From Isosphaera sp. (GTDB lineage: Bacteria > Planctomycetota > Planctomycetia > Gemmatales > Gemmataceae): 44,244 bases of DNA. Location of the stretch: positions 1-44,244 of the forward strand of contig PNKH01000067.1 in the NCBI GenBank assembly GCA_013822345.1, written 5' to 3'. The notes beneath the pieces were generated by a model, which was not told where the DNA came from, did no database searches, and worked only from the letters and a program-made list of their open reading frames with translations. The stretch's first letter is position 1. The number at the start of each line of letters is the position of its first letter. A program made the position numbers and the translations under genes. Below, one piece after another: positions 1 to 44,244 of the stretch.

Positions 1-32
1 GACTCCGCGTCGCGGCTAAACGTGGTCCGGCG

Positions 33-752
33 TCACTTCTTCAGCGGCTTGTACTCGACCCGCTTGAACGTCATCACGCTGCCGGGGTCGTGGCCCTGCA
101 GCGCGAAGTGCCCCTTCGTGTACGTCTTCTTCGGGTCCTTGTAGTCGACCGTCTGCTTGCCGTTGACCAGGATCCGGATGTGGTCGCCCACCGCGATCAC
201 CTCCTGCACGAAGAACTCGTCCGGCTTGTGCGGGGCGGTGTCCAGGACGAGCACCTCCTTGACCTGCGGCAGGTACAGGCTCCCGGTCTTGATCTTGTCC
301 CCGCCGGTGGCGTTGATCTGCGCCTCGTACCCCTTCGGGAAGCCGGGCCCGAACGCCGTCCGGAAGTACTGCCCGCTGTTCCCCTTGTCGTTGATCTTCG
401 CCTCCACCCGGTAGTGGAAGTCGTCCGCCTCGACCTCCGAGAAGATGTGGCTCGCCGGCCCCCCGCCGACGATCGTGCCGTCCTTCACCTGCCACAGGGT
501 GACGTCCTTCCCGTCCTTCGCCTCGCCGACGAACGCCACCACCTTCCCGTCCGCGTTCTTCGTCTCCCTCACCGACTTGAAGTTGCCGCTCGGCGGGTTC
601 GGGATCTTCCACCCGGACAGGTCCTTGCCGTTGAACAGCGGGACGAACCCGTCGTCCGCCGGCTTCCGGTCGTCGGCCGCCGGGCCGGGGGCCGCGGCGG
701 CGACCGCGGCGGCCGCGAGCAGGGCGTTCCGGAGCGAGGGCAGCGTCATCAT
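33..752 (-). CDS. DUF1080 (3-keto-disaccharide hydrolase-like) secreted protein
   Basis: The 239-residue product has a hydrophobic Ala-rich signal peptide (about residues 5-25) followed by FVPLFNGKDLSGWK (about 36-49), the characteristic opening of the DUF1080/LamG-like jelly-roll family that is greatly expanded in planctomycetes. The family includes 3-keto-glycoside hydrolases, so a periplasmic role on modified sugars or glycosides is likely, but no substrate can be read from sequence. The start is the first of two tandem ATG codons, preceded by a GGAG about 6 nt upstream; the reading frame stays open further upstream, but that part looks like read-through of GC-rich DNA and would bury the signal peptide. 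It is transcribed away from the cysteine-rich gene to its right. Confidence 0.85.
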   Translation of the reverse strand: MMTLPSLRNALLAAAAVAAAAPGPAADDRKPADDGFVPLFNGKDLSGWKIPNPPSGNFKSVRETKNADGKVVAFVGEAKDGKDVTLWQVKDGTIVGGGPASHIFSEVEADDFHYRVEAKINDKGNSGQYFRTAFGPGFPKGYEAQINATGGDKIKTGSLYLPQVKEVLVLDTAPHKPDEFFVQEVIAVGDHIRILVNGKQTVDYKDPKKTYTKGHFALQGHDPGSVMTFKRVEYKPLKK

Positions 753-1066
753 TTTCTCCGATCCGTGGGAGGGGTGCCGGCCTGGTACGGGGTTCGCACG
801 GCATCGTACCCCCGGGTGCCCCGGGCGGCCAGACCCCGACCCGTCGCAACCGCTACAACCGCACGGGACCGACCGGGGAAAATCCACCCAGAACGCGTAG
901 CCCGTGTTGCCTGCCCCGCTTACCTCCAGTAGCCTGTCGAGCATCGTGTAGTGTCTGGGTAGTCTGGGCAATCTGATTCGTGCCGCGTGGGATTGCCGAG
1001 CGAGTCCGGGTTGCTCCGCCGAACGGACGTGGCGGACGCCCCACCCCCCACCTGGGAGTTCGCAAC
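753..1066. other. Divergent intergenic region, no gene seen
   Basis: This 314-bp gap lies between two divergently transcribed genes, so it should carry both promoters and any operators. I see no convincing coding region, no RNA gene and no long inverted repeat. A slightly less GC-rich stretch around 930-985 is the likeliest promoter zone, but no clear -35/-10 pair stands out. Confidence 0.5.
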
Positions 1067-2164
1067 ATGAAACGACGGATGTTGGCCCTGGCCGCCCTCG
1101 GCGGGCTGCTGTGGGCGGCCGCCCCGCAGGCCGCCGCGTTCGGCGGGAAGAAGAACCGCGGCGGCGACTGCTGCGGCCCGGCGTTCGCCGGCGGGTACAC
1201 CCCGGCCGGGTTCGGCGGCGGGTGCGGCGGGTACACGGTCAGCTACGTGGACCAGAAGGTGACCGCGTACAAGACCGAGACGGAGACGAAGGACGTGAAG
1301 GTGATGGTGAACAAGCTGGTCGACGTGAAGGAGGACTTCAAGTACTTCGAGTGCGTCGCCGTCCCCGGGAAGCAGAAGGTCACCGTCCAGGAGCTGAAGT
1401 CGAAGGAGGAGCCGTACAAGTGGACGGTGATGGAGCCGACCACGGTCAAGCAGACGGTCAAGGTGTGCGAGTACAAGACCGAGTACAAGGACGTGCCGAC
1501 GGTGTCGTACAGCTACACCCCGGTGGTGACCAAGGTGAAGAAGACGGTGTGCGAGTACGTCACCGTCCCGGTGTGCGTGACCGAGGTCGTCCACCCGGCC
1601 CCGGCCCCGTGCGCCGCCCCGGCCCGCGGCGGGCTGTTCGGCCGGCTGTGCGGCAAGAAGAAGAAGGACGACTGCGGCCCGCCGTGCCCGGCCCCGTGCG
1701 AGACCCCGTGCCCGCAGGTGGTGACCCGGACGGTGATGCAGCGGCAGGCGGTCCACCGCGAGGTCGAGGTGGACGTGACCACCTGGCAGCGGGTCGAGCA
1801 CAAGGGGACGGCCAAGGTGTGCGTCGTCACCCCGGTGATGGTCGACAAGGAGGTGCTCGTCCACAAGTGCGTCCCGGTCGAGAAGAGCGGCACCCGGACG
1901 GTCCACTTCTACGTCCCGGTCGAGAAGGAGGTCGACGTCGTCACCCACAAGCAGGTCGAGAAGACCGGCACCCGGGTGGTGAAGAAGTGCGTCCAGGTCG
2001 AGGACACGGTGAAGCAGACGTTCTGCAAGCTGGTGCCGTACGAGACGACCGTCAAGGTCCCGGTGTACACCCCGGTCCCGGCCCCGTGCCCGCCGGCCCC
2101 CTGCCCGCCGCCGTGCGGGTACGCCCCGGCCCGCCACGGGATCGGCGGCGGCTGCTGCCACTGA
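1067..2164 (+). CDS. Cysteine-rich, Val/Lys-repeat secreted protein (YTV-like envelope protein?)
   Basis: The 365-residue product has a clean signal peptide (Lys/Arg start, Leu/Ala core, AAPQAAAF cleavage region). The mature part is built from degenerate repeats of alternating Val/Thr/Lys/Glu with regularly spaced Cys and Tyr, for example CEYKTEYKDVPTV, CEYVTVPVCV, KCVPVEKSGTRTV and QVEKTGTRVVKKCVQVE. A Pro/Cys-rich linker lies near residues 175-220 and a Pro/Cys/Gly-rich tail ends in GGGCCH. This resembles the cysteine-rich YTV-type cell-envelope proteins described from Rhodopirellula, whose disulfide cross-linking is thought to build a proteinaceous wall; that assignment is my inference. 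It stands alone and is followed by a hairpin repeat and an intrinsic terminator. The ATG at 1067 is chosen because the signal peptide begins there. Confidence 0.75.
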   Translation: MKRRMLALAALGGLLWAAAPQAAAFGGKKNRGGDCCGPAFAGGYTPAGFGGGCGGYTVSYVDQKVTAYKTETETKDVKVMVNKLVDVKEDFKYFECVAVPGKQKVTVQELKSKEEPYKWTVMEPTTVKQTVKVCEYKTEYKDVPTVSYSYTPVVTKVKKTVCEYVTVPVCVTEVVHPAPAPCAAPARGGLFGRLCGKKKKDDCGPPCPAPCETPCPQVVTRTVMQRQAVHREVEVDVTTWQRVEHKGTAKVCVVTPVMVDKEVLVHKCVPVEKSGTRTVHFYVPVEKEVDVVTHKQVEKTGTRVVKKCVQVEDTVKQTFCKLVPYETTVKVPVYTPVPAPCPPAPCPPPCGYAPARHGIGGGCCH

Positions 2165-2188
2165 CCCGCGAGCGGGACGCTCCGGAGT

Positions 2189-2248
2189 GGGAGGGCGAGG
2201 CTCCTGCCGAGCCGGAGGTAGACGGCTCGGCAGGAGCCTCGCCCTCCC
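2189..2248. repeat. Inverted repeat, family GGGAGGGCGAGGCTCCTGCC
   Basis: The 26-bp arms at 2189-2214 and 2223-2248 are perfectly complementary except for one position and enclose an 8-nt loop. The left arm is identical to two copies at 25068-25093 and 25103-25128, so this is a dispersed element. It lies just after the cysteine-rich gene and before an intrinsic terminator. Confidence 0.9.
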
Positions 2249-2254
2249 GACAAC

Positions 2255-2285
2255 AGACCCCCGGCCGCCCGGCCGGGGGTCTTTT
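2255..2285 (+). terminator. Intrinsic terminator of the cysteine-rich gene
   Basis: A perfect 12-bp stem (arms AGACCCCCGGCC and GGCCGGGGGTCT) encloses a 4-nt loop and runs straight into TTT, 91 nt after the upstream stop codon. It is the clearest rho-independent terminator in the window and is separate from the dispersed repeat just before it. Confidence 0.8.
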
Positions 2286-2343
2286 CGTTCCCGGGCCGGG
2301 GCGGCCGGGGTATCATGCCGGGAACCTTCTCGGGGGGCGCGTC

Positions 2344-3195
2344 ATGGGGCGGGCGACGGTACTGGGGGCGGTGCTGGCCGGGGCGGCGGCCGGCGGGTGG
2401 GCGACCGACGGCCCGGGGAAGCTGGAGGTGCCGGCCCGGAAGCGGGTCGTGGTCCAGGAGTTGGTGCCGGTCACGGAGAACGGCGTCACCCGGTACCTCT
2501 CCCGGGACAAGGAGGTGGCGGCGGCCCTGAAGGTCGCCCTCGACCCGGCGAAGACGGCGGTGGTGGTGTGCGACATGTGGGACGACCACTGGTGCAAGGC
2601 GGCGGCCGCCCGGTGCGGCGACCTGGCGAGGGCCGCCGAGCCGGTCCTGAAGGCGTGCCGGGACCGCGGCATGACGATCGTGCACTGCCCGTCGGACTGC
2701 ACGGACTTCTACAAGGATCACCCGGCGCGAAAGCGGATGCTGGCGGTGAAGATGGTCGACCCGCCGAAGGACAGGGAGCTGCCCGACCCGCCGCTGCCGA
2801 TCGACGACTCGGACGGCGGGTGCGACGACGGGAAGCCGGTGAAGTTCTTCAAGGCGTGGACCCGGCAGCACGCGGCGATCACCGTCGACGCCGACAAGGA
2901 CTACGTCACCGACAAGGGGGCGGAGGTGTTCTCGCTGATGGCGGAGAAGGGGCTGACGGCGGTGGTGGTGATGGGGGTGCACACGAACATGTGCGTCCTG
3001 AGGCGGTCGTTCGCGATCAAGCAGATGGTCCGGTGGGGGAAGGACGTGTACCTGGTCCGGGACCTGACGGACGCGATGTACAACCCGAAGATGCGGCCGT
3101 TCGTCACCCACGAGCGGGGGACGGAGTTGGTGGTCGAGCACATCGAGCGGCACTGGTGCCCCACGCTGGAGAGCAAGGCCCTGCTCGGGAAGTGA
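2344..3195 (+). CDS. Isochorismatase-fold cysteine hydrolase, secreted
   Basis: The 283-residue product begins with a short signal-like segment. From about residue 70 it follows the isochorismatase/nicotinamidase fold: TAVVVCDMWDDHW contains the catalytic-type Asp (about D77), and VVVMGVHTNMCVL contains the nucleophilic Cys (about C217) in the conserved TNMC context. A Lys in the stretch around residues 167-170 is the probable third triad member. The family hydrolyses C-N bonds of amides or vinyl ethers, and the substrate here is unknown. The N-terminal 70 residues, including KRVVVQELVPVTENGVTRY, are an extension beyond the core fold. The ATG at 2344 is chosen over upstream in-frame sequence because that sequence includes the terminator and hairpin. 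A TATCAT at 2311-2316 may be its -10 box. Confidence 0.85.
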   Translation: MGRATVLGAVLAGAAAGGWATDGPGKLEVPARKRVVVQELVPVTENGVTRYLSRDKEVAAALKVALDPAKTAVVVCDMWDDHWCKAAAARCGDLARAAEPVLKACRDRGMTIVHCPSDCTDFYKDHPARKRMLAVKMVDPPKDRELPDPPLPIDDSDGGCDDGKPVKFFKAWTRQHAAITVDADKDYVTDKGAEVFSLMAEKGLTAVVVMGVHTNMCVLRRSFAIKQMVRWGKDVYLVRDLTDAMYNPKMRPFVTHERGTELVVEHIERHWCPTLESKALLGK

Positions 3196-3207
3196 CGGGC
3201 CGTCCCC

Positions 3208-3236
3208 TTGACCGACTTTACTCCGCCAAGTATACT
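3208..3236 (+). promoter_or_regulatory. Sigma-70 promoter TTGACC-N17-TATACT
   Basis: A -35 box TTGACC (3208-3213) and a -10 box TATACT (3231-3236) are separated by exactly 17 bp, each 5/6 to consensus. Transcription would begin near 3243-3245, which leaves a leader of about 24 nt to the ATG at 3268. This rules out the in-frame TTG at 3208 as a start, because that codon is part of the -35 box. Confidence 0.75.
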
Positions 3237-3267
3237 CCCCCCGCAACCACCACCCCGGGTGCGGCCC

Positions 3268-3882
3268 ATGCGCGTCCGCGACGCCCTCGACCGGCTCGAC
3301 CAGATCCACGGCCACCTCGCCCGGGCCGAGGTGTACCGCGGGTTCCGGGCCCCGACCGTCGCCCTGGTGGGGGTCGCCGGGCTGGCCGCGGCGGCGGCCC
3401 AGCCGCTCGTCACCGGGGCGGATGTCGGGGTCGGGTTCGTGTGGTACTGGGCGATCCTGGCCGGCGGCTGCTCCCTGCTCGGGACGGCCGCCACCGCCCA
3501 CGCCTACGCCACCCGGGAGGACGCGCTGGAGCGGCGGCGGACCCGGCGGGTGGCGGCCCAGTTCCTGCCGGCGCTGCTGGCCGGGGCGGTGGTCACCGCC
3601 GCCGTCACCCGGGTGCCGGGCGGGGTCGGCTACCTGCCCGGGTTCTGGGCCCTGTTGTTCGGCCTCGGGCTGGTCGCCGCCCGCCCGCACCTGCCGGACG
3701 GGGTCGGGCCGATCGGCCTGGGGTACGTCGCCGCCGGGGCGTTCCACCTGCTCCGGGCGGTCCCGGGGGAGGAGCCGTCCGGGTGGGCGGTCGGCGGGGT
3801 GTTCGGGATCGGTCACCTGATGACGGCGCTGGTCCTGTGGCGGGACCGGCGGGGTCTGGGCGAGGAGGGGTGTGATGACTGA
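3268..3882 (+). CDS. Small multi-pass membrane protein in operon with a winged-helix regulator
   Basis: The 204-residue product has an amphipathic N-terminus (MRVRDALDRLDQIHGHLA) and about six hydrophobic segments rich in Ala/Gly/Val, followed by a short charged tail. I do not recognise a specific family. Similar proteins paired with a small winged-helix gene occur in bacteria, where the pair is often thought to sense a membrane-associated signal; that role is an inference. The ATG at 3268 is chosen because a near-consensus promoter overlaps the upstream in-frame start. Its end overlaps the regulator gene by 8 bp, so the two genes are translationally coupled. Confidence 0.75.
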   Translation: MRVRDALDRLDQIHGHLARAEVYRGFRAPTVALVGVAGLAAAAAQPLVTGADVGVGFVWYWAILAGGCSLLGTAATAHAYATREDALERRRTRRVAAQFLPALLAGAVVTAAVTRVPGGVGYLPGFWALLFGLGLVAARPHLPDGVGPIGLGYVAAGAFHLLRAVPGEEPSGWAVGGVFGIGHLMTALVLWRDRRGLGEEGCDD

Positions 3883-4243
3883 CGAGGCCGACGGGCGGTT
3901 CGCGTACGACGGGCTGGACCGGGTGCTCCACGAGAAGGCCCGGCTCGGCATCCTGACCGCCCTGGTCGGGCACCGGGACGGGCTGTCGTTCGGCGACCTG
4001 GTGCGGCTGTGCACCCTGACCGACGGGAACCTGAGCCGGCACCTGGACGTGCTCGCCGGGGACGGGCTGGTGAAGATCACCAAGGGGTTCTCCGGCCGCC
4101 GCCCGCTGACCACGTGCCGGCTGACGGCGGCCGGGCGGAAGCGGTTCCGGGAGTACCTGGGGGAGCTGGAGCAGGTGCTGCGGGACGCGGCGGCGGAGGA
4201 GGCGGCGGACGCGGAGCCGCGGCCCGGGCTGGCCGGGGCGTGA
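3875..4243 (+). CDS. Winged-helix transcriptional regulator (HTH_34/MarR-like)
   Basis: The 122-residue product matches the short winged-helix regulators of the PF13601 type. A helix-turn-helix lies around LSFGDLVRLCTLTDGNLSRH (about residues 43-62), followed by the recognition helix and a wing with GLVKITKGFSGRRPLTT, then a C-terminal helix FREYLGELEQVL that probably mediates dimerisation. The ATG at 3875 is preferred over the GTG at 3872 because GGAGG sits 6 nt before the ATG. It overlaps the membrane-protein gene by 8 bp and probably regulates that operon or a nearby target. The last residues (EEAADAEPRPG) look disordered. Confidence 0.85.
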   Translation: MTDEADGRFAYDGLDRVLHEKARLGILTALVGHRDGLSFGDLVRLCTLTDGNLSRHLDVLAGDGLVKITKGFSGRRPLTTCRLTAAGRKRFREYLGELEQVLRDAAAEEAADAEPRPGLAGA

Positions 4244-4250
4244 GGCGGCG

Positions 4251-4325
4251 TCTTCCGTAGCACCAGCGTCCTCGCTTGTGCCCCTCCCAGCGTAGCACAA
4301 GCGAGGACGCTGGTGCTACGGAAGA
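4251..4325. repeat. Perfect 31-bp inverted repeat
   Basis: The arms 4251-4281 and 4295-4325 are perfectly complementary over 31 bp around a 13-nt loop. The sequence (core AGCACCAGCGTCCTCGCTTG) does not match the other repeats in the window. It begins 8 nt after the regulator's stop codon. Confidence 0.9.
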
Positions 4326-4338
4326 CCGGACTTCGACG

Positions 4339-4363
4339 AGGCGGGCTCCCGACCCGCCTTCTT
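4339..4363 (+). terminator. Probable intrinsic terminator
   Basis: A 7-bp stem (AGGCGGG at 4339-4345, CCCGCCT at 4353-4359) is followed by TCTTCTT. It would end the operon starting at 3268. The tail is only moderately T-rich, so efficiency is uncertain. Confidence 0.5.
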
Positions 4364-4420
4364 CTTCGGCGGTTAACTTTGCAATCCCAACTATTCGCAA
4401 TATTCAACCGAGGGGCCGGC

Positions 4421-5221
4421 ATGGGGGCCGAGGCGAACCCGCCCGCCGTCCGCACCTCCGCGGAGTGGGTGGCGTACTTCCGGGCGAACGCACAACGCCT
4501 GCTCCCCGTCCCGTGGGACGCCGGGGCCGGGGTGACCCCGGCCGAGTTGGCCGAGGTCGCCGACTCGCTCCGGGCGTGGCAGCTCGGGGAGACGTCCGAC
4601 GGCCGGCACCTCCTGGCCGCGGCCGCCCGCCACGCCGCAGCGACCGGCGACCCGGCCTTCCTCGACGCGGTCCGGCTGTTCATCGCCGAGGAGCAGCGGC
4701 ACGGGGCGGACCTCGGCCGGTTCCTCGACCTGGCCGGGGTGCCGTGGAAGACGTGGGACTGGGGCGACGCGGCATTCCGGGCGTTCCGCTACCTGCTCCC
4801 GCGGATCGAGCTGTGGGCGACGGTGGTGGTGATGGTGGAGACGCACGCGCTGCTGTACTACGCGGCCGTCCGGCGGGCGACCGGGTCGGCGGTGCTGCGG
4901 CGGGTGTGCGAGCAGATCCTGCGCGACGAGGTGCCGCACCTGCGGTTCCAGTGCGAGCGGCTGGCGGTCCTCCACCGCCGCCGGCCGCGGCCGCTGCGGG
5001 CGCTGACGCTCGCGGCCCACCGGGTGTTCTTCGCCGGGGTGACGCTCGCCGTCTGGGTCGGGCACCGGCGGGCGCTGCGGGCCGGCGGGTTCACGTTCGG
5101 CCGGTTCTGGCGGGCGGCGTGGGCGCGGATGGGGGCGGCGTGGCGGGCGATGGACCCGCGGGCGTACGCCTGGCCGGAGGAGGCCCGCCGGGTCCGGCCG
5201 ATCCCGTGGTTCCCGGAGTAG
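4421..5221 (+). CDS. Ferritin-like diiron protein
   Basis: The 266-residue product has four helices carrying the ligand set expected of a ferritin-like diiron carboxylate protein: E57 in an ETSDGRH helix, E91/H94 in FIAEEQRHG, E140 in MVETHALLYY and E170/H173 in ILRDEVPHLRFQ. Two ExxH motifs are therefore intact, so iron binding and redox or hydroxylase chemistry are plausible; no substrate is apparent. The C-terminal part is basic and Arg/Trp-rich with a hydrophobic stretch (VFFAGVTLAVWVG) that may associate with the membrane. The upstream DNA (4374-4407) is unusually AT-rich for this genome and may hold the promoter (TTGCAA, 16 bp, TATTCA). The ATG at 4421 has a GAGG upstream. Confidence 0.8.
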   Translation: MGAEANPPAVRTSAEWVAYFRANAQRLLPVPWDAGAGVTPAELAEVADSLRAWQLGETSDGRHLLAAAARHAAATGDPAFLDAVRLFIAEEQRHGADLGRFLDLAGVPWKTWDWGDAAFRAFRYLLPRIELWATVVVMVETHALLYYAAVRRATGSAVLRRVCEQILRDEVPHLRFQCERLAVLHRRRPRPLRALTLAAHRVFFAGVTLAVWVGHRRALRAGGFTFGRFWRAAWARMGAAWRAMDPRAYAWPEEARRVRPIPWFPE

Positions 5222-5234
5222 GCGTCGGTCCGAG

Positions 5235-5299
5235 CCGTCCGAGCCCGAGCGCGAGCGAGGGGTTGCGTCGGTCCCTCGCTCGCGCTCGGGCTCGGACGG
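5235..5299. repeat. Perfect 27-bp inverted repeat (GCGTGAGCGAcGGG-like family)
   Basis: The arms 5235-5261 and 5273-5299 pair perfectly over 27 bp with an 11-nt loop. The arm resembles those at 7079-7107 and 33764-33795 (shared pattern CGA-CC-GAGCG-GAGCGA-GGG), so these may be one diverged family. It lies between convergent genes and may act as a bidirectional barrier. Confidence 0.9.
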
Positions 5300-5305
5300 T
5301 CGGGC

Positions 5306-5548
5306 TCACGGGTCGAGGTCGTCGGTCCGCGGGCGGGCGGCCGGGGTGGCGACCGGGTCGGGCTTCGTCCGGGCGACCGGCGCGGACGGCAGCGCGACCG
5401 GGGTCGGCGGGGCGGCCGGCGACTCGGCCGGCGCGGGCGGGTCGGGCGGCGGGGCGGCCGGCGGGTCCGGGCGGTTCGCCGACAGGACGGCCGCGAGCAC
5501 CACCCCGGCGACCCCGGCGAGCATCCCGAGCTTGGCGTCGTTCGGCAC
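5306..5548 (-). CDS. Small Pro/Ala-rich single-TM protein
   Basis: The 80-residue product has one hydrophobic segment near its start (LGMLAGVAGVVLAAVLSA) followed by a long Pro/Ala-rich tail, as expected of a membrane-anchored or secreted low-complexity protein. I do not recognise a family. Two in-frame GTG codons are possible; the one at 5548 is chosen because a GGAGG lies 7 nt upstream of it, whereas the GTG at 5554 is almost touching that Shine-Dalgarno sequence. The gene converges on the ferritin-like gene, with a hairpin repeat between them. Confidence 0.55.
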   Translation of the reverse strand: MPNDAKLGMLAGVAGVVLAAVLSANRPDPPAAPPPDPPAPAESPAAPPTPVALPSAPVARTKPDPVATPAARPRTDDLDP

Positions 5549-5739
5549 CGGCACACCTCCCGCGGGTTCACCCCACTATTCCCGGGAATCCGCGCCGCGG
5601 CGGTTGACTTCACCCCCTCCCGCGGAAAACTCTGGACCGGCGGCCGGGGCGGCCCGGACAACGCGCCCGGCCGGCGGGGCCGGTCCGCCTTCCCGGACCC
5701 GCGGCCCCGGCGCCGCCGGCCGACTCGATGGGGGGACGT

Positions 5740-7074
5740 ATGGGGTTCGCCGGGTCCGTCGCGCTGGTCGTGGTGGTCGGGGCGGTGGTGCTGGTCGTCC
5801 GGGGGTGGGACGTCCGACTGGTGCTGCTCGGGTCCGCCCTGGTGGTGTCGGCCGCGGCCGGGGACGTGCCGGCGGCGGTGCGGAAGTTCCTCGACGCGTT
5901 CTCGGACGAGAAGTTCGTCGTCCCGATCTGCACCGCGATGGGGTTCGCCTACGTCCTCCGGCACACCGGGTGCGACCGCCACCTGGTGCTCCTGCTGGTC
6001 CGCCCGCTGCGGCACGCCCGGTGGCTGCTGGTCCCCGGGGTGTTGGTGGTCGGGTTCCTGGTGAACATCCCGGTCATCAGCCAGACGAGCACGGCGGTGT
6101 GCCTCGGGCCGGTGGTGGTGCCGCTGATGCGGCGGGCCGGGTACTCGCCGGCGACGACCGGGGCGTGCCTCTTGCTCGGGGCGTCGGTCGGCGGCGAGTT
6201 GCTCAACCCCGGGGCGCCGGAGCTGAAGGCGGTGGAGAAGCGGACCGGGGTGCCGACGACCGTGCAGGCCCGGCAGAACCTGCCGCCGCTGGTGTTCACG
6301 CAGCTGGCGGTGTCGGTGGCAGTGTTCTGGGTGCTGAGCCGGCGGTGGGAGCGGACCGCCCCCGACCCGGACCCGGTCGACGCCGGCGGGGCGGCGGAGC
6401 GGGTGAACGTCCTGAAGGCGCTGGTCCCGGCGGTCCCGATCGTGCTGCTGTTCCTGTCGGCCCCGCCGCTGAGCGTGTTCGCGGTGCCGCCGCACTGGGT
6501 GATGGGGAACGTCGCGGACCCGACCGGGTCGCTGCTGAGCACCCGGCTGATCGGGCTGGCGATGCTGGTCGGGGTGGGGGTGGCGATGCTGGTCGCGCCG
6601 GGGAGGGCGAAGGACTGTGTGGGGGAGTTCTTCGCCGGGGCCGGGTACGGGTTCGCGAACATCGTCAGCCTGATCGTGGCGGCCGTCTGCTTCGGGGCGG
6701 CGGTGGAAGCGGCCGGCCTGGCCGGGGTGCTCGGCCGGCTGATCGCCGAGGTGCCGGGGCTGCTGCACCCGCTGTCCGGGTTCGTCCCGCTCGGGTTCGC
6801 GGCGGTGAGCGGGTCGGGGATGGCGAGCACCAACGTGCTGTACGAGTTCTTCTACCTCCCGGCGGTGGCCCTGAACGAGAACCCGGTGGACGTGGGGGCG
6901 CTGGTGTCGCTCGGGAGCGCGGCCGGGCGGACGCTGTCCCCGGTGGCGGCGGTGACGCTGATGTGCGCGCGGCTGACCGACACCAACCCGTTCACCCTGG
7001 CCGGGCGGGTGGCGGTGCCGCTGCTGGCCGGGATGGCGGTGGTGGTGGCCCTGCGGGTGGCGGGGGTGCTGTAG
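5740..7074 (+). CDS. DcuC-family C4-dicarboxylate transporter
   Basis: The 444-residue product has about ten or more hydrophobic segments and two family-specific signatures: NIPVISQTSTAVCLGP with LLGASVGGELLNPGAPEL in the first half, and SGSGMASTNVLYEFFY with VSLGSAAGRTLSPVAAVTLM in the second. These match the DcuC-type anaerobic C4-dicarboxylate carriers of the inner membrane. Direction and substrate cannot be told from sequence, and the lack of linked fumarate or dicarboxylate genes argues against assuming the E. coli role. The ATG at 5740 is chosen over the in-frame ATG at 5728 because a GGGGGG stretch sits 4 nt before the former. The gene is monocistronic and followed by a hairpin repeat. 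Confidence 0.85.
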   Translation: MGFAGSVALVVVVGAVVLVVRGWDVRLVLLGSALVVSAAAGDVPAAVRKFLDAFSDEKFVVPICTAMGFAYVLRHTGCDRHLVLLLVRPLRHARWLLVPGVLVVGFLVNIPVISQTSTAVCLGPVVVPLMRRAGYSPATTGACLLLGASVGGELLNPGAPELKAVEKRTGVPTTVQARQNLPPLVFTQLAVSVAVFWVLSRRWERTAPDPDPVDAGGAAERVNVLKALVPAVPIVLLFLSAPPLSVFAVPPHWVMGNVADPTGSLLSTRLIGLAMLVGVGVAMLVAPGRAKDCVGEFFAGAGYGFANIVSLIVAAVCFGAAVEAAGLAGVLGRLIAEVPGLLHPLSGFVPLGFAAVSGSGMASTNVLYEFFYLPAVALNENPVDVGALVSLGSAAGRTLSPVAAVTLMCARLTDTNPFTLAGRVAVPLLAGMAVVVALRVAGVL

Positions 7075-7078
7075 TCCG

Positions 7079-7157
7079 GGCGAACCGCGACCGTCAGGGA
7101 GCGGGTGAGCAACGCCGCCGGCTCGCGGCACCCGCTCCCTGACGGTCGCGGTTCGCC
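7079..7157. repeat. Perfect 29-bp inverted repeat (GGCGAACC family)
   Basis: The arms 7079-7107 and 7129-7157 are perfectly complementary over 29 bp with a 21-nt loop. The arm shares most positions with that at 33764-33795 (both begin GGCGAACC), so the two are related copies. It lies between convergent genes, starting 4 nt after the transporter stop codon and ending 5 nt before the next. Confidence 0.9.
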
Positions 7158-7162
7158 GGCCG

Positions 7163-7627
7163 TCACTTCCCCCCGCCCCCCCCGAGCCGGCCGGTGGTGC
7201 CGGCGACGTTCGCCCGGGCGGCCCGGATCCGGTGCAGCAGGTTCTGCTTGGCGATCGACGCCGGGTCGGTCGGGGCCGGGGTGGGGGCCGGGGTCTGGAC
7301 GTCGGACGGGACCGGGGCCGACTCGGACGGGGCCGACAGCCGGTCCTCGGCGTCGAGGTGGCCGGTCTCCCCGTACATCCGCTTCAGGTCGCCGAGCCGC
7401 ACCACCCGCTCGAGCCGGACGTAGCAGATCTCGTCGTACGGGACGAAGAACGCCCGCCCCTCGTCCGTCGTCCCGCCCTCCCGCCCGCGGCAGACCAGGT
7501 AGTGCGGCTCGAACCGGGCGACGGTCTCGACCGACACGACGAACCCGTTCCGCAGCATCAGGTTGACCTGCTGGTGCATCTCCCCCGGGATCCGCTTGAA
7601 CATCTCGACGCAGTCGTCCTTCCGCAC
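7163..7627 (-). CDS. Hypothetical protein, conserved-looking core with Pro-rich linker
   Basis: The 154-residue product has a structured N-terminal half (residues 5-75, including HQQVNLMLRNGFVVSVETV and VPYDEICYVRLERVV) that looks like a small beta-rich domain. A Ser/Pro/Ala-rich linker (about 95-120) and a basic C-terminal helix ending in GGGGGK follow. I do not recognise a domain. The GTG at 7627 is chosen because a GGGGGGT lies just upstream, and because the longer open frame runs into the hairpin repeat at 7663-7755, whose translation (GEAPARP and similar) is a hallmark of spurious extension. Confidence 0.6.
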   Translation of the reverse strand: MRKDDCVEMFKRIPGEMHQQVNLMLRNGFVVSVETVARFEPHYLVCRGREGGTTDEGRAFFVPYDEICYVRLERVVRLGDLKRMYGETGHLDAEDRLSAPSESAPVPSDVQTPAPTPAPTDPASIAKQNLLHRIRAARANVAGTTGRLGGGGGK

Positions 7628-7662
7628 GGCACCCCCCGGTTCGGTGTTGCGAACGTCCCCTC

Positions 7663-7755
7663 GTAGGGTGGGCCGAGCCGGCGCTTCGCCGGCGAGTCCC
7701 ACCACCCGCAGCGAGGTGGGACTCGCCGGCGAAGCGCCGGCTCGGCCCACCCTAC
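7663..7755. repeat. Perfect 41-bp inverted repeat, GTAGGGTGGGCCGAGCC family
   Basis: The arms 7663-7703 and 7715-7755 pair perfectly over 41 bp around an 11-nt loop, with a nested palindrome inside each arm (GCCGGCGCTTCGCCGGC). Close copies lie at 16582-16674 and 42806-42898, and a variant lies at 32646-32756. The right end supplies the TAG stop codon (7752-7754) of the next minus-strand gene. Confidence 0.95.
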
Positions 7756-8477
7756 TTCCGGACCACTTCCAGACTCGTCGGCGGGGCGGTCAGGCGGCGG
7801 TACAGCCACACCTGGCTGGCGGCCGCGACCGCCCCGCCGGCCGCGCACACGGCCCGCCAGTCGAGCCAGCCGAGCAGCATCTCGAGCGGCGACTGCGGGA
7901 GGTTGGTCCGCACCCCGAGTTCGCCGAGGCCCGGCGCCCCGACCCGCGACGCCGACCGGGCCTCGGCCATGTCCTCGAACACGCTGAGCACCAGGGCGGT
8001 GACGGCGGTGGCGAGGAGGGCGGCGAGCAGCAGCAGGAGCGGGGCGCGGGCGGCGGACCAGGCGGCCCGGCGGTACGGGGCGAGTTCGTACCCGTCGCCG
8101 AGGCGGCGCCACACCCGGGCGAAGCAGGCGTCGGCGGCCTCGGGGGCGGAGAAGGTGACGGCCTGGCGGCTGACCCCGAGGCCGGTGCCGACGTACTCGA
8201 CGGCGACGGTGTTGGTGGTGAGGTCGAGGCGGAGGCGGCGGACGGCGATCAGGTCGATGACGACGGGGAGCGGCCCGAGGGCGCGGTCGAGGTCGGCGCC
8301 GTTCTCGACCGCGGCGGCGGCGGCCGGGTCGGGGGTGTTGGTGAGGGGGGCGAGGTAGAGGCGGTCGAAGGTGAGGGCGAGGAGGCGGTGGGAGGCGAGT
8401 TCGGGGTGGCTCCAGGCGCGGCGGCGGTCGTGCCCGGGGAGGACGGTGTCGAGCGGGACGGGGCTGGGTCGGTACAT
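7752..8477 (-). CDS. Hypothetical membrane protein with two TM segments
   Basis: The 241-residue product has a soluble N-terminal domain of about 125 residues. This is followed by a strong TM segment (PLLLLLAALLATAVTALVLS), a loop of about 35 residues and a second TM segment (AVCAAGGAVAAASQVWL), ending in SLEVVRK. I do not recognise the family. The start is uncertain: the ATG at 8477 is chosen, but the frame stays open to a GTG at 8510 and neither has a clear Shine-Dalgarno. The stop codon lies inside the terminal bases of an inverted repeat, so the element may have been acquired at, or may have created, the gene's 3' end. Confidence 0.55.
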   Translation of the reverse strand: MYRPSPVPLDTVLPGHDRRRAWSHPELASHRLLALTFDRLYLAPLTNTPDPAAAAAVENGADLDRALGPLPVVIDLIAVRRLRLDLTTNTVAVEYVGTGLGVSRQAVTFSAPEAADACFARVWRRLGDGYELAPYRRAAWSAARAPLLLLLAALLATAVTALVLSVFEDMAEARSASRVGAPGLGELGVRTNLPQSPLEMLLGWLDWRAVCAAGGAVAAASQVWLYRRLTAPPTSLEVVRK

Positions 8478-8587
8478 GCGGCGGCGTCCGGGTGCGAGGC
8501 CCACCCCCAACGGCTAGCACCGGAAGCCCGGCGGGTCAAATCGCCGGGGGCGTGTGCGGCGACCGGCGGCGGGGTACAATCCGACGT

Positions 8588-9018
8588 GTGGACCCGCCGG
8601 GCATCGTCCTCGACACCAACGTGTTCGTGTCCGCCCTGCGGTCGCGGCGGGGGGCGTCGTTCCGCCTCCTCGGGCTGGTCGGGCGGGGCGGTTCGACCTC
8701 GAGTTGTCCGTCCCGCTGGCCCTGGAGTACGAGGCGGTCGGCCGGCGGACGCTCCCGGCGACGCCCCTGACGGAGGCCGACCTGGAGGCGATCCTGGACT
8801 TCGTCTACCGGTCGGCCCGCCGCCGCGAGGTCTTCTACACCTGGCGGCCGTGCCTGTCCGACCCGGGGGACGACATGATCCTGGAACTGGCGGTGGCGGC
8901 GGGCGGGGCGACGGTGGTGACGTTAAACGTGACGGACTTCCGGGGCGCGGAGCGGTTCGGGGTGCGGGTGTGCGACCCGCACGAGTTCCTGGCGAGTCTG
9001 GGGGAGGGTGGGGCATGA
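8588..9018 (+). pseudogene. PIN-domain toxin gene with a frameshift (TIGR00305-like)
   Basis: The GTG-started frame gives VLDTNVFVSALRSRRGASF, the N-terminus of a PIN ribonuclease with its first catalytic Asp. The continuation (FDLELSVPLALEYEAV, then LSDPGDDMILELAVAAG with the second and third acidic sites, then TVVTLNVTDFRGAERFG) is in another frame. One base appears to be missing in the G-rich run around 8681-8691 (GGGCGGGGCG). All family motifs are present across the two frames, so the gene is either recently inactivated, affected by a homopolymer sequencing error, or read by frameshifting. It would cleave RNA as the toxin of a type II system. A TACAAT at 8575-8580 could make the message leaderless. 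Its end overlaps the antitoxin as ATGA. Confidence 0.8.
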
Positions 9019-9266
9019 GTACGGTGACCGTGGACCTCCCGGAGTCGCTGCATGCGGCGGCCGGCGCGTTGGCCCGGGAGTCGGGCGTGACGGTGGGCCA
9101 GCTGCTGGCGTCGGCGCTGGCCGAGAAGGTGGCCGCGCTGGCCGGGCCGGGGTGGCTGGAGGCCCGGGCGGCCCGCGGCGACCGGGCGCGGTTCGAGGAG
9201 GCGCTGGGGAAGGTCGCGGACGTCGAGCCCGACGAGCGGGACCGCCCGGCCCCGGAGCCGCGCTGA
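9015..9266 (+). CDS. Ribbon-helix-helix-type antitoxin
   Basis: The 83-residue product begins with a short beta strand (STVTVDLPESL) followed by two helices (HAAAGALARESGV, TVGQLLASALAEKVAAL), the arrangement of ribbon-helix-helix antitoxins. Its C-terminus (ARFEEALGKVADVEPDERD) is the probable toxin-binding tail. Its ATG overlaps the stop of the PIN toxin gene, so the pair is translationally coupled with the toxin gene first. Because the toxin frame is broken, this antitoxin may now be an orphan. It probably autoregulates the operon, as such antitoxins usually do. Confidence 0.75.
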   Translation: MSTVTVDLPESLHAAAGALARESGVTVGQLLASALAEKVAALAGPGWLEARAARGDRARFEEALGKVADVEPDERDRPAPEPR

Positions 9267-9301
9267 CTGGCACGACACGAACGACGCAGGAGGGTTAGCC
9301 G

Positions 9302-9895
9302 ATGCGCCGCGCCGCGATCCTGCTGTTCGCCCTGTGGACGTGCTACCCCGAGTGCCGCCCGCTGTTCGAGAAGGGACCGTCGACGAAGTTGGTCCGCGGG
9401 TTGGCCGCCTACGGCGAGTCGTCCGCCATGGGCGACCTGGACCGCTACGGGGCGGCCGCGTTCCCGGCCTACGAGGTCATCCTGTCCGACCCGAAGAGCA
9501 CCCCACGCGAGGTCGCCGGCGTCCTCGCTGCTTTGGCACGCGTCAAAGGCCCACGGGAGCCGTTCCTGCCTCACGCCCTTCGCCGCCTGGCTCACCCGGA
9601 CGAGTACGTCCGGGGCGCGGCCGCCGGCTTCGTCATCGAGATCGGGACCGCGGCCGAGAGTCCGGTCCTCGTCGCCCTCCTGTCGAGTGAGGACGAGTTC
9701 ATCTCCCGCAGGGCGGCCAGGACCCTGGCGCAGGTCGGAGGGCCGACCGAGGTGGACGCGATGGACGCCTGGCTCCGGACCGGCTCGGCCCACCGCGACT
9801 TCCCGATCCTTCGGGATCGCGTCCGGACGTACCGGGACGAGTTGGACGCGCGGGTGCGGGGCGTCAACCTGGCTCCGCCGCCGCGCGAGAAGTGA
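9302..9895 (+). CDS. HEAT-like repeat protein, probably secreted
   Basis: The 197-residue product starts with a short hydrophobic segment (AAILLFALWTCYPEC) that could be a signal peptide or lipoprotein signal. Two or three alpha-helical HEAT-type repeats follow: LPHALRRLAHPDEYVRGAAA, SPVLVALLSSEDEFISRRAA and PTEVDAMDAWLR. Such repeats form protein-binding solenoids. Base composition is slightly lower in GC than its neighbours. A GGAGG lies 9 nt before the ATG. It is 35 nt downstream of the antitoxin and could be cotranscribed, but no functional link is visible. Confidence 0.7.
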   Translation: MRRAAILLFALWTCYPECRPLFEKGPSTKLVRGLAAYGESSAMGDLDRYGAAAFPAYEVILSDPKSTPREVAGVLAALARVKGPREPFLPHALRRLAHPDEYVRGAAAGFVIEIGTAAESPVLVALLSSEDEFISRRAARTLAQVGGPTEVDAMDAWLRTGSAHRDFPILRDRVRTYRDELDARVRGVNLAPPPREK

Positions 9896-9906
9896 CCGGT
9901 CGGCCG

Positions 9907-10536
9907 TCAGCCCTGCAGCTCGGGGAAGAGGTCCGCCGACAGCTGCGCCGCCGCCAGCCGGTCCCGCAGCCGCTTCTTCGCCTGGAACCGCAGGTTCGCC
10001 ACGTCCTGCTCCGAGAGCCCCAGCCTCGCCGCCACGTCCTGGTTCCGCCACCCCTTCACGTACATCAGCTCCAGCGCCATCAGCTTCCCGTACTCCCCCT
10101 TCCCCCGCAGGTCCCGGACGTACTCCCGCAGCGCCGCCCCCAAAGCCTCCTCCTCCCGCTCCCGCCGCTCCCCGCTCCGCGCCAGGCTCGACGCCGCCCG
10201 CTGCCGCGGGTCCGCCGCCTGACCGAACACCTCGTCGTCCCCGTCCGACCCGGCCCCCGGCCGGCGCCCCATCCGCCGCAACTGGTCCGTCACCTTGTGC
10301 GACGCGATGGTGAACAGCCACGTCTGCAGGTCCCGCTTGTCGTCGTAGTTCGCCAGGCTGTTCGCGAACCCGATGAACACCTCCTGCACCACGTCCTCCA
10401 CCACCGCGTGGTCCCGCAGCCGCCGCCGGACGTACGCCGTCAGCCGCCCCCGGTACCGGCGGTCCAGCTCCGCCCACGCGTCCGGGTCGTTGCCCCGCAC
10501 CCGCCCGATCAGCAGCCGGTCGGACTCGCTCGTCAT
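9907..10536 (-). CDS. ECF-type RNA polymerase sigma factor
   Basis: The 209-residue product has sigma region 2 (about residues 25-85, including VVEDVVQEVFIGFANSL and DLQTWLFTIASHKVTDQLRR) and region 4 (about 150-200, including GWRNQDVAARLGLSEQDVAN), joined by a charged linker of about 50 residues. It should direct RNA polymerase to a specific promoter set. No anti-sigma factor is adjacent; instead a lipoprotein and a membrane Ser/Thr kinase lie immediately upstream on the same strand, which suggests kinase-controlled activity as known for ECF groups linked to Ser/Thr kinases. A hairpin repeat lies between this gene and the lipoprotein gene. The ATG at 10536 has only a weak ribosome binding site. 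Confidence 0.9.
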   Translation of the reverse strand: MTSESDRLLIGRVRGNDPDAWAELDRRYRGRLTAYVRRRLRDHAVVEDVVQEVFIGFANSLANYDDKRDLQTWLFTIASHKVTDQLRRMGRRPGAGSDGDDEVFGQAADPRQRAASSLARSGERREREEEALGAALREYVRDLRGKGEYGKLMALELMYVKGWRNQDVAARLGLSEQDVANLRFQAKKRLRDRLAAAQLSADLFPELQG

Positions 10537-10564
10537 GGTGGTGAGGTGGTGAGGGTCTTGTGGC

Positions 10565-10614
10565 CGCCGCTTGCGGCGTTGCGGGCGGTGCCGCCCGCAA
10601 CGCCGCAAGCGGCG
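10565..10614. repeat. Perfect 24-bp palindrome between lipoprotein and sigma genes
   Basis: The arms 10565-10588 and 10591-10614 are perfectly complementary over 24 bp with only 2 nt between them. It sits 5 nt after the lipoprotein stop codon and about 30 nt upstream of the sigma factor start, so it could cut read-through from the kinase-lipoprotein operon into the sigma gene. Its sequence matches no other repeat here. Confidence 0.9.
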
Positions 10615-10619
10615 ACCCG

Positions 10620-11291
10620 CTAAACGAGGTACATCGCCGCCGCCGCCCCGAGCGCCAACGCCACCGCCCCGGCCGCCAGCCACCGGGTCAGATACCCCTT
10701 CGTCCGCTCGTCCAGCCGGAGGAACCCGTACCCGGCCCCGAACACCGCGGTCAGCACCCCGAGCAGCCGCAACCCGTCCCCCACCCGGTCCACGGACCGG
10801 AGCCGCCGGACCTGGTCGGCCGACACCTCCACGTCCAGCACGACGAACACCAGCGGCAGGGTCCGCAAGTCCGGGTCGACGGCCTCCAGCACCACCGCCC
10901 GCCCGTCCCGGCGGACGAACTCGTTCCGCACCTCGTTCGGGGTCGGGCGGTAGTACACCGGCGGGTCGAGCCCGGCCAGCCCCTGCTCGACCGCCACCAC
11001 CGCCGCCTTCACCGCCTCCTCGTCGGCGTCGGCCTCGGTCGCCGCCGGGGCGAGGCCGCGCACCCGCTCCCGCACCACCGGCGCCGGGCCGGGCCGCGGC
11101 GGGAGCTTCGGGCCGGCCGACTCCGCCGCCGCCATGGTCCGGGCCCAGATCCGGGCCCAGAACCCGGCCGCCTCCGCCTGACGAGACGGGTCCGCCTTCG
11201 CCACGGCCGGCGGGCGGGACGCGGGCACCGGCCGGCACCCGGCCGCGCAGGCGGCGAGCAGCGCGACGGCTGCGGCGGCGCGGGACATCAT
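10620..11291 (-). CDS. Membrane lipoprotein with C-terminal TM segments
   Basis: The 223-residue product starts with a lipoprotein-type signal (AAAVALLAACAAGC). A soluble region of about 130 residues follows, containing a helical Ala/Glu stretch (EEAVKAAVVAVEQGLAGL) and a compact domain (NEVRNEFVRRDGRAVVLEAV). Two hydrophobic segments (RLLGVLTAVFGAGYGFL and WLAAGAVALALGAAAAMYLV) end the protein. I do not recognise the family. Its start ATGATG overlaps the kinase stop codon, so kinase and lipoprotein are translationally coupled and may form a sensor pair at the membrane. Confidence 0.7.
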   Translation of the reverse strand: MMSRAAAAVALLAACAAGCRPVPASRPPAVAKADPSRQAEAAGFWARIWARTMAAAESAGPKLPPRPGPAPVVRERVRGLAPAATEADADEEAVKAAVVAVEQGLAGLDPPVYYRPTPNEVRNEFVRRDGRAVVLEAVDPDLRTLPLVFVVLDVEVSADQVRRLRSVDRVGDGLRLLGVLTAVFGAGYGFLRLDERTKGYLTRWLAAGAVALALGAAAAMYLV

Positions 11292-12844
11292 CCGGTCCTC
11301 CGGTCCCCGTGCCACGGGCTGACGACCTGGGCGGCCAGGCCGGCGACCACCAGCGGGGCCAGCCCGGCGACGAACGACGACGACTCCCACGGCCACAGGA
11401 ACAGGAACACCCCGCCCCAGAACGCGGCCGCCACGACCGGGAACGCCCGCACCCGGTCGGCCCGCATCCGGTCGGTCGCCGACCACCACCGGCAGGCGGC
11501 CGTCGCCAGCCCGAAGTAGAACAGGTACCGGACCCCGACCGAGAACGCGGCCGGGCTGACCCGGTGCCCGGTCGGGAGGACGAAGTCCCGGGTGGTGGCG
11601 GCCGCCCCCCCGGTCGGGGCGGCCCACCCGTCGAGCCAGAACGCCAGCGCCCCGACCAGCAGCCCGGCGGCGAGCTGCACCGCCCGCCGGCCCCACGGGT
11701 TCCGGTCGTCCCGCCGCGGCAGCCGGCCGACCAGGACCAGCAGCCACGTCAGGGCGGTGGCCAGGAGGAACACCTTCCCGAGCAGCGGCCAGAGCGGACC
11801 CTCGGTCCGGGCCAACGCCCACGGGGCGGTGCCGGCGGCGCACACCGCCGGGGCCAGGGCCAGGCCGGCGGCCAGCTCCGCCAGCCGGTCCCGAACCGAC
11901 CGGGCGGGTGGCCCCGCGACCGTCGCCGGCGCTACGGCTCGGACGGCCGGGGGCCGCTCGTCCACCACCGTCTCGGCCGCCGGGGTCTTCGGGCCGGGCG
12001 GCGGGGCCACGGTCCGGGTGACCGCGAGGTCCGGGTTCGGGCCGCCGCCGAACGCCGCCTCGACCGCCCGGGCCAGCTCCGGCACCGTCGCGAACCGCCG
12101 GGCCGGGTCCTTGTCCAGGGCCCGGGCCAGGACCGGGCGGACGGCGGCCGACACCTTCGACAGGTCGGGGGTGTCGAGCTGGTGCTTCATCAGCACCTCG
12201 GCCGGGGTCTGGCCCTCGAACGGCGGGTGGCCGGTGAGCATCTCGAACAGGATCACCCCGCAGGCGTACACGTCGACCGACCGGCCGTAGTTCCCGTTCT
12301 TCACCTCCGGGGCCATGTAGTGCGGGGTGCCGACCCCGCGGGTCACGTCCCCGCGCTCGCTCCCGCTCATCCGCCGCGAGAGCCCGTAGTCGCCGATCTT
12401 CAGCCCGCCGTGCTCGACGAACACGTTCGCCGGCTTCAGGTCGCGGTGGATCACCCCCTGGTCGTGGAGGTACCCGACCCCGCGGCACAGCGCCGCGAAC
12501 CACTCCCGGGCGAGCTCGGCCGGGAGGCCGTGCGGGTGGCGGTTGATGACGTGGGCGAGGCTCTCCCCGAACACGTACTCCATGACCACCCACTTGTCGC
12601 CGCGGGCGTCGGTCCGGAGGTCGTAGAGGTGGACCAGGTTCGGGTGCTTGAGGTTGAGGCAGTGGCCGATCCCGCGGAGCTCGGCGTCGGTGTGCCCGCG
12701 GAGGAGCTTCAGCGCGACCTCCTTGCCGCCGTCGCTGACCCCGAAGTACACCTCGCCGAACCCGCCCTGCCCGACCCCGCGCTTGAGGGTGAACCCGTCG
12801 AGCGGGCGCTGGCCGGAGCGGTAGGTGAACTTCAGGCCGGTCAT
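11288..12844 (-). CDS. Membrane-anchored Ser/Thr protein kinase
   Basis: The 518-residue product has a complete Hanks-type kinase domain at residues 15-275. Visible motifs are the glycine loop GVGQGGFGEVYFG (23-35), the ATP-binding Lys in VALKLL (K46), HRDLKPANV (D135, N140), GDYGLSRR (metal-binding D152, with Tyr in place of the usual Phe of DFG), GTPHYMAPE and DVYACGVILFEMLTG. A Pro/Ala-rich linker and about six hydrophobic segments follow, so the kinase is cytoplasmic and membrane-anchored, without a recognisable extracellular sensor domain. It should phosphorylate Ser/Thr of partner proteins. Downstream genes encode a lipoprotein and an ECF sigma factor, so the sigma factor is a plausible target. 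The ATG at 12844 is chosen because the kinase domain begins soon after it. Confidence 0.92.
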   Translation of the reverse strand: MTGLKFTYRSGQRPLDGFTLKRGVGQGGFGEVYFGVSDGGKEVALKLLRGHTDAELRGIGHCLNLKHPNLVHLYDLRTDARGDKWVVMEYVFGESLAHVINRHPHGLPAELAREWFAALCRGVGYLHDQGVIHRDLKPANVFVEHGGLKIGDYGLSRRMSGSERGDVTRGVGTPHYMAPEVKNGNYGRSVDVYACGVILFEMLTGHPPFEGQTPAEVLMKHQLDTPDLSKVSAAVRPVLARALDKDPARRFATVPELARAVEAAFGGGPNPDLAVTRTVAPPPGPKTPAAETVVDERPPAVRAVAPATVAGPPARSVRDRLAELAAGLALAPAVCAAGTAPWALARTEGPLWPLLGKVFLLATALTWLLVLVGRLPRRDDRNPWGRRAVQLAAGLLVGALAFWLDGWAAPTGGAAATTRDFVLPTGHRVSPAAFSVGVRYLFYFGLATAACRWWSATDRMRADRVRAFPVVAAAFWGGVFLFLWPWESSSFVAGLAPLVVAGLAAQVVSPWHGDRRTG

Positions 12845-13018
12845 GTCGGGCCCCCGGGCGGGGCTACACCGCCCCCTCACACGGATGATTCGCCCGCGAA
12901 CGGCGAACCTTGAGGGGAAACCGGCCGCGCCGGGGGTGCCGGCATTATAACGGGTCGGACGGCGGCGAGGCGTGGCCCCGGGCGCCCCGGGTCGGCCGGC
13001 CCGGTCTGCCGCGGCCCC

Positions 13019-14008
13019 TCACGGCCCCGACGTGTTCCGGCGGCGCCGGGCGCGGCCGAGCACGCCGACCACACCGACACCCGCCAGCACCAGGGCCGAA
13101 GGCTCGGGCACGGCCGCGGGCACGGCCGCGTAGAACGCCAACTGGTCCATGATCACGCCGTCGGAAAAGCTGCCGAGCAGGACGCGGTCCGCCGAGTAGC
13201 GATCGACCTGCCGGCCCACGAACGTGGCCAGGTAGAAGGACCCGTCCGGGGCGAACTCCACGTCCAGCGGGAACGGCAGGTTGCCGAGCACCACCGTCTG
13301 CTGGAGCGAGACCGGATCGACCCGGACCAGCCGGCCGAGGAAGTCGGCGGCCGAGAACGGCGTGTCGGTGTAGTACAGGAAGCCGTCGGGGCCGAACGTG
13401 GCCCCGCTGGGGGCGCGGCCGGTCGGGATCGTGCCGACCGGCCGGCGGCCGTCGTCGAGGACCGTGATGCGGTCGTTGGTCTGGTCCACGACGTACAGGA
13501 AGTCGTTCGGGGCCACCGCCACCCCGCTGGCCCGGCCGAACCCGACCGGCAGCACCGTGTTCGTCGAGAAGTCGGCCGAGATCTCGTGCAGGCCGTCGGC
13601 GGCGGCGGCGTAGATCCTCCCGGCGGAGTCGACCCCGATCCCCGACGCCCGGTTCAACCCGAGGTTGGTGAGGTGGAGCTCGTGGACGATCGCGCCCCCG
13701 CTCCCAAGTGCCAGCAGGTGCGCCCCGTCCGGCAGGCCGGGGACGTTCCGCCGGAAGGCCTGGTACAAGAACAGGCCGTCGGCCGAGATGGCCGCGCCGG
13801 TCGAGCCGAGGAAGTTGGGCGGCCCGCCGGTGCCGACCAGCTCCAGCGACGGGGAGAACTGCCGGGCGGTCTGGTCGGACGGCGCGTAGAGAAAGCCGGG
13901 CGCGACGATGAACTCCGCCCGGGCGGCCGGCGGAGACCAGACGGCCAGCGCGGCCGACGAAAGGAACGCGGCCAGGAACCGACGAGTCGGGGCCGAAAGA
14001 CGAGTCAC
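13019..14008 (-). CDS. PEP-CTERM protein with NHL-type beta-propeller
   Basis: The 329-residue product has a signal peptide (LAAFLSSAALAVWSPPAARA) and a series of propeller-like blades such as ASGIGVDSAGRIYAAA, ASGVAVAPNDFLYVVD and PSGATFGPDGFLYYTD, typical of NHL or SMP-30-like folds. It ends with a PEP-CTERM sorting signal: VPEPSALVLAGVGVVGVLG followed by ARRRR. The tail should be cut by an exosortase and the protein delivered to the envelope or exterior. The GTG start at 14008 has a GGGGGG stretch 4 nt upstream. It stands alone in its neighbourhood; no exosortase gene is in the window. Confidence 0.88.
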   Translation of the reverse strand: MTRLSAPTRRFLAAFLSSAALAVWSPPAARAEFIVAPGFLYAPSDQTARQFSPSLELVGTGGPPNFLGSTGAAISADGLFLYQAFRRNVPGLPDGAHLLALGSGGAIVHELHLTNLGLNRASGIGVDSAGRIYAAAADGLHEISADFSTNTVLPVGFGRASGVAVAPNDFLYVVDQTNDRITVLDDGRRPVGTIPTGRAPSGATFGPDGFLYYTDTPFSAADFLGRLVRVDPVSLQQTVVLGNLPFPLDVEFAPDGSFYLATFVGRQVDRYSADRVLLGSFSDGVIMDQLAFYAAVPAAVPEPSALVLAGVGVVGVLGRARRRRNTSGP

Positions 14009-14271
14009 GTTACCCCCCGCAGAAGAACCCGCGGCCCGGGGCCGAGCGCGGCACCCGAACGGCGGCGAGTCGGCCTCCCGCCGCCCCGCACCGCCGAACC
14101 CGGGTCAGCCTTGCACGCGGCTCGCCCGGCCGCCGTCAGACTAAACCCCCGGCCCCGCCGCGTCAAACGTCGACCGGCGGAACGCGAACCCGGAGTTCGA
14201 CCGGGGCGTCGGCGGCCCGCGGTCCCCGGCGTGTGAGGAGTGGACCGACACGAACGACCGGGTCCGTCGTC

Positions 14272-14460
14272 CCCCTCACCGGCCGCCGCGGGGCGCCGCG
14301 GAGACCCTTGGCGGGAGAGGCGGGGGCCGGGCGCACCCCGACGGCTTGGCGGGCCGGGTGCGACGGTGGTCCTCACCCCTCCCCGCCGGGGGTGAAGACA
14401 CGGCGCCGCCGGCCGCTGGGCCTTCCACCTCTCCTCGCCGGGCCGGTCGGCGCCCGCCGG
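14272..14460. repeat. Degenerate inverted-repeat region in the gap 14009-14460
   Basis: The 452-bp gap between the PEP-CTERM and helicase-associated genes holds no convincing gene. Its right half contains GGGAGAGGCGGGG on one side and CTCACCCCTCCCCGCC with CCACCTCTCC on the other, loosely resembling the element at 25804-25976 (CCCTCACCC...CTCTCCCC). I read it as an old, diverged copy. The left half (14009-14230) should contain the PEP-CTERM gene's promoter, but I see no clear boxes. Confidence 0.35.
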
Positions 14461-16569
14461 TCAGTCCGGCCCGGCCAGCGCCACCCCCAGGCCGGCGAGC
14501 GCCCGCCGCAGCGGCTCCAGGCCGTCCTCGGCCACCGCCACCGCCGTCGGCCCGAGCCGCTCGGCGATCAGCCCCCGCGTCTCCGGCCACTGCACCACCC
14601 CGTCCGCCAGCTCGGCCGTCGGGAACCGCACCACCGTCAGCCGGGCGGCGGACGGCGCCGCCGCCTGCGGCCCGAGCACGAACAGCCGACCGACCGGCGA
14701 CAGCGGCTCCCCGGTCCGGTCGCGGAACCAGGTGTCGATGTCCGCCAGGGACGACTGCTGGGCCGCCCGCCGGAGCAGTTCCGGGTCGAGCCGGGACTTC
14801 CGAGAGACCCCCGGGTCGGGCGGCACCGGCACCGCGAACCGGGCCAACTCGGCGTCCAGCAGGAGGTCGGCGGCGGCCGCGTCGACGGCCAGCGTCACCC
14901 CGTCGTCGGCCACCGCCACGCACCGCTGCGGCTTCGCCTCGTAGTCCCGGTTGGCGACCAGTCGGAGCTGCCCGAGGGTGGGCTCGCCGCCGTCGGCCGT
15001 CACCCCGATCCGGTCCGTCAGCCGGACCGCGACCACGCCCCGGGCCAGCGCCGCCTCCAGCTCCGCCGGGGTGCCGAACTCGACCAGCACCGCCGACGCG
15101 AACACCGTGATCCGCTCCCGCTTGCTGGCCCACCGCCGCAGCAGGTCGGCGACCGCCGGCGGGACCGGGCGGGACGAGTGCCGGGTCAGGGTCTGGACGA
15201 TCATCGGCAGCGTCAGCCCGGACTCCAGCCCGCGGTACGTCTGCTCCGGGGTGAGCTCCAGCGTGCAGGCCGGCCCCAATCCCTTCCACCGGGCGAACCG
15301 GGCGAGCGTCCCGACCAGGGCCGGGGTGAGCCCCTGCCGGTACGCCAGGATCTCGGCGTTCGGCTGGACCAGGAGCGTCTGCGGAAAGGCGGGCGGGGTC
15401 GGCGGCTCCGGCCCGTCGGCGAGGAGGTGCCGACCGAGCGGCGTCAGCCGGACCAGGTCGCCGGCCGCCTCGACGAGCTGCAGCGGGTACGCCACCCCGA
15501 GCAGGAACCCGGCGACCCAGTCGGCCCCGGCCGCCCGCCCGCCGTCCGGCAGCGTCCCGGCCCACGACGGGTGGTGGTCCCACAGCCAGCCGGCGACCGC
15601 CGCCACCGGCACCCACCCGGGCGACGCCGCCAGCAGCAGCAGGGACAACAGCCCGGCCGACGGCGTCGGTGACAGCCCGGTGTCACTCGGGGCGTAGCCG
15701 GCGACCGGGTCCCACGCCTCGACCCGCGGCAGCGCCGCGAGCAGCCCGGCCAGGGTCGGCCCGAGGCCGGCGTCCCACGCGGCCGGGAGCGGGGCGGCGG
15801 TCAGCTCGCCGTCCGTGTCGGCGAGGAGCCCGGCGGCGGCCGCCCAGAGCAGGGCGAGCACCCCGGGGTCCGGCACCCGGACGGGGAGGTCCGACGGCGG
15901 GGCGGCCAGCACCTCGTCCGCCTGGAGCCGCTGCAGGTCCTTCTTGAACAGCGTGTCCGCCTGGGTGAACCGGACCGGCCCGGCCCCGACCTGCTGCCAC
16001 ACCGCCGCCAGCCGGAGCGGCCAGTCGAGCCCGTCGGCCGTCCGCGGCGCCCCGCCGACCTCGCGGTCCGGGTTCGCCAGGTCCGGCAGGCGGAGGTTCT
16101 CGCCGCGGGCCCGGGCGGACACGGTCGGCGGGGCGAACACCTCGGCCGACAGCACCCCGGCGGCCCCGAACCACGCCGCGAAGTCGTCGACCGGCGGGCG
16201 GCCCGGCGGCAGCTCCGGGAACAGCAGGCCGGCGGCCAGGGCGTCGGCGACCGGGGCGAACCCCTCCGGGTGGCCGAGGGCGGTGACCAGGGTCAGGAGG
16301 TGGCCGACCTTCCACCGCGGCTGCCCGGACCGTCCGACGACGGCGAGCAGGGCGCGGGCGGCGTCCGGCAGGTCGCGGAGGCGGCGGTCGACGACCGGCG
16401 GGTTGGCAAGGGTGGCGACGGCCTTGTCGATCAGCTCGTCGGCCGGCTGGTTGGCGCGGGGGCGGACGAGCCGGGCGGCGACGGCCCTCAGCAGCGGCTC
16501 GGCGTACCCGGCGAGGGCGGCGCCGGCGCGGGCGGACCAGTGTTCGGGGTCGGCGGGGGCTGGGGTCAT
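14461..16569 (-). CDS. Helicase-associated protein (Helicase_C_3/XPB partner)
   Basis: The 702-residue product matches the large proteins that carry a PF13625-type domain, visible here as TLLVQPNAEILAYRQGLTP followed by LELTPEQTYRGLESGLTLPM, RRWASKRERITVFASAVLVEF and LGQLRLVANRDY (roughly residues 390-570). The N-terminal 350 residues contain winged-helix-like blocks. It has no ATPase motifs of its own. In mycobacteria a similar protein is encoded beside the XPB helicase, and here it also lies in a same-strand cluster with an XPB helicase. It is therefore a probable partner in DNA unwinding or repair. The ATG at 16569 is supported by the repeat immediately upstream. Confidence 0.75.
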   Translation of the reverse strand: MTPAPADPEHWSARAGAALAGYAEPLLRAVAARLVRPRANQPADELIDKAVATLANPPVVDRRLRDLPDAARALLAVVGRSGQPRWKVGHLLTLVTALGHPEGFAPVADALAAGLLFPELPPGRPPVDDFAAWFGAAGVLSAEVFAPPTVSARARGENLRLPDLANPDREVGGAPRTADGLDWPLRLAAVWQQVGAGPVRFTQADTLFKKDLQRLQADEVLAAPPSDLPVRVPDPGVLALLWAAAAGLLADTDGELTAAPLPAAWDAGLGPTLAGLLAALPRVEAWDPVAGYAPSDTGLSPTPSAGLLSLLLLAASPGWVPVAAVAGWLWDHHPSWAGTLPDGGRAAGADWVAGFLLGVAYPLQLVEAAGDLVRLTPLGRHLLADGPEPPTPPAFPQTLLVQPNAEILAYRQGLTPALVGTLARFARWKGLGPACTLELTPEQTYRGLESGLTLPMIVQTLTRHSSRPVPPAVADLLRRWASKRERITVFASAVLVEFGTPAELEAALARGVVAVRLTDRIGVTADGGEPTLGQLRLVANRDYEAKPQRCVAVADDGVTLAVDAAAADLLLDAELARFAVPVPPDPGVSRKSRLDPELLRRAAQQSSLADIDTWFRDRTGEPLSPVGRLFVLGPQAAAPSAARLTVVRFPTAELADGVVQWPETRGLIAERLGPTAVAVAEDGLEPLRRALAGLGVALAGPD

Positions 16570-16581
16570 GAGTCGGTTATT

Positions 16582-16674
16582 GTAGGGTGGGCCGAGCCGG
16601 GCTTCCCGGCGAGTCCCACCACCGCCTCCGTCCGGTGGGACTCGCCGGCGAGGCGCCGGCTCGGCCCACCCTAC
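16582..16674. repeat. Inverted repeat, GTAGGGTGGGCCGAGCC family
   Basis: The left arm 16582-16620 and right arm 16634-16674 are nearly complementary; the internal palindrome differs slightly between arms (GGGCTTCCCGG versus a GGCGAGGCGCC core). It is a close copy of 7663-7755. It sits between the 80-residue gene and the helicase-associated gene, only 3 nt from the upstream stop codon and 12 nt from the downstream start. Confidence 0.9.
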
Positions 16675-16677
16675 CGA

Positions 16678-16920
16678 CTACCGACTACCGTTCACGACCT
16701 GCGGGGTGTGGCCCATCTTCCGCAGCTCGTCGAGGACCGCGTCGAGCCGGCCGGGGCGGACCAGCAGGACGCGGTCGGAGAGCCGGCCGGCGACCTCGGC
16801 GGCGAGCTTCTTGCGGGCGAGTAGCTCCTCGGCCAGGACCGCGTCCTCGGTCAGGACGAGGCAGACCCGGCGGTGGAGCTTCGCGGCCAGGCGCGGATGC
16901 GTCTGTCCAACCGGTCCCAT
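16678..16920 (-). CDS. 80-residue protein resembling the end of a helicase-associated domain
   Basis: The product contains RVCLVLTEDAVLAEELLARK, then SDRVLLVRPGRLDAVLDELR and KMGHTPQVV. This pattern (strand, Leu/Ala helix, VLLVR strand, LDxVLxELRxxGHxP helix) resembles the C-terminal subdomain found in XPB-associated proteins, so it may be a detached domain that acts with the helicase. The similarity is judged by eye. The ATG at 16920 has an AAGGG upstream and starts 10 nt after the protease stop codon, so it belongs to the same transcript. The frame upstream of the ATG overlaps the protease gene and is not counted. Confidence 0.6.
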   Translation of the reverse strand: MGPVGQTHPRLAAKLHRRVCLVLTEDAVLAEELLARKKLAAEVAGRLSDRVLLVRPGRLDAVLDELRKMGHTPQVVNGSR

Positions 16921-16930
16921 GTGCTGCCCT

Positions 16931-17776
16931 TCAAGGATTGCCTTCAGGCTTGACGCTATCAGAGCCGGGGTTGCGCGTAAGCCAAGCCTGGATCGTGTCA
17001 ACAATGTGGTCCACCGGCGCGGCTAAAGTCAGCCCGCTGTTACTGTGGAACACCACTCGCGTTTCCCGAGTTTGAGCGCTTATCGCGACTTCTTCATACG
17101 GAATGTAACTCTGCGCTATCCCGATCAACATCGATGAGTCGTTCGCCTTGCCCCACCGGTCCAGCGACAACAACTCGGGCCGAATGATGACCGGCCCACC
17201 GCTGTTGCCAGGGAAACCGAACGCGTCGAGGATCATCGTTTGCGACGCCCCGGCGTACAGATCCTGAACTCTCGCGATGGACCCGGTCCGAACGATCGCG
17301 TCCTTGCGGCCCTGCGAGACGAGGCCCATCGGGAAGCCCAAGACAAAAACTGCATCGCCTTCCGTTAACGGGATTGTCTGCATCCGTTCCACGGTACAAA
17401 AGTCCTCGTCGCTCTTGAAGTAGTGCAGGTTCACGCTCGCTGCCCTCAACTCACGCGAGCGCACAGCAAACACGGCTACGTCGATACTTGGGTCAGGATG
17501 GCCTACCCAAGTTGCCTCGCCGTCCGCGCCGGTCAGTCGAAAACGGAAGTCATGGACCGCGTCCGCCGTGATTGTGTCAAAGCGGAGAACGATGGAGGCG
17601 GACCCCTCAAGCACATGCCTATTCGTTACCACGAACGGCAAGTACAACTTCAAGGTACCTTCTTGGGCGTAAAGATGACCAACAAGGAACCCAGTACCCA
17701 TCCAGCCCACTTCGCCGTCGTGCTCAACTCCGAGCGCGACCACAGCGTTCAGCCACTGTCGAGGTAGTAAGCCCAT
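16931..17776 (-). CDS. Trypsin-like serine protease, compositionally foreign
   Basis: The 281-residue product has an intact chymotrypsin-fold triad: H54 in FVVTNRHVLEG, D99 in HPDPSIDVAVFAV and S192 in GFPGNSGGPVIIRP. There is no obvious signal peptide or TM segment, so it is probably cytoplasmic, like proteases that serve as intracellular effectors or housekeeping proteases. Its DNA is visibly less GC-rich and less biased in third codon positions than every neighbour, which suggests recent transfer. It lies between the XPB helicase gene (22 nt upstream) and the 80-residue gene (10 nt downstream), all on the same strand. No Shine-Dalgarno is obvious before the ATG. Confidence 0.85.
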   Translation of the reverse strand: MGLLPRQWLNAVVALGVEHDGEVGWMGTGFLVGHLYAQEGTLKLYLPFVVTNRHVLEGSASIVLRFDTITADAVHDFRFRLTGADGEATWVGHPDPSIDVAVFAVRSRELRAASVNLHYFKSDEDFCTVERMQTIPLTEGDAVFVLGFPMGLVSQGRKDAIVRTGSIARVQDLYAGASQTMILDAFGFPGNSGGPVIIRPELLSLDRWGKANDSSMLIGIAQSYIPYEEVAISAQTRETRVVFHSNSGLTLAAPVDHIVDTIQAWLTRNPGSDSVKPEGNP

Positions 17777-17798
17777 GATATAGAGCGCTCCGACCGCC

Positions 17799-19553
17799 TC
17801 ACCCCGCCGCGCTCCGCAGCGGCACCACCTCGTGCTCGTCCAGGATCGCGTAGCTGTACCCCTGCTCGGTCAGGAACATCTGCCGGTGGTGGGCGAAGTC
17901 CAGCTCCCGCGTGTCCCGCGTCACCAGCGTGTAGAAGTGGGCGTCCCCGCCCTCCCCCTTCGGTCGCAGGATCCGGCCGAGCCGCTGCGCCTCCTCCTGC
18001 CGGCTCCCGAACGTCCCCGACACCTGGATCAACACGTTCGCGTCCGGCAGGTCGATCGCGAAGTTCCCGACCTTCGACAGCACCAGGTGCCGCACCTCCC
18101 CGGACCGGAACCGGTTGTACAGGTCCTCCCGCTCCGGCCCCCCGGTCGCCCCGGTGATGAGCGGCAGGTCGAACCGGGCGGCGAGCCGCCGTAGCTGCGC
18201 CAGGTACTGCCCGATCACCAGCACCCGCTGGTCGTGGTACCGGGCCAGCAGCTCCGCCACCACCTCGTCCTTCGCCGGGTTCTCGCTCGCGATCCGGTAC
18301 TTCGCCCGGTGGTCGGCCACCGCGTACTCCATCCGCGTCGCGTCGTCCGGCAGGGCCACCCGCACCTCGGTGCAGTTCGCCGACGCGATCCACCCCTTCG
18401 TCTCCAGCTCCCGCCACGGCACGTCGTACTTCTTCGGGCCGATGAGGGAGAACACGTCGCCTTCCCGCCCGTCCTCGCGGATCAGCGTCGCGGTCAGCCC
18501 GAGCCGCCGGCGGGCCTGGATCGTCGCCGTCACCCGGAACACCGGGGCCGGCAAGAGATGGACCTCGTCGTACACGATCAGGCCCCAGTCCCGCTTGTCG
18601 AACAGCCCGAAGTGCGGGAAGTCCTCCGTCTTGTCCGGCCGGTACGTCAGGATCTGGTACGTCGCCACCGTCACCGGCCCGATCTCCTTCACCTCCCCGG
18701 TGTACTCCTTCACCTCGGCCGCCGTCAGCGTCGTCTTGTCCAGGATCTCGCGGACCCACTGCTTCACCGCCGTCACGCTCGTGGTCAGCACCAGGGTGTT
18801 CTTCTGCAGCAGGGCCATCGCCGCGATGCCGACGACCGTCTTCCCGGCCCCGCACGGCAGCACGATCACCCCCGACCCGCCGCGCACGTCCCCGCCGGCG
18901 TGGAACACGTCGGCCGCGTCCCGCTGGTAGTCCCGCACCTGGAACGGCAGCCCGCTCGCCGCCGTCTCCCGCAGCCTCATCGGCAGGGCGGACCCCTCGG
19001 TGTACCCGGCCAGGTCCTCGGCCGGGTAGCCGACGGTGATGAGCGCCTGCTTCAGCACCCCGCGGAACGCCGGGTCGACCGCGAAGCTCACGTCGTCGAG
19101 CTTCTCGCCGAGGTACTCCTTCAGCTTCTTCTGGCGGGTGAGTTCGGCGAGCAGCGGCCGGTCGGCGCAGACCAGCTTCAGCCCGCCGCCGGCGCGCTCC
19201 AGCCGCACCCGGCCGTACCGCGACACCGTCTCGGCCAGGTCGGTCGGGACGTTCGGCGGGATCGGGAACTTGGTGTACTTCTGGAGCACCGCGACCATGT
19301 CGGCGGCGGTGAACCCGGCGGCCGCCGCGTTCCACAGGGAGAGGTTGGAGATGCGGTACGTGTGGATGTGCTCCGGGCTCTTCTCCAGCTCGGCGAACGG
19401 GGCCAGGGCGTCGCGGGCCTCGGCGTACCGCGGGTTGTCGACCTCGACCAGGACGGACCGGTCGGACTGGACGATGAACGGGTTGGAGGGGTCGAACGCC
19501 GGGGCGGCCGGCGCGGGGGGAGGGTTCCCGGCCGGGGTCTTCGTCGGCGGCAT
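17799..19553 (-). CDS. XPB/Ssl2-type superfamily 2 DNA helicase
   Basis: The 584-residue product has an N-terminal XPB-type region followed by a two-lobed SF2 helicase core. Visible motifs are QVRDYQRDAA, the Walker A loop PCGAGKT (about residues 233-239), DEVH in LIVYDEVHLLP (about 329-332), LTATLIREDGRE (motif III region) and the arginine-finger motif EEAQRLGRILRP. Bacterial XPB homologues unwind DNA 3' to 5' and are thought to act in repair. Its usual partner, the helicase-associated protein at 14461-16569, lies two genes downstream. The ATG at 19553 is preferred to the GTG two codons earlier. The 135 bp upstream (19554-19688) holds no visible gene. Confidence 0.92.
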   Translation of the reverse strand: MPPTKTPAGNPPPAPAAPAFDPSNPFIVQSDRSVLVEVDNPRYAEARDALAPFAELEKSPEHIHTYRISNLSLWNAAAAGFTAADMVAVLQKYTKFPIPPNVPTDLAETVSRYGRVRLERAGGGLKLVCADRPLLAELTRQKKLKEYLGEKLDDVSFAVDPAFRGVLKQALITVGYPAEDLAGYTEGSALPMRLRETAASGLPFQVRDYQRDAADVFHAGGDVRGGSGVIVLPCGAGKTVVGIAAMALLQKNTLVLTTSVTAVKQWVREILDKTTLTAAEVKEYTGEVKEIGPVTVATYQILTYRPDKTEDFPHFGLFDKRDWGLIVYDEVHLLPAPVFRVTATIQARRRLGLTATLIREDGREGDVFSLIGPKKYDVPWRELETKGWIASANCTEVRVALPDDATRMEYAVADHRAKYRIASENPAKDEVVAELLARYHDQRVLVIGQYLAQLRRLAARFDLPLITGATGGPEREDLYNRFRSGEVRHLVLSKVGNFAIDLPDANVLIQVSGTFGSRQEEAQRLGRILRPKGEGGDAHFYTLVTRDTRELDFAHHRQMFLTEQGYSYAILDEHEVVPLRSAAG

Positions 19554-19688
19554 GGTCACCGTCGTGCGGGGCTGACCCCGGCGAGCCCGGGGCCGAACGT
19601 CCCATGCTACCGGCCGCGGGCCGGGCCGGGCAAGCGGAAGTCGCGGGAAGGACGCCCGCCCCCGGGCGGGCCGCCGGCCGCGGCGGCC

Positions 19689-21347
19689 CTACTTCTTCAC
19701 CTCGTCCCGCGGCCGGAGCACCGGCAGCGACCCGCTCGGGGCCTGGGCCGCCCCGAGCCGGCCGCGGAGCCGGTCCCAGTCGATCGCCACCCGCCCGCCG
19801 CCGCCCTCGTACTGCTTCTGGAACGCCGTCAGCAGGTCCAGGACGGCGTGGTCGACGAGCACCACGTGGTCCAGGTGGATGTACACCTGCTGCCCGCGCG
19901 GCAGGGCGTCCAGGGCCTCCGCCAGCACCGGCAGGCGGATGAACGTCGCCGCCCCCTCCAGCGTCAGGTGGACCCGCCCGGCCGCCGGCTCGTCCTCCCG
20001 GATCACCCGCAGGTGGGAGAAGATGTACAGCAGCTTGGCGGCCGACAGGACGATCCCGACCACCACCCCGGTGAGCAGGTCGGTGAGCACGATCGCGGCC
20101 GCGGTGGCGACGTAGATCAGGGCCTCCGACTTGCTCTCCCGCCACATCCGGGCGATCCGCGGGACGTTCAGCAGCTTCCACCCGGTGTACACCAGGATGG
20201 CGGCCAGGGCGGCGGCCGGGATCCGCGACAGCACCCCGGGCAGGAGGGCCACGAACAAGAGCAGCCACAACCCGTGGAGGATGGTCGACAGGCGGGTCTT
20301 GGCCCCGGCGTCGACGTTCGCCGAGCTGCGGACGATCACCCCGGTCATCGGCAGCGCCCCGATCGCCCCGCAGACCGCGTTCCCCACCCCCTGGGCGACC
20401 AGCTCCCGGTCGTACCGGGTCCGCGGCCCCTGGTGCATCGTGTCCACCGCCGTCGCGCACAGGAGCGACTCGGCGCTGGCGATCAGGGCGAAGGTGATCG
20501 CCCCCTTCCAGATCAGGGACAGCCCGAACACCTCCCACCCCGGCCAGGCGATCAGCCGGAACGACTCCAGCACGTTCGCCTTGATCTCGACCCGCTCCAC
20601 CCCGATCCCGCCGTGGTCGTCCACCGCCGGGCCGATCCGCATCCCCAGCCCCTCGAACACCGGCCGGCCGAACTCGTTCACCAGGACCGCCAGGAGCACC
20701 CCGATGACCGCCGCCGGGATGATCCTCAGCCGCTTCGGGGCCACCGACTTCCAGGTCGCCAGGACCAGGATGGTGAGCACCCCGATGATCGCCGCCTCCT
20801 GGTGGTTCGGGCCGACCCCGGCCGGCGGGTCGACCGCCTTCCAGATCGCCTGCGGGATGGTGACGAGGGCCTGCAGCACCTCCTTCGGGGCCTGGTCGTC
20901 GACCATGTCGTGGAACTGCTTGGCGAAGATCGTCAGCCCGATCCCGGCCAGCATCCCCTCGACCACCGCCGGGGAGACGGCCCGGAACCACTGCCCGACC
21001 CGCAGCACCCCGGCCCCGATCTGGATCAGCCCGGCCAGGAAGATCGTCACCCCGAGCAGGACGACCGCCCCGGCCCGGTCCCGCCCGGTCCCCTGGGCGT
21101 CGTCCAGGAACTGGATGACGAGGACGATCAGCCCGGCGGCCGGGCCGGACACCTGGAGCGGGCTGCCGGACAGGGCCCCGACCAGGATCCCGCCGACGAT
21201 CCCGGTCACGATCCCGGTCATCGGCGGGAGCCCGCACGCCTGGGCGATCCCGATGCACAGCGGCAGGGCCACCATGAACACGACCAGGGAGGACAGGACG
21301 TCCGCCGCCCACGTCCGCCCGCCGCCCGCCTGCGTCTCGGTCGCCAT
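19689..21347 (-). CDS. SulP-family anion transporter with STAS domain
   Basis: The 552-residue product has about 12-14 hydrophobic segments with SulP signatures: VALPLCIGIAQACGLPP, the FLAGLIQIGAGVLRVGQWF segment and GALPMTGVIVRSSANVDAGAKTR. A C-terminal STAS domain (about residues 430-530) contains the strand-helix pattern VYIHLDHVVLVDHAVLDLL. SulP proteins carry sulfate, bicarbonate or other anions. Because a beta-carbonic anhydrase gene lies directly upstream on the same strand, bicarbonate is the best guess. A hairpin repeat sits between the two genes, so they may not be one simple operon. The ATG at 21347 follows from the signal-free cytoplasmic N-terminus. Confidence 0.88.
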   Translation of the reverse strand: MATETQAGGGRTWAADVLSSLVVFMVALPLCIGIAQACGLPPMTGIVTGIVGGILVGALSGSPLQVSGPAAGLIVLVIQFLDDAQGTGRDRAGAVVLLGVTIFLAGLIQIGAGVLRVGQWFRAVSPAVVEGMLAGIGLTIFAKQFHDMVDDQAPKEVLQALVTIPQAIWKAVDPPAGVGPNHQEAAIIGVLTILVLATWKSVAPKRLRIIPAAVIGVLLAVLVNEFGRPVFEGLGMRIGPAVDDHGGIGVERVEIKANVLESFRLIAWPGWEVFGLSLIWKGAITFALIASAESLLCATAVDTMHQGPRTRYDRELVAQGVGNAVCGAIGALPMTGVIVRSSANVDAGAKTRLSTILHGLWLLLFVALLPGVLSRIPAAALAAILVYTGWKLLNVPRIARMWRESKSEALIYVATAAAIVLTDLLTGVVVGIVLSAAKLLYIFSHLRVIREDEPAAGRVHLTLEGAATFIRLPVLAEALDALPRGQQVYIHLDHVVLVDHAVLDLLTAFQKQYEGGGGRVAIDWDRLRGRLGAAQAPSGSLPVLRPRDEVKK

Positions 21348-21376
21348 CGCGCGTCGCTCTCCGGGGTGTGAACGGC

Positions 21377-21436
21377 GGGCCGCCACGGAGGGCGGCCCCT
21401 ACCAGGTGCGGTAGGGGCCGCCCTCCGTGGCGGCCC
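21377..21436. repeat. Perfect 27-bp inverted repeat
   Basis: The arms 21377-21403 and 21410-21436 pair perfectly over 27 bp with a 6-nt loop. The sequence (core GCCACGGAGGGCGGCCCC) is unlike the other families. It lies between the carbonic anhydrase stop and the SulP start, where it could attenuate read-through. Confidence 0.9.
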
Positions 21437-21459
21437 GGGCGCCGAACGGGTCGGCGGGG

Positions 21460-22170
21460 TCAGACGGCCGGCGCGGTCAGCCGGACGACGGTGCTCGGGC
21501 GGCCGGCCGCGGCCCGGAGGGTGGGGATCGGGACCACGGCCGCGACCCCGTTCCGGACCAGCGGGGTGAACTGGCCGGCGGCCGGGTCGTAGGCGAACAC
21601 CTGCCCGGTCTCCATGTCGTACACCCACCCGTGCAGCTTCATCTCCCCGGCGGCCAGCAGCTCGGCCACCGCCGGGTGGGTCTTCACGTGCTCCAGCTGG
21701 ACCAGCACGTTCTCCTGGGCGATCACCCCCCACCGGGCGGACGGCGGGAGGTGCGGGTAGCAGGTGCAGACGATCTCCGCCCCGGCCTGGGCGTGGTCGA
21801 GCCACGCCCGGACGGCCGGCAGCCCGGCGGTCGCGTCCGGGTCCATCGCTGCTTGCATCGCCCCGCACCGGGTGTGCCCGCACACCACGATGTGCCGCAC
21901 CCCCAGCACCCGGAGCGCGTACTCGATCGTCGCCGCCTCACCGGACGCCACCGCCGCCCCGTGCGGCGGGACGATGTTCCCGGCGTTCCGGACCACGAAC
22001 AGGTCCCCCGGGTCCGTCTGGCAAATCAAGTCCGGGACCATCCGGGAGTCGGAGCAGGTGACGAACAGGGCCTGCGGCCGCTGCCCGTCCGCCAGCTTCC
22101 GGAAGAACGCCCGGTTCGGGGCGAACACGTCGGACTGGAACCGGTGGATGCCGCTGATGAGCTTTTCCAA
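21460..22170 (-). CDS. Beta-class carbonic anhydrase
   Basis: The 236-residue product carries the full zinc site of beta-carbonic anhydrases: C39 and D41 in TCSDSRMVPD, and H99 and C102 in VVCGHTRCGAM. The family signature VVRNAGNIVPP lies at about residues 59-69. It interconverts CO2 and bicarbonate in the cytoplasm. The TTG start at 22170 is an estimate: it is the first codon of the helix EKLISGIHRFQ that opens this family, and a GGGGGT lies upstream. It precedes a SulP transporter on the same strand, consistent with coupled bicarbonate movement and hydration. The 133 bp upstream holds no visible gene. Confidence 0.92.
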   Translation of the reverse strand: MEKLISGIHRFQSDVFAPNRAFFRKLADGQRPQALFVTCSDSRMVPDLICQTDPGDLFVVRNAGNIVPPHGAAVASGEAATIEYALRVLGVRHIVVCGHTRCGAMQAAMDPDATAGLPAVRAWLDHAQAGAEIVCTCYPHLPPSARWGVIAQENVLVQLEHVKTHPAVAELLAAGEMKLHGWVYDMETGQVFAYDPAAGQFTPLVRNGVAAVVPIPTLRAAAGRPSTVVRLTAPAV

Positions 22171-22303
22171 GAGTGCGAACCCCCGTGTCGTGGTGGTGAA
22201 GCCCGGGCGGAACGGACGGGTTCGCGCGGCCGGGGAACCGGTCGGACGGCGGGCGCGGGGACCCCTGGGCGGCCGGGGGCGCGGCGCCGGACACGGGGGC
22301 GGG

Positions 22304-22669
22304 CTAACAGCGGTAGGGGGAGCCGAGGCCGTTGCGGAACGGGTCGGCGGCGACCCGGGGGGGTGCGGCGGGGGGGGGAAGAAGGGTCGGGGAGATGGTC
22401 GGGAAGGCGGGGCCGGCGCCCGGGGCGGACGGGCCGCCGGGCGCCGGGTGGGCGCCCCGGGCGGCCTGCCGGTTCTTGGCCTGCTCCTCCCGCTCGGTGT
22501 CGTCTTCCGGGATCGATTCGTGTTCGACCGGGCCGTCCGCCGGGGCCGGGATCGGGGCGGCCGGCGGCGGGGCCAGGGCGAGCGCGGCCGACGCCTGCCG
22601 CGGGCTGGTGAACGGCACCAGGCACGCGGAGAGCATCAGCAGACGGACCACCGCCCCGAACCGAGACAT
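22304..22669 (-). CDS. Small secreted Pro/Ala-rich protein
   Basis: The 121-residue product has a signal peptide (AVVRLLMLSACLVPFTSPRQASA) and a Pro/Ala-rich, mostly disordered mature part with one acidic patch (EHESIPEDDTEREEQAKN), ending in PFRNGLGSPYRC. I do not recognise a family. The ATG at 22669 is well supported by GGAGGGG five nucleotides upstream, and by a plausible sigma-70 promoter on the same strand at 22708-22737. It is divergent from the Asn-Pro repeat gene. Confidence 0.65.
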   Translation of the reverse strand: MSRFGAVVRLLMLSACLVPFTSPRQASAALALAPPPAAPIPAPADGPVEHESIPEDDTEREEQAKNRQAARGAHPAPGGPSAPGAGPAFPTISPTLLPPPAAPPRVAADPFRNGLGSPYRC

Positions 22670-22707
22670 CCGGTCCCCTCCGGGACACGCCAGACGTTGG
22701 CCCAAGA

Positions 22708-22737
22708 ATCTTACCCCGACTTATAGCGTCCGGACAA
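22708..22737 (-). promoter_or_regulatory. Candidate sigma-70 promoter TTGTCC-N18-TAAGAT
   Basis: On the minus strand, TTGTCC (22737-22732) and TAAGAT (22713-22708) are separated by 18 bp in a locally AT-richer stretch. Transcription would start near 22701, giving a leader of about 32 nt to the ATG at 22669 that includes its strong Shine-Dalgarno. The match is weaker than that at 3208-3236. Confidence 0.4.
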
Positions 22738-22927
22738 CCGAAATCAACCGCCAAGCCGCGGGGGCCGCCCGGTCGGATAGAATGACGGGCGCAAGTCCGG
22801 CCCCGGCCGGCGCTCCCCCGCCACCGTCCCCGACGGGCGGCCCGCAGCCCGCGGCGGCCGTTACCAACGCCGCCGCCCTTCCGCCGTTAGGCGCCCCGGG
22901 AAGAGTTGCCTCGAAAGGACGTGCCCC

Positions 22928-23728
22928 ATGTTCGCTCCCGCCCGGTGGACCGCCCGCGGCCTGGCCGCCGCCGCCCTCCTGGCCCTCGCCGTCCCGGCCC
23001 CGGCCCAGGTGATCAAACAGGGCCCAGGCCCGAAGCCCGGCCCCGGCCCGAAGCCAGCCAACCCGGTGATCCTGAACCCGCAGCTCAACGGCGTGCCCGG
23101 GATCCCGGCGAGCAACCTGTTCCCCCCGGTGATCAACCCGGCGTTCCTGCCGAACCCGGCCCTGAACAACCCGTGGCTCAACCAGACCACCGTCACCCCG
23201 GTGCGGGTCAACCCGTTCGCCCCGAACCTGTTCAACAACCCGTTCGCGGTCAACCCGCTGCTGCAGAACCCGTTCGTCAACCCGGCGACCAACCCGCTGA
23301 TCCCGAACCCGTTCCAGAACCCGCTGGTGCGGAACAACCCGTTCGTGAACCCGCTGGCCAACCCGCTGGTCCCGGGCCCGTTCGCGCCCAACCCGTTCGT
23401 GAGCCCGTTCGCGCCGACCGTCCCGGTGATCACCTCGACCCCGCCGATCGCGATCCGGCAGCCCGGGCAACTCCTGTACAAGGGGCCGGACCTGCAGGTG
23501 AACCCGGCGTCCGGGACGGTGTACCGGCCGCTCACCGGGACCGCCACCACGGCCGACGGGACGACGTTCTACCGGGTGGTCGGGAGCGGGCTGCCGACCG
23601 CCACCGGGCGGTACGCGACCGGGACCGGGCTGTACTACAGCCCCGAGGCCAACGCGTACTTCAACCCCGGGACCGGGGTCATCTCCAAGCCCGGCCAGAC
23701 GAACGGGTTCATCCCGTACATTTGGTGA
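22928..23728 (+). CDS. Secreted Asn-Pro repeat protein
   Basis: The 266-residue product has a signal peptide (AAAALLALAVPAPAQ). Its first half (about residues 43-165) is dominated by some 17 Asn-Pro dipeptides, mostly NPF, NPL or NPA spaced 3-8 residues apart (for example VNPLLQNPFVNPATNPLIPN). The C-terminal 80 residues are a small Gly/Thr/Tyr-rich domain (LLYKGPDLQVNP, TATGRYATGTGLYYSPEANA) that looks beta-stranded. I do not recognise a family; a secreted structural or surface role is possible. An AAAGGA lies upstream of the ATG. The 258-bp divergent gap to its left holds the promoter of the minus-strand neighbour and no gene. Confidence 0.7.
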   Translation: MFAPARWTARGLAAAALLALAVPAPAQVIKQGPGPKPGPGPKPANPVILNPQLNGVPGIPASNLFPPVINPAFLPNPALNNPWLNQTTVTPVRVNPFAPNLFNNPFAVNPLLQNPFVNPATNPLIPNPFQNPLVRNNPFVNPLANPLVPGPFAPNPFVSPFAPTVPVITSTPPIAIRQPGQLLYKGPDLQVNPASGTVYRPLTGTATTADGTTFYRVVGSGLPTATGRYATGTGLYYSPEANAYFNPGTGVISKPGQTNGFIPYIW

Positions 23729-23822
23729 GTGACGGGCAGGCCGCGCCGGATACACCTTCCCCGGTCGGGGCGCGGCGCCGGCCGGCGCCGCCCCCGCACG
23801 TCCCGCCGACCCAGGGGAAACC

Positions 23823-25037
23823 GTGCGCCCCACTCGCCACGCCGCCCTGCTTCTCGTCCTGGCCGCGGCACCGGCGGTGCCGGCCGGCCAGGCCCCTTCC
23901 GCCGCCCCGCCACCCCGGGCCTCCGACGGGCTCCCAGTCGCCCCGGCCCCGCGGCCCCGGTACCAGTTCACCGAGGTCGTGGTGGTCGTGTACGCCGACT
24001 TCCCGAACGGGCGGGAGCACCAGGAGGCACTCGCCCGGTTCGTGGTCGATCAGGGGTTCAACTGCGTCGAGGCGGAGCTGGACAAGCTGGACGCCTGCCG
24101 GAAGGCCGGGCTGAAGGTGCGGCTCGGGAGCATCGACTTCAACAACCTGCTGCGCGCCGCCCCGGGGCTGCGGGACGACCCGGCGGTGTTCGCCTACTTC
24201 GTGTCCGACCGCCGCACCCGCGGCGCGTTCCCGGGGTTCGCCCAGGTCGCCCGGGCGTTCGAGGCGGCCGACCCGAACCACCCGACGCTGTTCATCAACC
24301 GGGCCGAGTACAACCAGTTCCCCGAGTTCGTGGACGTCGTGAAGCCGATGGTCCTCGACTACTACCACTACCACTGGTGGCACAAGAACCACCCGGAGCG
24401 GTACTACCTGTACCTGCGGATGTTCCGCGACCTGAGTGTCCGGCACAACATCCCGCAGATGCGGTGCCTGGGGTCGAACAACCCGCCGGAGAGGATCCGC
24501 CAGTCGATGTACGTGCCGCTGGCCTACGGGGTGCAGGCGTTCCACTTCTGGCCGCCGTGGTTCGTCGGGTGCAAGATGGACAAGGACCGGAACGCGGTGC
24601 TGGAGGGCGGCAAGCCGGTGTTCTCGGTCAGCGACGCCGGGAGGGCGGTGGCGGAGGTGTGCCGGGAGTTGAAGGCGACCGGCCCGGTGCTGGTGGGGCT
24701 GACGAACGAGGCGGTGTACCACACCGACGCGACGCTCCCGATGGGGGCCGAGCGGGTGCCGGCCGGGCACTGGTTCCGGCCCGAGGGGGAGACGTTCCTG
24801 GTCGGCCAGTTCCGGGACGCGAAGGGGGGCCGCTTCCTGATGCCGGTCAACCACGGGGTGGACAAGGCCCGCGAGCTGACCCTCCGCCTCGCCGACGGGG
24901 CGGCCGGTCTCGAGCGGATGGACCGGAAGACGGCGAAGTGGAGCGCCGTGGAGCCGGAGCGGGCGGGGAAGGACCGGGTGTTCCGGCTGACCCTCGCCCC
25001 GGGCGACGGCGAGTTGCTCCGGGTCACCGGCCCGTGA
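23823..25037 (+). CDS. Glycoside-hydrolase-like secreted TIM-barrel protein
   Basis: The 404-residue product has a signal peptide (ALLLVLAAAPAVPAGQA). The remainder reads like a glycosidase-type beta/alpha barrel: FTEVVVVVYADFPNG, FNCVEAELDKLDACRKAGLK, AVFAYFVSDRR, VLDYYHYHWW and VQAFHFWPPWF are strand-helix units in barrel order. A C-terminal beta domain (about 300-400) containing FLMPVNHGVDKARELTLRL follows, as in glycosidases with an accessory sandwich. The catalytic acids cannot be assigned, though E87 or E89 and the Asp in the Y-rich strand are candidates. The GTG at 23823 has an AGGGG upstream. It is co-oriented with the Asn-Pro repeat gene, 94 bp away. Confidence 0.6.
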   Translation: MRPTRHAALLLVLAAAPAVPAGQAPSAAPPPRASDGLPVAPAPRPRYQFTEVVVVVYADFPNGREHQEALARFVVDQGFNCVEAELDKLDACRKAGLKVRLGSIDFNNLLRAAPGLRDDPAVFAYFVSDRRTRGAFPGFAQVARAFEAADPNHPTLFINRAEYNQFPEFVDVVKPMVLDYYHYHWWHKNHPERYYLYLRMFRDLSVRHNIPQMRCLGSNNPPERIRQSMYVPLAYGVQAFHFWPPWFVGCKMDKDRNAVLEGGKPVFSVSDAGRAVAEVCRELKATGPVLVGLTNEAVYHTDATLPMGAERVPAGHWFRPEGETFLVGQFRDAKGGRFLMPVNHGVDKARELTLRLADGAAGLERMDRKTAKWSAVEPERAGKDRVFRLTLAPGDGELLRVTGP

Positions 25038-25067
25038 TTCGCGGTCCGGCTGGGGCCGTCTGGTTCC

Positions 25068-25162
25068 GGGAGGGCGAGGCTCCTGCCGAGCCGCTCACCC
25101 GCGGGAGGGCGAGGCTCCTGCCGAGCCGTGTACCTCCGGCTCGGCGGGAGCCTCGCCCTCCC
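25068..25162. repeat. Two direct copies plus one inverted copy of the GGGAGGGCGAGG family
   Basis: Identical 26-bp units at 25068-25093 and 25103-25128 are followed by an inverted copy at 25137-25162 with one mismatch. The unit is the same as the arm at 2189-2214. Only two direct copies are present, so this is an extra arm on a hairpin element and not an array. It lies between convergent genes. Confidence 0.9.
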
Positions 25163-25179
25163 GCAGAGCCCCGCCGGCG

Positions 25180-25734
25180 TCACCCCGCCGCCCGCAGCAG
25201 GCGGAGGTACTCGCGCATCCAGGCGGCGTTGTCGTGCCACGTCCGGGCGGTGACCAGGTTCCCGCTCACCACCACCTCCCGGTCGACGTACGCCCCGCCC
25301 GAGAACTCGCAGTCCAGCTTGCACTTCGCCACCGTCGCCACCTCCCGCCCGCGGATCACGTCCGCCGCCGCGACGATCTCGATCCCGTGACAGACCGACG
25401 CCACCGGCTTGTTCGCCGCGAACAGCGCCCTGGTGATGCGGAGGAGGTCGGCGTCGTACCGCAGGTACTCGGGGGCGCGGCCGCCGGTGATGACCATCCC
25501 GACCAGGCCGTCCGGGTCCACGTCCCGGAACGCCGCGTCGGCGGCCAGGGTGTACCCCGGCCGCTCCTGGGTGATGTCCCACCCGTCCGGCCGCTCGTGC
25601 AGGACGAGGTGGTACGCCCGCTTCTGCGGCCCGGCGACGACGACCCGGTATCCCTCCTCGCGGAGGCGGAACAGCGGGTAGAAGGTGTCGAGCACCTCGG
25701 CGGCGTCGCCGATCGGCATCAGGATGGTCTTCAC
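25180..25734 (-). CDS. DJ-1/PfpI-family protein (class I glutamine-amidotransferase fold)
   Basis: The 184-residue product has the DJ-1/PfpI nucleophile elbow VASVCHGIEIV with C115 and H116, preceded by the typical VITGGRAPEYLR loop (about residues 81-92). The N-terminal strand TILMPIGDAAEVLDTFYPLF is also typical. Members act as proteases, deglycases, hydratases or redox sensors, so the activity cannot be fixed from sequence. The GTG at 25734 has a GGAGG 4 nt upstream. It is monocistronic, with hairpin repeats on both sides. Confidence 0.9.
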   Translation of the reverse strand: MKTILMPIGDAAEVLDTFYPLFRLREEGYRVVVAGPQKRAYHLVLHERPDGWDITQERPGYTLAADAAFRDVDPDGLVGMVITGGRAPEYLRYDADLLRITRALFAANKPVASVCHGIEIVAAADVIRGREVATVAKCKLDCEFSGGAYVDREVVVSGNLVTARTWHDNAAWMREYLRLLRAAG

Positions 25735-25803
25735 GGGGCCTCCGGGGTTGGGGACGGGGTGAGTTTACGGGGCGAGGCGGCGGGCGGACTCGGCAGGTGG
25801 CTT

Positions 25804-25976
25804 CCCCTCACCCGCCGGCGAAGCGCCGGCGACCTCTCCCCAGCGGGGAGAGGTGGAGGCCGCCGGGCGCCTCCCCGGCTTCCCGGCTCGGTGACCTGTG
25901 CGGTGGCCGCATCACCCCCACCTCTCCCCGCTGGGGAGAGGTCGGCTCCGGCGCTTCGCCGGACCCGGGTGAGGGG
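25804..25976. repeat. Long imperfect inverted repeat, CCCTCACCC...CTCTCCCC family
   Basis: The left part 25804-25855 and right part 25916-25976 are imperfect inverted copies, each with nested palindromes (CCGGCGAAGCGCCGG and CTCTCCCCAGCGGGGAGAG on the left). They enclose a spacer of about 60 nt with no gene. The type looks like a folded dispersed element. It fills most of the gap between the DJ-1/PfpI and monooxygenase genes (25735-26018). Confidence 0.85.
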
Positions 25977-26018
25977 CGCCACGTCGGCGGTCGGCCAAGT
26001 GCGTCTCCGCCACCCCGC

Positions 26019-27194
26019 CTACACCTCGATCGGGCCGCGCAGATACCCGCCCTTCAACCCACACACCGTCATCAGCATCTGCCGCCGCACCCACGGGAGC
26101 CGCGGCAGCAGCGGCAGCGCCCAGTCCCGCCCCCACCCCAGGATCCCCCAGTCCGACTGGAAGAACGGCGACAACAGCCAGGTGACCGTCGCGTAGTACC
26201 CGACGTACCCGCGCTGCCGCCGGCGGAACGCCCGGAACGCGGCCGCCGGCGTCGGACTCTCCCGCACGGCCGCCGCCAGCCGCCACGCGTCGACCAGGGC
26301 GAGGTTCGCCCCCTGCCCGAGGTGCGGGCTCATCGCGTGGGCCGCGTCCCCGATCAGGACCACCCGGGCGTCGTGGTACCGGCGGGCGTGGACGTGCCGG
26401 TACGTCGTGAACAGGAACTGCTCGAAGTCGTGCACGAAGTCGAGGACCGGGGCCGCCTCCGGGGCGAACCGGACGATCTCGGCCTTCAGGGCGTCGAGGC
26501 CGCGGGCGACGGTCGGCTTCAGGTCGCGGGCCGGCAGCCCCCAGTACAGGCTCACCAGCCCGTCCCCGAGCGGCAGCAGCCCGAACAGCTTCCGGTTCCG
26601 CTCCACCACCTGCAGCAACTTCCCCGGCACGCCGGCGCCCGGGGCGTTCACCCACAGCGTCCCGTGGTCGTACTCGAGCACCGACGCCGGGAACCGGCTC
26701 ACCGCCCGCACCCGTGACCGCGACCCGTCCGCCCCGACCACGAGGTCGAACGGCCCGTGCCGGCGGCCGGCGGTGTCGGTCAGGGTGACGCCGCCGGGGG
26801 TGTCCTCGCGGGCCGCCACCTCGCACCCGGTCCGGACGTCCACCGGCTGCGCCGCGACCAGGTCGGACAGGGCGTTGAACAGGACGCCGCGGTGGACCCC
26901 GTAGGCGAACGAGTCGGGGGCGTAGTCCGGGTATCGCGTGCGGATGAGCGTCCCGCCGCCGGCGGCGTGCCGGGCGTGCAGCTCCTCCAGCTTGGCGGCG
27001 CGGGCGAGGACCCGGTCGAGCACCCCGAGGTGCCGGAGCACCACCTGGCCGGAGCACTGCAGCAGGATGCCGGCCCCGACCGGGCCGAGGACCGGGGCGC
27101 GCTCCAGTAGGGTGACCCGGTGGCCGTCCCGGGCGAGGAGGTGGGCGGCAGCCGCCCCGGCCACCCCGAACCCGACGACCCCGACGCGGTACAT
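26019..27194 (-). CDS. FAD-dependent monooxygenase (UbiH/PHBH-like)
   Basis: The 391-residue product has the Rossmann FAD-binding motif GVVGFGVAGAAAAHLLAR at its N-terminus, the second FAD motif DLVVGADGSRSRVR (about residue 155) and the third motif VVLIGDAAHAMSPHLGQG (about residue 280), in the order and spacing of group A flavoprotein hydroxylases. It probably hydroxylates an aromatic or similar substrate with NAD(P)H and O2; substrate unknown. The ATG at 27194 is placed so that the GxGxxG motif is near residue 8. The 162 bp upstream holds only a short dispersed repeat. It is divergent from the terminase gene. Confidence 0.88.
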   Translation of the reverse strand: MYRVGVVGFGVAGAAAAHLLARDGHRVTLLERAPVLGPVGAGILLQCSGQVVLRHLGVLDRVLARAAKLEELHARHAAGGGTLIRTRYPDYAPDSFAYGVHRGVLFNALSDLVAAQPVDVRTGCEVAAREDTPGGVTLTDTAGRRHGPFDLVVGADGSRSRVRAVSRFPASVLEYDHGTLWVNAPGAGVPGKLLQVVERNRKLFGLLPLGDGLVSLYWGLPARDLKPTVARGLDALKAEIVRFAPEAAPVLDFVHDFEQFLFTTYRHVHARRYHDARVVLIGDAAHAMSPHLGQGANLALVDAWRLAAAVRESPTPAAAFRAFRRRQRGYVGYYATVTWLLSPFFQSDWGILGWGRDWALPLLPRLPWVRRQMLMTVCGLKGGYLRGPIEV

Positions 27195-27222
27195 GCGGGC
27201 GACTCCGACGAAGGGGACGATC

Positions 27223-27250
27223 CACAGATTACACCGATGACACAGATTGA
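27223..27250. repeat. Short CACAGATT direct repeat element
   Basis: CACAGATT occurs at 27223-27230 and again at 27241-27248, 18 bp apart, within a sequence (CACAGATTACACCGATGA) that I recognise as a dispersed element in planctomycete and other genomes. It is notably AT-richer than its surroundings and lies in the divergent gap between the monooxygenase and the terminase-like gene. Confidence 0.5.
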
Positions 27251-27356
27251 AGACAGAGGAAGACCGCGTGTCTCGCCGAGGACACATTACTTGACTTCCG
27301 TTCACTATCGACCACACTTCCGGTAGCACGTCACACCTCCGCGAAAGCCCACCCCG

Positions 27357-28787
27357 ATGGACACCCCTCCCGCCCGGCCGCCGGCCTGCGGCACCCCACA
27401 GCCCCACTGCCTCGCCGACCTCCTCCGCCGCGCCGCCCTGGCCCGTGTCGACCCGGCCGAGTTCGTCCGCCTGTGCCTGACCGGCCCGGGCGGCGAGCCG
27501 GTCGACCTGGCCCCGGTCCACGAGGAGCTGCAGGACTTCCTGTCGGCGCACCGGCTGGCGCTGGTCGAGCTGCCGCGGGACCACGGGAAGAGCTTCCAGG
27601 TGTGCGGGCGGGTGCTATGGGAGCTGGGCCGCAACCCCGGGCTGCGGGTCAAGGTGGTGTGCGCGACCGAGGCGGTGGCGGCCGAGCGGAGTCGGTTCCT
27701 GCGGGACATGGTGGCCGGGAACCCGGCGGTCCGGCTGGTGTTCCCGCACCTGGAGCCTGCGAGCCCGTGGGCGGCCGAGGCGTTCACCGTGGCCCGGCCG
27801 GCGGCGGCGATCGGGCCGAGCGTGGCGGCGTTCGGGGTCGGGGCCGGGACGACCGGGACGCGGGCGGACCTGCTGGTCTGCGACGACGTGGTGGACGTCA
27901 GGTCCTTGCACAGCCGGGCGGAGCGCGACCGGGCGGCGGACGCGTTCACGAACAACCTGATGAACCTGCTCGAACCTGGTGGGCGGTGTTGGGGGTTGTG
28001 CACCCCGTGGCACGCCGACGACCTGAACGCCCGGCTGAAGAAGAACCCGGCGTTCGCGGTGTTCCGGCGGGCGGTCGGGGCGGACTTCGAGCCGGTGTGG
28101 CCGGCGAAGTGGCCGGCGGAGCGGCTGAAGGAGCGGAAGGCGGAGATCGGGTCGGCGTCGTTCGCCCGCGGGTATCACCTGCGGGCGACGGCGGAGGACG
28201 ACACCCCGGTGCGGGCGGCGTGGGTGCGGTACTGGGACGAGCCGGCCGACGCCGAGACGGTGGTGCTGTCGGTGGACCCGGCGGTGAGCACGGCGGCGAC
28301 CGCCGACCGGTCGGCGCTGGTGGTGCTCGGTCGCGTGTCGTCCGAGCCGGAAGCGTCAGCGACGGGCTGGGGTTCGGTCCAGGTCCGCGTCTTGTCGGCG
28401 TCGGCGCGGCGGGTGCCGGCCCCGGAGCTGGTGACCCTGATCGACGCCCTGGACCGGCAGTGGAACCCGGCGGTGATCCTGTTCGAGTCGAACGCGGCGT
28501 TCCTGGGGATCAAGGACCTTCTGGCCCGGCACGCCCGGTTCGGCCCGCGGGTGAAGGGGGTGAGCCAGTCGGCGGACAAGCACTCGCGGGCGGCGGCGCT
28601 CGGGGTGGCGGTGGAGAACGGGGCGTTCCGCTTGAAGGGCGACGGGGCCGGCGGCCCGGACGCGGGCCAGCGGGAGCTGTTCGAGGAGATGACGACGTTC
28701 CCGTTCGGCGGGCACGACGACCTGCTGGACGCGGCCGCGACCGGGTGCGCGTACCTGCTGGAACGGCGGGAGCCGCGGGCGTGGTGA
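27357..28787 (+). CDS. Phage-type terminase large subunit (lone)
   Basis: The 476-residue product has an N-terminal ATPase domain with Walker A-like ELPRDHGKSF (about residues 71-80) and Walker B TRADLLVCDDVVD (D176/D177). A C-terminal RNase H-like nuclease domain has acidic residues in VLSVDPAVS (D307), ILFESNA (E377) and GGHDDLLDAAA (D454/D455). These are the TerL packaging-motor features. No portal, capsid or other phage gene lies nearby, so this is either a prophage remnant or a domesticated gene; the intact motifs argue against simple decay. A short stretch (about residues 329-340) appears to derive from a dispersed repeat. The ATG at 27357 lacks a clear Shine-Dalgarno. Confidence 0.85.
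   Translation: MDTPPARPPACGTPQPHCLADLLRRAALARVDPAEFVRLCLTGPGGEPVDLAPVHEELQDFLSAHRLALVELPRDHGKSFQVCGRVLWELGRNPGLRVKVVCATEAVAAERSRFLRDMVAGNPAVRLVFPHLEPASPWAAEAFTVARPAAAIGPSVAAFGVGAGTTGTRADLLVCDDVVDVRSLHSRAERDRAADAFTNNLMNLLEPGGRCWGLCTPWHADDLNARLKKNPAFAVFRRAVGADFEPVWPAKWPAERLKERKAEIGSASFARGYHLRATAEDDTPVRAAWVRYWDEPADAETVVLSVDPAVSTAATADRSALVVLGRVSSEPEASATGWGSVQVRVLSASARRVPAPELVTLIDALDRQWNPAVILFESNAAFLGIKDLLARHARFGPRVKGVSQSADKHSRAAALGVAVENGAFRLKGDGAGGPDAGQRELFEEMTTFPFGGHDDLLDAAATGCAYLLERREPRAW
28341..28377. repeat. Repeat-like segment inside the terminase coding sequence
   Basis: The segment, with core GAGCCGGAAGCGTCAGCGAC, resembles the arm of the inverted repeat at 33764-33795 (GAACCCGGAGCGTGAGCGAC). 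It adds about 12 in-frame residues (SEPEASATGWGS) in the nuclease domain between two strands. No matching inverted arm is adjacent. Confidence 0.45.
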
Positions 28788-28843
28788 TTGCGGCGTCGGG
28801 ATCGGGTACGATGGCGTCGGTTCCGGGCGCGGGGGGACATCCG

Positions 28844-29026
28844 ATGGCGACGCGGGACGAGAACGAGAGCCGGGGCGAGCTGATGCTGCTGTGGCGGCGG
28901 CGGATGGTGTACGTGGTGCTGCTGGTGCTGGCGGTCGGGGCGGGGGTGTGGTTCGTGAGGTGGATGAACGGCGGGCTGGGGATGGACAAGATCGGCGAGC
29001 ACTACAAGCAGGCCGACGGGTTCTGA
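28844..29026 (+). CDS. Small single-TM protein
   Basis: The 60-residue product has a hydrophilic start (ATRDENESRGELML), basic LWRRRM, one strong TM segment (VYVVLLVLAVGAGVWFV) and a short tail ending in HYKQADGF. I do not recognise it. The ATG at 28844 is preferred to the in-frame ATG at 28811 because a GGGGGG lies about 8 nt upstream of it. It follows the terminase by 56 nt on the same strand and could be cotranscribed. Confidence 0.55.
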   Translation: MATRDENESRGELMLLWRRRMVYVVLLVLAVGAGVWFVRWMNGGLGMDKIGEHYKQADGF

Positions 29027-29078
29027 CGGCGGCCGCGGTTCGGATGACATCAACAGCTGACAAGCGGAGGTTGCTGCG

Positions 29079-29531
29079 GTGAGCTTTTCTGGCCTATTCG
29101 AGTTGAAGACGCCCGCAGACTTGTTCCGCAAGCTGGAACACGACCTTCGGCGGCTCGAAGCCGACGCTTTGGACGCATACGCGGCGTTCGACTTCTTTGT
29201 GACCGCCGAGCATATGCTGGACTGGGTTTACCCGGATGACCCGGATGCACGGGCCGCTGCGCGCCAGTCCGACCCGCTGTTGGAGGTCTGCTCACACCTT
29301 GCAAACGGCTCGAAGCACTTCCGTGCGACTCACCCGCGCCATCGCTCAGTGGACGACACTCGACAGCACGGGGGTGCTTTTTCCAGCGCGTTCAGCCGGG
29401 GCTTCGACATCTCACGGCTAGAGGTCGACCTCAAGGGCGACGCCGCAGCGGCACTCGGCAGCGTGGTCGAGGTAACGGACTTGGCTCGGGCGGTATTGTG
29501 CCACTGGCGGAGCCGGCTGGGGTTGTCGTGA
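29079..29531 (+). CDS. Hypothetical alpha-helical protein, possibly HEPN-like
   Basis: The 150-residue product is mostly helical and hydrophilic. Notable segments are LFRKLEHDLRRLEADALDAYAAFDFFVTAEHMLDW in outline, CSHLANGSKHF and LARAVLCHWRSR. The placement of LANGSKHF after a helix bundle resembles uncharacterised HEPN-like or DUF4145-type proteins, but the RNase motif (Rx4-6H) is not clearly present. Its DNA is visibly less GC-rich than the neighbours, suggesting transfer. The GTG at 29079 has GGAGG 8 nt upstream. It follows two terminase-side genes on the same strand. Confidence 0.6.
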   Translation: MSFSGLFELKTPADLFRKLEHDLRRLEADALDAYAAFDFFVTAEHMLDWVYPDDPDARAAARQSDPLLEVCSHLANGSKHFRATHPRHRSVDDTRQHGGAFSSAFSRGFDISRLEVDLKGDAAAALGSVVEVTDLARAVLCHWRSRLGLS

Positions 29532-29624
29532 TCGGGCTATGCGGCGTGCCCGGGAATCGGTTTGCCCCGGCCGTTCGCCGGCGGTAGGTTCGGGATGTTA
29601 CCACGCCGAGCGGAGGGCTTCGCG

Positions 29625-29969
29625 ATGGACCTCGTCGAGATGGTGAAGTCTCCCGGCTACATCTTCGGGCCGCTGATGCTCCTCGCCGGCGCCGCGGCGG
29701 TGGTGGCGTGCGTCCGGGCGACCCGGCGGGCGGACCGCACCTCGGCCCGACGGGCGGTCACCTGGTCGCTCACCCCGATCGCGCTGGGGATCGTCGGGGC
29801 GATGGTCGGGGCGGCCGTCTGGTGGCTGTCGGACCGGGTCGCCCCGGATCGGCTCGAGGTCTGGATGCGCCTCGGGTATGTCGTCCTATTCGGGGTGTTC
29901 GTCGCCGCCGTGCCGCTCGTCTGGTCGTCCGCTCTGCTCGTCCGCCGGCCGCCCGCCGCGCCCGCCTGA
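29625..29969 (+). CDS. Small membrane protein, three TM segments
   Basis: The 114-residue product contains three hydrophobic segments (YIFGPLMLLAGAAAVVACV, IALGIVGAMVGAAVWWL and YVVLFGVFVAAVPLVWSSALL) separated by a basic loop (RATRRADRTSARR). I do not recognise the family. The ATG at 29625 has a GGAGG 8 nt upstream and is preferred over the longer open frame. It lies 79 nt before an LTXXQ-like secreted protein on the same strand. Confidence 0.65.
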   Translation: MDLVEMVKSPGYIFGPLMLLAGAAAVVACVRATRRADRTSARRAVTWSLTPIALGIVGAMVGAAVWWLSDRVAPDRLEVWMRLGYVVLFGVFVAAVPLVWSSALLVRRPPAAPA

Positions 29970-30048
29970 ACCGGGAATCCCGGACCCGCGCGGCCGGCCG
30001 GCGGCATTACCCGGTGCGGTCGCCCGCCCCACCCACGGAGAACGTCCC

Positions 30049-30672
30049 ATGCTCGCGCGAACCGTCCTCGCCGCCGCCGCGGCACTCGCCTTCGCCGCCC
30101 CGGCGGCCGCCCAGAAGAAGAAGGCCGAGCCGACCGACTTCCCGTTCTGGACCGCCCCGAAGACGGCGCACGCCAAGCCGTTCGTCCCCGGGCTGAACGC
30201 CGCCCTCGGGCTGACCCCCGAGCAGGTCGAGAAGCTCCAGACCGCCCGGGCCGAGACCGTCGACAGCCCCGAGGTACAGGCCCTCAAGCGGAAGGGCGAT
30301 CCGAACGCCACCGCCGACGAGTTGGCGACCGCCAACGCCAAGCGGGCCGAGGCGTCGGAGAAACTGTTCAAGGCGGTCGGCGACCTGCTGACGAAGGACC
30401 AGAAGGCGCTCGTCGAGAAGGTGAACGACGCCTACGCGAAGGTGGCGGCCGAGGTGGGCGAGGACTTCCAGCCGAAGTTCGTCGCCGCGAAGGGGAACGC
30501 CGACGACACGGCGGCCCTCCGCAAGGAGCTGGCGGAGGCGGTGGCGGCCGCGTTCGGCAAGAAGCTGGACGGGGTGCTGTCGGCGGAGCAGAAGAAGGCG
30601 GTCGAGGCGGCGGCCGCGGAGGCGAAGAAGCGGGCGGCGGCGAACCCGGACAAGCCGAAGCCGAAGAAGTGA
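30049..30672 (+). CDS. LTXXQ/Spy-like periplasmic helical protein
   Basis: The 207-residue product has a signal peptide (VLAAAAALAFAAPAAAQ). A long helical mature part contains ALGLTPEQVEKLQ (about residues 52-64), the LTxxQ motif typical of Spy/CpxP-type envelope stress proteins, and a second related segment (VLSAEQKKAVEAAAAEAKK). Such proteins act as periplasmic chaperones or metal/stress sensors, and the link here is inferred. The mature protein is very Lys/Ala-rich and ends in DKPKPKK. A GGAG lies 10 nt before the ATG. Its stop codon TGA is part of a short palindrome shared with the convergent Uma2 gene. Confidence 0.65.
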   Translation: MLARTVLAAAAALAFAAPAAAQKKKAEPTDFPFWTAPKTAHAKPFVPGLNAALGLTPEQVEKLQTARAETVDSPEVQALKRKGDPNATADELATANAKRAEASEKLFKAVGDLLTKDQKALVEKVNDAYAKVAAEVGEDFQPKFVAAKGNADDTAALRKELAEAVAAAFGKKLDGVLSAEQKKAVEAAAAEAKKRAAANPDKPKPKK

Positions 30673-30681
30673 CCGGCCCGG

Positions 30682-31236
30682 TCAGACGAACAGGTCGGCG
30701 ACGGGGCACGCGAACCCGGGGATCACGTCCTCGCCGGACAGCGTGCCCGCCTCCCCCACCTCGGCACACGTCCCGTCGAGCCGCCGGACCAGGACCGTCC
30801 GCGTCTCCGGGCTGACCACCCAGATCAGTCTCACCTTGGCCGACTTGTAGTCCTCGACCCGCACCTGCACCTCGTCATAGGTGTCGTTCGGGGACGCCAC
30901 CTCGACGACCAGGTCCGGCGGGATCGGGATGTCGCCCTTCGGGGACTTGTCCCCGGCCAGCCGGCCCGCCGCCACGAACGACACGTCAGGCTTGCGGATC
31001 TGCCTCGGCTTGTTCGGGAAGCACCGGTACCCGGTCTGCGACCCGAACGCCAGCCCGCACCTGGTCTTCAGCGAGAACTGGTCGAGCAGACCGCCCAGCC
31101 GCAGCGCGACCCGGTCCGATTCCGCCCCCATGTGCTTCTCCGTGGGCACGCCGTCGATCAGCTCGTACCGGTCCCCGTCCGGCATCGCCAGTAGGTCTTC
31201 CGGCGCCAGCAGCCCCGGGCCGTTCGGCTCGTCCAT
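30682..31236 (-). CDS. Uma2-family (DUF820) putative endonuclease
   Basis: The 184-residue product matches the Uma2 family, which has a PD-(D/E)xK nuclease fold. Visible elements are RYELIDGVPTE (E25), KPDVSFVAAG (D84), PPDLVVEVASPND (E112) and VEDYKSAKVRLIWVV with the Lys that may complete the site. Uma2 proteins are expanded in cyanobacteria and planctomycetes, often near repeats, and their role is unresolved. The ATG at 31236 begins the family-typical N-terminus (LAPEDLLAMPDGDRYELI). It converges on the LTXXQ-like gene and is divergent from the ATPase-acetyltransferase gene (64-bp gap). Confidence 0.88.
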   Translation of the reverse strand: MDEPNGPGLLAPEDLLAMPDGDRYELIDGVPTEKHMGAESDRVALRLGGLLDQFSLKTRCGLAFGSQTGYRCFPNKPRQIRKPDVSFVAAGRLAGDKSPKGDIPIPPDLVVEVASPNDTYDEVQVRVEDYKSAKVRLIWVVSPETRTVLVRRLDGTCAEVGEAGTLSGEDVIPGFACPVADLFV

Positions 31237-31300
31237 CGTCCGTCCTCCGTTCGCGTCCCTGTCAGTTTACCACACCCGTCGCCCCGTTTGGAGGCCACCC

Positions 31301-32497
31301 GTGCTCGCCCCGATCACCGTCCGCTACACGTTCCGCCCGGCCCGCCGGTCGCTCGCCACCGGCCGGGTCGCCGACCTGTTCGGCCTGCCCGAGCACGAGC
31401 CGCCGCACGCCGTCGCCGAAGACCTCGTTCTCGACATCCGGCCCGGCGACCTCGTCCTGTTCACCGGCCCGAGCGGGTCCGGGAAGTCGTCGCTCCTGCG
31501 GGCCGTCGCCGACCAGGTCGGGGCCGCCGACGCCTTCGCCCTGCCGCTGCCCGACGCCCCGCTCGTCGACGCCCTGCCCGGCCTGGTCGAGGACCGCCTC
31601 GCCACCCTCGCCGGGTGCGGCCTGTCCGAGGCGCGTTTGCTCCTCCGCACGCCGGCAGAGCTGAGCGAGGGGCAGCGGTACCGGTTCCGGCTCGCCTACG
31701 CCCTGACCGCCGGTGCGCCGTGGGTCGCCGCCGACGAGTTCACCGCCACCCTCGACCGCACCCTCGCCAAGGTGGTGGCGTTCAACCTGCGGAAGCTCGT
31801 GGCCCGCACCGGCGTCGGGGTGCTGGCCGCGACCACCCACGAGGACGTGACCGACGACCTGCAGCCCGACCTGCTGGTGCGGTGCCACGGGGACGGGCGG
31901 GTCGAGGCGGAACGCCGGGGGTGGAAAAGACGCCCCGTCTCGTTCGCCGACGAGTTCTGGCTGTCCGCCGGGACCCGATCCGACTGGCCGCACTTCGCTC
32001 GGTGGCATTACCGCAGCCACCACCCCGGGTTCGTCCGCCGGGTGATCCTCCTGTGGCACGGCCGCGAGGCGGTCGGGGTGTGCGTGTTCGGCACCCCGGC
32101 CGCGTCGCTGTCCCTGCGGACCCGGTTCTTCGGGCTGCGCGACCCGCGGTCCGGGGTGGCGCTGGCCGCCCTGAACGAGCAACTGTGGCTGCTCCAGCGG
32201 GTGGTGCTCCACCCGACGTACCGCGGGGCCGGGGTCGCCGCCGCGTTCGTCCGCCGGGCGTGCGAGCTGTGCCCGGTCGACTGGGTCGAGACGCTGTCCG
32301 CGATGGGGCAGACGAACCCGTTCTTCGAGCGGGCCGGGTTCGTCCGGGTCGGGGTGTTCCGCAAGTCCGGGCGAACGGGCCGGGGTTACGGGGCGTACAC
32401 CGCGAAGGGGGTGCGGGTGTCGGCCGAGACGGCGGCGAAGAGCCGGTTCAGCGAGCCGGTGTACTACGTGTTCGACAACCGCCGCCGCGGTTCGTAA
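31301..32497 (+). CDS. ABC-type ATPase fused to an acetyltransferase-like domain (COG2401-like)
   Basis: The 398-residue product has an N-terminal ABC ATPase with Walker A FTGPSGSGKSS (about residues 54-64), a signature-like LSEGQRYRF (about 122-130) and Walker B WVAADEFTATLD (D146/E147). The C-terminal half (about 205-385) is GNAT-like: HFARWHYRSHHPG, VILLWHGREAVGVCVFG and LQRVVLHPTYRGAGVAAAFVRR, which carries the acetyl-CoA-binding pattern. It closely fits COG2401, ABC ATPase fused to a predicted acetyltransferase. The GNAT half has a general resemblance to phage Mom-type enzymes, but that is speculative. It has no TM segment. The GTG at 31301 has GGAGG 6 nt upstream. The function is unknown. 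Confidence 0.85.
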   Translation: MLAPITVRYTFRPARRSLATGRVADLFGLPEHEPPHAVAEDLVLDIRPGDLVLFTGPSGSGKSSLLRAVADQVGAADAFALPLPDAPLVDALPGLVEDRLATLAGCGLSEARLLLRTPAELSEGQRYRFRLAYALTAGAPWVAADEFTATLDRTLAKVVAFNLRKLVARTGVGVLAATTHEDVTDDLQPDLLVRCHGDGRVEAERRGWKRRPVSFADEFWLSAGTRSDWPHFARWHYRSHHPGFVRRVILLWHGREAVGVCVFGTPAASLSLRTRFFGLRDPRSGVALAALNEQLWLLQRVVLHPTYRGAGVAAAFVRRACELCPVDWVETLSAMGQTNPFFERAGFVRVGVFRKSGRTGRGYGAYTAKGVRVSAETAAKSRFSEPVYYVFDNRRRGS

Positions 32498-32507
32498 CGT
32501 CTCCCCC

Positions 32508-32636
32508 ATGACCCCGCCGCGACCGAAGCCGCTCGGCCCGCTCGTCCACGCCGTGCTGGTGCTGTTCACCGTCGCCGCCATCCCGCTGCTGATCGCCCTG
32601 CCGTTCCTCCTGTCCGGGTTCCTCGGCCGGGACTGA
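32508..32636 (+). CDS. 42-residue single-TM protein
   Basis: The product MTPPRPKPLGPLVHA... is a short Pro/basic N-terminus followed by one hydrophobic segment (VLVLFTVAAIPLLIALPFLL) and the end SGFLGRD. It starts 10 nt after the ATPase-acetyltransferase stop codon on the same strand, so it may be part of that operon. There is no good Shine-Dalgarno, but the codon usage (G/C in nearly every third position) matches neighbouring genes. Confidence 0.5.
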   Translation: MTPPRPKPLGPLVHAVLVLFTVAAIPLLIALPFLLSGFLGRD

Positions 32637-32645
32637 GGGCCGGCC

Positions 32646-32756
32646 GTAGGGTGCGGTCGAGCCGGGCGCTCCGCCCGGCGACGACGCACCGGGTGGCCGT
32701 CCGGGTGGTCCGGTGCGTCGTCGGCCCGCGGCGCGCGGGCCTCGACGGCACCCTAC
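32646..32756. repeat. Inverted repeat, variant of the GTAGGGTGGGCCGAGCC family
   Basis: The left part (32646-32692) begins GTAGGGTGCGGTCGAGCC and the right part (32709-32756) ends GGCACCCTAC, with the inner arms containing GACGACGCACCGG and its complement. It is longer and less perfect than the three close copies but shares the ends. It follows the small ORF and ends 16 nt before the aldo/keto reductase start. Confidence 0.85.
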
Positions 32757-32772
32757 GAAAGGAAGCCTCGCC

Positions 32773-33759
32773 ATGAAGACCCGCAGCTTCGACGGGGTGG
32801 CGGTGTCCGAGGTCGGCCTCGGGTGCTGGCAGATCGGCGGCGACCAGTGGGGCGACGTGGCCGAGGCCGACGCCCTCGCCGTCCTCCGCGCCTCGGCCGA
32901 CGCCGGGGTGACGTTCCTCGACACCGCCGACGTGTACGGGGCCGGGCGGAGCGAGGAGTTGGTCGGCCGGTTCCTGAAGGAGCGCGGCCGAGGCCGGTTC
33001 TTCGTCGCCACGAAGTTCGGCCGGTTCCCGCGGCCCGGGTGGCCGGGCAACTTCGACCCGAAGACGATCCGCGAGCACACCGAGAACTCGCGGCGGCGGC
33101 TCGGCGTCGAGCGGCTCGACCTGACGCAGCTGCACTGCCTGCCGATGGAGCAGTTGACGCGGGCCGAGGTGTGGGACACCGTCCGCGGGCTGCAGAAGGA
33201 AGGGAAGATCGCCCGGTTCGGGGCGAGCGTCGAGTCGGTGGCCGAGGCCGACGAGTGCCTGAAGCACCCCGACTGCAGGAGCCTCCAGGTCATCTTCAAC
33301 ATCTTCCGCCAGACGCCCGAGCACTGCGGCCTCCTGGACCGCTGCCGGAAGCAGGGGGTGGCGGTGATCGTGCGGCTGCCGCTGGCGTCCGGGCTGCTCG
33401 CCGGGAAGTACACGGCGGCGACCACGTTCGGCCCCGACGACCACCGCACCGTGAACCGGAACGGGGAACGGTTCAACGTCGGCGAGACGTTCGCCGGGCT
33501 GGGATTCGAGAAGGGGCTGGAGCTGACCGAGAAGGTGAGGGGCCTGGTCCCGCCGGGGTACACGCTGCCGCAGCTCGCCCTGCGGTGGTGCCTCGACCAC
33601 CCGGCGGTGACGACGATCATCCCCGGGGCGCGGAACCGGTCGCAGGCCGAGGCGAACGCCGCCGCGAGTGGGCTGCCGCCGCTCCCGGCCGGGACGCACG
33701 CCCGGCTCCGCGAGTTCTTCGTGGGCGAGGTGAAGCCGGCGGTCCGCGGGCCGGATTGA
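32773..33759 (+). CDS. Aldo/keto reductase
   Basis: The 328-residue product has the complete aldo/keto reductase tetrad: D50 in TFLDTADVYG, Y55 in the same segment, K81 in VATKFGRF and H121 in QLHCLPM. The C-terminal part (IIPGARNRSQAEANAAA) matches the NADP-binding region. It reduces carbonyl groups with NAD(P)H in the cytoplasm; substrate unknown. The length is normal. The ATG at 32773 has AAGGAA upstream. It is bounded by hairpin repeats on both sides, so it is probably transcribed alone. Confidence 0.92.
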   Translation: MKTRSFDGVAVSEVGLGCWQIGGDQWGDVAEADALAVLRASADAGVTFLDTADVYGAGRSEELVGRFLKERGRGRFFVATKFGRFPRPGWPGNFDPKTIREHTENSRRRLGVERLDLTQLHCLPMEQLTRAEVWDTVRGLQKEGKIARFGASVESVAEADECLKHPDCRSLQVIFNIFRQTPEHCGLLDRCRKQGVAVIVRLPLASGLLAGKYTAATTFGPDDHRTVNRNGERFNVGETFAGLGFEKGLELTEKVRGLVPPGYTLPQLALRWCLDHPAVTTIIPGARNRSQAEANAAASGLPPLPAGTHARLREFFVGEVKPAVRGPD

Positions 33760-33763
33760 CGTG

Positions 33764-33837
33764 CGGGCGAACCCGGAGCGTGAGCGACGGGGTGGGCGCG
33801 ACCAACCACCCCGTCGCTCACGCTCCGGGTTCGCCCG
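33764..33837. repeat. Perfect 32-bp inverted repeat (GGCGAACC family)
   Basis: The arms 33764-33795 and 33806-33837 pair perfectly over 32 bp with a 10-nt loop. The arm shares most positions with 7079-7107 and resembles the segment in the terminase gene. It lies immediately upstream of the ACIII operon and could insulate it from the aldo/keto reductase gene. Confidence 0.9.
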
Positions 33838-33893
33838 GGCCTGTTGTGCTGGCCGCGGGGGTGCGGTTCGCTAGGCTGGTGAACAATTCCACG

Positions 33894-34553
33894 ATGCCCG
33901 CCATCTTCTCCCGATCCGCCGACTTCCGGTTCCGCCAGGCGGGCGTCGGCCTCGTCGTCGGCCTCGCCCTGTTCGCGGTCGGGTTCTACTACTACGCCCT
34001 GCCGAGCTACACCCGGGTCGGGTACCGGCCGGAGCAGCCGGTGGCGTTCTCCCACCGTCAGCACGTCGGCCAACTCGGCCTCGACTGCACCTACTGCCAC
34101 ACCGCGGTGTTCGAGTCCCCGCACGCCAACGTCCCGGCGGCGCAGACGTGCATGAACTGCCACAACCCGAAGAAGGCGAACGTGAAGGGGGCGAGCCCGC
34201 TGCTCGCCCCGGTCCGGACCAGCTACGACACCGGCCAGGCGCTCGGCTGGAAGCGGGTCCACAAGCTCCCCGAGTACGCGTACTTCAACCACGCCGTGCA
34301 CGTGAACAAGGGCGTGTCGTGCGTGTCGTGCCACGGCCAGGTGAACGAGATGGCGGTGGTGGCGCACGACCAGCCACTGAGCATGGGGTGGTGCCTGAAC
34401 TGCCACAACGAGCCCGAGCGGCACCTCCGGCCGGTCGACCAGGTGACGAACCTGACATGGGCGCGGGGGTCCGGCCCGGAGGACGACGGGGCGGCGATCA
34501 AGAAGAACCTCGCCGTGAACGCCCCGATGAACTGCCAGGGGTGCCACCGCTGA
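33894..34553 (+). CDS. actA: Alternative complex III subunit A, pentaheme cytochrome c
   Basis: The 219-residue product has one N-terminal TM segment (VGLVVGLALFAVGFYYYAL) and five CXXCH haem sites at about residues 65-69, 86-90, 143-147, 167-171 and 214-218. This is the number and order found in ActA of ACIII. It should sit on the periplasmic face and take electrons from the ActB-containing core. The ATG at 33894 places the TM anchor at the N-terminus. The 3' end lies 5 nt before actB. A TAGGCT at 33872-33877 may be a -10 box, with no clear -35. Confidence 0.95.
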   Translation: MPAIFSRSADFRFRQAGVGLVVGLALFAVGFYYYALPSYTRVGYRPEQPVAFSHRQHVGQLGLDCTYCHTAVFESPHANVPAAQTCMNCHNPKKANVKGASPLLAPVRTSYDTGQALGWKRVHKLPEYAYFNHAVHVNKGVSCVSCHGQVNEMAVVAHDQPLSMGWCLNCHNEPERHLRPVDQVTNLTWARGSGPEDDGAAIKKNLAVNAPMNCQGCHR

Positions 34554-34558
34554 CTGCT

Positions 34559-37500
34559 ATGGACACGACCGACCCCACCCGCCGCGCCGCCGACGCCCCG
34601 GAGTTCCCCGGGTACGCGAACGTGTACGAGTCGCGCGGCGAGGCCGTGCCGCTCGACGCCGACCCCGCGGCCGCCGCCCTCGACCGCCGGCGGTTCCTGG
34701 CGCTGTCGGCGGCGGTCGGGGCGGCGGCCGCCGGGTGCCGCCGTCCCGACCTCGAGATCCTGCCGTACTCGGCCGTCCCGGACGACCAGGTCGGGCACCT
34801 CGTCGCCGGCAAGCCGACGTTCTACGCCACCAGCCTGCCGCGGCCCGGCGGGGCGCTGCCGGTGCTGGTCGAGAGCCACGACGGCCGGCCGACGAAGGTC
34901 GAGGGGAACCCGCAGCACTCGGCGAGCGGCGGGGCGACGGACGTGTTCGCCCAGGCGGCGGTGTTCGACCTGTACAGCCCCGACCGGGTGATGTCGGACA
35001 AGTACCCCGGGGTGATGGAGAAGGGCGCCGCCCGGCGGTGGACGGACTTCGACCGACTCGCCCGCGGCCTCGCCGAGCAACTGGGCAAGACGCAGGGCGA
35101 GGGGTTCGCGGTCCTGACGGACCAGGCCCCGTCGCCGGCCCTGCGGCTGATCGGCGAGCACGTCCGCGCCAAGTTCCCGAAGGCTGCGTGGCACACCTAC
35201 GAGCCTGTGGACGCTTCCGAGGCGCTACGAGGCACGGAGATCGCGTTCGGGCAGAAGCTCCTGGCGAAGTACGACTTCACCCGCCTGAACCGCGTCCTCG
35301 CGCTCGACAGCGACTTCCTCGGCGGCTGCGACCCGGACTCGGTCGAGAACGGCCGGGCGTTCGCCGGGCGGCGGAAGGCCGACGCGATGAACCGGCTGTA
35401 CGTGGTGGAGTCGACGTACACCGTGACCGGAACGATGGCCGACCACCGGCTGCGGCTGCCGGCGAGTCAGGTCGGTAGCTTCCTCCTCGCCGTCGCACGG
35501 GAACTGAAGGCCACCCGGGGTGGGGGTTTGGTGGACACCGCGGTCCTGCCGGACCTACCCGACCCGGGGGCCGCACTCCCCGGGAAGTGGGTGAAGGCCG
35601 TCGCAGCCGACTTGGACCCGCTCACGTCCGCGGTGGTCGTCGGCCACCGCCAGCCGGCCTGGGTCCACGCCCTCGCCCACGCGGTCAACGTCGCCCTCCG
35701 GGCGGATCGGCGGGTCACCGACTTCTTCGTCCCACGCCCGGGCGGCAAACCCAACCCGCCGGCGGTCACGTTCCGCCCTGCCCCGCCGGAGGTGACCGAG
35801 AGAGGCGTCCGAGAACTGGCCGCCGACATGTCTGCCGGGAAGGTGAACACGCTGCTGGCGATCGGCGGGAACCCGGCCCTGAACGCCCCGGCCGACACCG
35901 GCTTCCGGGCCGCGCTGCGGAAAGTCGCCACGAAGGTCCGGCTCGGGCTGTTCTTCGACCACACGTCCGAGGCGTGCGACTGGCACCTGCCGCTCGCCCA
36001 CCCGCTCGAGAGCTGGGGCGACGCCGAGACGACCGACGGGACGCTGTGCTGCGTCCAGCCGCTGATCGCCCCGCTGAACGGCGGGAAGTCGGCGACCGAC
36101 GCCGAGCCGCCGCGCGGCGGCCGCACCGCGTTCGAGGTGCTGTCGCTGCTAACCGCCTTCCCGGGGCCCGACGGCAAGCCGGTCGGGTCGTTCGCCGCCG
36201 CCCAGAAGGCCGCGTCCGCCGCCGTCCGCAAGGTGTTCGCCGACCGCGCCGAGTTGGGCAAGGACGAGACCGCCGACGCCGCGTTCAACCGGTACAAGCA
36301 ACTCGGGTTCCTCCCGGCCGCGCAGGACAAGGGCGCTCGGAAGCCGCAGGCGGTCACGGTGAAGGTCGACGCGGTGGCGAAGGCGGTCGCCGGGTACAAG
36401 CCGCCCCCGACGCGGGACGCGCTGGAGGTCACCTTCCACCCGAGCTACGCCCTGTTCGACGGCCGGTTCGCCACGAACCCGTGGCTGCAGGAGCTGCCCG
36501 ACCCGGTCACCAAGCTGGTGTGGGACAACGCCGCGGTCGTCAGTCCGAAGACCGCCGCCGAGTTCGGGCTGAGGCACGGCGACGTGGTGAAGCTCACGGC
36601 CAACGGCGCGGCCGTCGATATCCCGGTGTACATTTTGCCAGGACAGACCGACTTCTCCGTGGCGCTGAGCTACGGCCAGGCCGGCGAGGTGCGGATCGAT
36701 CACGTCCCGAGCGGCGGCGGGACGAACGTCTTCCCGCTCCGCACGACGGCCGGGTTCCACACCGCGACCGGCTGCACCCTGGAGAAGACCGGCCGGACCG
36801 CCGACCTGGTCGCGACGCAGGAGCACGGCGTCATCCCCGACGGCCGAGACATCATCCGGGACGTGACCCTCGCGGGGTTGAGCCACGACGCGAAGCCGGG
36901 CGCGCACCCGACCGAGGACGACCTTCGCAAGGGCTTCCAGGGCGGGTACGGCAACCCGCAGCAGCCGCCGGCCCCGGCCCGCGAGAAGCAGGCCCGGTTC
37001 CCGCTCGACCTCGCCCGCCCGGAGCTGCTCGACAGCCAGTTCCAGTGGGGCATGACGATCGACCTGAACGCCTGCACCGGCTGCACGACGTGCCTGATCG
37101 CCTGCCAGGCGGAGAACAACATCCCGGTGGTCGGGAAGGGCGAGGTGAAGCGGAACCGCGAACTCCACTGGATCCGCATCGACCGCTACTTCTCGTCCGA
37201 CGGGCACGCCGCCGACGCCGACCCGCGGGTCGTGTCGCAGCCGGTCGCGTGCGTGCATTGTGAGGCGGCCCCGTGCGAGCAGGTGTGTCCGGTGAACGCC
37301 GCGGTCCACAGCCCCGAGGGACTGAACCTGCAGGTGTATAACCGCTGCATCGGCACCCGGTACTGTGCCAACGCGTGCCCGTACAAGGTCCGCCGGTTCA
37401 ACTGGTTCGACTTCAACAAGCGCGGCCTCGACGAGCTGCGGACGCCGCCCCCCCTCGCCCGCGGCGGGTCGTCCCTCACCGAGAACCTCCTACCAGAATC

Positions 37501-37950
37501 GTTGAAGATGGGGAAGAACCCGGATGTCTCCGTGCGGATGCGCGGCGTGATGGAGAAGTGCACGTACTGCGTGCAGCGGATCGAGCGCGGCAAGTACGGG
37601 GCGAAGATCGCGGCGACGGAGGTGGCGCAGGGCCGGCGGGCGGTCGAGGTCGACCCGGCGTACAAGTCGGACGGCCCGGCGACCGCGTACCGCAAGCCGA
37701 AGGACCCGCTGGCCGCCGGGTACGACCTCGACAAGCAGGGCCGCGTCGTCGTCCCGGACGGGCTGATCGTGACCGCGTGCGAGGCCGCGTGCCCGACCGG
37801 GGCGATCACCTTCGGGAACGTCCTCGACCCGGACAGCCGGGTGTCGCGGGCGAAGCGGCGCGCAGGCGAGTACCTGCTGCTCGGGGAGCTGAACACGAAG
37901 CCGCGGACGAGCTACCTGCCGCGGGTCCGGAACCCGAACCCGGAGCTGGC

Positions 37951-37954
<4 letters not shown>
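34559..37954 (+). CDS. actB: Alternative complex III subunit B (molybdopterin-like plus Fe-S)
   Basis: The 1131-residue product has a TAT-like signal ([19 protein letters not shown], about residues 42-60) and a large N-terminal molybdopterin-oxidoreductase-like domain (about 70-810), which in ACIII carries no cofactor. A C-terminal Fe-S domain has Cys clusters CTGCTTC (about 838), [29 protein letters not shown] and CEAACPTGA, consistent with three [4Fe-4S] and one [3Fe-4S] centres. It links ActA to the quinol site. It is 5 nt from actA, and its stop overlaps the actC start as GTGA. The N-terminal 45 residues before the twin-arginine motif are a family feature. Confidence 0.95.
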
Positions 37955-40026
<2,072 letters not shown>

Positions 40027-40029
40027 CGC

Positions 40030-40103
40030 CGGCAGGCAGGAATGCCTGCCCCACCGGGGTGGTTTCGGCTTTGGACTGGTGGGGCAGGCATTCCTGCCTG
40101 CCG
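40030..40103. repeat. Perfect 26-bp inverted repeat inside the ACIII operon
   Basis: The arms 40030-40055 and 40078-40103 pair perfectly over 26 bp with a 22-nt loop. The arm contains GGCAGGCAGGAATGCCTGCC, itself partly self-complementary. It lies 3 nt after the actC-actD stop and 17 nt before the actE start, so it could tune the ratio of upstream to downstream subunits or merely be tolerated there. Confidence 0.95.
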
Positions 40104-40120
40104 TGCTGAGGTTCTTGGTC

Positions 40121-40990
40121 ATGTACGCGATCGACGCGAACGTGTTCATGAACTGGGTACTCGGGGTCACCCTGGGGGCCGCGGGCCTGGTGTTCGCGCT
40201 GACCGCCGGGGTGGCCGCGTTCGGCCGGCGGCGCGGCGGGCCGGTGCTGTCGTACCTGTACATGCTCAGCGGCCTGTTCGGGGTGTTCGCGGCGGTGGTG
40301 GCGGTCCTCGGGTTCCGCGGCCAGACGTCCGACGCCCGCCCGTGGCACGTCTTCCTCGACATGAAGTACCAGCCGAAGTACACGAGCCAGGGGCCGAGCC
40401 GGTTCTTCGCCGACGGCCGGGCCAACCGCCTCCCGCCCGACGGCACCGTCCCGTTCGACGGGACCGACTACTTCGCCGACGCCGGGCGCCACACCGCCCC
40501 GAACCCGGACTTCCTGAAACTCGACCGGCGGTACTTCCTCGGGGTCGCCGACCCGGACGCGAAGGACAAGGACGGGGCGCCCGCGAAGCCCGTGTGGGAG
40601 GGTGGGAAGTTGACCGGCGAGGGGTACTACGTGAACCACATCCCGGACGAGGCGGTGACCCGGGCCGGCGGCTGGGACATGCTGATGAAGCGCGGCCGAG
40701 GGCAGTTCGACGTGCACTGCGCGGCGTGCCACGGGACGAGCGGCCGCGGCGGGGCCGGCGACGCGGCCCACGGGATCGTCGGGGCGTACGGGCTGAGCGT
40801 GGCCCCGTCGAACCTGGTCGGCCCGGACGTGCAGGCCCAGCCGGACGGGCAGCTGTTCGCGAGCATCACCAACGGGGTGCGGAACATGCCGGCCTACGCC
40901 CACCAGGTGAAGGTGCAGGACCGGTGGGCGGTCGTCGCCCACCTGCGGGTGCTGCAGTACGCCGCCACCGGCCCGGCCGGGAAGAAGTGA
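40121..40990 (+). CDS. actE: Alternative complex III subunit E, monoheme cytochrome c
   Basis: The 289-residue product has two N-terminal hydrophobic segments (FMNWVLGVTLGAAGLVFAL and LYMLSGLFGVFAAVVAVLGF) and one CXXCH haem site, CAACH (about residues 200-204), followed by Met-containing GVRNMPAY as a likely axial-ligand region. This matches ActE. It should accept electrons from ActA and pass them on. The ATG at 40121 is chosen because the longer open frame reads into the hairpin repeat and gives GQAFLPAVLR, a repeat-derived peptide. The stop overlaps actF as ATGA. Confidence 0.93.
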   Translation: MYAIDANVFMNWVLGVTLGAAGLVFALTAGVAAFGRRRGGPVLSYLYMLSGLFGVFAAVVAVLGFRGQTSDARPWHVFLDMKYQPKYTSQGPSRFFADGRANRLPPDGTVPFDGTDYFADAGRHTAPNPDFLKLDRRYFLGVADPDAKDKDGAPAKPVWEGGKLTGEGYYVNHIPDEAVTRAGGWDMLMKRGRGQFDVHCAACHGTSGRGGAGDAAHGIVGAYGLSVAPSNLVGPDVQAQPDGQLFASITNGVRNMPAYAHQVKVQDRWAVVAHLRVLQYAATGPAGKK

Positions 40991-42240
40991 TGACCCCCGA
41001 GACGCCACCCACGGACCCGGACGGCCTCCCCGACCCGGTCGCCCCGCTCGGCGACCGCCTGGCCGGGACGTTCCGCACACTGGCCGTAGTCGTCGGGGTG
41101 TCGGGCGTGGCACTGGCGGTCGGGGCGGCGACCGAGCCGCGGCAGTTCTTCCACTCGTACCTGTTCGGGTACGTGTTCGCCCTCGACGTGGCGCTCGGGG
41201 CGCTGTTCTGGGTGCTGATCCATCACGTCGCGGACGCCGGGTGGTCGGTCGGGCTGCGGCGGGTGTTCGAGAACGTCACCCGGGCCGTCCTCCCGCTCGC
41301 GGCCCTCATCGTCCCGGTCCTGGTCGGCATCTACACCGGGAACCTACACCAGTGGTACGACTTCATCCACAAAGACCCGGCGACGTTGCACGGTCACGAG
41401 GCACACATCCAGCACGTCAAACATGTGTACTTCTCGGCGCCGTTCTTCATCGGCCGGCTGGCCTTGTATTTCGCGGTGTGGGTCATCTACTCAAGAATGA
41501 TGCGGACCTGGTCCGCGGGGCAGGACGCCGTCGGCGGGGCGGCCCTGACGCGGAAGATGCAGTGGTGGGCGCCGTCCGGGGTGGCGCTGCTCGGCCTGAC
41601 CGCGACGTTCTTCGCGTTCGACCTCGTGATGAGCCTGCAGTACACGTGGTTCAGCACCATCTTCGGCGTCTACTTCTGGGCCGGCGGGATCCGCGGGTCG
41701 CTGGCGGCGGGCGTGCTGATCGTGCTGGCCCTGCGTGCGGCCGGGCACCTCCGCCACACCATCACCGTCGAGCACCTGCACGACGCGGCGAAGCTGATGT
41801 TCGGGTTCACCGTGTTCTGGGCGTACATCGCGTTCTCGCAGTACTTCCTGATCTGGTACGGCAACATGCCGGAGGAGACGCAGTTCTACCTCCTGCGGCG
41901 GAACGGGGCCTGGTACCCGGTGTCGATGCTGCTGCCGGTGCTGTACTTCGTGGTGCCGTTCTTCATGCTCCTGCCGCGGGCGCACAAGCGGAGCCCGGCG
42001 TGGCTCGCGCTCATCAGTGTGTGGATTCTCGTGATGCACGCGTATGATTTGTATTGGCAGGTGATGCCGGTGCTCCACCCGGACACCGTCCACCTCAGCT
42101 ACCTGGACGCGGCCGCCCCGGTGTGCCTGTTCGGCGTGGTGCTGCTGGCTACCGTGCGGGGGCTGCAGCGCCTGCCGCTGATCCCGGTCCGCGACGCCCG
42201 GCTGGGCGAGTCGATCGGGTACGTGAACGAGACGCCCTGA
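40990..42240 (+). CDS. actF: Alternative complex III subunit F (NrfD-like membrane protein)
   Basis: The 416-residue product has about ten TM segments with the ActF pattern: QFFHSYLFGYVFALDVALG, NLHQWYDFIHKD and FGVYFWAGGIRGSLAAGVL. It is paralogous to ActC and is the second quinone-core-like membrane subunit of ACIII. The ATG at 40990 overlaps the actE stop codon. It is followed 15 nt later by a small membrane-protein gene, so the transcript continues into the oxidase genes. Confidence 0.93.
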   Translation: MTPETPPTDPDGLPDPVAPLGDRLAGTFRTLAVVVGVSGVALAVGAATEPRQFFHSYLFGYVFALDVALGALFWVLIHHVADAGWSVGLRRVFENVTRAVLPLAALIVPVLVGIYTGNLHQWYDFIHKDPATLHGHEAHIQHVKHVYFSAPFFIGRLALYFAVWVIYSRMMRTWSAGQDAVGGAALTRKMQWWAPSGVALLGLTATFFAFDLVMSLQYTWFSTIFGVYFWAGGIRGSLAAGVLIVLALRAAGHLRHTITVEHLHDAAKLMFGFTVFWAYIAFSQYFLIWYGNMPEETQFYLLRRNGAWYPVSMLLPVLYFVVPFFMLLPRAHKRSPAWLALISVWILVMHAYDLYWQVMPVLHPDTVHLSYLDAAAPVCLFGVVLLATVRGLQRLPLIPVRDARLGESIGYVNETP

Positions 42241-42255
42241 CCCGCGGAGACGTTC

Positions 42256-42597
42256 GTGGCCGACCCGACCCCCGACCCGCCGCCCGCCCCCGCCGCACGT
42301 GGCTTCCCGTTCCTGACGGCCGGGGCCGCCCTCGCCATCCTGTTCGCGTTCGTCGGCCTCGTGGTGTGGGCGTACAACTCCCCGAACCCGCTGGGCGGGC
42401 CGAAGGCGGAGCCGGCGCCCGACCCGGCGGCGAAGCTGGCCGAGGTGAAGGCCCGGAACCGGGCCCTGCTCGACGGGGCCGGGGCGAAGATGTCGGCCGA
42501 CGCGGCGGCCGCCGAGCTGCGGGCCCGGGCGAAGGCGGACGGCCGGCTGCCGTTCCCGATCCCGGAGCCGGCCGCCCCCGGGGCGAAGAAGAACTGA
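42256..42597 (+). CDS. Small single-TM protein between actF and ccoS
   Basis: The 113-residue product has a Pro-rich start, one TM segment (AGAALAILFAFVGLVVWAY) and a periplasmic or cytoplasmic helical tail (AAKLAEVKARNRALLDGAG, SADAAAAELRARAKADGRLP). I do not recognise a named family. The position between ACIII and cbb3 genes suggests an assembly or linker role for the supercomplex. The GTG at 42256 has GGAG 6 nt upstream and lies 15 nt after the actF stop. Confidence 0.75.
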   Translation: MADPTPDPPPAPAARGFPFLTAGAALAILFAFVGLVVWAYNSPNPLGGPKAEPAPDPAAKLAEVKARNRALLDGAGAKMSADAAAAELRARAKADGRLPFPIPEPAAPGAKKN

Positions 42598-42614
42598 CCC
42601 GCGAGGAGCGTGCC

Positions 42615-42809
42615 GTGACCCCCGCCGACGTCGCCGTCCTCGCCGTGGTGGTCGGGTCGGTGGTGGCGTTCGGCGGGGCGGTGGTTCTGGCCCTCGGGTG
42701 GGCCCTGCGGACCGGCCAGTTCGACAACTTCCAGCAGGGGGCGGCGTCGATCTTCGGCCCGGACGAGCCGGTCGGGGAGCCGACCGACGGGCCGCCGAAC
42801 ACGCGGTAG
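42615..42809 (+). CDS. ccoS: CcoS-like cbb3 oxidase maturation protein
   Basis: The 64-residue product has one TM segment (VAVLAVVVGSVVAFGGAVVLALGWAL) followed by TGQFDNFQQGAASIFGPDE. The G-Q-F-D motif just after the TM segment is the hallmark of CcoS, which aids copper/haem insertion into cbb3 oxidases. The GTG at 42615 has GAGGAG 6 nt upstream. Its TAG stop codon is supplied by the left end of a repeat (GTAGGG). It precedes ccoN, as expected for a cbb3 cluster. Confidence 0.8.
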   Translation: MTPADVAVLAVVVGSVVAFGGAVVLALGWALRTGQFDNFQQGAASIFGPDEPVGEPTDGPPNTR

Positions 42810-42898
42810 GGTGGGCCGAGCCGGCGCTCCGCCGGCGAGTCCCACCACCCCAGGCGCGGGTGGGACTGGCCCGCAGAGCCGGGCTCGGCCCACCCTAC
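42806..42898. repeat. Inverted repeat, GTAGGGTGGGCCGAGCC family, inside the respiratory operon
   Basis: The left arm 42806-42846 is close to the 7663-7703 arm (CTCCGCCGGC in place of CTTCGCCGGC), and the right arm 42859-42898 is diverged near its centre. TAG at 42807-42809 is the ccoS stop codon. It fills the gap before ccoN, ending 18 nt before its start. Confidence 0.9.
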
Positions 42899-42916
42899 CA
42901 GAGGAGACCGGTTCCG

Positions 42917-44244
42917 ATGTCCGCCGGCCCGCCGACCCCCGACACCGCCCGCCGCCTGGCCGCCGAGGAGCGGGCCGGGATCGACGCGTCGTGCCGCGGG
43001 CCGGTCCTGTTCTTCGCCGCCAGCGCCGTCTTCTGGCTCCTCGCCGGGTCCGCCCTGGCGGTCGTCGCGTCGACCAAGTTCCACGCCCCGGCGTTCCTCA
43101 CCAACACGCCCGAGCTGACGATCGGGCGGGTGCGGATGGCCCACCTCCAGGCGGTCGCCCTCGGGTGGGCGTCGCTGGTCACGATGGCCGCCGCCGTCTG
43201 GCTGATGTGCCGGCTCTGCCGGGTCGAACTGGTGTACCCGCGGATGCTGTACGCGGCCGGGGCGGTGTGGAACGTCGGGGTGCTGGTGGCGGTGGCCGGG
43301 ATCCTGCTCGGGGACGGGCAGTCGATCGAGTGGCTGGACGCCCCGCCGTACGCCCCGCCGTTCTTCGTCGCCGGCCTCGGGGTCGTCGCGGCGTGGGTGG
43401 TGGCGGTGTTCCGCCGCCGCCGGGAGCCGCACCTGTACGTCACCCAGTGGTACGTCCTGGCGGCCGTGTTCTGGTTCCCGTGGATGTACCTGGTGGCGGC
43501 GTTCATGCTGGTCTGGGACCGGGCCCCCGGGGTGGTCCAGCCGGTGGTGAACTGGTGGTTCGCGCACAACTTCCTGGGGCTGTGGGTCACCCCGGTGGCG
43601 GTCGGGGCGGCGTACTACGTGATCCCGAAGGTGATCGGCCGGCCGATCCACAGCTACTACCTCAGCATCACCGGGTTCTGGGCGCTGGCCCTGTTCTACT
43701 CGTGGGCCGGGATGCACCACCTGATCGGCGGGCCGCTCCCGGCGTGGCTCATCACGGCGAGCGTGGTCGGCAGCGTGATGATGTTCATCCCGGTCATCGC
43801 GGTGGCCATCAACCACCACATGACGATGCTCGGCCACTTCCACCGGCTGAAGTACAGCCCGGCCCTGCGGTTCACCGTGTTCGGGGCGATCGCGTACACG
43901 GTGGTCAGCTTCCAGGGGAGTATCGAGGCGCTGCGGGGCTTCAACGAGGTGACCCACTTCACCCACTACACGGTGGCCCACGCCCACCTCGGGCTGTACG
44001 CGTTCTTCACGATGATCATGTTCGGGTTGATGTACTACATGGTGCCGCGGCTCACCGGCCGGGAGTGGGCGAGCAGCGGGCTCATCCGCCTCCACTTCTG
44101 GTGCGCCGCGGTCGGCGTCGCCGTCTACGTCACCGCCCTGACGGTCGGCGGGTGGTGGCAGGGGCGGATGCTGAACAGCCCGCCCGTCAACTTCGGGAAC
44201 ATCACCACCTACACCAAGCCGTACCTGGTCGAGCGGACGGTCGC
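42917..44244 (+). CDS. ccoN: Cbb3-type cytochrome c oxidase subunit I, cut by the window end
   Basis: The visible 442 codons are open to the end of the window. The protein has many TM segments and the haem-copper oxidase ligands of CcoN. These are an early His in VRMAHLQAVALGW (H76, low-spin haem), NWWFAHNFLGLW (H217, CuB), GMHHLIGG (H267/H268, CuB) preceded by a Tyr in FYSWAG, and HYTVAHAHLGLY (H355 high-spin and H357 low-spin haem). It should be the O2-reducing core fed by ACIII. The ATG at 42917 has GAGGAG about 10 nt upstream. CcoO and later subunits are presumably beyond the window. Confidence 0.95.
   Translation, partial: MSAGPPTPDTARRLAAEERAGIDASCRGPVLFFAASAVFWLLAGSALAVVASTKFHAPAFLTNTPELTIGRVRMAHLQAVALGWASLVTMAAAVWLMCRLCRVELVYPRMLYAAGAVWNVGVLVAVAGILLGDGQSIEWLDAPPYAPPFFVAGLGVVAAWVVAVFRRRREPHLYVTQWYVLAAVFWFPWMYLVAAFMLVWDRAPGVVQPVVNWWFAHNFLGLWVTPVAVGAAYYVIPKVIGRPIHSYYLSITGFWALALFYSWAGMHHLIGGPLPAWLITASVVGSVMMFIPVIAVAINHHMTMLGHFHRLKYSPALRFTVFGAIAYTVVSFQGSIEALRGFNEVTHFTHYTVAHAHLGLYAFFTMIMFGLMYYMVPRLTGREWASSGLIRLHFWCAAVGVAVYVTALTVGGWWQGRMLNSPPVNFGNITTYTKPYLVERTV

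Follow-up and report, generated by a model that had tools for sequence, protein, structure and literature searches.

Gene transfer agents (GTAs) are phage-derived, have several origins, and can be encoded at loci up to hundreds of kilobases apart, according to the text of PMC11841831 consulted. The genes described here resemble GTAs such as RcGTA and CcGTA, as portrayed in that text, in comprising phage-derived packaging and structural genes, in occupying scattered loci, and in descending vertically. RcGTA and CcGTA belong to another phylum, whereas the planctomycete candidates have two differing sets of terminase and portal and carry genes for an ABC ATPase and a GNAT domain (ABC-GNAT) beside the terminase. 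Unlike GTAs, the family of our locus has no recognized tail genes, and the system is known here from genes alone. No planctomycete GTA was found in the literature searched, a search in which subscription papers mostly fell outside; in the portions of text retrieved, the phrase stood within a reference (PMC12213060), concerned Rhodobacteraceae (PMC13055281), or was a passing mention (PMC8622608).

The domain pair itself has been described in jumbo phages. In the text of PMC7824862 consulted, which cites an earlier paper, GNAT-ABC ATPase proteins are predicted to make an uncharacterized acyl modification of a DNA base. The gene studied here shares with those proteins both the domain pair and the prediction; inherited chromosomal packaging systems are not mentioned in the text consulted. 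Likewise, Salmonella phage SSU5, Rhizobium phage RHEph10, Gordonia phage NHagos, and Leptospira phage LE3 encode an ABC ATPase and a GNAT, fused or adjacent, near a terminase. Those cassettes sit in whole phages, with a ParB-like gene first and the terminase after, whereas in the family of our locus the terminase large subunit (TerL) comes first and the module gave no ParB-like match. A further relative is Mom of phage Mu, which resembles the GNAT half in fold and lacks an ABC ATPase; for our protein, modification activity is only predicted. On comparative grounds, we consider it likely that the ABC-GNAT gene is part of a domesticated, phage-derived packaging system, a candidate GTA, of Gemmataceae.

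The ABC ATPase-GNAT gene and its neighbors

The window, by which we mean the entire 44,244-nucleotide stretch analyzed, corresponds to contig C67 of a Gemmataceae draft genome (G000) that totals 7.47 Mb. At 31301..32497 on the forward strand, it encodes a 398-amino-acid protein with a GTG start. The earlier note had read this protein as an ABC ATPase fused to a GNAT domain, and a Pfam search, an AlphaFold model, and invariant motifs agree on that architecture. The ABC ATPase half (residues 1 to 211; 31301..31933, forward) contains a Walker A motif (GPSGSGKSS), signature (LSEGQ), Walker B motif (AADEF), and H-loop (ATTHED), and the 398-amino-acid protein matched PF00005 (ABC_tran) at 2.6e-9, above the cut-off. 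The GNAT half (residues 212 to 398; 31934..32494, forward) carries a WHYR motif and the acyl-CoA loop YRGAG; GNAT families fell below Pfam cut-offs, PF13508 matching residues 293 to 348 at 1.3e-4. Across 19 of 19 aligned fusions, the window's included, the cores of Walker A, signature, Walker B (DE), H-loop, and the YRGxG acyl-CoA loop are invariant. The AlphaFold model has a mean pLDDT of 87.8, and its first half resembles ABC ATPases. A VIA search with the whole model reached only the ABC half; therefore, the GNAT half was predicted and searched separately, which returned GNAT folds with Z scores of 11.3 to 13.5 among the 50 best matches listed. The full-length protein matches a Leptospira phage LE4 protein in structure (TMq 0.72), and a phage homolog is annotated as "MK0520 protein, ABC-type ATPase fused to a predicted acetyltransferase domain". 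Features of the MK0520/COG2401-type class, namely the ABC motifs, the GNAT acyl-CoA motif, and full-length likeness to phage members, are thus present.

Mu Mom (PDB 8bv8) was the top solved structure for the GNAT half (Z 13.5, rmsd 4.1, 151 of 187 residues aligned), with the second-ranked structure less than 1 Z below it at Z 12.6, a tie under the rule of the tool. In a viral structure library, Mom of phage FSL SP-031 took rank 2 (E 3e-8). Alignment of the GNAT half with Mu Mom by hhalign gave a probability of 1.6%, that is, no significant sequence match, and the match of the window's protein to phrog_1384 was weak (E 0.021). We describe the modeled GNAT half as Mom-like by fold only.

The genes around ABC-GNAT differ in how regularly they recur. 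A 42-amino-acid hydrophobic open reading frame (ORF) at 32508..32636 (forward), which starts 10 nt past the ABC-GNAT stop, is present as the earlier note described it; it is probably a real gene, because relatives exist in 10 other sequences among the 42 searched (11 with the window), some of them near other ABC-GNAT genes, and it lies outside the core. The divergent Uma2-family nuclease-fold gene at 30682..31236 (reverse) is likewise real (PF05685, 3.8e-28), an optional recurrent neighbor found near ABC-GNAT in 10 of 33 module loci, the window included. A third neighbor, a 150-amino-acid ORF at 29079..29531, had been put forward as possibly HEPN-like. It matched no Pfam, NCBIfam, PHROG, or PADLOC family and is absent from the 41 other sequences, and the HEPN assignment was dropped for want of both family and conservation. 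A 135-amino-acid ORF is also confined to the window among the 42 sequences. With these two ORFs peculiar to the window and Uma2 in just 10 of 33 loci, the suggested cluster of accessory genes does not form a set with ABC-GNAT.

Terminase and head genes in Gemmataceae

The partner that does recur is TerL. The gene at 27357..28787 (forward) is a genuine TerL (phrog_38, 5.8e-74) whose ATPase (PRDHGKS, CDD) and RNase H-like nuclease residues are intact, and none of these motif residues varies among the 26 sequences aligned, the window's included. Its description as isolated did not hold, since TerL is a conserved partner of ABC-GNAT. ABC-GNAT of this type (≥55% identity) occurs in 33 of 95 family genomes, fused in 19, split into adjacent genes in 13, and reduced to the GNAT half in one (G051); that the same pair appears both split and fused points to a working unit. 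Every one of these 33 genomes also holds the module TerL (one as a fragment), and 60 of the 95 have neither. By profile search, the module TerL was found in 35 genomes, the additional two being G019 and G047; in G047, TerL stops 64 nt short of the contig edge, on the side where ABC-GNAT would come. The match is single in 33 of the 35, the other two, G045 and G046, having additional copies or fragments. TerL lies upstream on the same strand and contig in 27 of 33 loci, the window included, and is often immediately adjacent. The exceptions are three loci (L041, L045, and L056) that lie at most about 2.2 kb from a contig end and have their TerL on a separate contig, two genomes with TerL and ABC-GNAT on different contigs (G045 and G046), and G051, where a TerL fragment lies about 12 kb from the GNAT gene. 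We did not count G012 and G094 as carriers; their weak TerL matches (about 1e-22) stand beside portal-like and capsid-like genes in a prophage-like setting.

In relatives, the small ORF preceding TerL is the terminase small subunit (TerS; phrog_2538, 3.9e-6). Three TerS query sequences, run against 42 sequences, found relatives in 16 to 19 of them and none in the window. There is also a second, more distant type of ABC-GNAT (30 to 40% identity, E ≤1e-10), present in at least about 42 of the 95 family genomes among the matches listed. Twenty of its loci (L078 to L097) were fetched; ParB-like matches occurred in four and a Rhizobium-phage-type TerL match in L088. The module-type TerL was absent from all 20 stretches, and the distant type was set aside as a module member.

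Head genes of nearly the same genomes complete a recognizable packaging set: portal (PF04860), protease (PF04586), capsid (PF05065), and connector (PF05135), in addition to TerS (phrog_2538) and TerL (phrog_38). The head block runs in the order small ORF, portal, protease, capsid, phrog_5707 protein, connector, small ORF. The capsid profile matched 39 of 95 genomes at 1e-10, 34 of them strongly (≤1e-100), with some partial genes. The portal belongs to a wide family, so that 69 of 95 genomes match at 1e-10 and the carrier call depends on the gap between the 33 strong matches (≤1e-187) and the next at 1e-45; fragments in G051 bring the carriers to 34. TerL, ABC-GNAT, capsid, and portal are all present in 30 of the 36 genomes having any of the four, and pairwise Fisher tests, which ignore kinship, gave p values of 3e-19 to 2e-23. 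Among the 36, capsid is missing from G007 and G090 and portal from G007 and G091. G002 has capsid and portal without TerL or ABC-GNAT, and G007 the reverse; these two drafts are 83 and 86% complete.

The distance between the head and TerL blocks varies widely. In G071, portal, protease, capsid, connector, TerL, and ABC-GNAT are contiguous within about 8 kb, in G031 the two blocks are divergent neighbors, and in G059 they are about 15 kb apart. They are separated by 1.85 Mb on one scaffold in G022 and lie at 0.18 and 7.37 Mb of a single 7.8-Mb contig in G087. In the window's genome they are on contigs C67 and C51, and in most drafts they are likewise on different contigs, an arrangement that does not prove distance. 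G051 (9.4 Mb, one contig) retains only pieces of TerL, capsid, and portal, and its GNAT gene has no matched ABC half nearby; it is a decayed system. The ORFs flanking the head block appear host-type by eye; in L340 (5.6 to 9.7 kb), ORFs past the head block resemble JAB-like and E2-like proteins, again by eye. No tail gene was recognized by eye around the Gemmataceae head block. Two tail searches, both weak, gave nothing consistent: PF10145 matched 6 of 21 Gemmataceae genomes without pattern, and a 385-amino-acid protein from a 45-kb viral contig (see below), used as a tail probe with no positive control, found nothing in 14 genomes.

The presence of head genes bears on the proposal of a defense locus. 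In PADLOC, ABC-GNAT matched eight families (best mad3, 1.5e-11), all listed stretches lying within the ABC half; Uma2 matched a candidate system (PDC-S03, 4e-12); and neither TerL nor the 150-amino-acid ORF matched a family. A stand-alone defense island was set aside after this comparison. What stands of the earlier reading is the phage derivation, borne out by the TerL-ABC-GNAT module and its co-occurring capsid genes, together with a likely nucleic-acid-related role; the island and the defense function found no support. A more specific version would be a restriction-modification-like system in which ABC-GNAT marks self DNA, TerL acts as a translocating nuclease that cuts unmarked DNA, and the capsid genes are unrelated. 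Its appeal lies in the intact ATPase and nuclease residues of TerL, the Mom-like GNAT half, and the candidate match of Uma2 where it adjoins. Yet capsid and portal co-occur with ABC-GNAT almost as tightly as TerL does, TerL has no PADLOC family, and packaging cassettes contain several of the phage homologs, so we regard this version as highly improbable.

Inheritance and interruption of the packaging genes

We compared pairwise distances of each part with those of rpoB, using nearly full-length sequences only, which cover 25 to 32 of the 36 genomes. The second TerL of G046 and the phage or prophage rows G108, G135, G322, G012, and G094 were excluded beforehand, and the GNAT alignment was made without L058 and L066 (internal stop). 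Correlations with rpoB were high for TerL (r = 0.89, n = 28), capsid (0.88, n = 25), portal (0.86, n = 27), and protease (0.84, n = 27), followed by ABC (0.80, n = 27) and GNAT (0.66, n = 28), with p = 0.0005 for each over 2000 permutations. Tree splits in common with rpoB numbered 14 of 22 for capsid, 14 of 24 for portal, 14 of 25 for TerL, 9 of 24 for ABC, and 8 of 25 for GNAT; shuffled labels gave about 0.3 common splits and at most 4. Because ABC and GNAT track rpoB less tightly, GNAT least of all, exchange among relatives is possible for these two. Among close pairs, dN/dS was 0.02 to 0.14 for capsid, 0.03 to 0.12 for portal, 0.05 to 0.27 for protease, 0.08 to 0.39 for TerL, 0.08 to 0.24 for ABC, and 0.07 to 0.30 for GNAT, with rpoB at 0.01 to 0.05. 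The parts co-occur, are dispersed, descend in the manner of rpoB, and are under purifying selection. The earlier note had named core-genome conservation with no accessory genes in relatives as evidence against its reading; the distribution is instead patchy, at 33 of 95 genomes, and the descent does look vertical.

Some head genes are interrupted. In the window's genome, an element of about 16 kb (contig C51, about 11.0 to 27.0 kb; L134/L135) interrupts the head protease gene, and for this reason the system of this genome may be inactive at present. The element carries a 590-amino-acid recombinase-like ORF and a terminase-like ORF, both recognized by eye, and an ORF with a sub-threshold tape-measure match. 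An element of about 14 kb that carries a separate portal-like gene splits the capsid gene of G087 (L255), and one of about 24 kb splits that of the IMG/VR contig IMGVR_UViG_3300037479_000622 (L350/L352). The two capsid break points nearly coincide (residues about 228 to 241 in G087 and 236 in the IMG/VR contig). These head genes may serve other phages as integration sites; no repeats longer than 12 nt were found at the interrupted head genes, and another repeat search yielded weak family repeats only. Altogether, 17 IMG/VR contigs classed as viral hold relatives of the capsid. Thirteen are 4 to 10 kb long with 65 to 76% identity, and the seven inspected carry the same head block or part of it; we tentatively read the short contigs as misfiled host loci. 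One 45-kb contig, with 49% capsid identity, looks like a true phage relative.

Such interruptions, the fragments in G051, the existence of relatives in phages, and the fact that every part is a phage gene might suggest decaying prophages of one phage group, acquired repeatedly and dispersed as debris. Debris of that kind is hard to reconcile with purifying selection on all parts, a single TerL match in 33 of 35 genomes, distances and tree splits that resemble those of rpoB, the preservation of the TerL motif residues in all 26 aligned sequences, and the joint occurrence of the parts, which indicates co-inheritance. We consider repeated acquisition quite improbable: the pattern is that of inherited, functional genes, not of repeatedly captured prophages.

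Related cassettes in phages and a second planctomycete family

Initial viral scans with single sequences found no relative; 71 of 50,697 phage records match ABC-GNAT. We opened seven phage regions (NHagos, LE3, RHEph10, SSU5, Cyrano, EastWest, and Komp_PAO1_1). Four of them (NHagos, LE3, RHEph10, and SSU5) have a ParB-like gene, ABC-GNAT, and then terminase, with unnamed genes between; the SSU5 order runs across the record ends, and none of the RHEph10 genes is annotated as GNAT. The Cyrano record ends in ParB-like, ABC, and GNAT genes, and a terminase context is absent from the opened regions of Arthrobacter phage EastWest and Pseudomonas phage Komp_PAO1_1. Outside phages and planctomycetes, the Bathyarchaeota genome A05DMB-2 has five ABC-GNAT loci (L196, L211, L215, L226, and L230).

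Across the phylum, 40 of 392 genomes match the ABC-GNAT profile at 1e-40: the window's genome, 16 genomes of one other family in the same class (split genes in 14, a fusion in 2), and 23 genomes from further families. In the second family, ABC-GNAT precedes a different TerL (phrog_9) in 16 of 16 loci, ORF clustering places a ParB-like gene before it in 11 of 16, and HTH and TerS-like ORFs were recognized in some loci. In PADLOC, the ParB-like protein had a match of its own, to the N-terminal part of a model for type II methyltransferase (5e-36). The portal of this family (phrog_21) gave one strong match in each of the 16 carriers; nine listed genomes of the family without the cassette gave no strong match and two weak ones (9e-23 and 1e-7). 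These figures come from an alignment of true portals, since PF04860 matched 6 of 16 genomes and hit a true portal only in G409, weakly. The portal adjoins the cassette in 3 genomes; in 5 it shares a contig with the cassette at a distance of 44 to 231 kb, and in the remaining 8 the two lie on different contigs. G467 has the set clustered within about 20 kb, where matches to head, neck, and tape-measure families stand alongside several proteins that match nothing. Among the other 23 genomes, G105 has a two-ORF TerL of the module type with a portal close downstream and is prophage-like.

The traits of GTAs seen in these systems are chromosomal phage-type head and packaging genes, unlinked loci, and, in Gemmataceae only, vertical descent with purifying selection; the fit extends no further than a candidate GTA-like system. 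With just head and packaging genes recognized in Gemmataceae, one could instead picture a tail-less shell that stores or exports DNA, or a satellite dependent on tails from other phages. Tail genes may, however, sit at a third locus that escaped notice, neck and tape-measure matches do exist in the parallel family (G467), and inspection of the contiguous G071 locus revealed no integrase. A non-GTA capsid system of this sort seems to us improbable.

How might ABC-GNAT serve a domesticated packaging system? One chromosomal locus would supply TerL and ABC-GNAT, with TerS ahead of them in many relatives, and the other would supply portal, head protease, major capsid protein, and connector. Given that terminase is a recurrent companion in several phages and two chromosomal systems, we infer that ABC-GNAT acts on DNA awaiting packaging. 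The ABC ATPase could dimerize on DNA, with ATP driving clamping or remodeling beside the terminase, and could hand the DNA to the Mom-like GNAT half, which would move an acyl group from acyl-CoA onto a base amine. Packaged DNA would then be chemically marked, either to survive restriction in the recipient or to set terminase cut sites. A bolder proposal, which we offer as speculation and think unlikely in its full form, is that planctomycetes domesticated two different phages as GTA systems, that both retain the ABC-Mom-like enzyme to acyl-mark outgoing host DNA against recipient restriction, and that other phages integrate in the head genes. If true, the presence of two parallel, domesticated systems for packaging within a single phylum would broaden the known range of GTAs, and the long-predicted ABC-GNAT family would gain a testable role from the retention of a DNA-modifying enzyme where no phage genome needs protection.

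One of the 16 carriers in the second family, G415, also has a 37,010-bp second replicon with a portal gene of another family (C2:5359-6336); this replicon is perhaps a phage-plasmid.
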